64,000 nucleotides of DNA from Flavobacteriaceae bacterium. Its GTDB lineage: Bacteria; Bacteroidota; Bacteroidia; Flavobacteriales; Flavobacteriaceae. Location of the stretch: the NCBI GenBank assembly GCA_947446635.1, contig CANFHF010000001.1, forward strand, positions 62,001-126,000. The letters are read 5' to 3'. The position numbers and the translations under genes are program-made. Below, piece by piece: positions 1-64,000 of the stretch. The notes below the pieces were generated by a model, which did no database searches, was not told where the DNA came from, and saw only the letters and a list, made by a program, of their open reading frames with translations. Within the stretch, counting starts at the first letter, position 1, and each line of letters begins with the position of its first letter.

Positions 1-1294
1 AAGCCCCTAAAATATCCTTGATTTTAGTTCTAACATCTCCTACAGCAATATCATCAATAGTTTCAAAAATAGTCGCGTTTTCATCCAATAAAGCCGCTTG
101 ATTTTGAGCAAAATAACCTATTTGAGAATTGTGTCCAATTTCTAAAGAGCCACTGTCAATCCCAATTTCTTTCATAATCGCTTTGATCATCGTCGATTTT
201 CCTTCCCCATTTTTACCTACAAAAGCGACTTTTTGCCCCCTTTCAATTACAATGTTGGCATCCTTGAAAACAACGTGATTGCCATATGATTTAGATAAGT
301 CTTTTACAATCACGGGATATTGACCCGAGCGAACTGCAGGTGGAAATTTTAATTTCAAAGCCGATGTGTCAACCTCGTCAACCTGGACAATAACCAGTTT
401 CTCCAACATCTTAACACGGGATTGAACGGCATCTGTTTTAGAAAATGTCCCTTTAAAACGGTCAATAAAAGTCCTATTATCAGCAATCATGCGTTGTTGC
501 TCATCGTATGCTTTTTGCTGATGCAAACGACGGTCTTTCCTCAATTCCAAATAATGGGAATATTTGGCTTTGTAATCATAAATGCGTCCCATAGTCACCT
601 CGATGGTGCGATTGGTAATGTTATCTACAAATGCCCTGTCGTGAGAAATTACTACAACGGCTTTGGCTGAATTAATCAAGAAATCTTCTAGCCATTGTAT
701 GCTTTCAATATCCATATGGTTTGTGGGTTCATCCAGCAAAATCAAGTCCGGTTTTTGCAAAAGGATTTTAGCTAATTCAATTCGCATTCTCCAACCTCCA
801 GAAAATTCAGAAGTTTGTCGTTTGAAATCTTCTCGAACAAAACCCAAACCAAGTAGAATTTTCTCTATTTCGGCCTCATAATTTACTTCTTCTATGGCAT
901 AGAATTCCTCACTCAAATCAGAAACTCTTTCAATCAATTTCATATAAACATCACTTTCATAATCGGTGCGAATGGTCAATTGCTCATTGATTTTGTCGAT
1001 CTCTGACTTCATATTGAAGATTTCACCAAATGCTTTTGCCGTTTCCTCCACGACTGTTGCCCCATCGGTGGTTAATAAATGTTGGGGCAAATAGGCTATT
1101 ACAGCCTCTTTTGGTGCAGAAACATTACCAGTAAAAGGCTTGCTTTGCCCTGCAATAATTTTAAGAAGGGTTGATTTTCCTGCTCCGTTTTTACCCATAA
1201 GAGCAATTTTGTCATTTTCGTTTATGGCAAAAGAAACGTCGCTAAATAAAGTGGTTCCGCCAAATTGAACGGAAATATCGTTAACTGTAATCAT
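1..1294 (-). CDS. ABC-F family ATP-binding protein (3' end cut by window)
   Basis: A soluble twin-ATPase ABC protein without membrane segments, of the ABC-F type that acts on ribosomes (translation factors or ribosome protection). About 431 codons are visible. The first nucleotide-binding domain has Walker A GKNGAGKST near residue 35, the signature FSGGW and Walker B LILLDEPTNHMD. After the linker a second Walker A, GKNGEGKST, begins the second domain, and the rest lies outside the window. The start at 1294 (MITVNDISVQFGG) fits: a TATATTTG -7 box lies at 1350-1357 and a TTG exactly 19 bp further up. The track omits the ORF because its stop is off the window. Family call is certain; which ABC-F subfamily is not resolved. 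Confidence 0.93.
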   Translation of the reverse strand, partial: MITVNDISVQFGGTTLFSDVSFAINENDKIALMGKNGAGKSTLLKIIAGQSKPFTGNVSAPKEAVIAYLPQHLLTTDGATVVEETAKAFGEIFNMKSEIDKINEQLTIRTDYESDVYMKLIERVSDLSEEFYAIEEVNYEAEIEKILLGLGFVREDFKRQTSEFSGGWRMRIELAKILLQKPDLILLDEPTNHMDIESIQWLEDFLINSAKAVVVISHDRAFVDNITNRTIEVTMGRIYDYKAKYSHYLELRKDRRLHQQKAYDEQQRMIADNRTFIDRFKGTFSKTDAVQSRVKMLEKLVIVQVDEVDTSALKLKFPPAVRSGQYPVIVKDLSKSYGNHVVFKDANIVIERGQKVAFVGKNGEGKSTMIKAIMKEIGIDSGSLEIGHNSQIGYFAQNQAALLDENATIFETIDDIAVGDVRTKIKDILGA

Positions 1295-1349
1295 CTTTGA
1301 GGCTAGAAGGTTAGAAGATTAGTTCAAACCATTTAAAAATTAAAAAGTG

Positions 1350-1379
1350 CAAATATAGGCTAATTAAAGAATTGGGCAA
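1350..1379 (-). promoter_or_regulatory. Bacteroidota-type promoter of the ABC-F gene
   Basis: On the minus strand TTG (1377-1379), a 19-bp spacer and TATATTTG (1350-1357) match the Bacteroidota housekeeping consensus TTG-N19-TAnnTTTG. It lies 55 bp upstream of the ATG at 1294. Confidence 0.75.
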
Positions 1380-1396
1380 TTCTTATTTATCAAAAG

Positions 1397-2593
1397 CTAA
1401 AAGGCATACCCTACATTAAGAGAAAAGGGTATTTTAACACCTGCATTTTGTGTAAATAAATTACCATTTGAATAATGACCAATTTTAAATTCAAGATTAT
1501 AATTACGGTGATCTCCTATAAGTAAACCAAAACCCATGTTGTCTTGAAAGGTAAACTTTTTACCACAATCAATATCGTCAATTATTGTCTTAGAAATAAA
1601 ACTAGGTCCCGCAATTGAATAGTACGCATAAGCATCAAATGGTCTTGTATGCAAAAAATCAAATCTAAAAACAGGATAGGCCGAGATTGTGTAAAAACTT
1701 TCTTTGTTTATATTACTCTTTAAAAAGGAAGCGCCAACCCCCCAGTCTAGTGAAAAATATTTTGCGGTACGAAAAACATTTTGCTGGTAATCCATAGAAA
1801 ATCCGTGATTCACTTCTGAATTTCCACCCCAAAATAAGGGTATTTTAGAAAAAGAATTGTTTATTCCATATCCAAAAACAAGACTCGAATATCCCACTTG
1901 AAATAAATGTTTTGGATGTATGATTGCTCCTGTTTTTAAATCTTTAATTTTTTCTTCAGGCAATCGATGCAAATTATAGGAAAATCCAGCTGAAACAAAA
2001 GAAATTGCAGGTTGGCGAACAGCCATTTTTTTTGGGGAATAAACAGAACTTAAAAGAAGGTCTATTTTAGGATTTAGGTTATATTTAAATCCACCCCCTA
2101 AAAGATAGCTATTGTAATTAGCCTCTTTTACAATTACTGCTCCTCTATAACTCACGCCGCCGAGTCTCGTAATAATTCCTAAACCAAATTCTCCAAATAG
2201 CGTGATGTTTTTAACAACCGGTAATTGAGCTTTTACACTAAGACCTGCAATGTTCATCCAAACGGAAGATTTTTGCGTATAATTACTATTGGTATATTTA
2301 TAATTAACCCAATATACGGGACGCATATAACTAATTTGGGCCGAAAAATAGGGATTGAATTGATACCCGAATAACACTAATCTAACGGCAGTGTGTGGAA
2401 CTTCAACCGACTGATAGGTATAATCATCCAAAGACTCAAATTGTGATTTATTGAAATTATAATCAATCGAACCAACATTAATCTCAAAATAAGCCTTTTG
2501 TAGAGCTAATGGTAATTGAAATCTTTCGTCTTGAGAAAAGGAAACATTGGAGGAAAATAAAAAAACAAGAAATAAGAAAACCCTGAATTTCAT
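1397..2593 (-). CDS. acyloxyacyl hydrolase (PagL-like) outer-membrane protein
   Basis: Probably an outer-membrane beta-barrel that removes acyl chains from lipid A. The last 28 residues, with GHYSNGNLFTQNAG, match the HxSN catalytic region of PagL-type lipid A deacylases (His and Ser of the triad). Alternating strands rich in Y, F and G and a terminal Phe (VGYAF) fit a barrel. At 398 residues it is about twice the size of classical PagL, so the N-terminal half (a YMRPVYWVNYKY-like barrel segment) is an addition; larger versions like this are usual in Bacteroidota. The start is set at the internal Met that opens the signal peptide MKFRVFLFLVFLFSSNVSFSQ, not the track start 27 bp upstream. Substrate is inferred from family only. 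Confidence 0.75.
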   Translation of the reverse strand: MKFRVFLFLVFLFSSNVSFSQDERFQLPLALQKAYFEINVGSIDYNFNKSQFESLDDYTYQSVEVPHTAVRLVLFGYQFNPYFSAQISYMRPVYWVNYKYTNSNYTQKSSVWMNIAGLSVKAQLPVVKNITLFGEFGLGIITRLGGVSYRGAVIVKEANYNSYLLGGGFKYNLNPKIDLLLSSVYSPKKMAVRQPAISFVSAGFSYNLHRLPEEKIKDLKTGAIIHPKHLFQVGYSSLVFGYGINNSFSKIPLFWGGNSEVNHGFSMDYQQNVFRTAKYFSLDWGVGASFLKSNINKESFYTISAYPVFRFDFLHTRPFDAYAYYSIAGPSFISKTIIDDIDCGKKFTFQDNMGFGLLIGDHRNYNLEFKIGHYSNGNLFTQNAGVKIPFSLNVGYAF

Positions 2594-2659
2594 TATATAA
2601 ATGGTATTGAAAAAAATCAAATATAGTTTATTTAAATTGAGGGGAGTTGTAATGGAAAT

Positions 2660-3463
2660 TTAATTCAAAATAAATCGCCTAACCACCTCTGCCACTCCGT
2701 GATTATTGTTTGAAGCCACAATTATATCGGCTAAATGTCTTAATTCTGGAGTAACATTATCAACCCAAACGCCTAATCCGGCATATTGAACCATTGTTAA
2801 ATCGTTTCCTGCATTTCCAACAGCGATGATTTCACTTTGATGGATGTTCAGTTTTTTTGCCAAAAATTTTATACTCGCCGCTTTGTCAATACCATTTTGC
2901 GCGACTTCTAAAAAAAAAGGTTTTGACATACTGATGCTAAGATGGGGCATAGCAGCCTTCAAGTCTTTTTCTATTTCTTTGAGATAGTTTGGCTCTTCCA
3001 ATAAAATACATTTCACCGCCGAGGAAGTCACCTCGTCCTTAAAACTCAAAACCTTGTTATGCTCTAATCCCGTGATATTCCTCTCCACATCGATGTATTC
3101 GGAATGGGTTTCACTTACAATCTTCCCATCAATATACGTAATAATATGGGTTTTACTTTTCAAACTAAAATCATATAACGCGTGAATCTGATCTTTTGAC
3201 AACAATTGTTCGAAAATAACTTGATTCTCTTTTAAATCCGTAACCACGGCACCGTTAAAAGAAATCATATAGGAATTATTGACATCACATTGTAATTCTT
3301 TAGCAAACTCAATCATGGCTAATGTTGGTCTTCCAGATGCTAAAACAACATAAACCCCCATTTTCTGTGCCTTAAAAAGCATTTCTTTATTCTCTTCTGA
3401 AATTTCATGGTTGTCGGTCAACAAGGTGTCATCCATATCTAAAACCAGCATTTTATAGCTCAT
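2660..3463 (-). CDS. Cof-type HAD-IIB family hydrolase
   Basis: A cytosolic phosphatase of the HAD superfamily, Cof/YbiV-like subgroup, acting on small phosphorylated metabolites such as sugar phosphates or FMN-like compounds. Motif I is LDMDDTLLTD at the N-terminus, motif II is SGRPTLAM, a Lys of motif III sits in GIDKAASIKFLA, and motif IV is VGNAGNDLTMVQYAG; the middle forms the C2 cap. Note GNAGND where GDx.ND is common in the family. The likely start is MSYKMLVLDMDD at 3463; the track's 15 extra residues are not family-like. The DUF2007 gene just upstream may share its transcript. The true substrate is unknown. Confidence 0.88.
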   Translation of the reverse strand: MSYKMLVLDMDDTLLTDNHEISEENKEMLFKAQKMGVYVVLASGRPTLAMIEFAKELQCDVNNSYMISFNGAVVTDLKENQVIFEQLLSKDQIHALYDFSLKSKTHIITYIDGKIVSETHSEYIDVERNITGLEHNKVLSFKDEVTSSAVKCILLEEPNYLKEIEKDLKAAMPHLSISMSKPFFLEVAQNGIDKAASIKFLAKKLNIHQSEIIAVGNAGNDLTMVQYAGLGVWVDNVTPELRHLADIIVASNNNHGVAEVVRRFILN

Positions 3464-3527
3464 GCACTTTATTTTATGGTTAAAAATAGATATAGCATTT
3501 GAGTGCAACTATTCTATTATTTAAAGT

Positions 3528-3746
3528 TTAAATACTCATTCTGAATTCCTCAATCACTGGATTCGCTTTGGCAAAATCAGTTTCCTGAATAAAAACTTCA
3601 ACCGCTTGTCCAAAAGTACCAAAACCTGCCATTTGTGCGGATTGGATATTATTTTTAACAATGGTATTCACTCCTTTTTCTTCTATTTTTTCCTGCAAAG
3701 CCAAAGCTAAAATTTGACTCCCAGAAAACACTTTCATTAATCCCAT
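3528..3746 (-). CDS. DUF2007 domain protein
   Basis: A 72-residue cytosolic protein matching DUF2007, a small alpha/beta fold related to PII-like signal proteins ('putative signal transducing protein'). The sequence has the family pattern: a first strand (KVFSGSQILA), a helix over which duplicated information is compared (LQEKIEEKGV), NNIQSAQ and a final strand VEVFIQETDFAKA. It lies 20 bp downstream of the helicase-like gene and 64 bp upstream of the HAD hydrolase on the same strand, so the three may be co-transcribed. The biochemical role is not known. Confidence 0.8.
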   Translation of the reverse strand: MGLMKVFSGSQILALALQEKIEEKGVNTIVKNNIQSAQMAGFGTFGQAVEVFIQETDFAKANPVIEEFRMSI

Positions 3747-3766
3747 GCTATTTTTATTATTTAAAA

Positions 3767-4426
3767 TTATTCTTCTGTTTCTTCCGCTTCTTCGCTCTCT
3801 TCCGCCGATTCTTTTTCTTCAAAATCGAATTCAAACGGTTCAACAAGCATTTTTTCGGCAAGTATTTCAATCCTTTCTGTGAACACTTCCGAAAAAATAA
3901 TACGTTGGGTTTTGTTAATACTATTCGAAATGCGCATAATTTTGGTTTCATGACGCAGTTTCAAGATTGGATCGGCATCGTCAAGAATAAACATTTTCAA
4001 ACGATTGACATTATATCCAGCCGTAGTAAACATTTCACCTAGTTTATTTGGTGTGCCAATCAAAACGTCAACTCCTGTGGAAATATAATTTTTATCATAT
4101 TCCATATCCCCTTTATCATGAACGCCATACACTCGTAAATCAGTATATTTTCCGTATTTTTCGAAAAGTTCCTCCATTTCCAAAACCTTGGTTTTGTCTT
4201 CCACAATAATCAAAGCGCGAGGAGATTCCTCACCTTCTTCTTTCAATTGTTGAATAACATTCAAGACGATGGTCGTCGATTTACCAAAGCCTTTTGGCGC
4301 AATAATAATACAATCGGCACCGCTTTTTAAAGTAGAAAATGTTTCTTCTTGTAGCTCATTTGCTTCTGTTAAACCACTTTCTATAAGTGCTTGTTTCAGA
4401 TTTTCGTTTATTTTTTTTAGTTTCAT
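3767..4426 (-). CDS. DEAD-box helicase-like protein with only the first RecA domain
   Basis: Looks like the N-terminal half of a DEAD-box RNA helicase. Seen are the Q-motif region, Walker A APKGFGKSTT (about residue 43), a TPNKL motif Ib and motif II written DDAD (ILDDADPIL) instead of DEAD. Motif III is SEV rather than SAT. There is no second RecA domain: after about 200 residues it ends in a Glu-rich acidic tail (EEKESAEESEEAEETEE). The family's usual length is above 370 residues, yet there is no sign of a frameshift downstream, where DUF2007 follows after 20 bp. It may bind ATP or RNA without processive unwinding. Confidence 0.8.
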   Translation of the reverse strand: MKLKKINENLKQALIESGLTEANELQEETFSTLKSGADCIIIAPKGFGKSTTIVLNVIQQLKEEGEESPRALIIVEDKTKVLEMEELFEKYGKYTDLRVYGVHDKGDMEYDKNYISTGVDVLIGTPNKLGEMFTTAGYNVNRLKMFILDDADPILKLRHETKIMRISNSINKTQRIIFSEVFTERIEILAEKMLVEPFEFDFEEKESAEESEEAEETEE

Positions 4427-4524
4427 TGTTTAGTGATTCAGTAAAAAGCATTACTATTATCAAACCCAACCCTTTTGGCTATTAGTTGTTTTGCTTTGAA
4501 GCAAATAAAAAAATCAAAAGTATT

Positions 4525-5841
4525 TTAATATTGTAACCATTTATATAATTCTTTCCAAGTTGGTTTTTTGCCGTACATCAATATCCCAACACGGTAAATT
4601 TTTGCGGCAAACCAAACTACAAAAAAGAAGGTTGTGAAAAGCAAGGTGATGGAAATAATTAACTGCCACCAAGGTACGCCGAACGGAATCCGCATCAGCA
4701 TCACAATGGGTGAGGTAAGTGGAATCATAGAAAATACAATGGCTATCGTTCCGTGCGGGTCATTAATTACGGTAAAAAAACCAATATAAACTGCTAATAT
4801 CAAGGGCATAATTATAGGTAAAAGAAACTGTTGAGAGTCGGTTTCGCTATCAACTGCGGCTCCAATGGAAGCGTAAAACGAACTATACAAAAAGTAGCCT
4901 CCTATAAAATAAATCACAAAACTAATTAGTATTGTTGCTATGGGTAATGCCCATAATTCCTTAATATATATTTGCGCCGTTCCGGCAAATTCTTGTTGGG
5001 CAGAATGTATCATGGCGGGTGGAATTTTTGCTACTGGACTAGCATCGATGCCAAAAAACGTGGAGGCGGCAAACATTAATGTCAATCCAATAAGTGTCCA
5101 AATGAGGAATTGTAGCAATCCGGCCAATGCTGTTCCAACGATTTTTCCCATCATTAACTGAAAGGGTTTTACCGAGGAAATTATAATTTCGACAATGCGG
5201 TTTGTTTTTTCTTCGATGACGCTGCGCATGACCATATTGCCGTAAATGATGATAAACATCATAATAAGATACCCAAATGCTCCGCCAATAGCAATTTTGA
5301 TTTCGTTGAGCCCTTTTACACTTTCTTCGCCTGAAGCTTTAGCGAGGCTAATATTTACGTTGGCTTCGGCATTTTTTATGGACAAGGTGTCCAATTTTGC
5401 TTTTTCGAAATTTTCCTTAGTAAGTTTTTTTTCGATAACCCCTTGGATATTTTCGATAAAAGAAATACTAGGACTTTCGTTTGATATGAATTGGATTTTG
5501 CTTTCTAAATCTTTAGGATTACTCACTTTTGGTATGTAAAGTAGTCCTTCGTAACTTTCGTTTGTGATGCTGTCTCTCAAGAATTTTATATCAATGGCTG
5601 ACAAATCATGGTAAATGTATTCAGAATTTTTGGTGTTTAGCGCTTTGAACTCATTAATAAACAAACCCGTCTCGTCATGGATTGCAAGCCGTTTTGTATC
5701 CGCTTTCATGGAACTCAAATACCCAACAAAAGCTGCTATTCCTACAAAAAGTAATGGGCTTAAAAAAGTCATTACAATAAATGATTTGTTGCGCACTTTG
5801 GCGATAAATTCTCTTTTTATTATTAGTGATATAATACTCAT
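4525..5841 (-). CDS. ABC transporter permease, NatB/ABC-2 type
   Basis: Integral membrane half of an ABC exporter. An N-terminal transmembrane helix (residues about 20-42) is followed by a large extracytoplasmic domain (about 45-180). Then come five to six helices, including MMFIIIYGNMVMRSVIEEKTNRIVEI, a segment typical of the NatB/YhaP ABC-2 family, and later LLPIIMPLILAVYIGFF. The partner ATPase is the gene immediately upstream (5876-6799), 34 bp away, so they form a two-gene operon. Relatives export sodium or small peptides, but the substrate cannot be read from the sequence. Confidence 0.9.
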   Translation of the reverse strand: MSIISLIIKREFIAKVRNKSFIVMTFLSPLLFVGIAAFVGYLSSMKADTKRLAIHDETGLFINEFKALNTKNSEYIYHDLSAIDIKFLRDSITNESYEGLLYIPKVSNPKDLESKIQFISNESPSISFIENIQGVIEKKLTKENFEKAKLDTLSIKNAEANVNISLAKASGEESVKGLNEIKIAIGGAFGYLIMMFIIIYGNMVMRSVIEEKTNRIVEIIISSVKPFQLMMGKIVGTALAGLLQFLIWTLIGLTLMFAASTFFGIDASPVAKIPPAMIHSAQQEFAGTAQIYIKELWALPIATILISFVIYFIGGYFLYSSFYASIGAAVDSETDSQQFLLPIIMPLILAVYIGFFTVINDPHGTIAIVFSMIPLTSPIVMLMRIPFGVPWWQLIISITLLFTTFFFVVWFAAKIYRVGILMYGKKPTWKELYKWLQY

Positions 5842-5875
5842 TTAAAAGGGTCTAATTTTAGGAGTCATTGAATAA

Positions 5876-6799
5876 TTACTTTTCGCTAACGGTTTGAATA
5901 AAAATATCGGTTACACTTGGAATCTTTTCAACGAAATGGGTTACTTGCCCTCGTTGGGTAAGAATATTAAGTAATTCGTTTGGAGTTGCGTTCCCTAATT
6001 GGATTTCTAATTTTAATTCATTGTTAAGCGACTTAAAATTAGTTTGTCCCACCTTAAATTTCTGAGTGATATCATACATCAAACCTTCAATATTGTCAGA
6101 TAAAATACCTACTTCAAAACTATTGGTTCTGAATTTACGTTTAACGTCGTCTAATCTTCCTTCAATTAGTTTGTTTGATTTGTGAATTAAGGCAATATGG
6201 TCACACAATTCTTCTACGCTTTCCATTCGGTGCGTGGAGAAAATTATGGTAGAACCTTGTTTTCTCAATTCCAGAATTTCTTCTTTAATTATATTGGCAT
6301 TAACGGGGTCAAATCCCGAAAAAGGCTCGTCAAAAATCAGTAATTTAGGTTTGTGTAAAACGCAAACCACAAATTGCACTTTCTGAGCCATTCCTTTGGA
6401 TAGTTCTTGGATTTTCTTGTTCCACCATCCTTGAATTTCTAATCTTTCGAACCAATATTCTAATTGTTTTTTGGCTTCAGCTTTAGAGAGTCCTTTCATT
6501 TGTGCCAAATACAAGCATTGCTCTCCCACCTTCATGGTTTTATACAAACCACGTTCTTCAGGTAAATAGCCTATATATTGAATATGTTTTGGACTCAGTT
6601 TCTCCCCATCAAAAATAATTTCTCCGCTATCGGGCATAGTTATCTGATTGATGATCCTGATTAGCGATGTTTTGCCAGCTCCATTTGGACCTAAAAGTCC
6701 GTAGATACTTCCTTTGGGAATCGAAAGGGAAACTTCATTAAGGGCAACATAATCACCGTATTTTTTGACTACATTTTTCACTTCGAGTAGAGTACCCAT
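5876..6799 (-). CDS. ABC transporter ATP-binding protein, NatA type
   Basis: ATPase subunit for the permease encoded directly downstream. Walker A is GPNGAGKTS (about residue 37), the Q-loop follows, the signature is LSKGMAQK (a K replaces the second Gly of LSGGQ, common in the NatA/YhaQ group), and Walker B is LLIFDEPFSGFDP, with STHRMES as the H-loop. The C-terminal 90 residues form the regulatory domain usual for this subfamily. At 307 residues it is of normal length. Confidence 0.92.
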   Translation of the reverse strand: MGTLLEVKNVVKKYGDYVALNEVSLSIPKGSIYGLLGPNGAGKTSLIRIINQITMPDSGEIIFDGEKLSPKHIQYIGYLPEERGLYKTMKVGEQCLYLAQMKGLSKAEAKKQLEYWFERLEIQGWWNKKIQELSKGMAQKVQFVVCVLHKPKLLIFDEPFSGFDPVNANIIKEEILELRKQGSTIIFSTHRMESVEELCDHIALIHKSNKLIEGRLDDVKRKFRTNSFEVGILSDNIEGLMYDITQKFKVGQTNFKSLNNELKLEIQLGNATPNELLNILTQRGQVTHFVEKIPSVTDIFIQTVSEK

Positions 6800-6865
6800 G
6801 CTAATTTTTTATATTTGGTAAAAATAGTTAAAACGTGATAGTAAGCTGTTAATTAAAATAAAAAA

Positions 6866-6902
6866 TCCCATCCCTTTTTTAAACAAGGATGGGAACTTTT
6901 TT
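6866..6902 (-). terminator. terminator after dnaJ
   Basis: Inverted repeat TCCCATCC (6866-6873) / GGATGGGA (6887-6894) flanked by A and T runs, just beyond the dnaJ stop on the minus strand and before the ABC ATPase gene. On the transcript it is a GC-containing hairpin followed by U residues. Confidence 0.7.
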
Positions 6903-6914
6903 AATCATTTAAGA

Positions 6915-8036
6915 TTAGGAAAACATGTCTTTTACTTTCTCAAAAAAGGATTTGTCGCCCTTTTCTGGATTTGGAATAAAATTTTCATCTGTTAAATTTT
7001 GTTCGAAAAAATGCTTTTGATCTTTGTTAAGCGTTTTTGGCGTCCAAACATTCACATGAACTAGCAAGTCTCCAGTGCCGTATCCGTTGATGCTTGGAAT
7101 CCCTTTTCCTTTGAGTCTTAGGATTTTTCCGGACTGTATGCCTTCTTCAAGTTTGATTCTCACTTTTCCATTTACCGCTTCAATATCTTTTGATATTCCA
7201 AGAACCGCTTCGGCAAAACTGATATATAAATCATAATGTAAATTTTCGCCTTCACGTTTCAAAAACTCATGCTCTATTTCCTCGATAGCCACTATTAAAT
7301 CTCCTGGCACGCTATTTCCTGGTGCATCATTTCCTTTGTTGGAAACTTTAAGTTGCATCCCGTCAACCACGCCCGCAGGAATTTTTACAGAAACAGTTTC
7401 ATCTTCCAAAATCATTCCTTGAGAATCAGCTTCAGCTGGTTTTTTGTCTAATATTTGGCCTGAACCCCCACAAGTAGGACAGGTTGATGCTGATTGCATG
7501 CGTCCCAAAATGGTATTGGTTACGCGCATTACTTGCCCTTGACCATTACATGTAGAACACGTTTTATAGGATACGCCTGGCGCTTGAACTTTTCGTTTTA
7601 CTTTTACTTTTTTCTCAACACCATTGGCAATTTCTTCTAGCGTTAGCTTTACTTTGATGCGAAGATTACTTCCTTTCACTCTACGGGAACCGCCACCACC
7701 TCCATTGAAACCGCCACCACCTCCAAAAGCGCTTCCGAAAATATCTCCAAATTGACTGAATATATCATCCATATTCATGCCGCCATGATGACCTCCGCCA
7801 TAACCTCCTGAACCATCAAAAGCTTGATGACCGTATTGATCGTATTTGGCTTTTTTGTTAGGGTCACTTAAAACTTCGTAGGCTTCGGCAGCTAACTTAA
7901 ATTTTTCTTCGGCAGCTGTATTGCCTGGGTTTTTGTCAGGATGGAATTCGAGGGCTTTTTTTCTATATGCTTTTTTTATTTCAGCAGCATCGGCATTTTT
8001 AGTAATGCCCAGTATATCGTAAAAATCTTTTTTCAT
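6915..8036 (-). CDS. dnaJ: molecular chaperone DnaJ (Hsp40)
   Basis: Co-chaperone that delivers unfolded clients to DnaK and stimulates its ATPase. The J domain covers residues 1-70 with the HPD motif (EFHPDKNPG). A Gly-rich linker (GGYGGGHHGG, GGGGGFNGGGGGS) follows. The zinc-binding region is reduced: only two CxxCxG-type repeats are visible (CSTCNGQG and CPTCGGSG) instead of the usual four, which is normal for many Bacteroidota DnaJ proteins. The two C-terminal substrate-binding beta domains are intact. It lies 50 bp downstream of grpE on the same strand, presumably one heat-shock transcript; dnaK is not in the window. Confidence 0.96.
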   Translation of the reverse strand: MKKDFYDILGITKNADAAEIKKAYRKKALEFHPDKNPGNTAAEEKFKLAAEAYEVLSDPNKKAKYDQYGHQAFDGSGGYGGGHHGGMNMDDIFSQFGDIFGSAFGGGGGFNGGGGGSRRVKGSNLRIKVKLTLEEIANGVEKKVKVKRKVQAPGVSYKTCSTCNGQGQVMRVTNTILGRMQSASTCPTCGGSGQILDKKPAEADSQGMILEDETVSVKIPAGVVDGMQLKVSNKGNDAPGNSVPGDLIVAIEEIEHEFLKREGENLHYDLYISFAEAVLGISKDIEAVNGKVRIKLEEGIQSGKILRLKGKGIPSINGYGTGDLLVHVNVWTPKTLNKDQKHFFEQNLTDENFIPNPEKGDKSFFEKVKDMFS

Positions 8037-8086
8037 TTATATTTTTTTTCTTGAAAACGCTTATTACAGCGCAATTATTTACGCAA

Positions 8087-8680
8087 TTATTGCCCTATTA
8101 CAACTTTTGGAAAACGAATAATTTTGTCCCCTAATTTATATCCTTTTTCTATTACATCAACAATTTTTCCTTTCAACTTGGGGGCAGAGATTTGAGTTAT
8201 TGCTTCTGCAAAATCAGCGTTGAAAATATCTCCAGCTTTTATTTCCACTTCCTCTAAACCTTTTGAAACAAGAGTGTTTTTTAGCTTTTCTTGAATAAGC
8301 TCAACCCCTTGAATTAAAATATTGTCATCAGTTTTTTTGATTTCGGTTAATGCTCTGTCAAAATCGTCTAAAACTGGAAGTAAAGCCAGTAATACATCTT
8401 GATTTGCGGTTTTGAATAATTCAATCCGCTCTTTGGCTGTTCTTCGTTTGAAATTTTCAAATTCAGCAAATAAACGCAAAAACTTATCTTTTTCAGAGGC
8501 TAAATCTTGTGATAATTGCTCTTCCCTTGTTATTTCCTCTACTCGCTCTTCGATAGTTGCCTCCAATACATCGGAATCATTTTCTTTGTTTTCAATTGAG
8601 GATTGATCTACAATTTCGTCCTTAAGCGTTTTTTCTGTTGTCATTCTTATAGTATTTGTAAAAAAATTTTTAATCTTCAT
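8087..8680 (-). CDS. grpE: nucleotide exchange factor GrpE
   Basis: Exchanges ADP for ATP on DnaK. An acidic, disordered N-terminus is followed by a long dimerising helix (EEQLSQDLASEKDKFLRLFAEFENFKRRT) and the C-terminal beta domain ending in GYKLGDKIIRFPKVVIGQ, a well-conserved GrpE signature. Upstream of dnaJ in the same operon. The start is uncertain: Met 1 (8680) or the Met at 8644 (MTTEKTLKDE). Both lie downstream of a candidate TACTTTTG -7 box at 8703-8710. Confidence 0.95.
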   Translation of the reverse strand: MKIKNFFTNTIRMTTEKTLKDEIVDQSSIENKENDSDVLEATIEERVEEITREEQLSQDLASEKDKFLRLFAEFENFKRRTAKERIELFKTANQDVLLALLPVLDDFDRALTEIKKTDDNILIQGVELIQEKLKNTLVSKGLEEVEIKAGDIFNADFAEAITQISAPKLKGKIVDVIEKGYKLGDKIIRFPKVVIGQ

Positions 8681-8702
8681 TTTTAATCTTGACTAATGAT
8701 TA

Positions 8703-8734
8703 CAAAAGTACTGCCAAATCTTTCAATTTGTCAA
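8703..8734 (-). promoter_or_regulatory. candidate promoter of grpE-dnaJ
   Basis: On the minus strand TTG (8732-8734), 21 bp, then TACTTTTG (8703-8710), a match to the Bacteroidota -33/-7 pattern. No heat-shock operator (CIRCE) was seen. Confidence 0.5.
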
Positions 8735-8953
8735 ATTGTCACCTCCTAAAAGCAAAATTATTTGACTTTTTTTATGAAAATCAAAAAAAAAAGCTTTCCA
8801 GTTCGATTGAAAATTTAATATAATTTTAAGACTGACCTAAATAGCATTTATTTAATTTTGTAAAGGAATTGTTCTAGATTAGATTTTAAAAATAAACTTA
8901 AGGGTAGCTTCTAGGCTTTTAAATAATTATTAATTCACTTTTACCTTATATTT

Positions 8954-8988
8954 AAAAAAAGCTTCGTTTAAAATACGAAGCTTTTTTT
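8954..8988. terminator. hairpin terminator in the 330-bp gap before grpE
   Basis: AAAAAAAGCTTCGT (loop TTAAAAT) ACGAAGCTTTTTTT, a 14-bp near-perfect stem with A and T tails, placed right after the DUF4442 stop. It ends the minus-strand transcript of that gene. The rest of the gap (8735-8953) holds AT-rich sequence only. Confidence 0.8.
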
Positions 8989-9010
8989 GTTTTCAACATG
9001 TTTCTGAAAC

Positions 9011-9475
9011 CTATCCTTTTTTAGGTTTCACCCTAATGCTCCATTCAAAATCCATTTCGGATACTATTTCTCCGTTTTCGTTTGTACCAATTGATTTCAT
9101 CCAAAAAAGTTGACCATCGCCGCATGCAATAGCTGCATTCGTGGCGTTTGCTACTAAAGCCCCGTCATTGCAAACAAAAGTTATTATTCCGGTTGCTTTC
9201 TTGCTAAAACTTCCTTTATTATTCGCTACTAACATCGATATGTTGTAGCCGCTTTTCTGAATTTGATGCATAACTAAAGCTCCCGTTGCCAGTTCAGCTG
9301 CCATACCTTGCACTGCCCAATACATAGATTTAAATGGGTTTTGGTTAATCCAGCGGTGCTTAACCGTTACCGTACATTGGTTCTCATCAAATTGTTTCAC
9401 TCGCACACCACATATAAAGGCTGATGGCAATTTAAAGAATACGAATTTATTAAGATTGGATACCGAAATCTTCAT
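9011..9475 (-). CDS. DUF4442 (hotdog-fold thioesterase-like) protein
   Basis: A 154-residue protein resembling the PaaI-like/DUF4442 hotdog fold. The segment PFKSMYWAVQGMAAELATGAL is typical of the central hotdog helix in this family, and the remainder alternates short strands. It could hydrolyse or bind acyl-CoA, but no catalytic residue can be assigned by eye. It appears to be monocistronic, with a hairpin terminator directly downstream. Confidence 0.75.
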   Translation of the reverse strand: MKISVSNLNKFVFFKLPSAFICGVRVKQFDENQCTVTVKHRWINQNPFKSMYWAVQGMAAELATGALVMHQIQKSGYNISMLVANNKGSFSKKATGIITFVCNDGALVANATNAAIACGDGQLFWMKSIGTNENGEIVSEMDFEWSIRVKPKKG

Positions 9476-9639
9476 TGCAAATGGTTTAGTTTCCGTAAAA
9501 ATAATAAAAAAATTAGGTTTAGAAATTAACTAGAGTGCATTTTAGTAAAAACTATCGCAATCCATTTATTATAAAAATATTATAAATTAAATTATTTTTT
9601 TTTGAAACCAAAATGTTAATTTTTAGTTATTTAATATAC

Positions 9640-9652
9640 TATGTAATACATA
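9640..9652. promoter_or_regulatory. palindrome upstream of padR (candidate operator)
   Basis: TATGTA-A-TACATA is a perfect 6-1-6 palindrome 18 bp upstream of a TATATTTG -7 box (9670-9677) that would serve the padR-pspC operon. PadR proteins usually repress their own operon through ATGT/ACAT half-sites, so this is a reasonable autoregulatory site; that is inference. Confidence 0.45.
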
Positions 9653-9755
9653 ATACTATTTTTTAGATATATATTTGCATAAGATATTACTATACTGATT
9701 GAATCCCAACTAAAACCAACCTCTATTGTAAGTTTTATAAATAAATAAAAGAATC

Positions 9756-10085
9756 ATGAACATTGAAAACACGAAAGCACAAATGCGAAAAGGTGTTCTC
9801 GAATTTTGTATCTTATCTGTATTAAAAGACAAAGAGGCATATACTTCGGAAATATTGGACACCTTGAAAAATGCAAAATTACTGGTGGTAGAGGGAACTG
9901 TTTATCCGTTGCTTACTCGATTAAAAAATGATGGCTTACTCAACTACCGTTGGGAAGAGTCACTATCTGGTCCGCCAAGGAAATATTATGCTCTTACCGA
10001 AATAGGACAGGCATTTTTAAAAGAATTAAATGGTACTTGGACAGAATTGTCTGATGCCGTAAACCTAATCACAAAACAAAAATAA
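9756..10085 (+). CDS. PadR family transcriptional regulator
   Basis: A 109-residue winged-helix DNA-binding protein of the short PadR subfamily-2 type. The family motif begins at the N-terminus (MRKGVLEFCILSVLKDKEAYTSEIL), and the wing contains VEGTVYPLLTRLKNDGLL followed by SGPPRKYYALTEIG, the best-conserved PadR segment. It lies 5 bp upstream of the PspC gene and so is co-transcribed with it. In Bacteroidota this pair is a common envelope-stress module; the PadR protein probably represses its own operon. Confidence 0.93.
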   Translation: MNIENTKAQMRKGVLEFCILSVLKDKEAYTSEILDTLKNAKLLVVEGTVYPLLTRLKNDGLLNYRWEESLSGPPRKYYALTEIGQAFLKELNGTWTELSDAVNLITKQK

Positions 10086-10090
10086 TAGCC

Positions 10091-11761
10091 ATGAACAAAA
10101 CTGTAAACATAAACCTAGGTGGAATGTTCTTCCATATTGATGAAGATGCTTATCAAAAACTAACCCGTTATTTTGATGCTATAAAGAGATCCTTATCCAA
10201 TTCATCTGGACAAGATGAAATCATAAAAGATATCGAAATGCGTGTTTCGGAATTATTGACCGAAAAACAAAAATCAGAAAAACACGTTGTTGGATTAAAA
10301 GAAGTTGACGAAGTTATTGCAATTATGGGTCAACCGGAAGATTATAAAATCGACGATGAAAGTAGCCCTTCTGATATTTCTTCTCCAAAAATAAGAAAAT
10401 TATACAGAGATACCGAAAACGGAATCATTGGCGGTGTTCTTGCCGGACTAGGTTATTATTTAGGTATCGATAAAGTGTGGTTGCGTATCACAATGTTATC
10501 ACTTGTATTGTTGGGAGGAACCGGTGTTTTGGCTTATATTATACTTTGGGTTGTAATACCAGAAGCAAAAACAACGAGTGAAAAAATTGAAATGGTGGGA
10601 GAACCTGTAACTATTTCGAATATTGAAAAAAAGGTTCGAGAAGAATTTGAATCGGTTTCGGAAAAATTTAAAAATGTTGATTATGACAAATATGGCAATC
10701 GGATCAAATCGGGAGCCGAAAAGGTTGGAAGTTCTTTTGAGAATTTGATACTTGCCGTTTTAAGAGCTTTTTCTAAATTTATGGGCGTGATTTTGATACT
10801 TACAGGATTAACGGCATTAATTGGACTTTTTATAGGGGTATTCACTTTGGGATCTTCCTCTATTATAACGCTTCCTTGGCAGGAATTTATTGAAGCTGGG
10901 AATTTTACAGATTACCCGATTTGGGTTTTTGGATTAATTATGTTTTTTGCGGCTGGCATTCCTTTCTTTTTTTTGGCTTTATTGGGCTTCAAATTATTGT
11001 CTCCAAACTTGAAATCTATTGGGAATGTAACAAAATACACCTTGCTTGCCGTGTGGTTGATTTCGGTTGCACTAGCCATTTCTGTAGGAATAAAACAAGC
11101 ATCTGCCTTTGCTATAGAAGGAACATCGATTAAAAAAGAAAATATCTTTCTAAAACCAAACGACACTTTGCACATCAAATTTAGATACAACGATTATTAT
11201 GCTAAAAACATTAATGATAGAAATGATTTTAAGTTTGTACAAGACTCTTCAAATACAGAGCTTATTTATTCTAATAACGTGTATCTAAAAGTTTTGCATA
11301 CCATTGAAAAAAACTCTTATTTACAAATAGAAAAATCTGCAAGAGGAAAATCAGTTAAAGATGCTAAAGAAAGAGCCGGAAAAATAAAATACGCTATCAA
11401 AATTGAAGGAAATCAATTAATTTTAGATAATTATTTATTGACCGAAGTAAGCAACAAGTTCAGAGATCAAGAAGTATGTATTTATTTGTACTTAACCGAC
11501 GGAACAGTTTTAAAAACAGACACCAATGTTGAAGAATATGATCGTTCTGACAATGATTATTTCAATTTGCATTACAGTTCTGACAAATACATTTACAAGG
11601 TAGGTAGTGAACAAATAAAATGTTTGAATTGCCCAATTGATGAAAATGAATATAACGATGTCGAAAATACTACTAATAATAATGCAGATTCTAGTTCATC
11701 AAGCATTACATTAAATAAAAATGGTATTCTCATTAAAGTAAAAAAACATACCAAAAGTTAA
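10091..11761 (+). CDS. PspC domain membrane protein
   Basis: Inner-membrane protein with an N-terminal cytosolic segment (residues 1-95) containing FHIDEDAYQKL, commonly seen before PspC in Bacteroidota. The PspC domain follows (about 98-165), with its hallmark NGIIGGVLAGLGYYLGID and a transmembrane helix, then three further helices (about 225-345) and a large C-terminal extracytoplasmic domain ending in a Ser/Asn-rich tail. PspC proteins sense or counter membrane stress in the phage-shock response. Its partner is the PadR gene just upstream. It is much longer than E. coli PspC, as usual in this phylum. Confidence 0.9.
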   Translation: MNKTVNINLGGMFFHIDEDAYQKLTRYFDAIKRSLSNSSGQDEIIKDIEMRVSELLTEKQKSEKHVVGLKEVDEVIAIMGQPEDYKIDDESSPSDISSPKIRKLYRDTENGIIGGVLAGLGYYLGIDKVWLRITMLSLVLLGGTGVLAYIILWVVIPEAKTTSEKIEMVGEPVTISNIEKKVREEFESVSEKFKNVDYDKYGNRIKSGAEKVGSSFENLILAVLRAFSKFMGVILILTGLTALIGLFIGVFTLGSSSIITLPWQEFIEAGNFTDYPIWVFGLIMFFAAGIPFFFLALLGFKLLSPNLKSIGNVTKYTLLAVWLISVALAISVGIKQASAFAIEGTSIKKENIFLKPNDTLHIKFRYNDYYAKNINDRNDFKFVQDSSNTELIYSNNVYLKVLHTIEKNSYLQIEKSARGKSVKDAKERAGKIKYAIKIEGNQLILDNYLLTEVSNKFRDQEVCIYLYLTDGTVLKTDTNVEEYDRSDNDYFNLHYSSDKYIYKVGSEQIKCLNCPIDENEYNDVENTTNNNADSSSSSITLNKNGILIKVKKHTKS

Positions 11762-11822
11762 TAAAGAAGTTAAAAATTGTTAGAATTAATAAAGCCGGAA
11801 TAACTGCTAAAACCAAATAATC

Positions 11823-11942
11823 ATGTTGAAATTTATCGTTTTATTGACTAAAATTGTTGTCACAACACCATTGGTTTACTTTTCACCTCCTGTCAATTTC
11901 AAGAAACACCTTAAAATGCGACTATATTTCTATCTGCTCTAG
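11823..11942 (+). pseudogene. remnant of a small lipoprotein gene between pspC and the GIN gene
   Basis: The ATG frame reads MLKFIVLLTKIVVTT and then loses sense; shifting frame at the next codon gives IGLLFTSCQFQ, a textbook lipobox (LFTSC). So one frameshift splits a lipoprotein signal peptide, and both frames stop within 40 codons. GIN-domain lipoproteins commonly follow PspC genes in flavobacteria, so this is probably the decayed 5' end of one. Nothing else coding is seen in the 326-bp gap 11762-12087. Confidence 0.5.
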
Positions 11943-12087
11943 CAGTGGTGCCAATGTTAATTACAATATTGTTCCGAAGACGATAATTGAAAAATTTAGT
12001 TTGGAGAGAAACATAAATCGAGAATAAACTTAAAACATACCAAATAATCGGGATGTTTTTTTTTATATTTGAAAAAAATAAACTAAC

Positions 12088-12924
12088 ATGAAAAAAACGG
12101 CACTACTCTTTACATTATTTTTATTTAGTTATTCCGTAATAGGTCAAGATAAAGAAAAAATTAAAGGTTCCAAAATAGTAACTGTTGAATCTGTAGAAAT
12201 TGGTGATTTTGATTCTATTGAAGTAGGTGATAACATTGAAGTATCCTTAGAAAAAGGCGAAAAAACCGAAATAAAAATTGAAGCTGATGATAATCTTCAC
12301 AGTATAATCGCCATCGATTTAAGCGATAAAACACTGCGATTATACACTTCGAAAACTGTAGTAAAATTCAAAAAGCTAATGTTACGAGTGACCTATACTC
12401 AAGATTTAAAACTGGTAATTTCAAAAAACGAAGCGTTAGTCAATGCCGTCCAAGAAATCCAATTAGAGGATATTACTTTTAAATCATTTAACAATGCTAA
12501 ACTCAATTTAAATGTCAATTCCAAGAATTTTGTTTTGCAGTCTGACGACAAATCAAAAACAGAACTTAATTTAAAAACCGAAAGCGCCTCAATCGAATTG
12601 AGTAAAACTGCCTCTTTGAAAGCGTTAATCGCCTCTGTGGATTTAAAATGTGACTTGTATCAAAAGGCAAAAGCAAACCTAGAGGGCGATGTAAATAATG
12701 CTATCATTCGTTTGGATAACAATAGTGATTTTATAGGAAGTAAATTGGTACTAAAAAACGCCGAATTAGTTGCAGAGGGCTATTCGAATTGCAGTATCAA
12801 CTCCAATGATGCCATTAGCATTGACGCTTCCGGAAATTCAGAAATCCAAATTTATGGTGTCCAAAAAATTGAAATGAAAAGATTCGTTGATTCGGCCATC
12901 TTGGTCAAGAAATCTACAAAATAA
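12088..12924 (+). CDS. GIN domain (DUF2807) exported protein
   Basis: Starts with a signal peptide (MKKTALLFTLFLFSYSVIGQ), then a beta-helix-like GIN/DUF2807 domain. The family opening is seen: VGDFDSIEVGD-like residues (IGDFDSIEVGDNIEVSLEKGE), followed by regularly spaced short strands. Such proteins are periplasmic or outer-membrane-facing and of unknown biochemical role; they usually travel with PspC genes, as here. A TATATTTG box (12064-12071) about 17 bp upstream suggests its own promoter with a very short leader. Confidence 0.85.
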   Translation: MKKTALLFTLFLFSYSVIGQDKEKIKGSKIVTVESVEIGDFDSIEVGDNIEVSLEKGEKTEIKIEADDNLHSIIAIDLSDKTLRLYTSKTVVKFKKLMLRVTYTQDLKLVISKNEALVNAVQEIQLEDITFKSFNNAKLNLNVNSKNFVLQSDDKSKTELNLKTESASIELSKTASLKALIASVDLKCDLYQKAKANLEGDVNNAIIRLDNNSDFIGSKLVLKNAELVAEGYSNCSINSNDAISIDASGNSEIQIYGVQKIEMKRFVDSAILVKKSTK

Positions 12925-13091
12925 TCACAAAAATGGGCTTATCATTACAATGGAGCCTTTTTTTGGATTATGTCTCGTCCTGAAATAGTGATATACCAAA
13001 AATATCGCTACGGAAGAACACTTAAATTAAAATATTAAAAATATATTTTGTAACTTGTAGTAAGTTTTTATTAATATAAAAATAACAAGTT

Positions 13092-14285
13092 ATGAAAAAA
13101 ATTATTTTTGTTTTAGGGGTTTTGACAACTAGTTTGTTAAGTGTACCCATGTTTCCTCAAATAGTTAATGAACCTGTAGCCTTAGGTTTGCCTGGAGATA
13201 ACCTAAATCTGTATGCTATTTTAGATGTTTTTCAAAAATCATCCACTTTAGAAACATTTGAGAGAACAATAAATGATAAAGATTCTCATATCAATAATCT
13301 AGACTTGAACAATGACAGTGCTATAGATTATATTGAGGTATTGAGTAATAGGAAAGGCAATTCTTTTTCAGTCGTTCTTCGAGTTGCGGTAAATAGCATT
13401 GAATATCAGGATGTGGCCGTTATAGAAGGCTATAAAAATAATGCAGGAAGAGTTATAGTTCAAATTATTGGAGATGAAGATCTTTATGGAAAAAACTATA
13501 TTGTGGAGCCTTCTTTTTCAGAAACTCAAAATCCTGGTTATATAGGAAATCAAAAAGTTATTGTTAGGGAAAATAATATTTATTATGGAAACGATTGGCC
13601 AATAATAGTATATTTATTTTCTCCAAGATTCTCGGTTTATATTTCTCCTTGGTATTGGGGTTTTTACCCTTCCTATTGGTCTCCGTGGAACCCTATCTAT
13701 TATCATGTTTATTGGGGTTTTCATAGTCAATATTACAACAATAATCACTATCGAAGATCAGCTTATATTCGGTATCCAATCAATCATTCTTTTTACATTA
13801 ATCGACGCCAAAGCTCACCCATTGTTAGACAACATAGATTAGCAGGAAGGTACAAAGATGTTTACGATGGTAGAACATATAGAAGGCCTGTCGCTCCCGA
13901 AGCAAGAATGATTAAGTCAATTAGAAAACATAAATCTCCTTCAATTCAACGTCCGCAATCGAAAACTGAAATTCCTTCCGGAACTCGTCCACCAATGAAA
14001 CAAATAGTTCCATCGATACCCAATACACAAAAACGACCAGAAATCCCCTCAGGTACTCGTGAACCAAATAAGCAAGTCGCGCCATCGAAATCACGAGCTC
14101 AATCGCGCCCAGAGATTCCTTCTGAAACTCGTCAGCCAAATAGGCAAGTTGCACCATCGGAACCACGCCCATCAATAAGAAGGGAAACGCCTTCAATAAC
14201 AAGACCTTCATCACGTCCATCTGCATCGCCATCTAAGATGCCGTCTAGGTCTGAGAGGAAAATCATTCCGGATAGAAGTAACTAA
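13092..14285 (+). CDS. exported Tyr/Trp-rich protein with 24-residue C-terminal repeats (unknown function)
   Basis: No family recognised with certainty. A signal-like N-terminus (MKKIIFVLGVLTTSLLSVPMFPQ) is followed by a mixed region (25-170), then an aromatic patch (about 175-225: SPWYWGFYPSYWSPWNPIYY) and a basic, Pro/Ser/Arg-rich tail. The tail contains a tandem 24-residue repeat of the type EIPSGTRxPNKQVAPS, starting at nucleotides 13968, 14040, 14112 and 14184, an exact 72-bp period. The aromatic patch followed by a basic repeat resembles flavobacterial proteins of the cell surface or nucleic-acid-binding kind; the role is unknown. Confidence 0.7.
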   Translation: MKKIIFVLGVLTTSLLSVPMFPQIVNEPVALGLPGDNLNLYAILDVFQKSSTLETFERTINDKDSHINNLDLNNDSAIDYIEVLSNRKGNSFSVVLRVAVNSIEYQDVAVIEGYKNNAGRVIVQIIGDEDLYGKNYIVEPSFSETQNPGYIGNQKVIVRENNIYYGNDWPIIVYLFSPRFSVYISPWYWGFYPSYWSPWNPIYYHVYWGFHSQYYNNNHYRRSAYIRYPINHSFYINRRQSSPIVRQHRLAGRYKDVYDGRTYRRPVAPEARMIKSIRKHKSPSIQRPQSKTEIPSGTRPPMKQIVPSIPNTQKRPEIPSGTREPNKQVAPSKSRAQSRPEIPSETRQPNRQVAPSEPRPSIRRETPSITRPSSRPSASPSKMPSRSERKIIPDRSN

Positions 14286-14313
14286 TAAATTACATTCTTT
14301 AATAAAAAAAGAG

Positions 14314-14340
14314 GCTATTTTGTAAAAAAATAGCTTTTTT
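14314..14340. terminator. bidirectional terminator
   Basis: GCTATTTT (14314-14321) / AAAATAGC (14327-14334) with flanking A and T runs between two convergent genes. Confidence 0.65.
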
Positions 14341-14642
14341 TATAGTCTGATTCCAGGAGGAAGTAATTCTTTATATACTGGATTTTTTTTAAAAAAAACA
14401 ACAATTTTGGGAAGTATAGGTACGACTTTCCATTTCCGTTCGATGGCTATTGCCATAATTTCTTTGAGTAAATTCGAAATAAATTCTTCGTCCTCAAACA
14501 AATCAGGAACATTGATTTTGGTTAAAAATATTTTTTTCTCCTGAAAAGAATATTCAACCGTAATCAATCCTTTATCGACTATAGTTTCAAATTGTCGGGC
14601 AAAAGCATTATCCTTGATTTCCATAGTGATAAAATCTTCCAT
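14340..14642 (-). CDS. GNAT-like small protein (YjdJ-type acetyltransferase fold)
   Basis: A 100-residue protein that fits the short YjdJ/GNAT_acetyltr_2 family: VEYSFQEKKIFLTKINVPDLFE, then KVVPILPKIVVFFKKNPVYKELL matching the family's late strand and 'PxCpyvxxyixxHPxYxdL' block. The acetyl-CoA phosphate loop, usually GxGxG-like (leGkGig), is FEDEEFISNLL here, so cofactor binding is doubtful. It is encoded 4 bp downstream of the pirin gene on the same strand, so it is probably co-transcribed. Confidence 0.7.
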   Translation of the reverse strand: MEDFITMEIKDNAFARQFETIVDKGLITVEYSFQEKKIFLTKINVPDLFEDEEFISNLLKEIMAIAIERKWKVVPILPKIVVFFKKNPVYKELLPPGIRL

Positions 14643-14646
14643 ATAA

Positions 14647-15369
14647 TTAATTGTGTTTCATTGGCACTTCGACCAAAAGTATCTTTGATTTAGAGTTGGT
14701 TTTAATTTCAAATTGTTTGAAATCAATTAATCCCATTGCGTCTCTTACATTTAAAATTTGATTGTCAACTTCAATTTCACCTTCAATCAAGAATAGATAA
14801 ACGCCGTTTTCAGGTATATTTACAGTATAAGTGATGGTTGTATCTTTATCGAAGACACCTAGATTAAAAAACGTTTGCTGGTAAACCCATAATGCATTAC
14901 TGTTATTTTTATCTTTTGGGGAAACAATGTTTACAAAGGTATTGATTTGATTTTCAATATCAAATGATTTCTGCTCGTATCTTGGCGTTACGCCTTCCTT
15001 GTCAGGAAATACCCATAGTTGCAATGTTTTTGCGGTATCATTTTGGCTTGCATTCATCTCGGAATGTTCGATTCCTGTTCCAGCACTCATTACTTGTACT
15101 TCACCAAAACGGATTACACCTTCGTTGCCCATACTATCCCGATGTTTCAAACCTCCTTCGAGTGGAATGGTGATAATCTCCATATTGGCGTGCGGATGAG
15201 TTCCAAAACCCGTTCCTCCAGCTATAGTGTCGTCATTCAAAACCCGTAACATCCCAAATTGAACCCTTTCGGGGTTGTAGTAATTTCCAAATGAAAAAGA
15301 GAAATTGGCTTTAAGCCAACCATGATCAGCCTTGCCTCGTGAATTTGCTTCAAACAGTTTTGTTTTCAT
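14647..15369 (-). CDS. pirin family protein (YhaK-like bicupin)
   Basis: Bicupin of the pirin/YhaK group. The first cupin has GFGTHPHANMEIITIPLEGGL, with the HxHxxxE-type metal ligands, and EVQVMSAGTGIEHSEMN further on. The second cupin (about residues 150-235) lacks clear metal ligands. At 240 residues it matches YhaK size. Pirins include quercetin dioxygenases and redox-sensing proteins; which one cannot be told. Confidence 0.9.
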   Translation of the reverse strand: MKTKLFEANSRGKADHGWLKANFSFSFGNYYNPERVQFGMLRVLNDDTIAGGTGFGTHPHANMEIITIPLEGGLKHRDSMGNEGVIRFGEVQVMSAGTGIEHSEMNASQNDTAKTLQLWVFPDKEGVTPRYEQKSFDIENQINTFVNIVSPKDKNNSNALWVYQQTFFNLGVFDKDTTITYTVNIPENGVYLFLIEGEIEVDNQILNVRDAMGLIDFKQFEIKTNSKSKILLVEVPMKHN

Positions 15370-15485
15370 AATTTATTTGCTAATATAGAGTTGAAATCTA
15401 TGTAAGTTTCAATAAAAGAATTAATTTTATACAAAAATCGTGATAATATATCGGATTTTGGTTGTAAAATAGTTAAAAACCAATT

Positions 15486-16142
15486 ATGAGTAAAATTCCA
15501 GTTTACTTTCTGCCTGGATTGGCAGCTAATTCTTTAATTTTCGAAAGAATAAAATTACAGGAATCCACCTTCGAGATCCATTTACTAGATTGGGAAACAC
15601 CTAAAAAGAATGAAATTTTATTGGGATACGCCAAAAGAATGGCGGAATTGGTAACACTTCCAAAAGCAGTTTTGATAGGGGTTTCTTTTGGAGGTGTTTT
15701 GGTTCAAGAAATGGCTCGTTATTTGGATTTGAGAAAATTGATAATCATCTCCAGCGTAAAATCAAATCTGGAATTGCCATTGACGATGAAAATTGCCAAG
15801 ACCACAAAAGCCTATAAATTAATGCCGACAGGCTTGTTTCAAAATATGGATTCATTGCCGAAATTCTTCTTTGGAAATGTCCTAAAGCAGCGAATCAAAT
15901 TGTATCAAAAATACTTGTCAGTGTTAGAAAAGACTTATTTGGATTGGGCAATCGAGCAAATGGTTTTGTGGGATAGGGTAGAAGTAGACAAAAACGTGAT
16001 TCACATTCACGGTGATGCCGATGCTATTTTCCCTATAAAAAATATTCGGAATTTTATCGTGGTAAAAGGAGGTACCCATATTATGATTTTAAGCAAATAC
16101 AAATGGTTTAATGAAAATTTACCCAAAATTATATTGGAATAA
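15486..16142 (+). CDS. alpha/beta-fold hydrolase
   Basis: A small (218-residue) cytosolic alpha/beta hydrolase. The nucleophile elbow is GVSFGG (about residue 65), an Asp follows in IHGDADAIFPIK, and the catalytic His is probably in VKGGTHIMIL. No lid domain of note. The substrate cannot be inferred. It is convergent with the TPR gene, separated by 41 bp that form an imperfect hairpin with A/T tails. Confidence 0.85.
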   Translation: MSKIPVYFLPGLAANSLIFERIKLQESTFEIHLLDWETPKKNEILLGYAKRMAELVTLPKAVLIGVSFGGVLVQEMARYLDLRKLIIISSVKSNLELPLTMKIAKTTKAYKLMPTGLFQNMDSLPKFFFGNVLKQRIKLYQKYLSVLEKTYLDWAIEQMVLWDRVEVDKNVIHIHGDADAIFPIKNIRNFIVVKGGTHIMILSKYKWFNENLPKIILE

Positions 16143-16179
16143 AAAAAGGCAATCAGATGTTTTTCTAATTACCTTTTTT
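16140..16179. terminator. imperfect bidirectional terminator
   Basis: AAAAAAGGcAATcAGA pairs with TCTaATTaCCTTTTTT across a short loop, with two mismatches, between convergent genes. Confidence 0.5.
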
Positions 16180-16183
16180 GAAA

Positions 16184-16699
16184 TTATATTTTCTTCATTT
16201 GTTCCTTCATCATTTTGATTTGGTCGGTCAACATATTCTGTTTGTCTAACTTTCTCGCTTCATTCAGCAAGTTCGTTGCTTCTAGTTTTCGTCTTCTGGT
16301 CATTGCTACTCCAGCCAAATTTAATTTGGCAACAGCTAAATCCATATCCATTGATAGCCCTAACTCGATTGCTTTCTTAAAGTATTTTTCGGATTGGTTG
16401 ATATTGGTTTGTGAAAGCATGATGCCGTGCAGGTAATTGAAGTAACCTTGTTGTTTTCTTACCAAAGCCGCTTCTGGTTTTTTGATGTGAGCCAACCATT
16501 TTTTGGCACCGTCAAAATCTTGTTTTCTTAGTTTCAAGAAGGCTAATAAAATGAATTCATTTTTAAAGTAAAGAAATATTGGAATAGCAGACAATAATAG
16601 GAGAAAAATTCCATTGCCAATTTCACTTTCGGTAAATCTCCAAATGCCAGCAATTATAATAAGTCCAGCAATAATAAGTTTGATGTTTTTATGAAACAT
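16184..16699 (-). CDS. membrane-anchored TPR-like protein
   Basis: Starts with two hydrophobic helices (residues about 5-45: IIAGLIIIAGIW and IFLLLLSAIPIFLYF) and continues with helical TPR-like repeats (SEKYFKKAIELGLSMDMDLAVAKLNLAGVAMTRRRKLEATNLLNEARKL). The ATG at 16699 is chosen over the track start (16888), because the longer version runs through the rpmH gene on the other strand and a TATCTTTG box on the minus strand lies at 16720-16727, downstream of the longer start. Function unknown; this is a protein seen next to rpmH in flavobacteria. Confidence 0.85.
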   Translation of the reverse strand: MFHKNIKLIIAGLIIIAGIWRFTESEIGNGIFLLLLSAIPIFLYFKNEFILLAFLKLRKQDFDGAKKWLAHIKKPEAALVRKQQGYFNYLHGIMLSQTNINQSEKYFKKAIELGLSMDMDLAVAKLNLAGVAMTRRRKLEATNLLNEARKLDKQNMLTDQIKMMKEQMKKI

Positions 16700-16761
16700 A
16701 GTGTGTGTATTTAAGGCTACAAAGATAGCAAAAGGAATTAAAAAAAAAATTATAAAACCAC

Positions 16762-16791
16762 TTGTCAGAAATAAAAGTCTTTGTATATTTG
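16762..16791 (+). promoter_or_regulatory. promoter of rpmH
   Basis: TTG (16762-16764), 19-bp spacer, TATATTTG (16784-16791): a perfect Bacteroidota promoter, 73 bp upstream of the rpmH ATG. Confidence 0.8.
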
Positions 16792-16863
16792 CACTCGGTT
16801 TTAGAATAACAAAATTTAAAACCACAACCACAACGTAAATACATTTTTTAAAGATACAAAGCA

Positions 16864-17025
16864 ATGAGCAAAAGAACGTTTCAACCATCGAAAAGAAAAA
16901 GAAGAAATAAGCACGGATTTATGGACAGAATGGCTTCTGCAAATGGAAGAAAAGTCCTTGCTCGTCGTAGAGCTAAAGGAAGACACAAACTGACTGTTTC
17001 TTGCGAACCAAGACACAAAAAATAA
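16864..17025 (+). CDS. rpmH: 50S ribosomal protein L34
   Basis: A 53-residue basic protein too short for the ORF track. It reads [20 protein letters not shown] followed by [20 protein letters not shown], an unmistakable L34 sequence with a usual C-terminal HKLTVS extension. It has its own promoter (16762-16791) and terminator (17045-17078). The neighbouring dnaA, common elsewhere, is not present. Confidence 0.98.
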
Positions 17026-17044
17026 TGTTTTTATAAACATACAT

Positions 17045-17078
17045 AAAGGCGTTACTGTTGTCAGTTTCGCCTTTTTTT
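17045..17078 (+). terminator. rpmH terminator
   Basis: AAAGGCG (17045-17051) / CGCCTTT (17068-17074) with an inner ACTG/CAGT pairing and a T-run after it. Confidence 0.8.
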
Positions 17079-17169
17079 ATATCTTATCATTAAAAATATT
17101 AGAAGTCTAAGATTTAAAGTTAGTTGAGTAACCTTAAACATTAAGATTTCAAAAACAAAAAACAAAAAA

Positions 17170-20022
17170 ATGCCAAAAGACAATTCCATAAAATCGGTTT
17201 TAATAATAGGTTCAGGTCCAATCGTTATTGGTCAAGCTTGTGAATTTGATTATGCAGGTTCACAATCGGCACGTTCCATTCGTGAAGAAGGAATCGAAGT
17301 GATCTTAATCAACTCGAATCCGGCAACGATTATGACCGATCCATCAATGGCAGACCATATTTATTTATTGCCTTTGACTACAAAGTCTATCATTCAAATC
17401 TTAAAGGAACATCCTCAAATTGATGCTGTTTTGCCAACAATGGGTGGGCAAACCGCTTTGAACTTGTGTTTGGAAGCTGATGAAAAAGGAATTTGGGCAG
17501 ATTTTGGAGTAAAATTGATCGGAGTAGATGTTAATGCTATCAATATCACCGAAGACAGAGAGCAGTTCAAGCAATTGCTTAAGAAAATTGGAGTGCCTTC
17601 TGCACCGGCAGAAATCTGTACTTCTTACCTTCGTGGTAAAGAAATTGCCCAAGAATTTGGTTTTCCATTAGTAATCCGTCCATCTTTTACTTTGGGAGGA
17701 ACTGGAGCCGCTATTGTGTATAAAAAAGAAGATTTTGACGAACTTTTAACTCGTGGGTTAGAAGCTTCGCCAATACATGAAGTTTTGATTGATAAGGCTT
17801 TAATGGGATGGAAAGAATATGAATTGGAACTTTTGAGAGATAAAAACGATAACGTAGTTATTATATGTTCTATCGAAAATATGGATCCAATGGGAATTCA
17901 TACGGGAGATTCCATCACAGTGGCGCCAGCGATGACTTTGTCTGATACGACTTTCCAAAAAATGCGTGATTATGCTATTTTGATGATGCGCAGCATCGGA
18001 AATTTTGCTGGAGGATGCAACGTGCAATTCGCCGTTTCTCCTGATGATAAAGAAGATATTGTGGCGATTGAAATTAACCCACGTGTATCACGTTCCTCCG
18101 CTTTGGCATCAAAAGCAACGGGTTATCCTATTGCGAAAATTGCATCTAAACTGGCTTTGGGTTACAACTTAGATGAATTGCAGAATCAAATTACCAAATC
18201 GACTTCGGCATTGTTCGAACCAACGTTGGATTATGTGATTGTAAAAATACCACGTTGGAATTTTGATAAATTCGAAGGTGCCGACAGAACTTTGGGGCTT
18301 CAAATGAAATCCGTTGGTGAGGTAATGGGAATTGGACGTTCGTTCCAAGAAGCCTTGCATAAAGCAACCCAGTCTTTGGAAATCAAAAGAAACGGACTTG
18401 GAGCTGATGGAAAAGGATACACAAACTACGAACAAATTATAGATAAACTGACTTTTGCGAGTTGGGATCGTGTTTTTGTGATTTATGATGCGATTGCATT
18501 GGGAATTCCATTGAGTCGTATTCATGAAATTACTAAAATCGATATGTGGTTCTTGAGACAATACGAGGAATTATATGTCTTGGAAAAAGAAATATCTAAT
18601 TTTAAATTGGAAACTTTACCAAGAGAATTGCTGTTGGAGGCGAAACAAAAAGGTTTTGCAGATAGACAAATTGCGCATATGCTGGGTTGTTTGGAAAGTC
18701 AAATTTACAATTTGCGATTATCGATGAATATTAATCGGGTGTTCAAATTGGTGGATACTTGTGCTGCCGAATTCAAAGCACAAACCCCGTATTATTATTC
18801 AACTTTTGAAGCCGAAATTGAAAAAGCAAACGGAGAACGCTACGTTCATAATGAAAGTGTTGTAACTGAAAAGAAAAAAATAATTGTTTTGGGTTCGGGT
18901 CCAAACCGAATTGGACAAGGAATTGAATTTGATTATTCTTGTGTGCACGGCGTTTTGGCAGCTAAAGAATGTGGTTACGAAACCATCATGATCAACTGTA
19001 ATCCTGAAACCGTTTCTACCGATTTTGACACTGCCGATAAATTGTATTTCGAACCAGTTTTCTGGGAACATATTTACGATATCATTCAACACGAAAAACC
19101 AGAAGGAGTTATCGTGCAATTAGGTGGACAAACGGCTTTGAAAATTGCAGAGAAATTGGCCAAATATGGAATTAAAATTATTGGAACTAGCTTTGATGCT
19201 TTGGATTTAGCCGAAGACAGAGGTCGCTTCTCGGAGCTTTTAACTGATCTAAAAATTCCTTTTCCACAATTTGGAATTGCAGAAACTGCCGACGAAGCTT
19301 CTGCTTTAGCAGATACTTTAGACTTTCCGTTGTTGATTCGTCCTTCTTATGTTTTGGGTGGCCAAGGAATGAAAATCGTTATCAACAAACAAGAATTAGA
19401 AGAACATGTTATCAATTTATTGAAAACGATTCCTGGAAATAAATTGCTTTTAGATCATTATTTAGATGGAGCGATTGAAGCCGAAGCCGATGCTATTTGC
19501 GATGGAGAAAACGTGTACATCATTGGAATAATGGAACACATTGAGCCTTGCGGCGTGCACTCTGGTGACAGTAATGCAACTTTACCGCCGTTTAATTTAG
19601 GTGAATTTGTGATGACCCAAATAAAAGACCATACCAAAAAAATCGCTTTGGCCTTGCGAACGGTTGGTTTGATTAACATCCAATTTGCGATAAAAAATGA
19701 TATTGTTTATATTATAGAAGCTAATCCTAGAGCTTCCCGTACCGTACCGTTTATTGCAAAAGCCTATAACGAGCCCTATGTGAATTATGCTACTAAAGTA
19801 ATGTTGGGGCACAATAAAGTAACGGATTTTGATTTCAATCCACAGTTGAAAGGATACGCCATTAAGCAACCGGTTTTCTCTTTTAGCAAGTTTCATAATG
19901 TGAACAAAGCGTTGGGGCCTGAAATGAAATCAACGGGAGAAAGCATCTTGTTTATAGACGATTTAAAAGACGACCAGTTTTATGAATTGTACAGTAGAAG
20001 GAAAATGTATTTGAGTAAATAA
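17170..20022 (+). CDS. carB: carbamoyl-phosphate synthase large subunit
   Basis: Makes carbamoyl phosphate for pyrimidine and arginine synthesis from ammonia delivered by CarA. Two ATP-grasp halves are seen: the first opens with IGSGPIVIGQACEFDYAG and the second with LGSGPNRIGQGIEFDYS (about residue 577). The Gln/Thr-rich ATP-grasp core is intact in both. The protein ends at residue 950, about 120 residues short of E. coli CarB (1073), so the C-terminal MGS-like allosteric domain is absent. A strong terminator follows the stop, so this length is natural and not a truncation. Confidence 0.96.
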   Translation: MPKDNSIKSVLIIGSGPIVIGQACEFDYAGSQSARSIREEGIEVILINSNPATIMTDPSMADHIYLLPLTTKSIIQILKEHPQIDAVLPTMGGQTALNLCLEADEKGIWADFGVKLIGVDVNAINITEDREQFKQLLKKIGVPSAPAEICTSYLRGKEIAQEFGFPLVIRPSFTLGGTGAAIVYKKEDFDELLTRGLEASPIHEVLIDKALMGWKEYELELLRDKNDNVVIICSIENMDPMGIHTGDSITVAPAMTLSDTTFQKMRDYAILMMRSIGNFAGGCNVQFAVSPDDKEDIVAIEINPRVSRSSALASKATGYPIAKIASKLALGYNLDELQNQITKSTSALFEPTLDYVIVKIPRWNFDKFEGADRTLGLQMKSVGEVMGIGRSFQEALHKATQSLEIKRNGLGADGKGYTNYEQIIDKLTFASWDRVFVIYDAIALGIPLSRIHEITKIDMWFLRQYEELYVLEKEISNFKLETLPRELLLEAKQKGFADRQIAHMLGCLESQIYNLRLSMNINRVFKLVDTCAAEFKAQTPYYYSTFEAEIEKANGERYVHNESVVTEKKKIIVLGSGPNRIGQGIEFDYSCVHGVLAAKECGYETIMINCNPETVSTDFDTADKLYFEPVFWEHIYDIIQHEKPEGVIVQLGGQTALKIAEKLAKYGIKIIGTSFDALDLAEDRGRFSELLTDLKIPFPQFGIAETADEASALADTLDFPLLIRPSYVLGGQGMKIVINKQELEEHVINLLKTIPGNKLLLDHYLDGAIEAEADAICDGENVYIIGIMEHIEPCGVHSGDSNATLPPFNLGEFVMTQIKDHTKKIALALRTVGLINIQFAIKNDIVYIIEANPRASRTVPFIAKAYNEPYVNYATKVMLGHNKVTDFDFNPQLKGYAIKQPVFSFSKFHNVNKALGPEMKSTGESILFIDDLKDDQFYELYSRRKMYLSK

Positions 20023-20038
20023 TAAAATCAGGTAGAAA

Positions 20039-20075
20039 AATAAAGAGGCTGTCTTTGTAGGACAGCCTCTTTATT
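20039..20075. terminator. strong bidirectional terminator after carB
   Basis: AATAAAGAGGCTGTC (20039-20053), loop TTTGTAG, GACAGCCTCTTTATT (20061-20075): a 15-bp perfect stem between carB and a convergent gene. Confidence 0.9.
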
Positions 20076-20095
20076 GATGTTTTATTAAAGTGTTT

Positions 20096-20926
20096 TTAAT
20101 AAGTAGAAAAATAAATAATTTTTTTACCAGTGTAATTATCTTCTGAATCACTGTAAAAACGAAAAACTAATTTTTGGGTTGAATATTGGTAGAGTCTATT
20201 GGTCAAAGAAGTTGTAGAAGTGCTTTTTAAGGTTGGTAACCCTAACTGATTAACAACCAGATCCATTGTAGTATTGTTGTTGTTTACTTTCCAACTATTC
20301 CCAATTTCATAAGGGTAATTAGTATAAGTTATTTGTTCATTTGCACCATTTATGAAATAGTAATTCGAACTATACATATCAATTTGATCAACTACTGAAC
20401 TGCTTTTTGTAATTGTAAATTTAAGTCCTTTTGAACCGTAATGCCAATATTCAGACGTTCCAGAGGTAGAATCGGATTTATAATCAGGTTCTCCCAAAAG
20501 GCTTAATACCTTAGCGGAACCATCGTAATTAACTTTAATTCCTTCAACAGTAGTGTAGTCTTTAACTCCGTGTTCGTAAAAATTTAATGTGATATTCTTA
20601 AATTCTTTGTTTGAGTTATTCGATAATTCTACATATACGTTTGCAGCTCCCGCTAATGTTGATTTTATTTCGTATAAAGTAGATGTTGCTTTAGTTATCG
20701 TAACCGATGGATTGGTAGAAGACACAATTACATTTTCATAGCCCGTTCCATCAAAACTTAAATAAACAGTTTCCTCAGTATATAGAAATGTTTTACTGGC
20801 TGTTAAACTAGTGAATACTACATCAGGGTCTCCACTGCTATCTGAAGAACAAGAGATAGAAAGCATTGAAATTAAGCATAATGCAAGAATACTTTTTGAA
20901 ATTTTGTTAGTGATTTTTTTTCTCAT
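20096..20926 (-). CDS. lipoprotein of unknown function with Ig-like region
   Basis: A 276-residue protein with an N-terminal lipoprotein signal (SILALCLISMLSISCSSDSSGD; likely acylated Cys about 26). Residues 35-115 look like an Ig-like beta sandwich, and 130-270 holds two related segments: VLSLLGEPDYKSDSTSGTSEYW and LVVNQLGLPTLKSTSTTSLTN, each followed by Y/W/F-rich strands, so an internal duplication of a BamE/SmpA-like 'LG.P' unit is possible. No certain family. A perfect 22-bp tandem repeat lies upstream (20989-21032). Confidence 0.7.
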   Translation of the reverse strand: MRKKITNKISKSILALCLISMLSISCSSDSSGDPDVVFTSLTASKTFLYTEETVYLSFDGTGYENVIVSSTNPSVTITKATSTLYEIKSTLAGAANVYVELSNNSNKEFKNITLNFYEHGVKDYTTVEGIKVNYDGSAKVLSLLGEPDYKSDSTSGTSEYWHYGSKGLKFTITKSSSVVDQIDMYSSNYYFINGANEQITYTNYPYEIGNSWKVNNNNTTMDLVVNQLGLPTLKSTSTTSLTNRLYQYSTQKLVFRFYSDSEDNYTGKKIIYFSTY

Positions 20927-20988
20927 TTTTTTAATAATTTTTTAAGATGTTTTGTTTGTTAAGAATTTCAAATGTAAGTAATATCATT

Positions 20989-21032
20989 TTAATAGTTTTA
21001 CGGTTTTTTATTAATAGTTTTACGGTTTTTTA
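20989..21032. repeat. perfect tandem 22-bp repeat upstream of a lipoprotein gene
   Basis: TTAATAGTTTTACGGTTTTTTA occurs twice back to back (20989-21010 and 21011-21032). It lies about 60-105 bp upstream of the ATG of 20096-20926, next to a TACATTTG box on the minus strand. The rest of the 260-bp gap contains a terminator (21116-21142) and no gene. Confidence 0.85.
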
Positions 21033-21115
21033 CACTTTGCCGAAATAATTTAATAAATATTTGATTTTTAATGTGTTGTATGTAAAAATAAATAATTAAA
21101 ATCTTGTTTAAATAC

Positions 21116-21142
21116 TAAAAAGCCCCATGATTGGGACTTTTT
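21116..21142 (-). terminator. terminator downstream of 21187-22110
   Basis: AAAAAGcCCC-ATGATT-GGGaCTTTTT hairpin with a T-run, just beyond the stop codon of the gene at 21187. Confidence 0.65.
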
Positions 21143-21186
21143 TTGTGGGTTTTATTCTTGCTTAAAAGCAAAACGTTCTAGCGTTA

Positions 21187-22110
21187 TTAAAACGATTTTA
21201 GTATTCCGATGCGCAGTCTAAATCCAGTGTCATTTTGATTGCCGTTCATATTAGTTACAATAGGAACGGAGAGAGTCAATGGAAAACTCCATTTTTTATA
21301 GGAAAGATTGGTTCCTAAATTTGCAAATCCTAAATAATAACCCGAGTTTTCATCGGGAATAGTGCCTTCTTTCAATTGGTCTAGCCATTCGCCATAGTAA
21401 CTACCAAAAAGATTCCATCCGAGATTAGAACCTTGTTTTTTATTTAAAGTATCCATAGCGCAGAAGTTTCCACCATCTTTAACCTTATAGGATAGAGTTA
21501 GGCTTTGTGTTGCGATGCTTCCATAGTAATTATTTTCAAAACCAATTGTGGTATGTTTAAAAAGTCCGCTACCCAAAAGCGTAAATTTATCCCAATGTTT
21601 TGAAATAAGTATTCCTGCCATGGGATCGAATGAACCTGAACCCACAACAATTGTTGTATTGTCGAAGTTTGAATTTTTTTGAATCCCCGTTGGCAATTCA
21701 ACACCTGCTTGAAGAGCAATATTAAAATTATTTTTAGAGTGTATAGTGTAGGTTCCCATAAGTACTAAATCGCCAAGTCCGTTGTCATTTCCGCTGGCCG
21801 TGTTCAGAAATACATACGGAAGCAAGGCTGAAACCGTCATTTTATTATTGAGGCCATAACGAATTCCCAATGAACTAGCTACCATGCTTTTTAGAAGTGT
21901 TTCTTCTTCTAATTGTGCATCGCCATTTCGGATGGTTCGATAGTCACCATAGCTTTCCGCAATCAATTGATTTTTGGAAAGAGTAAGAATTCCGCTGTTG
22001 TAATCGCCATTTGACGATCCTGCTCCTGCGCCAGCACAACAGGCACATTGGGCGTAAGTTTGGGTTGTTGCATAAAGGGCAACTATAATAAATAGGGTTA
22101 TTTTTTTCAT
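21187..22110 (-). CDS. outer-membrane barrel-like protein with N-terminal CACCAG motif
   Basis: A 307-residue exported protein. After the signal peptide (MKKITLFIIVALYATTQTYAQ) comes CACCAGAGAGSSNGDY, with three Cys within four residues. The remainder alternates hydrophobic and polar residues and ends in FRLRIGILKSF, with terminal Phe as in outer-membrane barrels. No assigned family; it resembles flavobacterial transporter-like barrel proteins. The next gene upstream (22188-22574, same strand) also has a conserved Cys pattern, so both may deal with a metal or thiol. The metal link is inference. Confidence 0.6.
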   Translation of the reverse strand: MKKITLFIIVALYATTQTYAQCACCAGAGAGSSNGDYNSGILTLSKNQLIAESYGDYRTIRNGDAQLEEETLLKSMVASSLGIRYGLNNKMTVSALLPYVFLNTASGNDNGLGDLVLMGTYTIHSKNNFNIALQAGVELPTGIQKNSNFDNTTIVVGSGSFDPMAGILISKHWDKFTLLGSGLFKHTTIGFENNYYGSIATQSLTLSYKVKDGGNFCAMDTLNKKQGSNLGWNLFGSYYGEWLDQLKEGTIPDENSGYYLGFANLGTNLSYKKWSFPLTLSVPIVTNMNGNQNDTGFRLRIGILKSF

Positions 22111-22187
22111 CTGTATTTTAATTTATTTAAACAATAGAAAATTTGCCATCCGTAAAACAGATCGCTATTTAAGTTGGGTTTTTAATG

Positions 22188-22574
22188 TTAAATAAATTTT
22201 GGAGGTCTAAAAAGTGTGTTTTGACAACCAATTGTTAAAATAGAAGAATAGTTTTCAAATGAATGTTGACGTAATAAAACAAGGGTGTTTTTTGGTCTCC
22301 AATCGTAATTTTGAGTTACAAAATCATCGACGGATTTGAATTTTGGAAGGGATGTGGGAAGACTATTTTTGTCGATTTCCTTTTCTGAGGCCTTTTGGAG
22401 TTGTTTGTATAAATAGCATTTTCCGTTACAATGCATTTGGGGTTTGTCTTTGTTCTCGCAAAGTTTTTCGATAATGAAGGTTTGATTTACTTTCCAGTAA
22501 ATGATAAACCCTACATTGAATATAGTTTGCCAAGTCAGAAGTATAAGAATTACTGTTGCAAGAAGTTTTTTCAT
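22188..22574 (-). CDS. small membrane-anchored protein with CNGKCYL motif
   Basis: A protein of about 128 residues starting with a hydrophobic helix (LLATVILILLTWQTIFNVGFIIYW). Then follow CENKDKPQMHCNGKCYLYKQLQKA and a polar tail. The ENK..P...CNGKCYL pattern recurs in Bacteroidota hypothetical proteins, often near metal-related genes, which suggests but does not show a metal-binding role. The ATG at 22574 is chosen; the track begins at an upstream TTG codon. It is divergent from the CarH-like regulator. Confidence 0.7.
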   Translation of the reverse strand: MKKLLATVILILLTWQTIFNVGFIIYWKVNQTFIIEKLCENKDKPQMHCNGKCYLYKQLQKASEKEIDKNSLPTSLPKFKSVDDFVTQNYDWRPKNTLVLLRQHSFENYSSILTIGCQNTLFRPPKFI

Positions 22575-22639
22575 TATCAATGCAAAGTTACTATTCTATT
22601 TTCATTTTGACTAAAATAGTTTAAGATTAAATAATAAAC

Positions 22640-22647
22640 TACATTTG
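22640..22647 (+). promoter_or_regulatory. -7 box of the CarH-like gene
   Basis: TACATTTG at 22640-22647 gives an expected start of transcription near 22653, 13 bp before the ATG at 22666. This supports that start over the TTG at 22645 used in the track. No TTG at the right -33 distance. Confidence 0.5.
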
Positions 22648-22665
22648 TTTATAATATATACTAAA

Positions 22666-23574
22666 ATGATAAACAATAAAGGAGATGTTAAAAGTGTGTT
22701 CAGTATAAAAGATCTTGAAAATCTTTCAGGTATAAAGGCGCATACGATACGAATTTGGGAAAAAAGATATAATATTTTGGAGCCCATGCGAACCGATACT
22801 AATATTAGATTATATAATCTAATTAATCTGCAAAAACTATTAAATATTACGCTGCTTCACGATTATGGATATAAAATCTCCAAAATAGCAAGTTATCCTG
22901 AGGATGAAATTCCAGTTTTGGTTCGGGAAATTATTTCGGAAAAAAGTGCTAAAAATCATGCAATTACTGCTTTTAAAATGGCAATGATGAATTTTGATCA
23001 AGAGTTGTTTTTTACTACATATGCTCAATTACTTTCCGAAAAATCATTTAAAGAAGTGTTCTACCAGGTATTCATTCCTTTGATGACTGAAATGGGTTTG
23101 TTGTGGCATTCGCATACAATATCTCCAGCGCATGAGCATTTCATTAGTTATTTGATCAAACAAAAATTATTGATAAATACTGAAAAACTTCAACTTTTAA
23201 GGCCGAGTAAAACCGACAAGGTTTTTGTGCTTTCTCTTCCTATGAATGAAGTGCACGAATTGGGACTCATGTATTTAAATTACGAGACCTTGTTGAAGGG
23301 TTATAAAACTATTTACCTAGGGGAAAGTATGCCTATTGAGAATTTGGTAGATTTAAAAAAACATTTTGAATCCATAGTTTTCGTTTCCTATCTAACTGTT
23401 CAGCCTGATAAAGATTCAATCAACGATTATGTAAATAAAATGATTGCGGAATTAGTAGATGAAAACACAGAACTTTGGTATATAGGTAAAATGGTCGAGT
23501 TTATTCAACAAGATGGTTTTTCTAATAAAATTAAAATTTTCAAATCTATAACTGAATTAGTCGATCAAATCTGA
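22666..23574 (+). CDS. MerR family B12-dependent photoreceptor-type regulator (CarH/LitR-like)
   Basis: A 302-residue regulator. An N-terminal MerR winged helix (about 10-75: FSIKDLENLSGIKAHTIRIW) is followed by a four-helix cap and a Rossmann-type cobalamin-binding domain. Within it W147-H148, E157-H158 and H197 (in EVHELG) align with W131, H132, E141, H142 and H177 of Thermus CarH, the residues that hold adenosylcobalamin and sense light. So light-dependent derepression is the best guess. It is encoded just upstream of crtI and the photolyase. Neither effector binding nor light response can be proven by sequence alone. Confidence 0.85.
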   Translation: MINNKGDVKSVFSIKDLENLSGIKAHTIRIWEKRYNILEPMRTDTNIRLYNLINLQKLLNITLLHDYGYKISKIASYPEDEIPVLVREIISEKSAKNHAITAFKMAMMNFDQELFFTTYAQLLSEKSFKEVFYQVFIPLMTEMGLLWHSHTISPAHEHFISYLIKQKLLINTEKLQLLRPSKTDKVFVLSLPMNEVHELGLMYLNYETLLKGYKTIYLGESMPIENLVDLKKHFESIVFVSYLTVQPDKDSINDYVNKMIAELVDENTELWYIGKMVEFIQQDGFSNKIKIFKSITELVDQI

Positions 23575-23595
23575 TAATTTTGTTCAAACATTTTA

Positions 23596-23614
23596 TACAT
23601 TTGCTAAACAAATG
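23596..23614 (+). promoter_or_regulatory. crtI -7 box and overlapping inverted repeat
   Basis: TACATTTG (23596-23603) lies 8 bp before the crtI ATG (23612), so the crtI message would be leaderless or nearly so. CATTTG-CTAAA-CAAATG (23598-23614) forms an inverted repeat across the same bases, including the start codon. Confidence 0.5.
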
Positions 23615-25087
23615 AAAAAAACAAAAACAATTACCATTATAGGTTCTGGATTTTCAGCACTAGCCGCTTCTTGTTACCTTGCTCAAAAAGGTTTTCAAGT
23701 TACCATATTGGAGAAAAACAAAACTGTGGGCGGGAGAGCACGACAGTTAATCAAAGACGGTTTTACTTTTGATATTGGCCCTACTTGGTATTGGATGCCA
23801 GATGTATTCGAGAAGTTTTTTGCTGATTTTGGAAAAAAACCATCAGATTATTATTCACTAGAGAAATTAAATCCCGCTTATGAGGTGTATTTTGATACGT
23901 TAAATTCGATTGAAATACCAGATAACTTTCCTGACATTCTTTCAATTTTTGAAAAGGAGGAGGAGGGAAGCTCTCATTATTTAGACCTTTTTCTAAAGGA
24001 AGCCAAATTTAATTATGATGTGGCCATAAAGGATTTGGTATACCGACCAGGAATTACATTCACCGAATTGATAACTCCGGTAACAATTCGAAAAGTAAAC
24101 CAGTTTTTTACGAGTATTCGCACCAAGGTCAGAAAGAAAATAAAAAGTCATAAATTGAGACAAATCATGGAATTTCCAGTTTTGTTTTTGGGTGCAAAGC
24201 CTTCAGATACCCCTTCGTTTTATAGTTTTATGAATTATGCCGATTTTGGACTGGGAACTTGGCATCCAAAAGGAGGGATGTACCAAGTCATTCAAGGGAT
24301 GGTTGAGTTAGCAGAATCATTAGGGGTTAAAATTGAAACCAATCAAAATGTCGAGAAAATAAATGTAGAAAATGGAGTTGTAAAAAGCGTCGTCTCAAAC
24401 GGAATCACGTTAGCATCTGATATTGTTTTAAGTGGTGCCGATTACCATCATACAGAAACCTTATTGGACGAAAAATATAGAGGATATTCTGAGAAATATT
24501 GGGATAGTAAAGTTTTTGCGCCATCTTCCTTGTTGTTTTATGTAGGTTTTGACAGAAAAATAGATAGAGTTTCTCATCACACTTTATTTTTTGATACTGA
24601 TTTTGATGTACATGCAAATGCTATTTATGACAATCCAAAATGGCCCGACAAACCACTTTTTTACGCTAGTTTTCCAAGTAAGACTGATTCTACTGTAGCT
24701 CCTGAAGGTGCAGAAGCCGGTATATTTTTAATTCCAATTGCTCCAGGAATTGAAGATACACCAGAAATTAGAGAAAAATATTTTCAAAATATTATTAATA
24801 GATTTGAAACTTTAACCAATCAAAATGTTTCTAAAAACATTATCTTTAGGGAGAGTTATTGTGTAAATGATTTTGTGAATGATTACAATTCATATAAAGG
24901 GAATGCCTACGGATTAGCCAATATTTTGACGCAAACGGCTTTTTTAAGGCCTAAGATAAAAAGTAAAAAAGTCGAAAACTTATATTTCACAGGGCAATTG
25001 ACGGTGCCAGGCCCAGGAGTTCCACCTTCTTTAATTTCAGGTAAAATAGTATCAGATTTAATTAATAAGAAATTTTCAGAGCAATAA
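23612..25087 (+). CDS. crtI: phytoene desaturase
   Basis: Converts colourless phytoene into lycopene by repeated FAD-dependent dehydrogenation. The N-terminus has an FAD Rossmann motif (IGSGFSALAASCYLAQKGFQVTILEKN, then VGGRAR) and the C-terminus has the CrtI signature (LYFTGQLTVPGPGVPPSLISG). At 491 residues it is of normal length. It is followed 2 bp later by crtB. GGPP synthase and idi are not in the window, so the precursor must come from elsewhere. Confidence 0.95.
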   Translation: MKKTKTITIIGSGFSALAASCYLAQKGFQVTILEKNKTVGGRARQLIKDGFTFDIGPTWYWMPDVFEKFFADFGKKPSDYYSLEKLNPAYEVYFDTLNSIEIPDNFPDILSIFEKEEEGSSHYLDLFLKEAKFNYDVAIKDLVYRPGITFTELITPVTIRKVNQFFTSIRTKVRKKIKSHKLRQIMEFPVLFLGAKPSDTPSFYSFMNYADFGLGTWHPKGGMYQVIQGMVELAESLGVKIETNQNVEKINVENGVVKSVVSNGITLASDIVLSGADYHHTETLLDEKYRGYSEKYWDSKVFAPSSLLFYVGFDRKIDRVSHHTLFFDTDFDVHANAIYDNPKWPDKPLFYASFPSKTDSTVAPEGAEAGIFLIPIAPGIEDTPEIREKYFQNIINRFETLTNQNVSKNIIFRESYCVNDFVNDYNSYKGNAYGLANILTQTAFLRPKIKSKKVENLYFTGQLTVPGPGVPPSLISGKIVSDLINKKFSEQ

Positions 25088-25089
25088 AT

Positions 25090-25929
25090 ATGAAGCAATT
25101 ATTCGATGAAATATCTTTCAAATGCAGTGAACTTGTAACAAAAAACTACAGCACTTCATTTTCTTTAGCAGTCAAAATGCTTTCTCCTAATATTAGAGAT
25201 GCCATTTATAGCATCTATGGTTTTGTTCGTTTTGCCGATGAAATTGTGGATTCATTTCATGATTTTGATAAAGAATCTTTGATACTAGATTTTGAAAAAG
25301 AATATTATAAAGCTTTTGTTTCTGGTATAAGTCTAAATCCTATCTTGAACTCCTTTCAACAAACAGTAAAAAATTACAATATAACCGACGATTTGATTCA
25401 GTCGTTTCTAAAGAGCATGAAATTGGACCTGGTCCAATCGGATTACCAAGACCAAGACCAATATAAAAATTATATATATGGGTCAGCCGATGTGGTGGGC
25501 TTAATGTGTCTCAAGGTTTTTGTGGGAGGAAATGTTCAAAAATATGAAGAATTAAAGGACGAGGCAATGCGATTGGGATCTGCTTTTCAAAAAGTTAATT
25601 TTTTAAGGGACTTGAGAGATGACAATTTGATTTTGAATCGAAATTATTTTCCGGGAGTTGATTTAAATTCATTTGATGAGAATTCAAAAAAAATCATTAT
25701 TGCTGAAATAGAAGAAGATTTTAGAATTGCCTACCAAGGCATCCTGAAATTACCCATAGAAGCAAAATTTGGTGTTTATACTGCATTTGTATATTATAAA
25801 AAGCTTTTAAAAAAATTGGAAAACACCCCTTGCCAAGAAATAGGAACCATGAGAATTCGGGTTTCAAATTATACTAAATTTGGATTATTGGCCAAATCTT
25901 TCGTGTCTTACAAGTTGAAGTTGGTATAA
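25090..25929 (+). CDS. crtB: phytoene synthase
   Basis: Joins two geranylgeranyl diphosphates into phytoene. The first Asp-rich motif is VRFADEIVDSF (about residue 45), the second NFLRDLRDDN (about 172), and GSADVVGLMCL matches the family. At 279 residues it has usual size. Second gene of the carotenoid operon, 2 bp after crtI. Confidence 0.95.
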   Translation: MKQLFDEISFKCSELVTKNYSTSFSLAVKMLSPNIRDAIYSIYGFVRFADEIVDSFHDFDKESLILDFEKEYYKAFVSGISLNPILNSFQQTVKNYNITDDLIQSFLKSMKLDLVQSDYQDQDQYKNYIYGSADVVGLMCLKVFVGGNVQKYEELKDEAMRLGSAFQKVNFLRDLRDDNLILNRNYFPGVDLNSFDENSKKIIIAEIEEDFRIAYQGILKLPIEAKFGVYTAFVYYKKLLKKLENTPCQEIGTMRIRVSNYTKFGLLAKSFVSYKLKLV

Positions 25930-25976
25930 TCTTAAATGTGTATATTGAACAGTTTTATAAATTTAATAAAAAAAGG

Positions 25977-26417
25977 ATGTTATTTTTCTTGATTTTTCTT
26001 GGTACTTTTTTACTGATGGAATGCGTGACTTGGTGTACGCATAAATATGTGATGCATGGATTGATGTGGTATTTCCACGCTGACCATCACCAACCCAAAT
26101 ATGCCCATGTTTTTGAGAGAAATGATGTGTTCTTCGTAATTTTCGCAATTCCAAGTATCTTACTTTTTTACTACGGTGTGGAAGGGGGTTTAAACTATAG
26201 GTTCTTCATTGGTTTAGGGATTATGTTCTATGGACTTTGTTATTTTATTGTTCACGATATTATAATTCATCAACGTTTGAAATTATTTAAGAACACAAAA
26301 AATAAATATTTGATTGCCCTTCGTAAGGGTCATAAGGTGCATCACAAACACTTGGGAAAGGAGCACGGTGAATGTTTCGGAATGTTGTTTGTGCCCTTGA
26401 AATACTTTAAAATTTAA
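25977..26417 (+). CDS. crtZ: beta-carotene hydroxylase
   Basis: Adds hydroxyl groups to beta-carotene to make zeaxanthin. It is a di-iron membrane enzyme of the fatty-acid-hydroxylase fold: the His motifs are HKYVMH (about residue 22), HADHH, HDIIIH and HKVHHKH. Transmembrane helices separate the motifs. The start at 25977 gives a typical 146-residue enzyme; the track's GTG at 25938 adds 13 residues that are not family-like. Directly between crtB and the lycopene cyclase. Confidence 0.93.
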   Translation: MLFFLIFLGTFLLMECVTWCTHKYVMHGLMWYFHADHHQPKYAHVFERNDVFFVIFAIPSILLFYYGVEGGLNYRFFIGLGIMFYGLCYFIVHDIIIHQRLKLFKNTKNKYLIALRKGHKVHHKHLGKEHGECFGMLFVPLKYFKI

Positions 26418-26418
26418 T

Positions 26419-27099
26419 ATGTCGCTCTACTTAATTTTAAATATCGCTTCCTTCTTAATTCCATTTTTGTATAGTTTCGAAAGCAGGATGAAGTATATAA
26501 AGCGTTGGAGAGCTGTTTTCTCCTCCATTGTTATAACAGCTTTTTTCTTTATTGTTTGGGATATTTTATTTACCAAAATTGGTGTTTGGAGTTTCAATCC
26601 CCGTTATCATTCCGGAATTGAATTTTTGGACTTGCCCATTGAAGAATGGCTGTTTTTTATTTGTATTCCGTATTCTAGTATCTTCATTCACTTTGGCTTT
26701 CACTATTTTTATCCAAAGGTTTTTTTGTCGGATAAAGCAGTACGAATCATTTATTGGTTGCTGATGATTATACTACTGCTTACAATTGCGGTTCATTATG
26801 ATAAATGGTATACAGTGGTTGATTATAGTTTGTTACTATTGGTTTTGACTTACACAGTTTATAGGGTCCCTAACGTTTTAAACACTTTTTTCATCAGCTT
26901 TCTTATTATATTAATTCCATTTTCATTGGTTAACGGAATTTTAACCGGCAGTTTTATTGACGAACCAGTGGTGATGTATAATGATGCCGAGAATTTAGGA
27001 ATTCGATTGGGAACAATACCAATTGAAGACATTGGTTACGCTTTTACAATGATTCTGATGAGTTTGGTTTTGATTGAAAAAATTGAAAAAAAAAATTAA
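26419..27099 (+). CDS. lycopene cyclase, fused CrtYc/CrtYd type
   Basis: A membrane lycopene cyclase that makes beta-carotene. There are about seven hydrophobic helices. Two copies of the PxEE/PxED motif are visible (LPIEEWLFF about residue 77 and IPIEDIGYAF near the C-terminus), with WSFNP upstream of the first. This matches the fused CrtYc-CrtYd cyclase family and not the flavin-binding CrtY/CrtL type. One bp after crtZ. Confidence 0.9.
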   Translation: MSLYLILNIASFLIPFLYSFESRMKYIKRWRAVFSSIVITAFFFIVWDILFTKIGVWSFNPRYHSGIEFLDLPIEEWLFFICIPYSSIFIHFGFHYFYPKVFLSDKAVRIIYWLLMIILLLTIAVHYDKWYTVVDYSLLLLVLTYTVYRVPNVLNTFFISFLIILIPFSLVNGILTGSFIDEPVVMYNDAENLGIRLGTIPIEDIGYAFTMILMSLVLIEKIEKKN

Positions 27100-27187
27100 A
27101 ATGAAACACCCATGACAATAGTTCATGACTCAGGAGAATGATCATAAGTGTTCCATCTGACCAATTAAAAACAATAAATATAAACAG

Positions 27188-27649
27188 ATGAAAGTATACA
27201 CAAAAGAAACGGTTCAACATGTAAATGCGAGTGTCGAGGAATGTTGGGATTTTTTTTCCAGTCCAAGAAATTTACAAAAAATAACCCCGGAAACTATGGG
27301 TTTCCAAATCACGGATTTCGACAACAAATCAATGTATGCCGGACAAATTATCCAGTACAAAGTGTCTCCGCTAGCGGGATTGAAATTAAGTTGGACAACC
27401 GAAATCACTTTCGTGAAAGAAAACAGTTATTTTATCGACGAACAACGTTTTGGACCTTATGCACTTTGGCATCACAAGCACTTTTTCGAGCCAACTGAAA
27501 ACGGTACAAAAATGACGGATTTGGTTCATTATGCCTTGCCGTTGGGTTTCATTGGTAGAATAATGAACACACTTGTGGTAAAAAATAAGCTGAAAGAAAT
27601 TTTTGATTACAGAGTTATAAAAGTGGATGAAATTTTTAATTCTAAATAA
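27188..27649 (+). CDS. SRPBCC family protein
   Basis: A 153-residue START/SRPBCC-fold protein that could bind a hydrophobic ligand. VEECWDFFSSPRNLQKITPETM near the N-terminus and LSWTTEITFV in the middle fit the polyketide-cyclase/dehydrase-like group. It has no obvious catalytic residues. The stop overlaps the photolyase start by one base (TAATG), which suggests translational coupling, and an 88-bp gap separates it from the cyclase. Such a protein next to a photolyase is common in flavobacteria; a role in light stress is inference. Confidence 0.85.
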   Translation: MKVYTKETVQHVNASVEECWDFFSSPRNLQKITPETMGFQITDFDNKSMYAGQIIQYKVSPLAGLKLSWTTEITFVKENSYFIDEQRFGPYALWHHKHFFEPTENGTKMTDLVHYALPLGFIGRIMNTLVVKNKLKEIFDYRVIKVDEIFNSK

Positions 27650-28944
27650 TGAACAAACCAGAAGTAGCTTTTTTTTGGTATAGAAGAGACCTGCGATTAG
27701 AAGATAATGTGGCTTTGTTTTACGCTTTGGAATCGGAATATCTAGTGATTCCCTTGTTTATTTTTGACGAAGTTATTTTGGATGGGTTGCCCAAAAACGA
27801 TGCTAGGGTTGGTTTTATTCACGATTCCCTTTCCAATATAAATCAGAAATTGCAGGAATTTGGAAGTTCTCTATTAGTTAAAAAGGGAATAACACATGCT
27901 GTTTGGCAAGCACTTCTTAAGGAATTTAATGTCAAGGAAGTGTTTTTCAACAAGGATTACGAACCCTATGCAATCCAGAGGGATTTAGCTATTTGTGAAT
28001 TATTGGAAGCCAATAATATAAGTTCTTTTTTATATAAAGACCAAGTTATTTTTGAAGAACTAGAAATTACAAAAGCCGATGGATTGCCCTATACCGTTTA
28101 CACGCCTTACAAAAATAAATGGTTGGAGAAATACCAATCAATGTCCCCGATTCAAGAATTCGATACAACTAGTAAGGTTCACAATTTTCATAAATACAAC
28201 TTTGTATTTCCAACTCTAAATCAAATAGGATTCGAGGAAAGTTCCCTAAAAGTGATACCGCATAATTTAAAAAACGTTGTCAATTATCACGAAACACGTG
28301 ATTTTCCAGCTTTGGATAGCACATCCCATCTTTCTCCTCATTTGCGTTTTGGTACGGTTAGTATCCGAAAATTAGTGAATTGGGCTGCGAATAAAAATCA
28401 GGTTTTTTTAAGCGAACTGATTTGGAGGGAATTTTTTATGCAAATTTTGTTCAGTTTTCCAAAGGTGGTTACGCACAATTTCAAATCGGCTTATGACGGT
28501 ATTCAGTGGCGGAATAATGAGGAAGATTTCAAACGTTGGTGTTCAGGAACTACGGGTTATCCTATGGTTGATGCTGGAATGAGGGAGTTAAACGAAACAG
28601 GGTATATGCATAACAGAGTGCGTATGGTGGTAGCAAGTTTTCTTTGCAAGCATTTATTAATTAACTGGCAGTGGGGAGAGGCCTATTTTGCCGAAAAACT
28701 ATTGGATTTTGATTTGTCTGCCAATGTAGGCAACTGGCAATGGGCTGCAGGAACGGGTTGTGATGCAGCTCCCTATTTTAGGGTTTTTAACCCAGAAATC
28801 CAACTTAAGAAATTTGATGATAAAGGAATCTATATACGGAAATGGATAAATGAATTTGATTTGGGATATGGCAATCCTATGGTGGAGCACGCTTTTGCTA
28901 GAGATCGCGCAATTGCAACTTACAAAGCGGGAATTTCGAAGTAA
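27649..28944 (+). CDS. phr: deoxyribodipyrimidine photolyase (class I cryptochrome/photolyase family)
   Basis: Repairs UV-induced pyrimidine dimers with blue light. N-terminal Rossmann domain (FFWYRRDLRLEDN), then a C-terminal FAD domain with LSPHLRFGTVSIRKLV, WREFFMQILF, and the hallmark NVGNWQWAAGTGCDAAPYF; the Asn of NVGNWQW aligns with the FAD-N5 Asn of E. coli photolyase and the Trp of the electron-transfer chain is present. At 431 residues it has normal length. Last gene of the operon; its stop abuts that of the opposing operon. Confidence 0.95.
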   Translation: MNKPEVAFFWYRRDLRLEDNVALFYALESEYLVIPLFIFDEVILDGLPKNDARVGFIHDSLSNINQKLQEFGSSLLVKKGITHAVWQALLKEFNVKEVFFNKDYEPYAIQRDLAICELLEANNISSFLYKDQVIFEELEITKADGLPYTVYTPYKNKWLEKYQSMSPIQEFDTTSKVHNFHKYNFVFPTLNQIGFEESSLKVIPHNLKNVVNYHETRDFPALDSTSHLSPHLRFGTVSIRKLVNWAANKNQVFLSELIWREFFMQILFSFPKVVTHNFKSAYDGIQWRNNEEDFKRWCSGTTGYPMVDAGMRELNETGYMHNRVRMVVASFLCKHLLINWQWGEAYFAEKLLDFDLSANVGNWQWAAGTGCDAAPYFRVFNPEIQLKKFDDKGIYIRKWINEFDLGYGNPMVEHAFARDRAIATYKAGISK

Positions 28945-30363
28945 TTATCGAATTAACTTATTCAACATTCCGTTGAAAATTAATCCATGAAACGGCAAAA
29001 TAGTATACCAATACATTTTCCCCCAAATACCTTTTGGCTTGAATGTTGCGGCCTGATATAAAGTATTGTGAATTATTTTGAATTCTAACCAAGCTTCGCC
29101 TGGCAACTTCATTTCGGCATATAAAACTAGTTTACCTTCTTCTTTATTGGCATATAAAACTCGCCAAAAATCCAATGCGTCACCCGAATGAATATCATTT
29201 TTGTTGGTCCTTCCTCTTTTGGAGCCTACACCACCGTACAACTTATCGATAAATCCACGTAAATTCCACAACCAGTCACCATAATACCAACCATTTTCGC
29301 CGCCAATTGACCAAATTCTTCCAACAGTAAAATCTTTGTTTATTATTTCTTTTTTTCGTCTGTCAATATAACACCCTTTCTTTGGGATCTTTAAATATTG
29401 GGAAATATTAGTGTTAAATCGCCCACTTATTAGTGAATCTTTCCAGCTTGAAGCTACTTGATCTTCATTTACTTTTATCAAAGCTCTTGATAAAGCTTGT
29501 TCATATGACAGGGGTTTTATGTCTAGTAAATCATTGATTATTGTGTCTCTGCAAACCACTTCCACTTTCATGCTGCTGACTAATGCTGAGGCAAGTCTAT
29601 ACGAAGTTGAGGTTACAAAATATAACCAATAAGAGGATAATTTTGGTGTCATTATAGGGATGGTATAAATCCATCTATTTACATTTTTTGCCTTAGCAAA
29701 ACCCAAAAGCATTTCTTTATACGTTAGAATATCGGGACCGCCAATATCAAAATTCTTGTTATAAGTAACAGGGTTCAGTAGAGATTTAGATAAAAATCCA
29801 AGAACGTCATTTATACCAATGGGCTGGCATTTGGTATTCAGCCACTTTGGAGTAATCATTACGGGTAATCTATTAATCAAATCCCGAATAATTTCGAAAG
29901 AGGCGCTTCCAGATCCTACAATAATACCAGCTCTCAAGGTGGTTGTCGCAAATTTTCCGGTATTTAAAACATCTTCAACTTTTTTCCTTGAAGATAAATG
30001 TTTAGATAGTGATTTGTCATTTACAATCCCACTTAAATAGATGACTTGTTTCGCTGCTGTTTTGTCAATTGTATGAATAAAATTTTCTGCCGAAAGGCTC
30101 TCTAAATAATCGTAATTAAAATCGGAGCCTGACATAGAATGGATCAAATAGTACGCAGCATCTAGATCCGTTGGAATCGCCGTCAATGTTTCTATTTTCA
30201 TAAAATCCACTTCGATAACTTTAATTTTTTGGGATAATTCTTTTGGGTAATAAAACCTATTTTTATCTCTTACACAACAAATAACTTCGTGGCCTTGCGC
30301 AATTAAAATAGGCAAAAGTCGCTTTCCGATATAACCTGTAGCACCTGTTAAAAGTATTTTCAT
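28945..30363 (-). CDS. SDR family oxidoreductase with DUF2867 domain
   Basis: An extended NmrA-like SDR (residues 1-250: LLTGATGYIGKRLLPILIAQGHEV) with a C-terminal DUF2867 domain (about 330-472: GENGWYYGDWLWNLRGFIDKLYGGVG). YxxxK-type catalytic residues are not obvious. It is the last gene of the minus-strand operon, 24 bp from folE. Its stop codon (28945-28947) begins right after the photolyase stop (28944), so two long transcripts end with no gap. The substrate is unknown. Confidence 0.88.
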   Translation of the reverse strand: MKILLTGATGYIGKRLLPILIAQGHEVICCVRDKNRFYYPKELSQKIKVIEVDFMKIETLTAIPTDLDAAYYLIHSMSGSDFNYDYLESLSAENFIHTIDKTAAKQVIYLSGIVNDKSLSKHLSSRKKVEDVLNTGKFATTTLRAGIIVGSGSASFEIIRDLINRLPVMITPKWLNTKCQPIGINDVLGFLSKSLLNPVTYNKNFDIGGPDILTYKEMLLGFAKAKNVNRWIYTIPIMTPKLSSYWLYFVTSTSYRLASALVSSMKVEVVCRDTIINDLLDIKPLSYEQALSRALIKVNEDQVASSWKDSLISGRFNTNISQYLKIPKKGCYIDRRKKEIINKDFTVGRIWSIGGENGWYYGDWLWNLRGFIDKLYGGVGSKRGRTNKNDIHSGDALDFWRVLYANKEEGKLVLYAEMKLPGEAWLEFKIIHNTLYQAATFKPKGIWGKMYWYTILPFHGLIFNGMLNKLIR

Positions 30364-30387
30364 GGTTTTGTGTTTTAAGTTATTTAT

Positions 30388-30999
30388 TTAACTCAACTTA
30401 TTGGAAACTAAACTAATAAATTCTTTTCTCGTTTTGTCTTTTTCAAAAGCTCCTGTAAAGGATGAAGTTGTGGTGACCGAATTTTGTTTTTGAATACCAC
30501 GCATTTGCATGCACATGTGTTGTGCTTCTATTACGACTGCCACTCCTAGCGGATTTAAGGCTTCCTGTATACAATCTTTTATCTGATCTGTGAGCCGTTC
30601 TTGCACCTGCATTCTTCGCGAAAAAGCATCAACTATTCTAGGTATTTTACTCAATCCTACAATTTTACCGTTCGGAATATAAGCTACATGTGCTTTACCA
30701 AAAAACGGTAACATATGATGTTCGCACATCGAATACACTTCAATATCTTTTACCACAATCATTTGCTTGTGGTCTTCTGTGAAAAGTGCTGATTTCATAA
30801 TTTCTAATGGATCTAGTCCGTAACCATGAGTCAAGAATTGCATGGCTTTGGCAACTCTTTCTGGTGTTTTTTCCAAGCCTTCTCTATGGATGTTTTCTCC
30901 TAAATCCCCTATTATAGTTCTGTAATTATCCGCTAATAGCTCCGTTATTTTATCATCATACTGCTCTACTTTCTCGTAACTTCTCATTTCTTTTATCAT
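30388..30999 (-). CDS. folE: GTP cyclohydrolase I
   Basis: Makes 7,8-dihydroneopterin triphosphate from GTP, the first step to folates and pterins. The zinc and catalytic residues are seen in [16 protein letters not shown], and the conserved [22 protein letters not shown] follows. At 203 residues it has normal length. Start 30999 or 30987 (both ATG). It lies within the operon that faces the crt-photolyase operon. Because folates serve as antenna cofactors in photolyases, its place here fits a light response. Confidence 0.95.
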
Positions 31000-31034
31000 T
31001 ATTTTTAATTTTATAACGTCAACTATTTTTTTAA

Positions 31035-31718
31035 TTATATTTTAAATGTCACAATTCCATAATCCATTTCAAAAACTTGCCCTGAGATTGATTTGGCTTT
31101 ATCCGAAATCAAGTAATTGGCCATACTCGCCACTTCTTCAGGTTTTAAATATCCTTTCATAGGATGGCGTTCCACCATATTTTCTTTCATTCTGTCGTTT
31201 CGTAATATTCCCGCTGCCAGTGAGGTTTCAGTTATGGTAGGAGCAATGGCATTAATACGAACCACTGAAGCTAATTCTGCTCCAAGCGATTTCACTAAAC
31301 CTTCTACTCCAGCTTTTGCAGTTGCTATACTCGCATGAAAAGGCATCCCGAGTTTTGCCGCCACAGTGCTAAATAAAACAATAGATGGATTTTTTCCATT
31401 TTTTAAAACAGGTAAATATTTTTGGATGGCTTTCATCGCCCCAATAACATTGATTTCGAAATCATTTCTAAAATCATCAATACTCAAACTCCCAATAGGT
31501 TTTAAATTAATGGATCCAGGACAATAAATCAGGGTGTCAATATTTTCTATGTCGGGAAGCACTTCCTGCAATACATCCAAGGAATAATGCATCAGGTTGG
31601 GGTGCGTTATTTCTGGAGCATTTCTGCTAATGTTGTAAACCAAGTTTGATTCCAATTGTTGCAACAAAATGGCACTGCCAATTCCTTTGCTACCACCTAT
31701 TATTACTATCTTCCTCAC
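31035..31718 (-). CDS. SDR family protein lacking the catalytic Tyr
   Basis: A 227-residue short-chain dehydrogenase-like protein. The cofactor loop is GGSKGIGSA and the Ser-containing strand is [12 protein letters not shown]. In the expected YxxxK motif the sequence reads [22 protein letters not shown], in which the Tyr position is Ile while Lys remains. So this may bind NAD(P) without the usual oxidoreductase chemistry. Related SDRs linked to folE in other bacteria share this feature as I recall it; not checked. It is encoded between folE and DUF2805. Confidence 0.88.
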
Positions 31719-31751
31719 TTTATATATTATTATTTTGACTGATTACTAATT

Positions 31752-32030
31752 TCATCTCTTCGAAATCTTATTATTATTGATTTGTCTTTGCATAGTACAT
31801 TTAAATCTTCCTTCTCTAAAATCCCTCAATTTTTCGTGTTTTGTCTTGCGTCCTTGCACTCTTTCACGCCACATTCTAAAACTGGAAGGCTTCATTTCAA
31901 TCCGCATCAAGTCAATAACTACTTGTTCTTTTAATCCAAACTGAAATAAAATCGCATCAAATGTGGTTCGGTCTTCCCAAGCCATTTCGATAATTCGGTC
32001 TTTGTCAATGTCGGAGAGTTCTTTTTTCAA
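31752..32030 (-). CDS. TIGR03643/DUF2805 family protein
   Basis: A 92-residue basic protein of the TIGR03643 (DUF2805) family. The core reads IIEMAWEDRTTFDAILFQFGLKEQVVIDLMR followed by SFRMWRERVQGRKTKHEKL, the family's best-known stretch, which looks like a small helix-turn-helix-like unit. Family members sit next to photolyase, folE and SDR genes in several bacteria. No biochemical function has been assigned. It is 2 bp from the ABC1 gene. Confidence 0.88.
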   Translation of the reverse strand: MKKELSDIDKDRIIEMAWEDRTTFDAILFQFGLKEQVVIDLMRIEMKPSSFRMWRERVQGRKTKHEKLRDFREGRFKCTMQRQINNNKISKR

Positions 32031-32032
32031 CC

Positions 32033-33337
32033 TTAATATTTTAGATATTCATTTACCACAATCTTCGCTTTCAAATCAAACATCAAATTATACAAACCAA
32101 AGAAAGTTCTATTCATATAAATAAAATGTTTCGAACCTCGATTGCCGTTCATTTTACGTAGGTTGGTGTCATTCACAAATCGTTCTCCTAATTTGGAGAT
32201 ATTTTCAAAAAATTCTTCATCCGAAAAGTCGAAAGTTTCAGACTGAAAGGGTTTTGTAAAAAGCGACAATAAATCATAAAACATTTGGGTGAAATATTCA
32301 ACTTCTTCATTAGAATCATCCCCTCTGAGGATCTCCAATTCAAATAATTTTTCACCAAATATTTTTTTATTGTCTATGACATCCTTGTTAATCAACTCAA
32401 AATAAGGTATATAGAATTCGTTTGGAATTTGTTTCATACAACCAAAATCGATTGCTACCAACTTTTTTTTAGGGTTTACTAAGAAATTTCCCGGATGTGG
32501 ATCAGCGTGGACTTTTCTCAAAATATGAATTTGGTACATATAGAAATCCCATAATGCCTGGCCAATAGTGTTTGAAATAACTTGATCGGTATTTTGATTT
32601 GTAAACTCCGAAAGATGTATTCCCGTCATCCAATCCATCGTGATGATTTTGTCAGAAGAGTATTCAGGATAATACTTTGGAAAGACCAAGTTTTCAATTT
32701 TTTCGCAAGCTTTGACCACTTCCTGACTTTGTTGCAGTTCCAATAAATAGTTGGTTTCCTCAATTAATTTGTCTTCAACTTCCTTGAAATATTTGTCTGA
32801 ATCTTTTCCTTGAAGGTTAAACATTCTAATAGCAATGGGTTTCACTAAAGCCAAGTCAGACGAAATACTATTTGCAACACCAGGATATTGAATTTTTACA
32901 GCTAGTTTTTTTTTGTTTTTTACAGCTAAATGAACTTGCCCTATACTGGCGGCATTAACGGAAAAGGCATCAAACTCATCAAATAGTTCATATGGAGTTA
33001 TGCCAAAGTTTGCCTTGAATGTTTTCAAGACTAAAGGAGCCGATAGGGGTGGAACCGAGAATTGTGACAAAGAAAATTTTTCCACATAAGCTTGCGGTAA
33101 AAAACTCTTGTCCATACTCAACATCTGTGCTACTTTTAGCGCACTTCCTTTGAGGCTTTTCAAGCCGTCATAAATGTCTTCGGCATTATTTTCATTAAGT
33201 TTTTCACGGGTTAAATCGCTATTGACCATTTTTTCGCCGTAATATTTAAGATAATTTACGCCCACTTTTGCACCGGTTTGAACGAGTTTTGTAGCTCTTT
33301 CAATTTTTGAAGTTGGGATGTAGTCTAAGGTTTTCAT
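32033..33337 (-). CDS. ABC1/UbiB family atypical kinase
   Basis: A 434-residue ABC1/AarF-type protein-kinase-like ATPase. Seen are the KxGQ-like ALKVAQMLSM element, the Ala-rich loop with ASIGQVHLA, the catalytic-loop HADPHPGNFLV and the metal-binding AIDFGCM. Such proteins support isoprenoid-lipid (quinone) metabolism in many bacteria. It overlaps the tetR stop by one base (TAATG), so the two are translationally coupled. In this operon it may aid handling of carotenoid or quinone lipids, which is inference. Confidence 0.9.
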   Translation of the reverse strand: MKTLDYIPTSKIERATKLVQTGAKVGVNYLKYYGEKMVNSDLTREKLNENNAEDIYDGLKSLKGSALKVAQMLSMDKSFLPQAYVEKFSLSQFSVPPLSAPLVLKTFKANFGITPYELFDEFDAFSVNAASIGQVHLAVKNKKKLAVKIQYPGVANSISSDLALVKPIAIRMFNLQGKDSDKYFKEVEDKLIEETNYLLELQQSQEVVKACEKIENLVFPKYYPEYSSDKIITMDWMTGIHLSEFTNQNTDQVISNTIGQALWDFYMYQIHILRKVHADPHPGNFLVNPKKKLVAIDFGCMKQIPNEFYIPYFELINKDVIDNKKIFGEKLFELEILRGDDSNEEVEYFTQMFYDLLSLFTKPFQSETFDFSDEEFFENISKLGERFVNDTNLRKMNGNRGSKHFIYMNRTFFGLYNLMFDLKAKIVVNEYLKY

Positions 33338-33996
33338 TATTTGTTGTGTATTTTTTCTTTGAAAATAAATTTACCAAAATCGATTATACTTTCTAATGGC
33401 GCAATATTCATCAATTCGAAAGTTGCTTTTACTGATTTTTCAATATAAATGTCTGTTTTTTCAAATGCTGCGGATTCATCTTCCAGCCAGAATTTTATCG
33501 TCAACAAAAATTGAAACCAAGATGTTTCCTGAATGGCTTTTTCTTGAAAGTATTGAAATTTTTCGTGCGAGGTTCTTACTTCATCCGAAATGATTTCGGT
33601 AATATATCTTTTGAATCCAACCCTAAGACTAGAAAGCTGCATTAGATTTTTTAGTTGGTTTTGATGTTCTTTTAAACTCATAACAATATAACTCCTATTG
33701 GCAGAAAGCAACTCGAAGAAAGTGAAGTAGAAACTCAATACTTTACTTTTCATGTCATATGCTTCGTAACTTGGATCTTTCCTTATTAATTCGACTGTTT
33801 TGTCCAGGAACATTATAAAAATTTCTTTTTCAACGCTTTCAATAGTTCCAAAAAAGGAATAGAATTCTGTTTCATCAAAACCATTTGTTTTTACAAATTG
33901 ATATACTGATTTGGGTTTTTCATTATTTTCCAATCGGTATTTCATATACATTGAAACTATTTTATCTTTAGTTATACTGGATTTTTTAGCCGCCAT
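33337..33996 (-). CDS. TetR family transcriptional regulator
   Basis: A 219-residue regulator with an N-terminal HTH (ITKDKIVSMYMKYRLENNEKPKSVYQFVKTNGFDETEFYSFFGT) followed by an all-helical ligand domain. The N-terminal helix pattern is TetR-like but diverged. It heads the minus-strand operon that ends at 28945 and is divergent from the TIGR01777 gene. A pair of inverted motifs (34037-34049 and 34091-34103) lies between and is the obvious operator candidate. Confidence 0.8.
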   Translation of the reverse strand: MAAKKSSITKDKIVSMYMKYRLENNEKPKSVYQFVKTNGFDETEFYSFFGTIESVEKEIFIMFLDKTVELIRKDPSYEAYDMKSKVLSFYFTFFELLSANRSYIVMSLKEHQNQLKNLMQLSSLRVGFKRYITEIISDEVRTSHEKFQYFQEKAIQETSWFQFLLTIKFWLEDESAAFEKTDIYIEKSVKATFELMNIAPLESIIDFGKFIFKEKIHNK

Positions 33997-34034
33997 TTTT
34001 CTTGTATTTAAAATTGTGCTATAAAGATATATAA

Positions 34035-34103
34035 TGTTTAATCATTTATAATAAATATTAAACAAAATTTAATTATTTTTATATTTTTAAATAAATGATT
34101 AAA
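34035..34103. promoter_or_regulatory. inverted motifs between tetR and the TIGR01777 gene (candidate operator)
   Basis: TTTAATCATTTAT (34037-34049) recurs as its exact reverse complement ATAAATGATTAAA (34091-34103). Within the left part TGTTTAAT (34035-34042) and ATTAAACA (34057-34064) form a further inverted pair with 14 bp between. The region is AT-rich, so chance contributes. Confidence 0.5.
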
Positions 34104-34114
34104 TTTACTTTATT

Positions 34115-35029
34115 ATGAAAAAAAAGGTATTGATTACGGGTGGCTCAGGATTTATAGGTCATCATTTGAGCGATTTATTGAATAAAAAAGGCTACGAAGT
34201 GTCTATTTTGAGTAGAAGTAATAAAGAAAATACATCTGAAATTTCTTACTATAAATGGAATGTTGACAGTTTTTTTATAGACGAACAAGCTTTACTTGAA
34301 GCTGATTTTATAATTAATTTAGCAGGGGAAAATATCGCGAAAAAAAAATGGACAGCCGAACGAAAAACCTCAATTATTGAAAGTAGAGTACAGGCAATCC
34401 AACTAATTTATGAGGTCCTCCACAAAAACAATAAAAAATTAGAGGCTTTTATTTCTGCTTCGGCAATTGGAATTTATGGGGCTTACACTAGTCTAAATAT
34501 TTTTTCTGAAGAAAGCCCTTTGGCTGATGATTTTCTAGGCACAACTTGCCAAAAATGGGAGGCCGCTGCAGATCATATTGCGGATTTGAATATCCGAACG
34601 GTAAAAATCAGAACCGGTTTGGTTCTTGGGAAAGAGGATGGTTTCTTAAAGAAGCTAATTCCTGTTTTTAAGTTTAGATTCGGGTCAGCAATAGGTTCTG
34701 GAAAACAATATATGCCTTGGATTCATATTAATGATTTATGTGCTATTTATCTTAAAGCTATTGAAGATGAGCAGATGAAGGGCGCTTACAATGCTGCCAT
34801 TAAGGATGGTACGACCAATGCCTTATTTTCCGAAAAATTAGCAAGAATTTATGGGTATCGTGTTTGGTTGCCCAATATTCCTTCTTTTTTGATAAAAATA
34901 GTAATGGGGGAGAGGTCGTTACTCCTATTGACGGGTCAACGGGTCTCTTCAGATAAAATAGAAAAAACAGGTTTTAAGTTTGAGTTCGATAAATTAGAAC
35001 GCGCTCTTAAAGATTGTTTAGGTAAGTAG
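34115..35029 (+). CDS. TIGR01777 family epimerase-like SDR
   Basis: A 304-residue extended SDR of the TIGR01777 (SulA/YfcH) family. The cofactor motif is ITGGSGFIGHHLSDLL and family markers follow: NLAGENIAKKKW, SASAIGIYG, KIRTGLVLG, MPWIHINDL and the C-terminal GFKFEFDKLERALKDCL. Function unclear (a nucleotide-sugar epimerase fold). Divergent from tetR; its 3' end overlaps the convergent YceI-like gene by 94 bp. Confidence 0.93.
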   Translation: MKKKVLITGGSGFIGHHLSDLLNKKGYEVSILSRSNKENTSEISYYKWNVDSFFIDEQALLEADFIINLAGENIAKKKWTAERKTSIIESRVQAIQLIYEVLHKNNKKLEAFISASAIGIYGAYTSLNIFSEESPLADDFLGTTCQKWEAAADHIADLNIRTVKIRTGLVLGKEDGFLKKLIPVFKFRFGSAIGSGKQYMPWIHINDLCAIYLKAIEDEQMKGAYNAAIKDGTTNALFSEKLARIYGYRVWLPNIPSFLIKIVMGERSLLLLTGQRVSSDKIEKTGFKFEFDKLERALKDCLGK

Positions 35030-35571
35030 ATATCTTTGACTATAAACCGTGTATTTATATTGACGATTTTTGATACTTTCATACTTAACATTTGTGGTAT
35101 TTTAATATTGTAGTCGTCTGAATTTATATTAAAATTTGATATTATCTCTAAACCATCTCCTGTTTTCCTTAGGAATAGCGTCGTTGCAATTAATTTCGAT
35201 TGCCCATGTAAAGTAAGCCTGCCTTTGAGTTTGAATTCTTTTGGCAATATATCGATAATTTCGTAATTAAAATCTTCAATGATGCCTTTAAAAGTAGCTT
35301 TAGGATAACGATTACTTTCCATATAATATTCGTTAAAATGGTCTTCCATTAATTTCATTTTAAAACGAAAATCTTTCACCAAAGCTAAACTGAAAATTTC
35401 ACCTGTTTTTGTATTTAAAATACAAGTGGCGGTTTCATTTCTAGCTTTTATCTCTTCGAATAGTGGTACTGATGCCTCAAAATAAAGCAGTCCCTCGTTA
35501 GTAATCATTTTTTCTTGCGTCAAAGCAATATTAGTGAAACACAAAAACCATAATAGTGTAATCTTTTTCAT
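34936..35571 (-). CDS. YceI-like exported protein with an antisense-overlapping C-terminus
   Basis: A 211-residue exported protein (signal MKKITLLWFLCFTNIALTQ). The YceI-like lipocalin fold is seen in SNRYPKATFKGIIEDFNYEI and LKGRLTLHGQSKLIATTLFL. YceI proteins bind isoprenoid or other lipids in the periplasm. About the last 30 residues are encoded opposite the 3' end of the TIGR01777 gene and look unlike the family, so the original stop was probably lost and the frame ran on into the neighbour. Confidence 0.78.
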   Translation of the reverse strand: MKKITLLWFLCFTNIALTQEKMITNEGLLYFEASVPLFEEIKARNETATCILNTKTGEIFSLALVKDFRFKMKLMEDHFNEYYMESNRYPKATFKGIIEDFNYEIIDILPKEFKLKGRLTLHGQSKLIATTLFLRKTGDGLEIISNFNINSDDYNIKIPQMLSMKVSKIVNINTRFIVKDIYLPKQSLRARSNLSNSNLKPVFSILSEETR

Positions 35572-35643
35572 AAAGGAGTATGAATTAAATTACTTAAAGT
35601 TACACTATTTTATTGATAATTCCTTCAAATAGGAAAGGAAAAA

Positions 35644-36996
35644 TTAGTCGATTTTGATATGCCCTGTTTCAACATTAGCCTTGTTTAAGATGTTTTCTGG
35701 CAGTGCTTTTTTGGCTTTAGCCCCCATTTTCTTTATTTTTTCAACACTAGTGATTAAATTTCCTTTTCCTTCTACTAGTTTATTCATCGCAGCTCCATAT
35801 TCCACTTTGCTTTCATCAATCTTCTTACCAACTTTGATTAAATCAGCCACGAAACCTTCAAATTTATCGTATAAAGCACCAGCTTGTCGCGCAATTTCAA
35901 AGGCATTTTCTTGTTGTTTTTGATTGGCCCACATACTATCAATTGTACGTAAAGTTGCTAGTAGGGTAGAAGGAGTCACAATCACAATATTTTTTTCGAA
36001 TGCTTTGTTATATAAGGTAGTGTCGTCATTCAATGCCAGGGCAAACGCCGGTTCCATTGGAATAAATAGCAGTACAAAATCGGGGCTTTCAATTTGGTAT
36101 AAATCCTGGTAATTTTTGTCGCCAAGTTGCTCTACGTGGCGTTTAATGGAACTGACATGTTCTTTTAAATAGCCATTTTTCAAGCTGTCGTCTTCCTCGT
36201 TGATGAATTTTTCATAAGCGGTTAGCGAAACTTTCGAATCGACGATCATCTTTTTGCCATCAGGAAGATTAATGACCACGTCGGGAAAAACACGTTGACC
36301 ACCTTCATTGGTATGGGATTGTTGTACATAATACTCTCGGTCTTTTTCCAATCCCGACTTTTCTAGTACTCGTTCCAAAACCAGTTCACCCCAATTCCCC
36401 TGCATTTTACTATCGCCTTTCAAAGCCTTGGTCAAATTCAGGGTTTCCTTGCTCATTTGAATATTTATATCGCGCAAGCCCAATATTTGTTGTTGTAAAG
36501 CAGAATTACTAACTAGGCTTTCTTTATGGGTATCGTCTACTTTTTTCTCGAATAATTGAATTTTTTCTTGTAAGGGAGACAAGATATTTTTCATATTTTC
36601 TTTGTTCTGCTCGGTAAATTTACTGGATTTTTCATCTAATATTTTATTGGCCAAATTCTCAAATTCCATGGTAAATTTATCTTGAAGTTTTTCTACTTCT
36701 TCCTTTTGTTCTTTATTGCGTTGCCAAAGATTTTCAAAATCGATTTCTTTCTTGGTCAATTGAATGTTGATAGCTTCTTTCTCGTTGCGTATGGTTTCTT
36801 TTTCCTCAATTGTTTTTTGCAATTGCTTGTCTAAAGCCGTTTTTTCAATTGCCGATTGTACTTTGAGAGTATATAGTTTTTCTTCTATAAAAGCTTTCTC
36901 TGATTGCGATTTTGTCGAAAACAGTAGTTTTCCAATGAAAACCCCAATAGCAAGAGCAACAATAAAAATTAGTAGGAGCGAAAATACATTTGACAT
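35644..36996 (-). CDS. rmuC: DNA recombination protein RmuC
   Basis: A 450-residue membrane-tethered nuclease-like protein. The N-terminal helix (residues 1-22) is followed by a long coiled coil (about 30-190) and the RmuC domain (about 200-430) with the motif GNWGELVLERVLEKSGL, VDSKVSLTAYEKF and VTPSTLLATLRTI. RmuC suppresses inversions between short repeats in E. coli. A 488-bp gap without genes follows on the 5' side. Confidence 0.95.
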   Translation of the reverse strand: MSNVFSLLLIFIVALAIGVFIGKLLFSTKSQSEKAFIEEKLYTLKVQSAIEKTALDKQLQKTIEEKETIRNEKEAINIQLTKKEIDFENLWQRNKEQKEEVEKLQDKFTMEFENLANKILDEKSSKFTEQNKENMKNILSPLQEKIQLFEKKVDDTHKESLVSNSALQQQILGLRDINIQMSKETLNLTKALKGDSKMQGNWGELVLERVLEKSGLEKDREYYVQQSHTNEGGQRVFPDVVINLPDGKKMIVDSKVSLTAYEKFINEEDDSLKNGYLKEHVSSIKRHVEQLGDKNYQDLYQIESPDFVLLFIPMEPAFALALNDDTTLYNKAFEKNIVIVTPSTLLATLRTIDSMWANQKQQENAFEIARQAGALYDKFEGFVADLIKVGKKIDESKVEYGAAMNKLVEGKGNLITSVEKIKKMGAKAKKALPENILNKANVETGHIKID

Positions 36997-37375
36997 AAGG
37001 TGTGTTTTTGAAGAAAGTAAAAGTAAGGAATATTATTAATGTATGAATGTTTGAATCCAACTAATAAATCCAACTTTTGAAAAACCAGTTGTCAAAAGAT
37101 TAAATATTTTTTCCATAATAAAGACAAGTAAGGCTAACCATTAACAATTTTACAGCTACTTGTTATGGATAAAAATATTCTTGAGTTTTGTTTATAATCT
37201 TTCATTTATAATTTAAATACATTCGTTTTCATACTTATTTCTATTTAACCTTTTTTTACATTTTACATCTGCCAAATGGACTTTACAAATAACATTTAGC
37301 TCATTTAATTATGTTTTATTTCTCCGTTAATTTTTATTTAATTCAAAAACTATTCTTGCTTTACAACGCTTTTTG

Positions 37376-37405
37376 TTGCAATAGAACTTCTAATTAGTAT
37401 CTTTG
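37376..37405 (+). promoter_or_regulatory. promoter of 37485-38687
   Basis: TTG (37376-37378), 19 bp, TATCTTTG (37398-37405), 80 bp upstream of the ATG. The rest of the 488-bp gap (36997-37375) holds AT-rich sequence without recognisable genes. Confidence 0.75.
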
Positions 37406-37484
37406 ATAAACTATAAAATTTGTGAATTTTAAGCGAGAACCAAATAAGAAATTACATAGTAGAATTAAAAAATTGAGATAGTAA

Positions 37485-38687
37485 ATGAAATTTGGAATCA
37501 TAAAAGAAAGGAAAAATCCACCTGATAGAAGGGTTGTTTTTTCGCCCGATGCATTGGTTAGATTAAAACAACTGTATCCAGATGTCACGGTAAAAGTAGA
37601 AAGTTCGGATGTTAGGTTTTATTCCGATGATGCCTATAGAAATTTAGGAATTGAAGTTGCAGACGACATTAGTGATTGTACAATTTTTTTTGGGGTTAAG
37701 GAAGTTCCAATCGACTATTTAATCGCTAAAAAATCCTATTTCTTTTTTTCGCATACAATCAAAAAACAACCCCATAATAGACAATTATTGCGGGCCTTGC
37801 TAGAGAAAAATATTAATTTTTATGACCATGAAACTTTGGTTGATACTCACAATCACCGGTTAATTGGTTTTGGAAAATATGCGGGTATTGTAGGTACATA
37901 CAATGCTATTCGAGCTTTTGGAATAAAATTTGAATTATTTAAATTACCCAAAGCCGCTACACTTTCTGGAAAAGAAGCTTTACTTGCACACTTGAAACGG
38001 TTGGTTTTACCTCCTTTAAAATTTGTGGTAACAGGAACCGGAAAAGTAGGAAGTGGCGTAAAAGAAGTACTCGATGCCATCAAAATAACCGAAGTTTCGA
38101 TCGATAATTATTTGACAAAAAACTACACCCAACCCGTTTATACCCAGGTTGATGTTTTGGAATACAACAAGCGAAAAGATGGTAGCGTATTAGATCCTAA
38201 TGATTTTTTCCATAACCCGCAGGAATATGTTTCTGACTTTGAACGATTCACAAAAGTGTCGGACATCTATATCACAGCGCATTTTCATGCCAATGAAGCT
38301 CCAAAAATTCTCACGCTAGCGATGCTTCAAGCCAATGATTGTAAAATTAAAGTCGTTGCCGATATTTCTTGTGATGTCGATGGTTCTATTGCATGCACAT
38401 TGAAATCATCCACTATTGACGAGCCTTTTTATGGCTATTTACCTAGTGAAAATAAAGAAGTAGAGGTTTTTCATCCAGCAGCAATTGTGGTAATGGCTGT
38501 AGATAATTTGCCTTGCGAATTGCCAAAAGATGCCAGCGAAGGCTTTGGGGCAATGTTTATGCAACACGTGATTCCGGCTTTTTTCAATGGAGATAAAGAC
38601 GGAGTTTTACAACGCGCTAAAATGACCGAAAAAGGAAAACTTACCCCCAGGTTTAGCTATTTACAAGAATATGTGGATGGAAAATAG
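37485..38687 (+). CDS. alanine dehydrogenase/saccharopine (lysine-forming) dehydrogenase-like enzyme
   Basis: A 400-residue NAD(P)-dependent oxidoreductase. The N-terminal half resembles the AlaDh/PNT N-terminal domain (FGIIKERKNPPDRRVVFSPD), with LLRALLEKNINFYDHE, and the middle holds a Rossmann motif (FVVTGTGKVGSGVKEVL). The C-terminal half contains conserved stretches such as KVVADISCDVDGSIACTL. Family members include yeast LYS1-like saccharopine dehydrogenase, and exact substrate is uncertain. Confidence 0.8.
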   Translation: MKFGIIKERKNPPDRRVVFSPDALVRLKQLYPDVTVKVESSDVRFYSDDAYRNLGIEVADDISDCTIFFGVKEVPIDYLIAKKSYFFFSHTIKKQPHNRQLLRALLEKNINFYDHETLVDTHNHRLIGFGKYAGIVGTYNAIRAFGIKFELFKLPKAATLSGKEALLAHLKRLVLPPLKFVVTGTGKVGSGVKEVLDAIKITEVSIDNYLTKNYTQPVYTQVDVLEYNKRKDGSVLDPNDFFHNPQEYVSDFERFTKVSDIYITAHFHANEAPKILTLAMLQANDCKIKVVADISCDVDGSIACTLKSSTIDEPFYGYLPSENKEVEVFHPAAIVVMAVDNLPCELPKDASEGFGAMFMQHVIPAFFNGDKDGVLQRAKMTEKGKLTPRFSYLQEYVDGK

Positions 38688-38702
38688 TTAAAAAAATAAA
38701 AT

Positions 38703-39521
38703 CTAAAATGCATTGATGGTTTTTCTGATGGCTACTAACTTAGTCATTAGCCCTTCGAAATAATCTAAATGCAACATGTTGGCACCATCACTTTTGGCAT
38801 TAGCAGGATCGAAATGGGTTTCAATGAAAATTCCGTCCACGCCTACAGCGATTCCGGCCTTAGCTATGGTTTCAATCATGTCGGGTCTTCCCCCAGTAAC
38901 ACCGGCAGTTTGGTTGGGTTGTTGCAAGGAATGAGTAACGTCTAGCACCGTACTAGCATATTGTTGCATCGTAGGAATTCCACGAAAATCAACAATCATA
39001 TCTTGGTAACCAAACATGCTTCCTCTATCGGTTACCATAACATTATGATTGTGGCAATCCAATACTTTTTGCACAGCGTGTTTCATACTTTCCGGACTCA
39101 TAAATTGTCCTTTTTTCAAGTTGATTACTTTTCCGGTTTTGGCAGCAGCCACAAGCAAATCGGTTTGGCGAACCAAAAAAGCTGGGATTTGCAATACATC
39201 AACATATTCGGCAGCCATAGCCGCATCTTCATTGGTGTGAATATCGGTCACGGTGGGAACGCCAAAAGTTTCGGAAACTTTTCGAAGAATTCGTAAGGCT
39301 TTTTCATCTCCAATCCCTGAAAAACTATCGATTCTAGAGCGATTGGCCTTCTTAAAGGAACCTTTAAAAACGAAAGGAATTTCTAATGTATCGGTAATTC
39401 CAATTAGCTTTTCGGCAATTCGCATCGCCATTTCTTCGCCTTCAATGGCGCAAGGTCCAGCCAAAAGGAAGAAGTTGCCACTATCAGTATGTTTTATTTG
39501 TGGAATATGGTGTAGATTCAT
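38703..39521 (-). CDS. kdsA: 3-deoxy-8-phosphooctulonate synthase (KDO-8-phosphate synthase)
   Basis: Makes KDO-8-P from phosphoenolpyruvate and arabinose-5-phosphate for lipopolysaccharide. GPCAIEGEE near the N-terminus, VFKGSFKKANRSR, RQTDLLVAAAKTGKVINLKKGQFM and DVTHSLQQP are all KdsA hallmarks. At 272 residues it has normal length. The start is set at the Met at 39521 (MNLHHIPQIK); the track start at 39680 would overrun the -7 box (minus-strand TATATTTG, 39541-39548). It is convergent with 37485-38687. Confidence 0.96.
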   Translation of the reverse strand: MNLHHIPQIKHTDSGNFFLLAGPCAIEGEEMAMRIAEKLIGITDTLEIPFVFKGSFKKANRSRIDSFSGIGDEKALRILRKVSETFGVPTVTDIHTNEDAAMAAEYVDVLQIPAFLVRQTDLLVAAAKTGKVINLKKGQFMSPESMKHAVQKVLDCHNHNVMVTDRGSMFGYQDMIVDFRGIPTMQQYASTVLDVTHSLQQPNQTAGVTGGRPDMIETIAKAGIAVGVDGIFIETHFDPANAKSDGANMLHLDYFEGLMTKLVAIRKTINAF

Positions 39522-39583
39522 AAGGTGATTTTTGAAAGGGCAAATATAGTTAGGATTTGTGATTTGTGATTTAGGATTTACTA

Positions 39584-40036
39584 TTAATTTTTCTTTAATG
39601 TTAATCCTACTGGAACCATTAGTATGCCTTTTTCGTAAATATTCAAATACAGGGTAACCGGATTTTGTTGCCCTTCCCATGTTAGTTGGTAAACATCCAG
39701 AAAACCTGCTCCCATTTCACTTCTTTTTGTTTGAAAGGGACAGCAACTTTCTAACTTGGCGTAGCTAATTTTTTCACCTTTGGGTCCTGCCAGAGCATTG
39801 AGAAACCTTTGCTGGTTGATGATTTCATTTTTTGTGTTTGAATAAAATATATTAATAGGGTAGTCCTTGTCATAACCATATTTTTTGTCTTTACTGTATT
39901 CGGAAATGACGAAGGTAATGTTGTTTCCCAATCGAGGAATTGGGGCATTGTTATCTATGTTTTTTATAGTCGACAGGGTGCTGACACAAGACGCGATTAG
40001 GAATAATAAAGGGATTAAAGATATTGTTTTTTTCAT
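39584..40036 (-). CDS. small lipoprotein upstream of kdsA (unknown function)
   Basis: The frame from ATG 40036 gives a lipoprotein signal (MKKTISLIPLLFLIASCVST, with Cys about 17) and a roughly 135-residue mature protein with two adjacent Cys (ESCCPFQTKRSEMGAG) and an all-beta look (LYLNIYEKGILMVPVGLTL). The track start 81 bp upstream lies before the signal peptide and is not used. No family recognised beyond its frequent place next to kdsA in flavobacteria. Confidence 0.7.
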   Translation of the reverse strand: MKKTISLIPLLFLIASCVSTLSTIKNIDNNAPIPRLGNNITFVISEYSKDKKYGYDKDYPINIFYSNTKNEIINQQRFLNALAGPKGEKISYAKLESCCPFQTKRSEMGAGFLDVYQLTWEGQQNPVTLYLNIYEKGILMVPVGLTLKKN

Positions 40037-40186
40037 GTTCCTATTTGATTTAGGGGGATTGTTTTTAACAATCCGATTTAAAAAAACAAATTTAAGCGGT
40101 ATTGCTACCATAAACAATAATTATCCTATACTATTTTTCACTTTTTAACATTAGAATTATTATTTTAGCCAAATAAAAAGATTGAT

Positions 40187-40744
40187 ATGGATATTATTTT
40201 TCAAACATGGCCTTGGTATGTTTCGGGTTTTTTGATAGGAATGATAATGCTTTGTCTGATTTATTTTGGGAAAAGTTTTGGAATGTCTACTAATTTAAGC
40301 ACTTTATGTTCCATGACTGGGATAGGAAAAAAGGTAAGTTTTTTTGACGTTGATTGGAAAACACAGCGTTGGAATTTGTTAGTGGTAGTAGGTGCCATGT
40401 TGGGCGGTTTTGTTGCCAATCATTTTTTAAGTGATCCCTCAAATGTTGCCATCAACCCAAAAACAATTACTCAGCTAGTGCAAATTGGAATAGACGCTCC
40501 AAAAGGTAAATTATTACCTGATGCTTTATTTGGGAACGCTATTTTTGAATCGCCAAAAATGATATTTATTCTAATTGTAGGTGGTGTTTTGATAGGTTTT
40601 GGAACGCGTTACGCAAGTGGATGTACTTCGGGACACGCTATTTCAGGATTGAGTAATCTCCAAATCAAATCCTTGAAAGCTGTTGTTGGTTTTTTTATTG
40701 GAGGATTAATCATGACTCATTTTGTTTTACCCTTACTTTTTTAA
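40187..40744 (+). CDS. YeeE/YedE-type sulfur transporter, first half
   Basis: A 185-residue membrane protein with about five helices. GTRYASGCTSGHAISGL carries the conserved Cys of the YeeE/YedE (TsuA-like) thiosulfate transporter family, and GGLIMTHFVLPLLF ends it. The second half is the next gene (2 bp later), so this transporter is encoded as two chains. Likely imports thiosulfate or a similar reduced sulfur species; inference. Confidence 0.85.
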   Translation: MDIIFQTWPWYVSGFLIGMIMLCLIYFGKSFGMSTNLSTLCSMTGIGKKVSFFDVDWKTQRWNLLVVVGAMLGGFVANHFLSDPSNVAINPKTITQLVQIGIDAPKGKLLPDALFGNAIFESPKMIFILIVGGVLIGFGTRYASGCTSGHAISGLSNLQIKSLKAVVGFFIGGLIMTHFVLPLLF

Positions 40745-40746
40745 TT

Positions 40747-41160
40747 ATGAATGCATTGAAATATATAGTTGTTGGATTTGTATTCGGCATTGTTTTGACA
40801 AAGTCAGAAGCAGTATCTTGGTACAGAATCTATGAAATGTTCCAATTTCAATCCTTTCATATGTATGGAATTATTATGGTTGCTGTTGTAACGGGACTAA
40901 TTGGAATCCAAATCATAAAAAGAATCAACGTAAAAGACATCAAGGGTTTGCCGATAGAAATTCTAGATAAAGAACCAGGTTCTGCTCGTTTTTGGATAGG
41001 TGGAATATGCTTTGGATTAGGTTGGGCTTTGGTTGGAGCTTGTCCGGGTCCTATATTTATTTTGCTTGGAGCGGGTTTTTTGCCGATGCTATTGGTGCTT
41101 ATTGGAGCGCTTTTGGGTACTTTTTTTTATGGACTGCTACGGAATAAATTACCACATTAA
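40747..41160 (+). CDS. YeeE/YedE-type sulfur transporter, second half (DUF6691-like)
   Basis: A 137-residue membrane protein with about four helices. FGLGWALVGACPGPIFILLGAG carries the second conserved Cys motif (GACPGP) of the YeeE/YedE family. Together with the previous gene it makes the usual two-half arrangement of this transporter type in Bacteroidota. A perfect terminator follows. Confidence 0.85.
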   Translation: MNALKYIVVGFVFGIVLTKSEAVSWYRIYEMFQFQSFHMYGIIMVAVVTGLIGIQIIKRINVKDIKGLPIEILDKEPGSARFWIGGICFGLGWALVGACPGPIFILLGAGFLPMLLVLIGALLGTFFYGLLRNKLPH

Positions 41161-41175
41161 ACTTGACTTAACGCA

Positions 41176-41218
41176 AAAAAAAACAGGGATTTCTTTTTAA
41201 GAAATCCCTGTTTTTTTT
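41176..41218. terminator. strong bidirectional terminator
   Basis: AAACAGGGATTTCTT / AAGAAATCCCTGTTT with a 3-nt loop and A/T tails, between the convergent YeeE and clpS genes. Confidence 0.9.
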
Positions 41219-41231
41219 ATAATTTAATATT

Positions 41232-41507
41232 TTAAACTATTTCAGCGCTCAATCCAGCTTGAAGTAGTTGGGTGTATTGGGGTTTTAACTTTTCTAAAAC
41301 ACCGGTTTTTACAGTACACTTTCCATTGTAATGCACGATTAATGAACATTGCTCAGCTTGTTCTGGAGTGTGTTTGCAAACACGGATTAGGGTGTCGATT
41401 ACATGGTCAAAAGTATTGACATCGTCATTGTAAACTATAATTTCATTGTTTATGGAAGTAGCCTCTTTGAGGTTAACTTCTGCTCTTGTTTTTTCTTTAG
41501 TACTCAT
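41232..41507 (-). CDS. clpS: ATP-dependent Clp protease adaptor ClpS
   Basis: Delivers N-degron substrates to ClpAP. The family core is seen in IIVYNDDVNTFDHVIDTLIRVCKHTPEQAEQ and LIVHYNGKCTVKTG, with conserved residues for N-end recognition. At 91 residues it is typical. It lies about 95 bp from prmA on the same strand. Confidence 0.93.
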   Translation of the reverse strand: MSTKEKTRAEVNLKEATSINNEIIVYNDDVNTFDHVIDTLIRVCKHTPEQAEQCSLIVHYNGKCTVKTGVLEKLKPQYTQLLQAGLSAEIV

Positions 41508-41602
41508 TTTTAAATAATTTGTAGGTTTTTAAATAAAAATATAGTGATGCTTTTTGTAAGCGATTTTGAAGATTACTTTTTAATATTTTAAATTTCAAAA
41601 AA

Positions 41603-42436
41603 CTAAATTACGTATTTTAAGGACACCCAATTGTTTCTTTCAATCTTTTTAACAAATGTCAATCCTTTTTCGGTGCAAGAGACGTCAATAAAAGGAATGT
41701 CTTCTTTATAAAAACCACTCAATAAAAGGGTTCCTTTTGGATTCAAACAATCAACATAACTTTGCATATCGTTCAACAAAATATTTCTATTGATATTAGC
41801 GATAACTAAATCGTATTTTTTGTCTTTTAATAAAGCGGCTTCTCCTTCGTAAACGCTGATGTGTTGGCAACTATTGCGTTCGGCATTTTCGATAGAATTC
41901 AAGTAACACCAATTGTCAATGTCTATGGCATCAATAGGTTGAGCGCCTTTCATCTCGGCTAAGATGGCTAAAATTGCTGTTCCGCAACCCATATCCAAAG
42001 TTTTCATTCCTGTAACGTCCATTTCCAATAAATGTTGAATCATCATGTGGGTGGTTTCGTGATGACCTGTTCCGAAACTCATCTTTGGTTCGATTATGAT
42101 ATCAAATTCAGCATCGGTTTTCGGATGAAACGGAGCGCGAACATGACAATTACCATTTACGTCGATAGGTTCAAAATTCTTTTCCCATTCTTCATTCCAA
42201 TTAACTTGGTCAATTTCTTCAATTTTATACGAAATAGTGAATTCTGAAGAATTTAAAATGAATAAATCCTCTAATATGTTTTCAGTCCAAAGTTCTTTTT
42301 GGATATAAGCAACTATCCCTAAATCACTATCAATAAAACTTTCGAACGGAAGTTCGCCTAATTCGGCAATAAGTATTTCCGAACCTAGTTCTTTTGGTTC
42401 AACCGTAAAATGAAAGCCTAAATATATATTTGACAT
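41603..42436 (-). CDS. prmA: ribosomal protein L11 methyltransferase
   Basis: SAM-dependent methyltransferase that modifies L11. The Rossmann motif I is LDMGCGTAILAILAEMKG, motif post-I is PIDAIDIDNWC, and DLVIANINRNIL is the catalytic NIN motif of PrmA. The start at 42436 (MSNIYLGFHFTV) is preferred to the track start 78 bp upstream. A hairpin between prmA and tpiA (42491-42523) may terminate tpiA. Confidence 0.92.
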   Translation of the reverse strand: MSNIYLGFHFTVEPKELGSEILIAELGELPFESFIDSDLGIVAYIQKELWTENILEDLFILNSSEFTISYKIEEIDQVNWNEEWEKNFEPIDVNGNCHVRAPFHPKTDAEFDIIIEPKMSFGTGHHETTHMMIQHLLEMDVTGMKTLDMGCGTAILAILAEMKGAQPIDAIDIDNWCYLNSIENAERNSCQHISVYEGEAALLKDKKYDLVIANINRNILLNDMQSYVDCLNPKGTLLLSGFYKEDIPFIDVSCTEKGLTFVKKIERNNWVSLKYVI

Positions 42437-42490
42437 AAAATTCGTTTTTGCAAAGGTAATAATCTCTTTTATTGGATTGGGTAAAAACAA

Positions 42491-42523
42491 AAAAGAGATA
42501 TGAATAGTTTTCAAATCTCTTTT
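42491..42523. terminator. terminator-like hairpin between tpiA and prmA
   Basis: AAAAGAGAT (42491-42499) / ATCTCTTTT (42515-42523) with A/T tails. Confidence 0.5.
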
Positions 42524-42545
42524 GTAATTTAGTTAGGGTTTATTT

Positions 42546-43298
42546 TTAAATAGCGTTCACAATCGCCACAAAATCTTTTGCATTAAGAGCAGCCCCGCCA
42601 ATAAGACCTCCGTCAACATCTGATTTAGAGAAAATCTCCTTTGCATTATCTGGTTTTACACTTCCTCCATAAAGAATGGAAACATCTTCAGCAACGTTGC
42701 TTCCAAAAGCTTTACGAACTGTTTCTCGGATAAATTCATGCATTTCCTGCGCTTGTTCTGGACTGGCAGTTTCTCCAGTTCCTATTGCCCAAACGGGTTC
42801 ATAAGCCAAAACAATATTTTCCCAATCTTTTGCTTTTATATGGAATAACCCATCTCTCAACTGGTTTTCCACTATAGTAAAATGAGTTGCAGATTGACGA
42901 TCTTTCAACTCTTCGCCAAAACAGAAAATAATAGTCATGTTGTGTTTTAAAGCCGTGTCCACTTTATTGGCAATCAAGGCATCGGTTTCGTGGAAAATAG
43001 CTCTACGCTCAGAATGCCCAAGGATCACGGTATTTACACCAATGCTTTTTAGCATATCGGCCGAGATTTCACCAGTATAAGCCCCACTTTCTGCTTGGTG
43101 CATATTTTGGGCGGCTACGTCAATGACTGTGAACTCTAAATGATCTACTGCCGAAGCTAGGTTGACAAATGTAGGCGCCACAATTACCTGAACGTTCCTT
43201 TCTGTTGGGATTTCCGCTATTAATTCGTTTAGTAAATCTTCAGTTTGTTCCGCATTCTTGTTCATTTTCCAGTTCCCAGCTACAATCTTTTTTCTCAT
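42546..43298 (-). CDS. tpiA: triosephosphate isomerase
   Basis: Interconverts dihydroxyacetone phosphate and glyceraldehyde 3-phosphate. The family landmarks are all seen: GNWKMNK (catalytic Lys), LGHSERR (catalytic His), LAYEPVWAIGTG (catalytic Glu), and YGGSVKPDNA. 250 residues, full length. It lies 23 bp downstream of the thioredoxin-like gene. Confidence 0.97.
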   Translation of the reverse strand: MRKKIVAGNWKMNKNAEQTEDLLNELIAEIPTERNVQVIVAPTFVNLASAVDHLEFTVIDVAAQNMHQAESGAYTGEISADMLKSIGVNTVILGHSERRAIFHETDALIANKVDTALKHNMTIIFCFGEELKDRQSATHFTIVENQLRDGLFHIKAKDWENIVLAYEPVWAIGTGETASPEQAQEMHEFIRETVRKAFGSNVAEDVSILYGGSVKPDNAKEIFSKSDVDGGLIGGAALNAKDFVAIVNAI

Positions 43299-43321
43299 TT
43301 TATTTTTTTATAATTTGGTTT

Positions 43322-43819
43322 CTATTTTTGCAATTCTTTTAAAGTGCTATTTATTTGTTCAAAATCGGTTTCAATAGCTTTGTAGAGTACTATTTTCCCT
43401 GTTTTGTCAACAACAATATATCTTGGAATCCAATCTAAATCTATTGCTTTGGCAAAAACGCCTTTCATTTGGTCATTTGCCCTAAAATGGGCTCCTTTTA
43501 AATCATATTTTGAGATGGCGTCTTTCCACTTGTCAACTGATTTGTCCATAGAAATAAACAAATAAGTTGCTTCTGGATTGTTGGCCTGTAATTCATGTAT
43601 TTTCGGCATGGCTTTCACGCAATCCCCAAACCATGAAGCCCATACTTCTATTACTATGGTTTTGCCTTTGTATGGTTTTAAAATATTATCAAAAACGATT
43701 TGTTCACCATTAATTGCTGTTAACTTTTCGGACAAAGCTTCTTTTGAAAAGGCTGTTTTTTGAGCATTAGAACAAGAAATGCTGACTATAGCAATTAGTA
43801 TAATAATTATTTTTTTCAT
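43322..43819 (-). CDS. TlpA-like thioredoxin-fold lipoprotein with a SWFGDC motif
   Basis: A 165-residue thioredoxin-fold protein with a lipoprotein-like N-terminus (IAIVSISCSNAQ). The redox loop, expected as WASWCGxC, reads WASWFGDC (F64, C67): the nucleophilic first Cys is replaced by Phe, encoded as TTT where TGT would give Cys. The cis-Pro is present (WIPRYIV). It may therefore not perform classical disulfide exchange and could act as a monothiol or a binding domain. A point mutation or sequencing error is possible. Confidence 0.85.
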   Translation of the reverse strand: MKKIIIILIAIVSISCSNAQKTAFSKEALSEKLTAINGEQIVFDNILKPYKGKTIVIEVWASWFGDCVKAMPKIHELQANNPEATYLFISMDKSVDKWKDAISKYDLKGAHFRANDQMKGVFAKAIDLDWIPRYIVVDKTGKIVLYKAIETDFEQINSTLKELQK

Positions 43820-44102
43820 TTTTCAAGCTTTCGACAAAGTTATTCAAAGAAATGAAAAAGAAGCGGGTAGTTTTAGAAATTTTAAATTAGCTAATAAAAA
43901 ATAGGAATTAATATCGTTATAGTTAATAAAAAATTAAAAACCCATCTCTAGTTTTCTTATAATCCCCGATGTTACGATTTTGTGGGCTGAATTAAGAACT
44001 ATAATTAATCTAGTTAAGGGGTTGTAAAAGGTATCAAAAAGAATAAATCCTTGAAGTGTGGAATAAAAATTACATTAATTAAAAGAAATACTGCTTCGGA
44101 AA

Positions 44103-44576
44103 CTATTGATGATGATAAGGTTCATTCTTTAAAATAGTGAATCCGCGATACAATTGTTCAATAAAAAACAAGCGTACCATTTGGTGGGAAAAGGTCATGA
44201 GTGAAAGCGCTATTTTTCCGTTTGCTTTGGCATAAACAGCGTCCGAAAAACCATAAGGACCACCAATAACAAAAACCAAAGTCTTTACTCCTGAATTCAT
44301 TTTCTTTTGTAATTCTTCTGAAAAAGCCAAACTAGAAAAAGATTTTCCATTTTCGTCTAATAAAATGAGTTGGTCAGTTGGTGTTATTTTGGCCAGAATC
44401 AACTCGCCTTCTTTTTCCTTTTGCTGACTTTCGGATAAGCTTTTTACATTTTTGACGTCAGGAATAACCTCTAAATCAAACTTGATGTAAAAAGACAACC
44501 GTTTTTGATATTCGTCAATCAACGATTGAAGATTTTTATTGTCGGTTTTGCCAATGGCGATGAGTTTAATGTTCAT
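44103..44576 (-). CDS. rlmH: 23S rRNA (pseudouridine-1915-N3) methyltransferase RlmH
   Basis: A SPOUT-class methyltransferase acting on pseudouridine 1915 of 23S rRNA. IKLIAIGKTDNKNLQSLIDEY at the N-terminus, FVIGGPYGFSDAVY (the SAM-binding loop) and MTFSHQMVRLFFIEQLYRGFTILKNEPYHHQ at the C-terminus match the family well. 157 residues, normal. The 283-bp gap 43820-44102 contains no gene I can support. Confidence 0.96.
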   Translation of the reverse strand: MNIKLIAIGKTDNKNLQSLIDEYQKRLSFYIKFDLEVIPDVKNVKSLSESQQKEKEGELILAKITPTDQLILLDENGKSFSSLAFSEELQKKMNSGVKTLVFVIGGPYGFSDAVYAKANGKIALSLMTFSHQMVRLFFIEQLYRGFTILKNEPYHHQ

Positions 44577-44848
44577 TTTTTAGCGTTACAAAGCAACAAA
44601 GATAGAAAAATTCATAAGGATGTGGGGTAGCCTTCTTAATTCTTTACCTTTCAAATCGTATTGACTTCAAAAAACACATCAGGGAGCAAATACACTTTTT
44701 TTGGTTTCAACCCTCTATTTTTTAGGGTAGTCATTATAAAATAAGTAAAATAATTAAATTGACCTCTCGCTTTATGATATGTAAAAGAATATATTATTAC
44801 ATTTTGCCGAAAAGACAAACATATTTATGTATTATTGCACAAAAATAA

Positions 44849-46093
44849 ATGAATACTGCTATGTTAGATGTTGGATTAACCACTTTTATGATTCTCGCCA
44901 CTAGTTTAGTGATGTTAATGACACCAGGTCTTGCTTTTTTTTATGGGGGCTTGGGCTGTAATAAAAATATTTTAAGCATTATGATGCAGAGTTTTGTTTC
45001 TATGGGAATAGGAACTGTGCTTTGGTTTGCCTTTGGGTATTCAGTTTGTTTTAGTGGGAGTTTGCATGCAGGAACTGATTTTTTCGGAATCATCGGGAAT
45101 TTTGATAAAGCATTTTATCACGGCATTACCCCTTCCACACTCTATTCTTCCAATAAACGTTTTCCGGAGTATATTTTCATTGCATACCAAATGATGTTCG
45201 CCATTATTACTCCTGCATTGATTACTGGGGCTTTTATTAATCGGGTTACTTTTAAATCCTATGTGTTTTTTCTGATTTTATGGCAGATATTTGTATACTA
45301 TCCTTTTGTACATATGGTTTGGGGCGGCGGATTGCTTGCCGAGTGGGGAGTCAAAGATTTCGCCGGCGGAATCACAGTCCATGCAACTGCTGGTTTTGCT
45401 GCCTTGGCATCGGTTTATTTTGTGGGTCGACGCCAAAAAAAGAATGAACCAAATAACATTCCATTAGTTGCCATAGGAACCGCCTTGCTTTGGTTTGGCT
45501 GGTACGGATTTAATGCAGGGAGTGAACTAGCGGTTAACTCCGTTACAATATCTTCCTTTCTCAATACTGATACAGCAGCTTCTTTTGCGGCAGTTACTTG
45601 GTTGTTGATAGAATGGAATACAGGAAAAAAGAAACCGACTTTTATTGGATTAATGACAGGGGCTGTTGCAGGTTTGGCCACAATTACACCAGCTGCTGGT
45701 TATGTTGATATTTATTCTTCGGCTATAATCGGTATTATTGCTGCTTGCGGTTGTTTTTTAGCTGTAAAATATAAAGAAAAGAAAGGTTGGGATGATGCTT
45801 TAGATGTTTGGGGAGTTCACGGAATGGGTGGTGTAATCGGAACTGTTTGTTTGGGTTTCTTTGCTAATAGTGCTATAAATTCATCTATACCAAACGGATT
45901 GTTTTTTGGCGGTGATGGTGTTTTACTATTTAAAGAATGCGTCGCCATACTATTTGCAATAAGTTATGCATTCTTTTTTACCTTATTATTATTTAGAGTT
46001 ATCAATAAATTCATTCCAGTTCGTGTAACAGACATGGAAGAAACTGTAGGGCTCGATTTAATCCATCATGGCGAGGTGGCACGACAAAGCTAA
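44849..46093 (+). CDS. amt: ammonium transporter
   Basis: An Amt-family channel for ammonium with about 11 helices. AFFYGGLGCNKN, FAGGITVHATAGFAALASVYF (His of the pore), LWFGWYGFNAGSEL, and DVWGVHGMGGVIGT (second His) are the family hallmarks. 414 residues, normal. There is no GlnK gene next to it. A terminator-like palindrome (ATCACCCT-AA-AGGGTGAT) follows at 46114-46137. Confidence 0.95.
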   Translation: MNTAMLDVGLTTFMILATSLVMLMTPGLAFFYGGLGCNKNILSIMMQSFVSMGIGTVLWFAFGYSVCFSGSLHAGTDFFGIIGNFDKAFYHGITPSTLYSSNKRFPEYIFIAYQMMFAIITPALITGAFINRVTFKSYVFFLILWQIFVYYPFVHMVWGGGLLAEWGVKDFAGGITVHATAGFAALASVYFVGRRQKKNEPNNIPLVAIGTALLWFGWYGFNAGSELAVNSVTISSFLNTDTAASFAAVTWLLIEWNTGKKKPTFIGLMTGAVAGLATITPAAGYVDIYSSAIIGIIAACGCFLAVKYKEKKGWDDALDVWGVHGMGGVIGTVCLGFFANSAINSSIPNGLFFGGDGVLLFKECVAILFAISYAFFFTLLLFRVINKFIPVRVTDMEETVGLDLIHHGEVARQS

Positions 46094-46113
46094 CAGAAAA
46101 TGTAACTATCCCA

Positions 46114-46137
46114 AAAATCACCCTAAAGGGTGATTTT
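46114..46137. terminator. terminator between amt and a convergent gene
   Basis: AAAATCACCCT AA AGGGTGATTTT, an 11-bp perfect stem with A/T tails. Confidence 0.8.
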
Positions 46138-46167
46138 AAAAATTTGTTAGTGTGTTATTTGTAAAAT

Positions 46168-46788
46168 TTAAAGTTTAGCGACATCACCTGCTGTGCTTAT
46201 CTTGCAGATCATATGGAAATCAATATCAATCCATTCGCTTACTTTTATCATTCCCATCATTTTGGATTGTGGAGTAAGTCCAAAATCACGAATACTTAAT
46301 TTTTTTATTCCATTAACAGTATATATCTCACCATTACTATTTAAACTAATTGGAATAGAATAATGTCTAGTAACTCCGGTTATCGTGATGCTTACCAATG
46401 CATTTCCATTATAGGCCACCCTTTTTTCATAAATAGGTTGTAAGTCAAGATAATTGAGCTGGACCTGTAAAGTAGGGTAGGTATCTGATTTTAATAGTTT
46501 TAAGAAATCTCTCAACACCATTGTGTTATTAGATACAAAATTTTTCACCACTACTGAAAGTTGGTTTTGACTTAAAGTTATTTTATTTTGGGATTCTGTA
46601 GTTGCAATTGTTAATTTGCTTCTAGAGAGTTTGTCTCCATTTTGAAACAACTTAAATGAAACAATGTTTGTTGAGCCACTTATGGTTAGGGAACTATTTT
46701 TTAATAGTTCGGCAGAAACTAGAGTTTGGGCTGATGACGATGTGTTAAATATGAAACAAATTACCAGTAAACTAATACGCCTTTTCAT
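46168..46788 (-). CDS. YceI-like exported protein (cluster member 3)
   Basis: A protein of about 206 residues with signal peptide MKRRISLLVICFIFNTSSSAQ. The YceI/lipocalin-like fold is seen in LTISGSTNIVSFKLFQNGD, LRDFLKLLKSDTYPTLQVQLNY and ITITGVTRHYSIPISL. It is the third gene of a YceI-porin-YceI set. The start is set at 46788 because the track start (46860) lacks a signal peptide. Ligand unknown. Confidence 0.8.
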   Translation of the reverse strand: MKRRISLLVICFIFNTSSSAQTLVSAELLKNSSLTISGSTNIVSFKLFQNGDKLSRSKLTIATTESQNKITLSQNQLSVVVKNFVSNNTMVLRDFLKLLKSDTYPTLQVQLNYLDLQPIYEKRVAYNGNALVSITITGVTRHYSIPISLNSNGEIYTVNGIKKLSIRDFGLTPQSKMMGMIKVSEWIDIDFHMICKISTAGDVAKL

Positions 46789-46860
46789 AACATTAAGGTT
46801 AATTTTTTTTAAAATAGAATAACTGGCAAGACAATAATCTTGCCAGTTATTGAAATTCAA

Positions 46861-48249
46861 TTAGAAAGAAATTGTAGCTTCAAACACTAAGCCTTTGAAA
46901 CTACCTCCGTATAAATCATTAGGAGTTGTTCCTGTAAGTTGTGTGAAATTTTTATAGTTTTGGTCTACATAAGCAAGTTTAGCCAAAATGTTTTTTGTCA
47001 TAAACCAACCTAAACTAGACTCAAATCTGTTTATGCTTACCGCTTTAGCGTCAGCATTTGCGAGTTTCCCAGATACAGTTCCGTATCTTGCACCGACATA
47101 CATATTTTCGTTAGCTCCAAATCGGTATAATACATCTCCAATATATTGTTTTACAGTACGTTTTGCATCTACACCTTTTACATCTCCGCCTGAAGCAAAT
47201 TCCAAAGTACCAAAGAATTCAAATCCTTTGAATTTTACAAATGGATTAATCATAATATTTGTAGACCAGTTCCCAAAACTAGGGTTGAATCTACCGCTGT
47301 CTTTGTTGGCCATTGGATCAAAATTATTTACTAGTGCAGTTAAAGGAACTGTACCGTAAGCTGAATGAGACATAACGCCATAAAAACGACTTCCAGCCCT
47401 ATCAGATCCATATAAATTACTACTGATATTTGCACAGTGGTATAAAGATCCTGTAAGTCTAACTCTTAAATCTTGATCAAGTTGTTTGTCATATCCTAAT
47501 TTCACTAAAAGACTGGGGCTAATAGTTGTGTTTGTATTAGGTTTTGCTTCAGTTGCAACAGTTGGTACGATTTCAGCAACACTTTGGTTTAATTTTGAGT
47601 TTGTAACTCCAAACATGCTTACAAATCCACTTCTATTATAGTACACTTCAATTCCTGGTTCTGTAATGAATGAATCCATAATATTGCCTTCAATAAAAGG
47701 GTTCATTAAAGCATTGCCATTGTCAGATCTTCTAAAGTGAGCATCACCATAATTGTTTTCCATTTGACCTGCTTTAATTGTTGCATATTTCATAAAATTG
47801 GCTAAGAAACCTTTTTTGATGAAGTCCAGCTTATCAATTTGTAAATACCCACCTTTTACCCAAGTTTCATTGTGGTGTCTTGATGCTAAATAAAGATCTA
47901 AATTTACACGAACTCCATCTGCTAATTGGGCGCCAAAAGACATATTAGCTGTTGGTAAATTTAAATTATTTTCTAAATTATTTAATCTATAATTTGTATA
48001 GGGCGTTGCTACATCCTTTTGATTGTTAAATGAATTTAAAGCCTGAAATTGCAAAGCAAATGCTCCCCCAAGATCTATGCTATTTCCTTTGAATTCTGTA
48101 CTGTCTTTTTTTACATCAAATACATTAACACCATCTTTACCTCTTGATATTTGATTTTGTATTTGTCCAAATGAGACTTGTTGGGCCATAACATTACCAG
48201 TTAGGCAAAAGGCCGTAATAATTAATGATACTTTTAAAATTGTTTTCAT
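46861..48249 (-). CDS. porin-like outer-membrane protein
   Basis: A 462-residue protein with signal peptide (LKVSLIITAFCLTGNVMAQ). Alternating strands with many Y, N and G residues and a terminal Phe (GLVFEATISF) point to a barrel of 16 or more strands. ARYGTVSG and LKLRVRLTGSLYHCANI-like segments fit the porin class. It is placed between two YceI-like genes, 54 bp from the upstream one, so they form one transcript. Substrate unknown. Confidence 0.75.
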   Translation of the reverse strand: MKTILKVSLIITAFCLTGNVMAQQVSFGQIQNQISRGKDGVNVFDVKKDSTEFKGNSIDLGGAFALQFQALNSFNNQKDVATPYTNYRLNNLENNLNLPTANMSFGAQLADGVRVNLDLYLASRHHNETWVKGGYLQIDKLDFIKKGFLANFMKYATIKAGQMENNYGDAHFRRSDNGNALMNPFIEGNIMDSFITEPGIEVYYNRSGFVSMFGVTNSKLNQSVAEIVPTVATEAKPNTNTTISPSLLVKLGYDKQLDQDLRVRLTGSLYHCANISSNLYGSDRAGSRFYGVMSHSAYGTVPLTALVNNFDPMANKDSGRFNPSFGNWSTNIMINPFVKFKGFEFFGTLEFASGGDVKGVDAKRTVKQYIGDVLYRFGANENMYVGARYGTVSGKLANADAKAVSINRFESSLGWFMTKNILAKLAYVDQNYKNFTQLTGTTPNDLYGGSFKGLVFEATISF

Positions 48250-48303
48250 AGTTGGAAATTTAAATTAGTTGTTTATATTTAGTTTGTTGATTTCGTATTA
48301 CTC

Positions 48304-48885
48304 TTATCCTTTAAAAGTCACGTCAAATTTGACCGTAATTGCATCGCCAGTTTTCATGGCTCCCAACATTGCTGTTGGTGGCTTCATTTTGAAATCGGTC
48401 ATTTTCAGCAGCATAATGCCTTTAAGTTGATAGTCTCCTGTTTTTGTGATTTTACCAATAGTTTTAAAACTTATTTTTCTGGGTTCGCCTGCTATAATTA
48501 AATTCCCAGTTAATGTGATTTCAGTATCCTTATTGGTCAATTTTATTGTTGAAGCTTCCGTTAGTTGAAAAATAATGGTTGGATTTTTATTGGAATCAAA
48601 AGCATCATATGTTTTGTCATCCATAATTCCATTTCCGCTTTTTATGGAAAGAACAGGAATTTTCACAGCTAGACTGGTAATTTGTTTGAAACTGCTTACG
48701 ACTAGTTCACTATTTATTTTGGTTACTTTCATCTCCCAATCATGCACATTAGAAGTTCCAAGAATTGAAACGGTGGAATTTTGAGAAATTAGAACAGCTG
48801 TTTGAGCTTTTGCATTTCCTGAAATAAGAAAGTTCATACTTATAAAAAGAATCACGTAAAATTTTGAAAGTTGTTTATTTTTCAT
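48304..48885 (-). CDS. YceI-family exported protein (cluster member 1)
   Basis: A 193-residue YceI-fold protein with signal peptide (MKNKQLSKFYVILFISMNFLISGNAKAQ). Family marks are SILGTSNVHDWEMKVTK, MDDKTYDAFDSNKNPTIIFQL, LTGNLIIAGEPRKISF and FKMKPPTAMLGAMKTGDAI. It is the first gene of the YceI-porin-YceI set. A near-perfect 20-bp palindrome lies 90-109 bp upstream of its ATG. Confidence 0.9.
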   Translation of the reverse strand: MKNKQLSKFYVILFISMNFLISGNAKAQTAVLISQNSTVSILGTSNVHDWEMKVTKINSELVVSSFKQITSLAVKIPVLSIKSGNGIMDDKTYDAFDSNKNPTIIFQLTEASTIKLTNKDTEITLTGNLIIAGEPRKISFKTIGKITKTGDYQLKGIMLLKMTDFKMKPPTAMLGAMKTGDAITVKFDVTFKG

Positions 48886-48974
48886 CGCTTTTAAATTTTA
48901 ATTAGTAGTTGTTTTTGTTTAACGAAATCTGATTTAAATCAACAGTACAAATTTAAATAGCTAAGCCAAAAAGA

Positions 48975-48994
48975 AATATGACAAATGTCATATT
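48975..48994. promoter_or_regulatory. AATATGACA-AA-TGTCATATT palindrome upstream of the YceI-porin operon
   Basis: Perfect 9-bp arms around AA. On the minus strand TACCTTTG (plus coordinates 49015-49022) is a possible -7 box, which would put the palindrome just downstream of the transcription start, a repressor-like place. The shape (TGACA-N2-TGTCA) recalls Crp/Fnr-family sites. The remaining 464-bp gap (48886-49349) holds no gene. Confidence 0.6.
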
Positions 48995-49349
48995 CTGATA
49001 AATTTGAATACATGCAAAGGTATTTTTGCCATATTGCTATGTAATTGTGAAATAATGGAGATTATTGATAATTCATAGTAGGTAAGATAGTGGTTTAAAA
49101 ACACCGCTTTTGTTTTTTATATAACACTAATAATTAATTAATTGTGATTTTTTGTAAATAAAAAATAGTTTTAAAAACACCTCTATTTAACAATGATTTA
49201 TTGTTGTAAAAAAGTGGTTTTTTGAATGTTATTAGCAATTTTACTACAACGATTTCTAGTGTATTTAAATAGATTTTAAATTTATTCCGTAAAAAATTAT
49301 TAAATCGGACAGATAATTCTACTTTTGCATTTCAACATCACCGCTATTT

Positions 49350-50369
49350 ATGTACAAACAAATTCTTCGCCCGTTCCTTTTTTTGTTTGACCCAGAAAAA
49401 GTTCATTATTGTACTTTTTCCTTAATTCGAACGCTATCTAAAATACCAGGAATTCCCAAGCTCTTCAAATTATTATATGCGGTGAATGACAAACGATTAG
49501 AAACTGAAGTTTTTGGATTGAAGTTTAAAAATCCCGTTGGTCTAGCCGCTGGTTTTGATAAAGATGCTACATTGTATAAGGAACTGTCGCACTTTGGTTT
49601 CGGATTTATTGAAATAGGGACTCTAACACCAAAAGGACAGGAAGGCAATCCTAAAAAACGATTGTTTCGTCTCAAAGAAGACAAGGCTATTATCAATCGA
49701 ATGGGTTTCAACAATAGCGGAGTTCAAGAAGCAGTTAAAAGATTAAAAAAAAATAAGGGAGTGCTCATTGGCGGAAACATTGGAAAAAATAAATTGACAC
49801 CAAACGAGAACGCAGTCGATGATTATCTGATTTGTTTTGATGCTTTGTACAATTATGTTGATTATTTTGTGGTCAATGTGAGTTCGCCAAATACTCCAAA
49901 CCTTCGAGAATTACAGGAAAAAGAACCCTTGACCCAATTGTTGCAATCGTTACAAAAGGAGAATTTAGCGAAGCCAAAACCAAAACCGATTCTCTTAAAA
50001 ATAGCCCCGGATTTGACCGACACCCAACTGCTAGATATCATCGATATAGTGAAAGAGACAAAAATCGCAGGGGTTATTGCAACCAATACCACCATCTCCC
50101 GTCAAGGATTGCAATCTGCAAACAGGAGCGAAATAGGCGGAATGTCAGGGAAACCATTGGCAAAGCGTTCCACTGAAGTAATCCGTTTTCTTTCCGAAAA
50201 AAGCAATAAGGCCTTTCCTATCATTGGGGTAGGGGGAATCCATTCTCCAGAAGACGCCATTGAAAAACTCGAAGCTGGAGCTAGTTTAATCCAACTTTAT
50301 ACTGGATTTATCTACGAAGGACCTTCTTTGATAAAAGCAATCAACAAGAAGATTTTAGAGAAGCTTTAA
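49350..50369 (+). CDS. pyrD: quinone-dependent dihydroorotate dehydrogenase (class 2)
   Basis: Oxidises dihydroorotate to orotate with quinone as acceptor in pyrimidine synthesis. The class-2 landmarks are [36 protein letters not shown] (Ser as the catalytic base region) and [11 protein letters not shown]. The N-terminal ~40 residues form the membrane-associating helices of class-2 enzymes. 339 residues, full length. A TACTTTTG box (49320-49327) lies 22 bp upstream of the ATG. Confidence 0.95.
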
Positions 50370-50390
50370 ATTTCTTATATTTGGTTTCCT

Positions 50391-51254
50391 ATGGAAGCAA
50401 TAAAAATTATAGAATGTCCCCGGGATGCCATGCAAGGCATAAAGGAATTTATTCCTACCCAAAGAAAAGTATCTTACATTCAGTCACTACTTCGTGTGGG
50501 TTTTGACACCATAGATTTTGGGAGTTTTGTTTCTCACAAAGCCATTCCACAAATGCAGGACACCGCCGAAGTATTGGCTAGTCTAGATCTTTCGCAGACC
50601 CGTAGCAAATTATTGGCTATAATTGCCAACATCCAAGGTGCTGAAAAGGCTTCTATTTATCCTGAAATTCAATATTTGGGTTTTCCTTTTTCGATTTCAG
50701 AGAATTTCCAAATGCGGAATACCCACAAAACCATTGCGGAATCATTAGTGACTTTGCAGGAAATCCTGGAAATTGCCGACACAAGTAATAAGGAAGTGGT
50801 GGCTTATCTTTCCATGGGATTTGGGAATCCGTATGGAGATCCATGGAGTAGGGAAATAGTGGGGGAGTGGACTGAAAAGCTATCCAATATGGGTGTCAAA
50901 ATCCTTTCACTTTCCGATACCATTGGCAGTTCCACACCAGAAGTAATTCAATATTTATTTTCAAATTTGATTCCAAAATATGCCAAGATTGAATTTGGTG
51001 CCCATTTACACTCCACGCCAGATAAGTGGTTCGAGAAAGTGGATGCTGCCTACAATGCAGGTTGCCGTCGTTTTGACGGGGCTATTCAAGGTTTTGGCGG
51101 CTGTCCTATGGCTACCGACACCTTAACTGGTAATATGCCTACGGAAAAATTAGTATCTTATTTCACTTCTAAAAAAGAAAATACAAACATAAATTCTATA
51201 AGTTTTGAAAGCGCTTACAATGAAGCCTCAAAATTATTCGGAGCTTTTCATTAA
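50391..51254 (+). CDS. hydroxymethylglutaryl-CoA lyase
   Basis: Cleaves HMG-CoA to acetyl-CoA and acetoacetate in leucine breakdown. TIM-barrel motif CPRDAMQGIKEFIPTQRKV (canonical RDGxQ written RDAMQ), LLRVGFDTIDFGSFVS and GCRRFDGAIQGFGGCPMATD (the family's GGCPFA loop with active Cys) fit. 287 residues. It overlaps the convergent P-type ATPase by 4 bp. Confidence 0.9.
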   Translation: MEAIKIIECPRDAMQGIKEFIPTQRKVSYIQSLLRVGFDTIDFGSFVSHKAIPQMQDTAEVLASLDLSQTRSKLLAIIANIQGAEKASIYPEIQYLGFPFSISENFQMRNTHKTIAESLVTLQEILEIADTSNKEVVAYLSMGFGNPYGDPWSREIVGEWTEKLSNMGVKILSLSDTIGSSTPEVIQYLFSNLIPKYAKIEFGAHLHSTPDKWFEKVDAAYNAGCRRFDGAIQGFGGCPMATDTLTGNMPTEKLVSYFTSKKENTNINSISFESAYNEASKLFGAFH

Positions 51255-53749
51255 ATTCTTTGGCGTTTAAAATATTTATATAGTTCCACCCAGACTACCG
51301 AAACAAATCCCACCAGAATTCCTAATCCTATTTGAGAAGCCGAAACGGAGTCAAACATAAAGAAATGGGAGAATAGGGGAACAAATAAAAGTAAACTTGT
51401 TATCAAGACCGTTATTCCTATGATTATCAAAACTAGGTTGTTTTTGTATTTTATGGTCGTAAATAGCGAATAATAGAAAGAACGATTGGCCAAGGTCAGA
51501 AAAATATTGGAAGCAATTAAAGTCAGAAATACGACTGTTCGGGTGACGCTTTCCGTACAATTTTCGCTAAGGCAATATTGATAGACAAATATAAGCCCAA
51601 GTGTTATTACCAATCCTTGAACAATACTTATTGTTATTTCTTTTAGGTTGAAAAAAGTAGTAGTCATCAGACGTGGTTTCTGTAACATCAAATTGGATTC
51701 CATAGGCTCATTTTCGTAAATTATGGAACAGGTTGGGCCCATAATTATTTCCAGAAAAATGATGTGAACTGGCGAAAAGATATTGGGATAAATCCAACCC
51801 AAAACGAGTGGTATAAAGACGATCATAACAATAGGAATATGGATGGAAATGATGTATTGAATGGCTTTTTTAAGATTAATGTAGATTTTCCTACCCATAG
51901 CGATAGCATCAGTCATTTTTGCTAAATCATCTTCAATCAGAATTAGGTTTGCTGCTTCTTTGGCAATTTCGGTTCCTTTTTTGCCCATGGCAATTCCTAT
52001 ATTTGCCGATTTTAAAGCAGGACCATCATTGACCCCATCACCGGTCATGGCTACAATTTGATTATTTGCTTTTAAGGCCTCAATAATTTTGAGTTTGGCT
52101 TCCGGAAACATCCGGGTGAAAATAGTGGTTCGCATTACTTTCTCTTGTAAGGTGTCTTCATCCATTTTCATTAATTCATCCCCATTTAGCGTATTTTCAG
52201 GGTTTTTAAAACCAACTTGCCTTGCGATGGTTGAGGTTGTTGTGGCATTGTCTCCCGTTACTATTTTTACTTGAATGCCCGCATTATAAAAAGTGTCAAA
52301 TACGACTTTGATGTTCTCTTTTGGAGGGTCATAAAAGGCGATTAATCCTTTGAATGTGAATGGAAATTCCTGCTGTATTTTTGGATAATCATTTCCTGAA
52401 AAGGTAGAAATGCCAACACCTAAAACCCTGAAACCTACTTTCGACATCGATTCAATGGCGTTGTTGATTTGTTGTTTTTCAGCTTTCGATACCTTGGAAC
52501 AAGCGATTAGGGCTTCTGGTGCACCTTTGGCAGCAATAATTCGGGTTCCTTGTTGGTTTTCAAAAATGTGGGTCATCATTGGGGGATTTCCGCTCAAAGG
52601 GTATTCGTGAATTAATTTATAATGAGGTCGGTCATCATCAATACCCAATTTCGAATAGGCTTCGTGGAGTGCAATTTCCATCCCATCGAACGCAATGGGC
52701 TCGCTAGCCCACATAGCAATGGTAAGCAATTCTTGTTCCTCCGCATTAAATGGTTTGTTTGGGTTTATTATTTTATTTGAGGAAAATAGGTATAATTGGG
52801 CCAAACTCATTTTGTTTTCAGTGATGGTTCCTGTTTTATCGGCACAAATTACCGTAGCGCTACCAAGTGTTTCTACGGTTTTGGTTTGCTTTACGATAAC
52901 CCCCATTTTCATCAACCGCCAGGCTCCCAAGGCCATAAAGGTGGTAAAAGCCACCGGAATTTCCTCCGGAATTATACTCATTGCTAAAGTAAGAGCTTTG
53001 AGCAAGCTGTCTAAAAATACTCCGGAATTATAAAAGTTAATCCCCCAAACAATACTGAAAATCACCAATCCAACAATGGACATTTTCTTTACAAAATTCC
53101 CAATTTGGATCTGTAAAGGTGTTTTTTCTTCGGTGATAGATTCCAGACTTTTTCCGATTTTACCCAATTGGGTTTGGTTGCCAATAGCAGTAACTTTGCA
53201 AATAGCCAAGCCGCTAGCAGCTATCGTTCCCTGAAATATTTGATTAATTTCGGATTTTTCATTTTTAAAAACAGCTAGTGATTCTCCTGTTAAAATAGAT
53301 TCGTTTACCGAAAAGTCATTGGATTGAATAATAATTCCATCGGCTGGAATAAAAGTGCCTTCTTCGGTCTGGATAAAATCGCCCAAAACAATTTCTTCAC
53401 TGGAAATTTCTACTATTAGACCATTGCGAATCACTTTACTTTTGGGTTGTACCAATTTCCGAAGCCCTTCAATAGCGTTTCTGCTTCTGGACTCCTGATA
53501 TAGGGAAATGGTGGAGACTAATAGTATTGCGACCATCATAAAAATTCCATCTCCATATTTTCCTGTTATAAAATAGAGGCTAGTTGCTAGTATCAGCAAG
53601 AGAAACATAGGTTCTTTAATCATTTCAATTAAAGAGCTAAGAAAATAGTTTTTTTTCTGATGTTCCAGAGAATTGTACCCATTTTCTTTTCTTGACTGGA
53701 CTACCTCTGCATCAGAAAGCCCTCTTAATGAATGTTTTGTTTCTTCCAT
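51251..53749 (-). CDS. cation-translocating P-type ATPase
   Basis: An 832-residue P2-type ATPase. The actuator motif is ILTGESLAVFK, the phosphorylation site is CADKTGTITENK, the nucleotide domain holds AAKGAPEALIACS, and the hinge is AMTGDGVNDGPALKSANIGIAMG. The M4 ion-binding segment reads IPEEIPVAFTTF, in which PEEIP replaces the PEGLP common in calcium pumps; this points to a P2A-like or related pump, and the transported ion is uncertain (calcium or manganese likely). Ten hydrophobic segments are seen. An ordinary N-terminal E1-E2 domain is present. Confidence 0.92.
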   Translation of the reverse strand: MEETKHSLRGLSDAEVVQSRKENGYNSLEHQKKNYFLSSLIEMIKEPMFLLLILATSLYFITGKYGDGIFMMVAILLVSTISLYQESRSRNAIEGLRKLVQPKSKVIRNGLIVEISSEEIVLGDFIQTEEGTFIPADGIIIQSNDFSVNESILTGESLAVFKNEKSEINQIFQGTIAASGLAICKVTAIGNQTQLGKIGKSLESITEEKTPLQIQIGNFVKKMSIVGLVIFSIVWGINFYNSGVFLDSLLKALTLAMSIIPEEIPVAFTTFMALGAWRLMKMGVIVKQTKTVETLGSATVICADKTGTITENKMSLAQLYLFSSNKIINPNKPFNAEEQELLTIAMWASEPIAFDGMEIALHEAYSKLGIDDDRPHYKLIHEYPLSGNPPMMTHIFENQQGTRIIAAKGAPEALIACSKVSKAEKQQINNAIESMSKVGFRVLGVGISTFSGNDYPKIQQEFPFTFKGLIAFYDPPKENIKVVFDTFYNAGIQVKIVTGDNATTTSTIARQVGFKNPENTLNGDELMKMDEDTLQEKVMRTTIFTRMFPEAKLKIIEALKANNQIVAMTGDGVNDGPALKSANIGIAMGKKGTEIAKEAANLILIEDDLAKMTDAIAMGRKIYINLKKAIQYIISIHIPIVMIVFIPLVLGWIYPNIFSPVHIIFLEIIMGPTCSIIYENEPMESNLMLQKPRLMTTTFFNLKEITISIVQGLVITLGLIFVYQYCLSENCTESVTRTVVFLTLIASNIFLTLANRSFYYSLFTTIKYKNNLVLIIIGITVLITSLLLFVPLFSHFFMFDSVSASQIGLGILVGFVSVVWVELYKYFKRQRI

Positions 53750-53853
53750 GGTAAAAGCTTACAAATTTGTATAGTATTGAAAATCAAAACAGGAGATAAA
53801 ATAAAGGGACGGTTATTTACTGCAATTTAATTAATTATTATGAAATGGTGGTG

Positions 53854-53881
53854 TTGTTTTGCATAAGATTTTCTATATTTG
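53854..53881 (+). promoter_or_regulatory. promoter of guaB
   Basis: TTG (53854-53856), 17 bp, TATATTTG (53874-53881), about 31 bp before the ATG at 53912. Confidence 0.6.
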
Positions 53882-53911
53882 CACGCAATTTAACTACAAC
53901 TTCAAATTGCA

Positions 53912-55384
53912 ATGATTGCACACAACTCCAAGATTATCGGCGAAGGTCTAACTTACGATGATGTATTATTAGTTCCAAATTACTCGAATGTTCTTCCTCG
54001 TGACGTTAGTATCAAATCAAGATTCTCCAGGAACATTACGCTTAATGTTCCTATTGTGTCCGCGGCTATGGACACCGTTACCGAAAGTGCTATGGCAATT
54101 GCTATAGCGCAAGAAGGGGGTATAGGGGTTTTGCATAAAAACATGACCATCGAACAACAAGCCGCCAAAGTACGCAAAGTAAAACGGGCCGAGTCTGGAA
54201 TGATTATTGACCCAGTAACTTTACCGCTAACTTCTACCGTTGCCGATGCAAAAAATGCCATGAAAGAATTTGGCATTGGTGGTATTCCTATTGTAAACGA
54301 AAATAGAGTACTCAAAGGAATTGTAACCAATCGGGATTTGCGTTTCGAAAAAAATAACGCTAGACCTATTATCGAAGTAATGACTAGCGAAAACTTGGTT
54401 ACTGTTTCCGAAGGAACTTCCCTTGGTCAGGCTGAAGTAGTTTTGCAAGGCTACAAAATCGAGAAACTTCCGGTGGTGAATGCCGAAAATAAATTAGTAG
54501 GTTTAATCACTTTTAGAGATATTACCAAATTAACTCAAAAACCAAACGCCAACAAAGATGTTTACGGTCGTTTGCGCGTTGCGGCAGCCATTGGAGTAAC
54601 GGGTGATGCCCTAGAAAGAGCCAAAGCTTTGGTGCAAGCAGGCGTCGATGCTATCATTATTGATACCGCTCACGGTCATACCCAAGGCGTAGTTAATGTG
54701 TTGAAAGAGGTGAAAACTAATTTTCCTAATATTGATGTCATAGTTGGAAATATTGCCACACCCGAAGCGGCCAAATTCTTGGTTGAAAACGGCGCCGATG
54801 GGGTGAAAGTAGGCATTGGTCCGGGTTCTATTTGCACGACTCGTATTATTGCAGGGGTTGGATTCCCACAGTTTTCTGCGGTACTTGAAGTGGCTGCGGC
54901 CTTAAAAGGAACTGGAGTTCCCGTGATTGCCGATGGTGGCATTCGGTACACAGGCGATATACCTAAAGCGATTGCTGCCGGTGCCGATTGTGTGATGCTT
55001 GGTTCGCTTTTGGCAGGAACCAAAGAATCTCCGGGAGAAACTATCATTTTTGAAGGAAGGAAATTCAAATCCTATCGTGGCATGGGTTCTGTCGAAGCGA
55101 TGGAAGGCGGATCGAAAGACCGTTATTTCCAAGATGTGGAAGACGATGTCAAGAAACTGGTTCCCGAAGGAATTGTGGGTCGTGTGCCTTACAAAGGGCA
55201 ATTGGAAGAAAGCATGCAACAATTCATTGGCGGACTGCGTGCCGGAATGGGGTATTGCGGGGCTAAAGATGTACCCACCTTGCAGGAAACAGGTCGTTTC
55301 GTTCGCATTACCTCCAGCGGAATTACGGAAAGTCACCCCCATAATGTGACCATCACCAAAGAAGCCCCGAATTATTCGAGGTAG
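53912..55384 (+). CDS. guaB: inosine-5'-monophosphate dehydrogenase
   Basis: Oxidises IMP to XMP, committing purines to GMP. TIM-barrel GEGLTYDDVLLVPNYSN opening, two CBS domains (about residues 95-210), VGIGPGSICTTRIIAGVG with the active Cys, and SYRGMGSVEAM, all diagnostic. 490 residues. A hairpin (GGCGCAA / TTGCGCC then T-run, 55399-55465) may end the transcript. Confidence 0.97.
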   Translation: MIAHNSKIIGEGLTYDDVLLVPNYSNVLPRDVSIKSRFSRNITLNVPIVSAAMDTVTESAMAIAIAQEGGIGVLHKNMTIEQQAAKVRKVKRAESGMIIDPVTLPLTSTVADAKNAMKEFGIGGIPIVNENRVLKGIVTNRDLRFEKNNARPIIEVMTSENLVTVSEGTSLGQAEVVLQGYKIEKLPVVNAENKLVGLITFRDITKLTQKPNANKDVYGRLRVAAAIGVTGDALERAKALVQAGVDAIIIDTAHGHTQGVVNVLKEVKTNFPNIDVIVGNIATPEAAKFLVENGADGVKVGIGPGSICTTRIIAGVGFPQFSAVLEVAAALKGTGVPVIADGGIRYTGDIPKAIAAGADCVMLGSLLAGTKESPGETIIFEGRKFKSYRGMGSVEAMEGGSKDRYFQDVEDDVKKLVPEGIVGRVPYKGQLEESMQQFIGGLRAGMGYCGAKDVPTLQETGRFVRITSSGITESHPHNVTITKEAPNYSR

Positions 55385-55398
55385 TATTTTGCCAATAT

Positions 55399-55465
55399 GG
55401 CGCAAAGACTCGAAGAAAAATATAAACACCAACCAAGGTACAAGAATCCCTTCTTGCGCCTTTTT
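55399..55465 (+). terminator. possible guaB terminator
   Basis: GGCGCAA (55399-55405) and TTGCGCC (55454-55460), followed by TTTTT; the loop is long, so the call is uncertain. Confidence 0.4.
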
Positions 55466-55522
55466 ATTATTCGCATCGTTTTTAGTTGAATGCAGTAAGT
55501 TTTTTAGCTGATAATATTTTAT

Positions 55523-55903
55523 TTACTTTCTAATAAACTTCAAATCTTTAAGCATTGCTTGAAACTTCTTCCCCGGTCTAAAAATCACCGAAGCACTCTT
55601 TCCTTTTTTTGGAGATACTGCCTCTGGAGTAGCACTTGCCGTTCCTTTTACACTAATTTGAAAAGCGCCTAAATGTCCTAGTCTTACTATTTTTCCGGCA
55701 TCTAATTCCTTTGAAACGGTAGCAACCAAGCTAATAATTACGGCATAACAATCGGATTGGGTTAAGGAAGATCCATAAGCAATTTGTTCGGAAAGCTCTT
55801 CTAAATCCACTTCCCCCGTTTTAGTGACTTTGGGATAATACAGCATAGAAGCGCTATGATTTGCGGGATTAGTTTTTCCAATAGGGGTGATAATAATGGC
55901 CAT
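55523..55903 (-). CDS. HU/IHF-like DNA-binding protein (Bacteroidota long type)
   Basis: A 126-residue HU-like histone. DCYAVIISLVATVSKELDAGKIVRLGHLGAFQISVKGTAS follows the HU pattern (helical dimerisation body, then the beta arm), and PGKKFQAMLKDLKFI ends the fold. It carries the long N-terminal ~30 residues typical of Bacteroidota HU-like proteins. A perfect minus-strand promoter lies at 55944-55973, with three TTACCGCGGTAA palindromes upstream. Confidence 0.88.
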   Translation of the reverse strand: MAIIITPIGKTNPANHSASMLYYPKVTKTGEVDLEELSEQIAYGSSLTQSDCYAVIISLVATVSKELDAGKIVRLGHLGAFQISVKGTASATPEAVSPKKGKSASVIFRPGKKFQAMLKDLKFIRK

Positions 55904-55943
55904 AGTTTTAGGAGGTCAAGAGGTTATTTTCTGCTCGTCAGTA

Positions 55944-55973
55944 CAAAGATACTCATTGGTTAGGACCAAGCAA
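55944..55973 (-). promoter_or_regulatory. promoter of the HU-like gene
   Basis: On the minus strand TTG (55971-55973), 19 bp and TATCTTTG (55944-55951) match the Bacteroidota consensus exactly, 41 bp upstream of the ATG at 55903. Confidence 0.8.
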
Positions 55974-55975
55974 CA

Positions 55976-56034
55976 AATTTACCGCGGTAAATTGTACAAG
56001 TTACCGCGGTAACTTAATTAACTTACCGCGGTAA
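55976..56034. promoter_or_regulatory. three TTACCGCGGTAA palindromes at 22-bp spacing (candidate operator array)
   Basis: AATTTACCGCGGTAAATT (55976-55993) and AAGTTACCGCGGTAACTT (55998-56015) are perfect 18-bp palindromes. TTACCGCGGTAA (56023-56034) is a third, with imperfect outer bases. Centres lie at 55984.5, 56006.5 and 56028.5, exactly 22 bp apart. The array begins 2 bp upstream of the -33 of the HU-like gene and lies in the 317-bp gap (55904-56220) shared with the divergent AraC gene. Confidence 0.85.
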
Positions 56035-56220
56035 AATAAATGTCTTGTCTTGGTGGAGTGAAAGATTGGTCTAGACAAATAGCAATAGTACCAAGGATTA
56101 GCTAATTATAGCAACTAGTATTCGTTTTATCCTCTATCTTTGGATACACTAATAATTACTTTCAATAGCTTTCTTTTTCCAAAAAATATTTTATTTTTGT
56201 AATTCATTAAAAACTATTAT

Positions 56221-57447
56221 TTGGTTTCAATAATTGCCTACATTTGTTTAACCGGCTTATTTTTGCCCTTGCTTATCCTGTATTTCAATAAGGGATACCG
56301 TACCGCAAACCGTTATTTGGCAGGGTTTCTATTTTTCGCTTCCTTGTACTTGCTGGAAAATTTCCAGTTTTTCTATGGAAAAAGCCTCTTCTGGGTTGCT
56401 TTTTTTACAAACAGCCACGCTTTTTTTTATTTAATCGGTCCTTTTGCTTTTTTCTATGTGAGAAGTATTTTGAGGGACAATAGCAAACTGAGCAAAACCG
56501 ATTATTTTCATTTCGCTCTTTTTGCCGTTTCCCTTATGGGGTATATTCCCTATTTTTTTTCGAGTTGGGATTACAAAATATCTATCGCTAAAAACATATC
56601 CAGTGAAAATTGGGATATGGCTTCTTTTCATCTGAACCAATTTATACCCCATAAAATCGACCAAGGATTAAATGTTTTGCAAACCTATTTCTATGCTATT
56701 AGTCTTTGGTATTTGCTGTGGCATCATAAAAAAGTGGCTAATAATCCAATCGTAACTACTACACAGTACAAACTGATTCGGAATTGGCTCTTTATTTTCA
56801 CTGGGCTTGTTACTATTATCACGCTTAATTTCACGGTTGCCATGGCTAATATGTGGTGCTATGATGATAAATCCATTTTCTTAAATCGCGCCAGTGACGC
56901 CTTGCTTTTGGCTTCTGTGATTTATATTGGAATGAACATGACGGTAATGTTTTTTCCTCATATTATGTATGGCTTGCCTATAGAAAATCAATCCCAACCC
57001 ATAAAAGATGCTATTCCATTAGATACTGTTCATATTAATGAAAAGTACTCGAATGTTACCGATTTTCCTTCCGAAAAAAAGAAAAAACCCGAATTTTTTT
57101 CTCCCGATTATATTGTCAATATAGAAGCGCTTTTTCAGCAAAGCATCCGGAAGCAAACGTATTTGCAACCCAACTGTAGTTTAAGTAAAATATCGGATGA
57201 AATAGGAATCCCGGCCCATCATTTGACCTATTATTTCAACAACATCAAAAAAGAATCCTTTTCTAACTGGCGCAATAAATTGCGAATAGAATATGCCTTG
57301 ATCATTCTGAATCAAAGAACTTCCGACCAATTAACCCTGGAGGCCATCGGATTAAAAGTTGGCTTTAAATCCAATTCTACTTTTATTCGCTCCTTTAAAA
57401 AAGTTGCCGGAAAAACACCGAGTGACTACCTGGAAAGTATTTACTAG
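56221..57447 (+). CDS. membrane-bound AraC family regulator
   Basis: A 408-residue regulator with about seven transmembrane helices (residues 1-260), as in the Bacteroidota membrane-AraC group, and a C-terminal AraC HTH (about 300-405): SLSKISDEIGIPAHHLTYYFNNIKKESFSNWRN and LEAIGLKVGFKSNSTFIRSFKKVAGKTPSDYL. No ATG is near; the track begins at TTG 56221, and the first in-frame Met is far inside. A TATCTTTG -7 box at 56135-56142 lies about 80 bp upstream. The ligand sensed by the membrane part is unknown. Confidence 0.85.
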   Translation: MVSIIAYICLTGLFLPLLILYFNKGYRTANRYLAGFLFFASLYLLENFQFFYGKSLFWVAFFTNSHAFFYLIGPFAFFYVRSILRDNSKLSKTDYFHFALFAVSLMGYIPYFFSSWDYKISIAKNISSENWDMASFHLNQFIPHKIDQGLNVLQTYFYAISLWYLLWHHKKVANNPIVTTTQYKLIRNWLFIFTGLVTIITLNFTVAMANMWCYDDKSIFLNRASDALLLASVIYIGMNMTVMFFPHIMYGLPIENQSQPIKDAIPLDTVHINEKYSNVTDFPSEKKKKPEFFSPDYIVNIEALFQQSIRKQTYLQPNCSLSKISDEIGIPAHHLTYYFNNIKKESFSNWRNKLRIEYALIILNQRTSDQLTLEAIGLKVGFKSNSTFIRSFKKVAGKTPSDYLESIY

Positions 57448-57501
57448 AATTGGGTAAAAGCAGCTAGCGGATTGCGCCTAGTCGAAGTTGTGGCTTCGCT
57501 C

Positions 57502-57619
57502 CGCAAAGTCTCCGACTTTGAGGTAGGGTCTTTCGGTTTTTAACCGATTTAGTTTTTTGCTATTTAATTTTTTTCAGTCAAAGACTGACATACATATCCT
57601 CAAAGTCGGAGACTTTGCG
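57502..57619. repeat. 22-bp perfect inverted repeat with nested hairpins
   Basis: CGCAAAGTCTCCGACTTTGAGG (57502-57523) and its exact reverse complement (57598-57619) flank 74 bp that contain two more hairpins: TCGGTT-TTT-AACCGA and CAGTC-AAA-GACTG. Each long arm is itself partly palindromic (CAAAGTC/GACTTTG). It lies in the 424-bp gap 57448-57871, in which no gene is supported. Confidence 0.85.
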
Positions 57620-57871
57620 CAGCGGGATTCACTTATCTCCTAAAGGATTTCTGAAATCTATTGACTCCTAAATTATTCAATTTTTTTTATAAACCTCTTT
57701 TCGTTTTTAAAAATGAAAGGAAGTTTTTGGTTTTAAATTCTGCTATGTTACGAATTATTATAATTTTGAAATTTATTTATTTTCAATCATTAATGACACC
57801 CATGTGTTACCCCGACGAACTTAAAAAATTAAACATAGTATAAAATAATAACCCAAACAAAAACAATAAAC

Positions 57872-59089
57872 ATGAAAAAAATACTCTTACTTCTTGCTTT
57901 GTCTGCATCCGTAATTTCGCAAGCCCAGGTGGCAGTGGGTACATCTACCGCTACCATGAATGCCTCGGCACAACTGGAAGTCACTTCTAATACGAAAGGT
58001 TTTTTACCACCGCGCATGACACAGGCACAACGCAACGATATAATAACACCTGCACAAGGATTGATTGTGTATTGTAGCAATTGTGGCACAGTTGGAGAAG
58101 CCCAAGTATTTAATGGTAACGCTTGGACAAACATTTGTGGTTCACCAGCTTTAGGCATAAAACCTACAATAACTACAACTACAGTAAGCGATATAGCTAC
58201 GTCGAACGCCAAAAGTGGTGGAACAATCGTTTCAAACGGTGGCGATAACATCACAGTGAGTGGAGTAGTGTGGAGTACAAGTACAAATCCAACTACAGCT
58301 TTAACTACCAAAACCACAAACGGTACAGTAACGGGTTCATTTACGAGCACCATGGCTGGATTAGCTCCTGCCACCACCTATTATGTGAGAGCTTATGCGA
58401 CTAATAGCATTGGAACATCTTATGGAGCAGAAGAAAGTTTTACTATTGCATCCGCTCCTGTTGCCTCAGACGGAGAAGTTACTATAGGTTCACAAATATG
58501 GACCACCAGAAATCTTAATGTAGCCACTTATAGTGATGGTACAGAAATTCCTCAAGTAACTGACATTGAACAATGGAAAAACTTAACCACAGGTGCTTGG
58601 TGCTATTATAATAACGACCCAGCGAATGAAGCAGTTTATGGGAAATTATATAACTGGTATGCTGTTGCAGGGATTTGGAACGAAGCCTCAAAAACAGACG
58701 AAAGTCTTAGAAAACAACTTGCCCCTGCAGGATATCATGTTCCTTCAATAGATGAATTTGGAACATTGATTACAAATATTGGTGGGGAACAGAAAGCACA
58801 TATGATGAAAGAAATTGGCCAAGGTATTTGGCCAGCGCCAGGTCTTATGGAAGAAATGATGTTTGGACCCACCCCTGAAACTACCAATTCTACAGGTTTT
58901 ACTGCCCTACCGGCTGGTGCGAATAGTGGATATTGGAGTTTCATAGGTATTGGTATCAATGGTTATTGGTGGAGCACTTCAGCTCATGACGCTGACAATG
59001 CCCAGATGATGAACATTTTTGATAATAATGTGATGAACAGTTGGGTTTATAAGTTGACTGGGTATTCTGTTCGCTGTATAAAAAATTAG
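57872..59089 (+). CDS. exported protein with fibronectin-like and FISUMP domains
   Basis: A 405-residue secreted protein. After the signal peptide (MKKILLLLALSASVISQAQ) comes the short module LEVTSNTKGFLPPRMTQAQR (30-95, shared with the next gene). A fibronectin III-like domain follows (about 97-195; TTYYVRAYATNSIGTSYGAE), then the FISUMP domain (about 200-405; GSQIWTTRNLNVATYSDG, KLYNWYAVAG, WWSTSAHD, YSVRCIKN) known from Fibrobacter succinogenes and other Bacteroidota surface proteins. Function unknown; adhesion or binding is likely. No C-terminal sorting domain is visible. Confidence 0.85.
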   Translation: MKKILLLLALSASVISQAQVAVGTSTATMNASAQLEVTSNTKGFLPPRMTQAQRNDIITPAQGLIVYCSNCGTVGEAQVFNGNAWTNICGSPALGIKPTITTTTVSDIATSNAKSGGTIVSNGGDNITVSGVVWSTSTNPTTALTTKTTNGTVTGSFTSTMAGLAPATTYYVRAYATNSIGTSYGAEESFTIASAPVASDGEVTIGSQIWTTRNLNVATYSDGTEIPQVTDIEQWKNLTTGAWCYYNNDPANEAVYGKLYNWYAVAGIWNEASKTDESLRKQLAPAGYHVPSIDEFGTLITNIGGEQKAHMMKEIGQGIWPAPGLMEEMMFGPTPETTNSTGFTALPAGANSGYWSFIGIGINGYWWSTSAHDADNAQMMNIFDNNVMNSWVYKLTGYSVRCIKN

Positions 59090-59177
59090 TAATTCCGAAA
59101 AGCTTTAAACTTTCTATGTATTTAACACCAACTTTTATTAAAAAGTATGGTATAACTTAATGATTAGTACAAAAAAT

Positions 59178-62100
59178 ATGAAAAAAATAAAACTCTTACT
59201 AGCTATAACCTTGTGCTTTGTCATGAACTTAAGGGCACAAACTGCTTGCGATTTCTCTCCTGGAACCATTGGCGCTGCCAGTGAAACAATCTGCTACAAT
59301 GAGAATCCTGCATTAATAGCAAATAGCGAAACCAACAATGCTATAGCTCTTTTTAATGAAGAATTATATGGAATTCATCATGATATAATAGCCCTACCTG
59401 ATAATACTTGGTTTACTGGCAACTATACGATAGAGTCATGGGTTAAGCCCCAAAAAGTTCTACGGTATATTATTACTAATGGCACCTCGATTACTACCTA
59501 TGGAAATCAAATGATTGGTAATGTGTTTGAGTCTTATGCTGGTGGGTTAGAAGGTGTAAGTTTTGCCTATGGTGATATATATACCTATACACCTAAATTA
59601 ACGGTGAGTGGAAGTAATGGTTCAAGTTCAATAACTTCTTCTATAGCAATTCCAGAAAATCAATGGAGTCATCTTGCTGTTAGTTTCAATGGCACTACAG
59701 CAACTATGTATATTAATGGCCAAGTAGTGGCTACTGGACCTATGGCATTGCCTACTAGTGTTTTAAGAACCTATAACAGAATTGGAAACGGGAGATCTGT
59801 GGGACAATTTGATGAGGTGAGAATTTGGAACGTGTCTCGCACGGTAGAAGAAATAATGGCTACTATGAATGTGCCATTAATAGGAACGGAATTGGGATTG
59901 ATGGCGTATTATGATTGCAATCAAGGTACGGCTAATGTTAATAATGCATCCATTACCACATTAATCGATAAAAGTCCAAACAATAAAAATGCTACTCTTG
60001 GTAATCAATTTTACATGTTCGGAGATGGTTCAAATTTTGTTAACGGAAGCCCTGCTACAATAAATGCAAGTGGCGGTAGTGGAACTTTTACCTACAAATG
60101 GCAGGCGAATGGAGTTGATATTGCGAATTCAAACTCGGCTAGCTATGATCCACCAGCGGGATTAACTGCCACTACAACTTATACAAGGTTTGCTAAAGAC
60201 GAAACATGCAATACTTTTAAACAATCATTAGGAAGCCGTGTGGTAACGGTAAGAGGGAATTTCTCATCAGGAGAGATTAGTTCATCAGGAGAATCAATCT
60301 GTATCAATGGAGATCCTGTGGTAATTGGCAGTACAACTGCTGCTTCAGGCGGCAACGGAGCCATTACCTACAAATGGCAAGCGAATGGAGTTGATATTGC
60401 GAATTCAAACACGGCTAGCTACGATCCACCTACAGGACTAACTGCCACTACAACGTATACAAGATTTGCAAAAGAGGGAACTTGTAATACAAGTTTTTTA
60501 CCATCATCAGGAAGTTATGTGGTAACGATGAGAGGGAACTTGATAGCTGGAGAGATTAGTTCATCAGGAGAATCAATCTGTACCAATGGCGATCCTGCGG
60601 TAATTGGCAGTACAACTGCTGCTTCAGGCGGAGACGGAGCCTTTACCTACAAATGGCAAGCGAATGGAGTAGATATAGCCAATTCAGACTCGGATTCCTA
60701 CGATCCGCCATCTGGATTAACTGCCACTACAACGTATACAAGATTTGCAAAAGATGCGGGATGTAGTACAACTTTTTCACAATCATCAGGAAGTTATGTG
60801 GTAACGGTGAGAGGGAACTTCTCAACAGGAGAGATTAGTTCAGTCGGTGAAACAATTTGTAACAATGGAGATCCTGCTGAAATTGGAAGTACAACTGCTG
60901 CTTCAGGCGGTGACGGATCCATTACCTACAAATGGCAGTCAAATGGTGTAGATATTGACGATTCAAACTCGGCTAGCTACGATCAACCAGCCGGATTAAC
61001 AGCCACTACAACGTATACAAGATTTGCAAAAGAGGGAACTTGTAACACAAGTTTTACGCCATCATCAGGAAGTTATGTGGTAACCGTGAGAGGGAATTTT
61101 TCATCGGGAGAGATTAGTTCAACAGGAGAATCAATCTGTAATAACGGAGATCCTGCTGTAATTAGCAGTACAACTGCTGCTTCAAGCAGTGAAGGAGCCA
61201 TTACCTACAAATGGCAAGCAAATGGTGTAGATATAGCCAATTCGGACTCGGATTCCTATGATCCACCATCTGGATTAACGACCACTACAACGTTTACAAG
61301 ATTTGCAAAAGATGGAACTTGTAATACAAGTTTTACGCCATCATCAGGAAGTTTTATGGTAACTGTAAATCCAAACTTAACTTCAAGTGTGAATATTGTT
61401 GCTGATAATGCAGTTTATCCTAATGCCATTGCCATCACAGCCAGTGCTGTAAATGGAGGAACATCGCCTATTTATCAATGGTATAATGGTACAACTGCCG
61501 TGGGTACTAACAGTGCTACTTACAGGACATCAACCCTTACAGTAGGTCAGTCATTGGCTATAAAAGTTGTGATGACCTCTAATGCTACGCCATGTTTAAC
61601 AGGGTCGCCGACAACATCTAATATCATAAACATTGCCGCACCAATAGTACCCTCTGTACGTTTAGTTTCTGCCGGTATCGGTGTTACTTCAACTGAGATG
61701 CATCCTTCAGCGCTTCTCGAGGTGAAATCAGATACCAAAGGATTTTTACCTCCACGCATGACCGCAACAGAAAGAGATGCTATTGCTAGTCCTGTTGCAG
61801 GTTTGATGCTCTATTGTTCTAATTGTGGAGCCAATGGGGAGCTAGAAGTTTATAATGGTACTACATGGACCAATCTTGGTGGTAGTGTGGCAGCGGCTAT
61901 TGTTGGCTCCGCTACTGCTACTTCAATTGTTTCGGACCCAACTAATTTTAATATTAAAACAAATACAGTAGTAGCTGTTGATCAACTGGATATTACGCCA
62001 TCGGCTGATTTTAGTTTGAATACGGGCATTGCTCGCAATACTACTGCTACAAATGCATTTACCAATGCAGCCATCAGTCGTTATTATAAATTTGGCGTTA

Positions 62101-64000
62101 CTACAAATCCATTCAGCGGCATATTAAAAATCAATTATGACGAGACAGAGTTGAATGGAATAGCAGAGAGTAATTTAAAGGTATTGTATCACAATGGAAC
62201 TACATGGGCTATTGATAATAGTAGTACAAACAATGTTTCTAGTAATTATGTGAGTACCACTTTTAGTGCCACAACATTGAACGAATTAAGTGTAGGCAAT
62301 AGCTTTACCGTTACATTCGATGCTAATGGTGGTTCAGGAAGCATGTCAACCCAATCCATTGCTAATGGGGCTTCGGCAAATTTAACGGATAACGCGTTTA
62401 CCCGCGCCGGTTATACCTTTGCAGGTTGGGCAACCTCCAGTGATGGTGCAGTAGCCTATGCCAATAGCGCTAGTTATACGATGGGCGCCGCTGATGTTAC
62501 CTTATTCGCCAAGTGGAACTCCTTATCACCAACAGCAGTTGACCAAAGCGTTTGCTTCGGAAAAACGGTGGCTGACTTATCAGCCACTGGAACAGCTCTT
62601 ATATGGTACACGGAGGCTACTGGAGGAAATGCTTTAAGCGCGACTACAGCATTGTCTGCATCGGCTACTTACTATGTTTCTCAAACTATAGATTCGTATG
62701 AGAGTTTAAGAACTGCAGTTGAAGTTACTGTAACGCCTCAACCAGTTGCTCCAACAATTGCTTGTTATGAAACAGCTACTTGGGATACTACATCATGTGC
62801 ATGGGTTGTAACCGGAACACAAGCTCCACGACCAACCACTGCTTGTTATGAAACAGCAACATTTACTGATTGTGCATGGGTTGTAACCGGAACACAAGAT
62901 CCAGAACCAACAGGACTTGCCTCTAACCAATCTACTACATTTAATACAACTACTTGTTCTTGGGATGTAACAACTACTCATGAAATTCCAGCAAGTCCAT
63001 TAAATCTATGTAAAGTGGCAGCTACAAAAGTTTCTGACCTTGTTGGTTCAACAAGCTTGAAATTCTATTCAGCCGCTACTGGTACTGGTAAAGTATTATT
63101 AGCAGGAACCGTTGCTTTAAAAACAAATACTAAATACTATGTAACGGAAACAGTAGATGGGGTTGAAAGTAGCCCAAGATCAGAAGTATCGGTAGTTATA
63201 AACGACTTGCCAAAAGCTCCTGCTAAATTAGATATGACTAATTCTAACATAAGTAGTAAAAGTATCACGAAAGTGGGTCCTTATATGGGAACTGGTACCG
63301 AATTTACTTTGACTGCTGCAGCTTCTGCTACAGCAAGTCACTACAGATGGGAATTACCTGAAGGGGCTAGTTCTACAGATTTAGATGGAGATAATACTTC
63401 GGTAGAACCTGTAATTACGGTTACTTTTGCCGGTGTTCAAGAAGGGGTTAGTTCACTACTAGTTAAGGTTTACGCTGGAAACGATTGTGGAGAATCTACC
63501 ACTGCGAAGGTGTTAACTTTGACAAGAAGCTTGCCTGCAACGCCGACTAAACTAGTACTTACTAGCATGAGATCAGGGCTTAATAACCTCGCTGCAATCA
63601 CGAAAGTGGGTCCTTATATGGGAACTGATATTGAATTTATCTTGACAGCAACTCCGGTTACTACTCAAGGATCTGAAGCAACTAAATACCACTGGGATTT
63701 ACCAGCGGGTGTCAATTCTGGCGATTTAGATGGAGAAAATAATTCTACCGGACCTGTAATTAGTGTTATTTTTGCAGATGTAGAATCAGGAGTTACGGCA
63801 CTTCCAATTGGCGTTTACGCTGTAAATGGTAGTGGAACTTCTGCTAAAGCTAAGGTATTATCTTTACTTAGAGCCCTACCGGCAACTCCTAGTAAATTGG
63901 TACTTACCGATGGTGAAACAGCTACTGCAATAACAACAGTGAGTAATTACATTGGTACAGATACTGTTTTGACTTTGACTGCAACTCCAGTTACTACTCA
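59178..64000 (+). CDS. giant multidomain surface protein (3' end beyond window)
   Basis: About 1607 codons are visible, open to the window end. After a signal peptide (MKKIKLLLAITLCFVMNLRAQ) comes a LamG-like domain (about 60-240: YTIESWVKP, WSHLAVSFNGTTATMYINGQ, FDEVRIWN). Five Ig-like repeats follow (about 274-738: ITYKWQANGVDIAN), four of which have an exact 279-bp (93-residue) period. Then the SDTKGFLPPRMT module (about 848), an InlB B-repeat (about 1044-1113: VTFDANGGSGSM, GWATSSD), CYETATW-type repeats (about 1195-1262) and a 111-residue tandem unit (TKVGPYMGT; 333-bp period). Likely an adhesin; anchor and C-terminus are off the window. Confidence 0.85.
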   Translation, partial: MKKIKLLLAITLCFVMNLRAQTACDFSPGTIGAASETICYNENPALIANSETNNAIALFNEELYGIHHDIIALPDNTWFTGNYTIESWVKPQKVLRYIITNGTSITTYGNQMIGNVFESYAGGLEGVSFAYGDIYTYTPKLTVSGSNGSSSITSSIAIPENQWSHLAVSFNGTTATMYINGQVVATGPMALPTSVLRTYNRIGNGRSVGQFDEVRIWNVSRTVEEIMATMNVPLIGTELGLMAYYDCNQGTANVNNASITTLIDKSPNNKNATLGNQFYMFGDGSNFVNGSPATINASGGSGTFTYKWQANGVDIANSNSASYDPPAGLTATTTYTRFAKDETCNTFKQSLGSRVVTVRGNFSSGEISSSGESICINGDPVVIGSTTAASGGNGAITYKWQANGVDIANSNTASYDPPTGLTATTTYTRFAKEGTCNTSFLPSSGSYVVTMRGNLIAGEISSSGESICTNGDPAVIGSTTAASGGDGAFTYKWQANGVDIANSDSDSYDPPSGLTATTTYTRFAKDAGCSTTFSQSSGSYVVTVRGNFSTGEISSVGETICNNGDPAEIGSTTAASGGDGSITYKWQSNGVDIDDSNSASYDQPAGLTATTTYTRFAKEGTCNTSFTPSSGSYVVTVRGNFSSGEISSTGESICNNGDPAVISSTTAASSSEGAITYKWQANGVDIANSDSDSYDPPSGLTTTTTFTRFAKDGTCNTSFTPSSGSFMVTVNPNLTSSVNIVADNAVYPNAIAITASAVNGGTSPIYQWYNGTTAVGTNSATYRTSTLTVGQSLAIKVVMTSNATPCLTGSPTTSNIINIAAPIVPSVRLVSAGIGVTSTEMHPSALLEVKSDTKGFLPPRMTATERDAIASPVAGLMLYCSNCGANGELEVYNGTTWTNLGGSVAAAIVGSATATSIVSDPTNFNIKTNTVVAVDQLDITPSADFSLNTGIARNTTATNAFTNAAISRYYKFGVTTNPFSGILKINYDETELNGIAESNLKVLYHNGTTWAIDNSSTNNVSSNYVSTTFSATTLNELSVGNSFTVTFDANGGSGSMSTQSIANGASANLTDNAFTRAGYTFAGWATSSDGAVAYANSASYTMGAADVTLFAKWNSLSPTAVDQSVCFGKTVADLSATGTALIWYTEATGGNALSATTALSASATYYVSQTIDSYESLRTAVEVTVTPQPVAPTIACYETATWDTTSCAWVVTGTQAPRPTTACYETATFTDCAWVVTGTQDPEPTGLASNQSTTFNTTTCSWDVTTTHEIPASPLNLCKVAATKVSDLVGSTSLKFYSAATGTGKVLLAGTVALKTNTKYYVTETVDGVESSPRSEVSVVINDLPKAPAKLDMTNSNISSKSITKVGPYMGTGTEFTLTAAASATASHYRWELPEGASSTDLDGDNTSVEPVITVTFAGVQEGVSSLLVKVYAGNDCGESTTAKVLTLTRSLPATPTKLVLTSMRSGLNNLAAITKVGPYMGTDIEFILTATPVTTQGSEATKYHWDLPAGVNSGDLDGENNSTGPVISVIFADVESGVTALPIGVYAVNGSGTSAKAKVLSLLRALPATPSKLVLTDGETATAITTVSNYIGTDTVLTLTATPVTT
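60273..61388 (+). repeat. four tandem 279-bp repeats coding 93-residue Ig-like domains
   Basis: The string GAGATTAG starts at 60273, 60552, 60831 and 61110, each 279 bp apart; TACAAATGG is at 60369, 60648, 60927 and 61206, again 279 apart. A fifth, older copy lies before them (59997-60272), with TACAAATGG at 60093, 276 bp away. Confidence 0.95.
63190..64000 (+). repeat. tandem 333-bp repeats coding 111-residue domains
   Basis: The GTG codon of TKVGPYMG-type motifs is at 63273, 63606 and 63939, exactly 333 bp apart; the third copy is cut by the window end and more may follow. Confidence 0.9.

Follow-up and report, generated by a model that had tools for sequence, protein, structure and literature searches.

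Our findings argue that an array of palindromes beside an HU-like gene of the HU-HIG family is a cis-acting control site of that gene, putatively bound by the HU-HIG protein itself, which would coat the array cooperatively and limit its own expression. We give this reading a probability of roughly 0.6. The array lies in a 64-kb stretch of Flavobacteriaceae DNA (the window), where the features that concern us are:

55523-55903, minus strand: HU-like gene, 126 aa, PF18291 HU-HIG (profile match, E 1.2e-23)
55915-55922, no strand: weak unit in register, GTCAAGAG (sequence and multi-locus register test)
55937-55944, no strand: flank unit in register, GTCAGTAC, immediately following the HU -7 box (sequence, register and phase tests)
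55944-55951, minus strand: Bacteroidetes-type -7 box of the HU-like gene, TATCTTTG, array-phased (sequence and multi-locus phase test)
55959-55966, no strand: flank unit in register, GTTAGGAC (sequence and register test)
55976-56034, no strand: array core, three TTACCGCGGTAA palindromes with dyads after 55984, 56006 and 56028
56047-56054, no strand: flank unit in register, GTCTTGGT (sequence and register test)
56069-56076, no strand: flank unit in register, GTCTAGAC, a perfect 8-bp palindrome (sequence and register test)
56221-57447, plus strand: AraC-type regulator gene with a membrane part, a neighbour whose membership in the array system is unsupported

The three core copies of TTACCGCGGTAA (55979-55990, 56001-56012 and 56023-56034) carry zero mismatches and are spaced 22 and 22 bp apart, with perfect palindromes of 18, 18 and 12 bp, exactly as an earlier inspection of the DNA letters (the sequence-only reading) had described them. 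The chance expectation for TTACCGCGGTAA with up to one mismatch is 0.14 copies in the window, three copies arose in 0 of 100 shuffles, and the array is the window's top spot for self-similarity at a lag of 22 bp (71.4, vs 43.1 for the runner-up). A chance origin is ruled out by the shuffles together with the genome-wide counts and reversed controls given below. An RNA element was also considered and rejected, as a search of window positions 50-64 kb gave no Rfam match. The sequence-only reading had placed the palindromes on one face of the DNA, which holds only approximately at ~2.1 turns per 22 bp, and it had taken the three units as the full array; they are its core, and more units lie on both sides.

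Setting out the sequence in rows of 22 bp aligned on the core dyads reveals further, imperfect palindromic units in the same register, with dyads to the left at 55918, 55940 and 55962 and to the right at 56050 and 56072. The array spans ~55911-56080 and includes the HU promoter. At every locus that has core units we mapped GTCNNGAC, allowing one mismatch, and 40 of 49 occurrences fall exactly in register (p ~3e-45). The units thus fall into two classes, a strong one in the core and a weaker one in the flanks that is of a common GTCNNGAC type, and the register continues into the HU promoter. The TAnnTTTG promoter box itself keeps its phase with the array register to within 1 bp in 20 of the 21 genes that could be tested, the sole exception being the window gene, where the script matched an upstream look-alike inside the array; by direct count, the window's -7 box (55944-55951) is in phase. 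Comparison of TTACC-type arrays across several species gives 95% likeness for the 12-bp cores against 58% for the intervening 10-bp spacers, the pattern that protein sites would be expected to produce.

This arrangement extends to other members of the family. We scored the upstream DNA of 105 HU-HIG genes for self-similarity at lag 22 with a threshold of z = 3; simple regular-expression motif labels overlooked many arrays, and the score combined with a reading of the units was used instead. The threshold was exceeded in 49 of the 105 regions at lag 22, in 0-3 of 105 at other lags (18-21, 23-25 and 33) and in 3 of 138 control regions upstream of other genes, these being counted by score. On the protein tree the 22-bp periodicity is bound to clades, being present in 18/18 genes of clade I (the window type and its relatives) and 28/34 of clade II (the KMVPK type), jointly 46/52, vs 2/51 of the remaining HU-HIG genes (Fisher 4.7e-20), a link between clade and motif that is partly inheritance, since related genes have upstream DNA of common descent. 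Outside the genus, HU-HIG genes are mostly without an array; 3 of 27 reached z22 > 4, and on quick reading these were not palindrome arrays. Period and promoter phase stay constant while the palindrome varies by clade. Genes of the window's subclade have TTACCGCGGTAA as their unit, other clade I genes have TGACCGCGGTCA, TGGCCGCGGCCA or TGACTGCAGTCA, and clade II genes have AGATGTACATCT or AT-rich variants, and TCCCCTAGGGGA; flank units are alike across all clades. Paralogues within the single genome G000 have distinct arrays as well (ACCGCGGT, CACC/GACC, ATGTACGGG and weaker ATATAT-rich ones). HU-HIG genes that lack the 22-bp array, such as those of clade III (L032, L033, L024 and others), frequently carry an inverted repeat of the type TTAGnCACTT...AAGTGnACTAA immediately behind the -7 box, which may be another kind of leader or operator.

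The whole 2.4-Mb Flavobacterium-type genome contains 10 exact copies of TTACCGCGGTAA, all in 22-bp arrays, and 0 copies of the reversed 12-mer. They fall into three arrays, on contigs C1 (the window), C14 (49210-49287; four units, one with one mismatch) and C57 (4887-4986; five units, one degenerate yet in register), and allowing one mismatch adds a single copy, C14:49254, also in register. The motif, for which the sequence-only reading had suggested such a search, is by genome counts and reversed controls not common at random. A survey that took a single genome per species, 85,462 species in all, turned up the exact two-copy array in three more MAGs. Two relatives retain the array, equally far from the start codon of the orthologous gene (84% protein identity in L017, 83% in G009), where the gene neighbourhood differs from that of the window; HU and array are placed after purB in L017 and after IMPDH in the window. 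The link between array and gene holds across species with variable gene context. Arrays of three ACCNNGGT units (ACCNNGGT arrays) occur in 8 of 400 genomes (reversed control, 0/400), with 6/16 among genomes with a clade I HU vs 2/384 among those without (p 4e-8); in G066 (93% complete) and G414 (65% complete) the ACCNNGGT array is present and a clade I HU was not detected. The longer register, the two further genomic arrays and the general rule over HU-HIG paralogues had all escaped the sequence-only reading.

The window gene belongs to HU-HIG by profile, matching PF18291 over residues 12-124 with 83.9 bits against a curated cut-off of 26.2. Pfam describes this family as HU fused to wHTH, Ig or Gly-rich parts, with a model that covers the HU part only, whereas the genes here are ~127-aa stand-alone and the window protein is a single domain without any of those fusions. 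The protein shows a weak sequence match to the solved HU 5eka (E 0.003), and AlphaFold, given 2 sequences, yielded a low-quality model (pLDDT 39.5). In 56 of 400 Flavobacterium genomes there are related genes at E <= 1e-12, indicating an accessory type; canonical HU gives a weak match to the same profile in nearly all genomes.

How might such a protein use the array? Proteins of the HU/IHF group form dimers with two-fold symmetry, and some of them are autoregulatory. We propose that an HU-HIG dimer sits on each palindrome with its two-fold axis at the dyad and that neighbouring dimers, two helical turns apart, bind cooperatively. A protein-DNA filament could then spread outward from the high-affinity TTACCGCGGTAA core units over the weaker GTCNNGAC units and cover the HU promoter, such that HU-HIG would limit its own expression, probably by autorepression. 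We infer HU-HIG as the binder, cooperativity between dimers, and a repressing instead of an activating effect. Paralogues in the other HU-HIG clades may act alike with different palindromes, each protein having its own address: clade-specific palindromes stand before related HU-HIG genes, and each protein may therefore recognise and control its own site. Several points count against this model, namely the orphan arrays described below, the ACCNNGGT arrays of G066 and G414 where a clade I HU was not detected, the shared descent of upstream regions, and the flank units, whose likeness in all clades a purely clade-specific reader leaves unexplained. In addition, HU proteins are usually weakly sequence-specific, which speaks against a specific operator.

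The chief rival is that the palindromes are operators of one or more unrelated dimeric regulators, with the HU-HIG genes merely their targets. An operator-like architecture requires just some dimer, and the GTCNNGAC flank unit common to all clades could be read by one shared protein. However, the core palindrome tracks the HU-HIG clade, and no other gene regularly adjoins the arrays. The core also differs among paralogues of one genome, and since each G000 paralogue has a different array, one common regulator could hardly read them all. We regard this rival as unlikely.

Some arrays lack an intact HU gene. Pseudogene pieces of HU lie beside intact arrays in L015, L018 and L019, and in L250 the array and promoter are followed by only the first HU codons, which run into another gene. 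G013 retains TTACCGCGGTAA arrays, with pseudogene pieces alone found of that HU type, and its dispersed ATGTAC arrays number at least 8, some of which share homology across 230-460 bp. An orphan array in G025 has the same sequence variants as that genome's HU array. Among the orphan arrays, some are clearly what remains of HU genes since lost, and others may be genuine targets at a distance. The persistence of arrays beside HU pseudogenes and a bare HU start, the homologous G013 arrays, and the different places that HU and array occupy in different species also favour a cassette able to move or duplicate, comprising the array with or without HU, or the relics of one, in which the palindromes would be recombination or transposition sites and HU cargo or helper. 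Against such a cassette, constant ends, terminal repeats and a recombinase gene were not found at the arrays, and no empty site could be shown for one orphan array whose trxB neighbour was followed in 59 genomes, the left neighbour not being conserved. The viral contig collection is without the exact two-copy array, and register and promoter phase fit regulation; we think a cassette distinctly improbable. A phage origin was likewise rejected, with no HU relative confirmed in the viral contigs and three distant HU matches among phage records (31-36% identity). Plasmids gave 7 HU matches, all below 60% identity.

On another reading, the array resembles parS or matS and serves a nucleoid protein as a docking site on the chromosome, the HU-linked copy being one of several. 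In its favour, the C14 and C57 arrays of the same genome adjoin what appear by eye to be both ends of an rRNA operon, with the contigs breaking there, and 5/8 of the dispersed G013 arrays lie between convergent genes. The arrays resemble the ParB-parS and MatP-matS systems in being palindromic sites for a DNA-organising protein, some of them away from its gene; unlike those systems, they are accessory, few in number and phased at a promoter. These differences, the accessory distribution of HU-HIG and the promoter phase at HU genes make the docking reading very unlikely.

That the array is an operator for the AraC protein, which the sequence-only reading had entertained in treating it as shared with the AraC gene, is scarcely credible: the divergent AraC gene does start ~190 bp away, but the phase relation is with the HU gene, most HU-linked arrays, including those of clade I and II genes, have no AraC neighbour, the AraC proteins beside arrays in G009 and L019 are different family members in another arrangement (49% identical mutually, 22-27% to the window AraC), and AraC sites are typically asymmetric direct repeats. 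What stands of that proposal is an operator-like array that belongs to the HU-like gene.

Both HU/IHF autoregulation and phased operator arrays are already known. A close precedent for our preferred reading, an HU-HIG protein acting on its own promoter, is E. coli ihfA/ihfB autoregulation by an HU-fold protein. IHF, unlike the arrays here, recognises a single asymmetric site, and we know of no 22-bp palindrome arrays or paralogue-specific codes in HU/IHF autoregulation, nor of any described DNA target for the HU-HIG family. Plasmid iterons offer a second likeness, being ~22-bp repeats two helical turns apart with a dedicated, nearby-encoded reader able to repress its own gene. The arrays described here differ in having no Rep protein and in their palindromic units with free spacers, and they sit on a contig of chromosomal size (206 kb), where the neighbours are IMPDH, HU-HIG and AraC and a replication initiator gene is absent. 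An HU-like paralogue family whose palindrome codes diverge on a constant 22-bp scaffold was not found in the literature, a weak negative given that the search covered open papers.

We tentatively raise a broader hypothesis, possible though doubtful at present, that the accessory HU paralogues of Flavobacterium are orthogonal, sequence-addressed nucleoprotein systems, with clade-own palindrome codes on a common 22-bp scaffold that would serve self-control and dispersed docking arrays. HU proteins are the textbook example of weakly specific DNA benders. If the hypothesis is true, a supposedly unspecific bending protein would have turned into several specific and self-addressed chromatin proteins. 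Paralogues that each have a phased array with a palindrome of its own offer natural matched protein-DNA pairs that could reveal the specificity rule of the HU fold and allow it to be tested. For the HU-HIG family, which is largely uncharacterised, the control-site reading in turn predicts a function as a self-addressed operator filament.

Several observations concern the surroundings of the arrays. A membrane AraC-type gene, an array and an HU-HIG gene or pseudogene occur in the same order in L019, L021, L015 and L018; this AraC subtype may therefore travel with the HU cassette. L018 also has two near-identical short open frames (1671-1919 and 4078-4326) that by eye resemble REP-associated transposase ends. 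In the window, the inverted repeat CCTCAAAGTCGGAGACTTTGCG (57502-57523 and 57598-57619) flanks ~75 bp downstream of the AraC gene; a near-identical copy (L005, ~8380-8500) neighbours the C14 array by the 5S rRNA gene, and the element looks like a dispersed repeat. The C14 array is further adjoined by a gene (L005:6224-7948) for a secreted protein with an N-terminal ubiquitin domain, Ig_7 repeats and a T9SS sorting tail; ubiquitin is unusual in a bacterium, and this protein may reflect horizontal transfer or a binning error.
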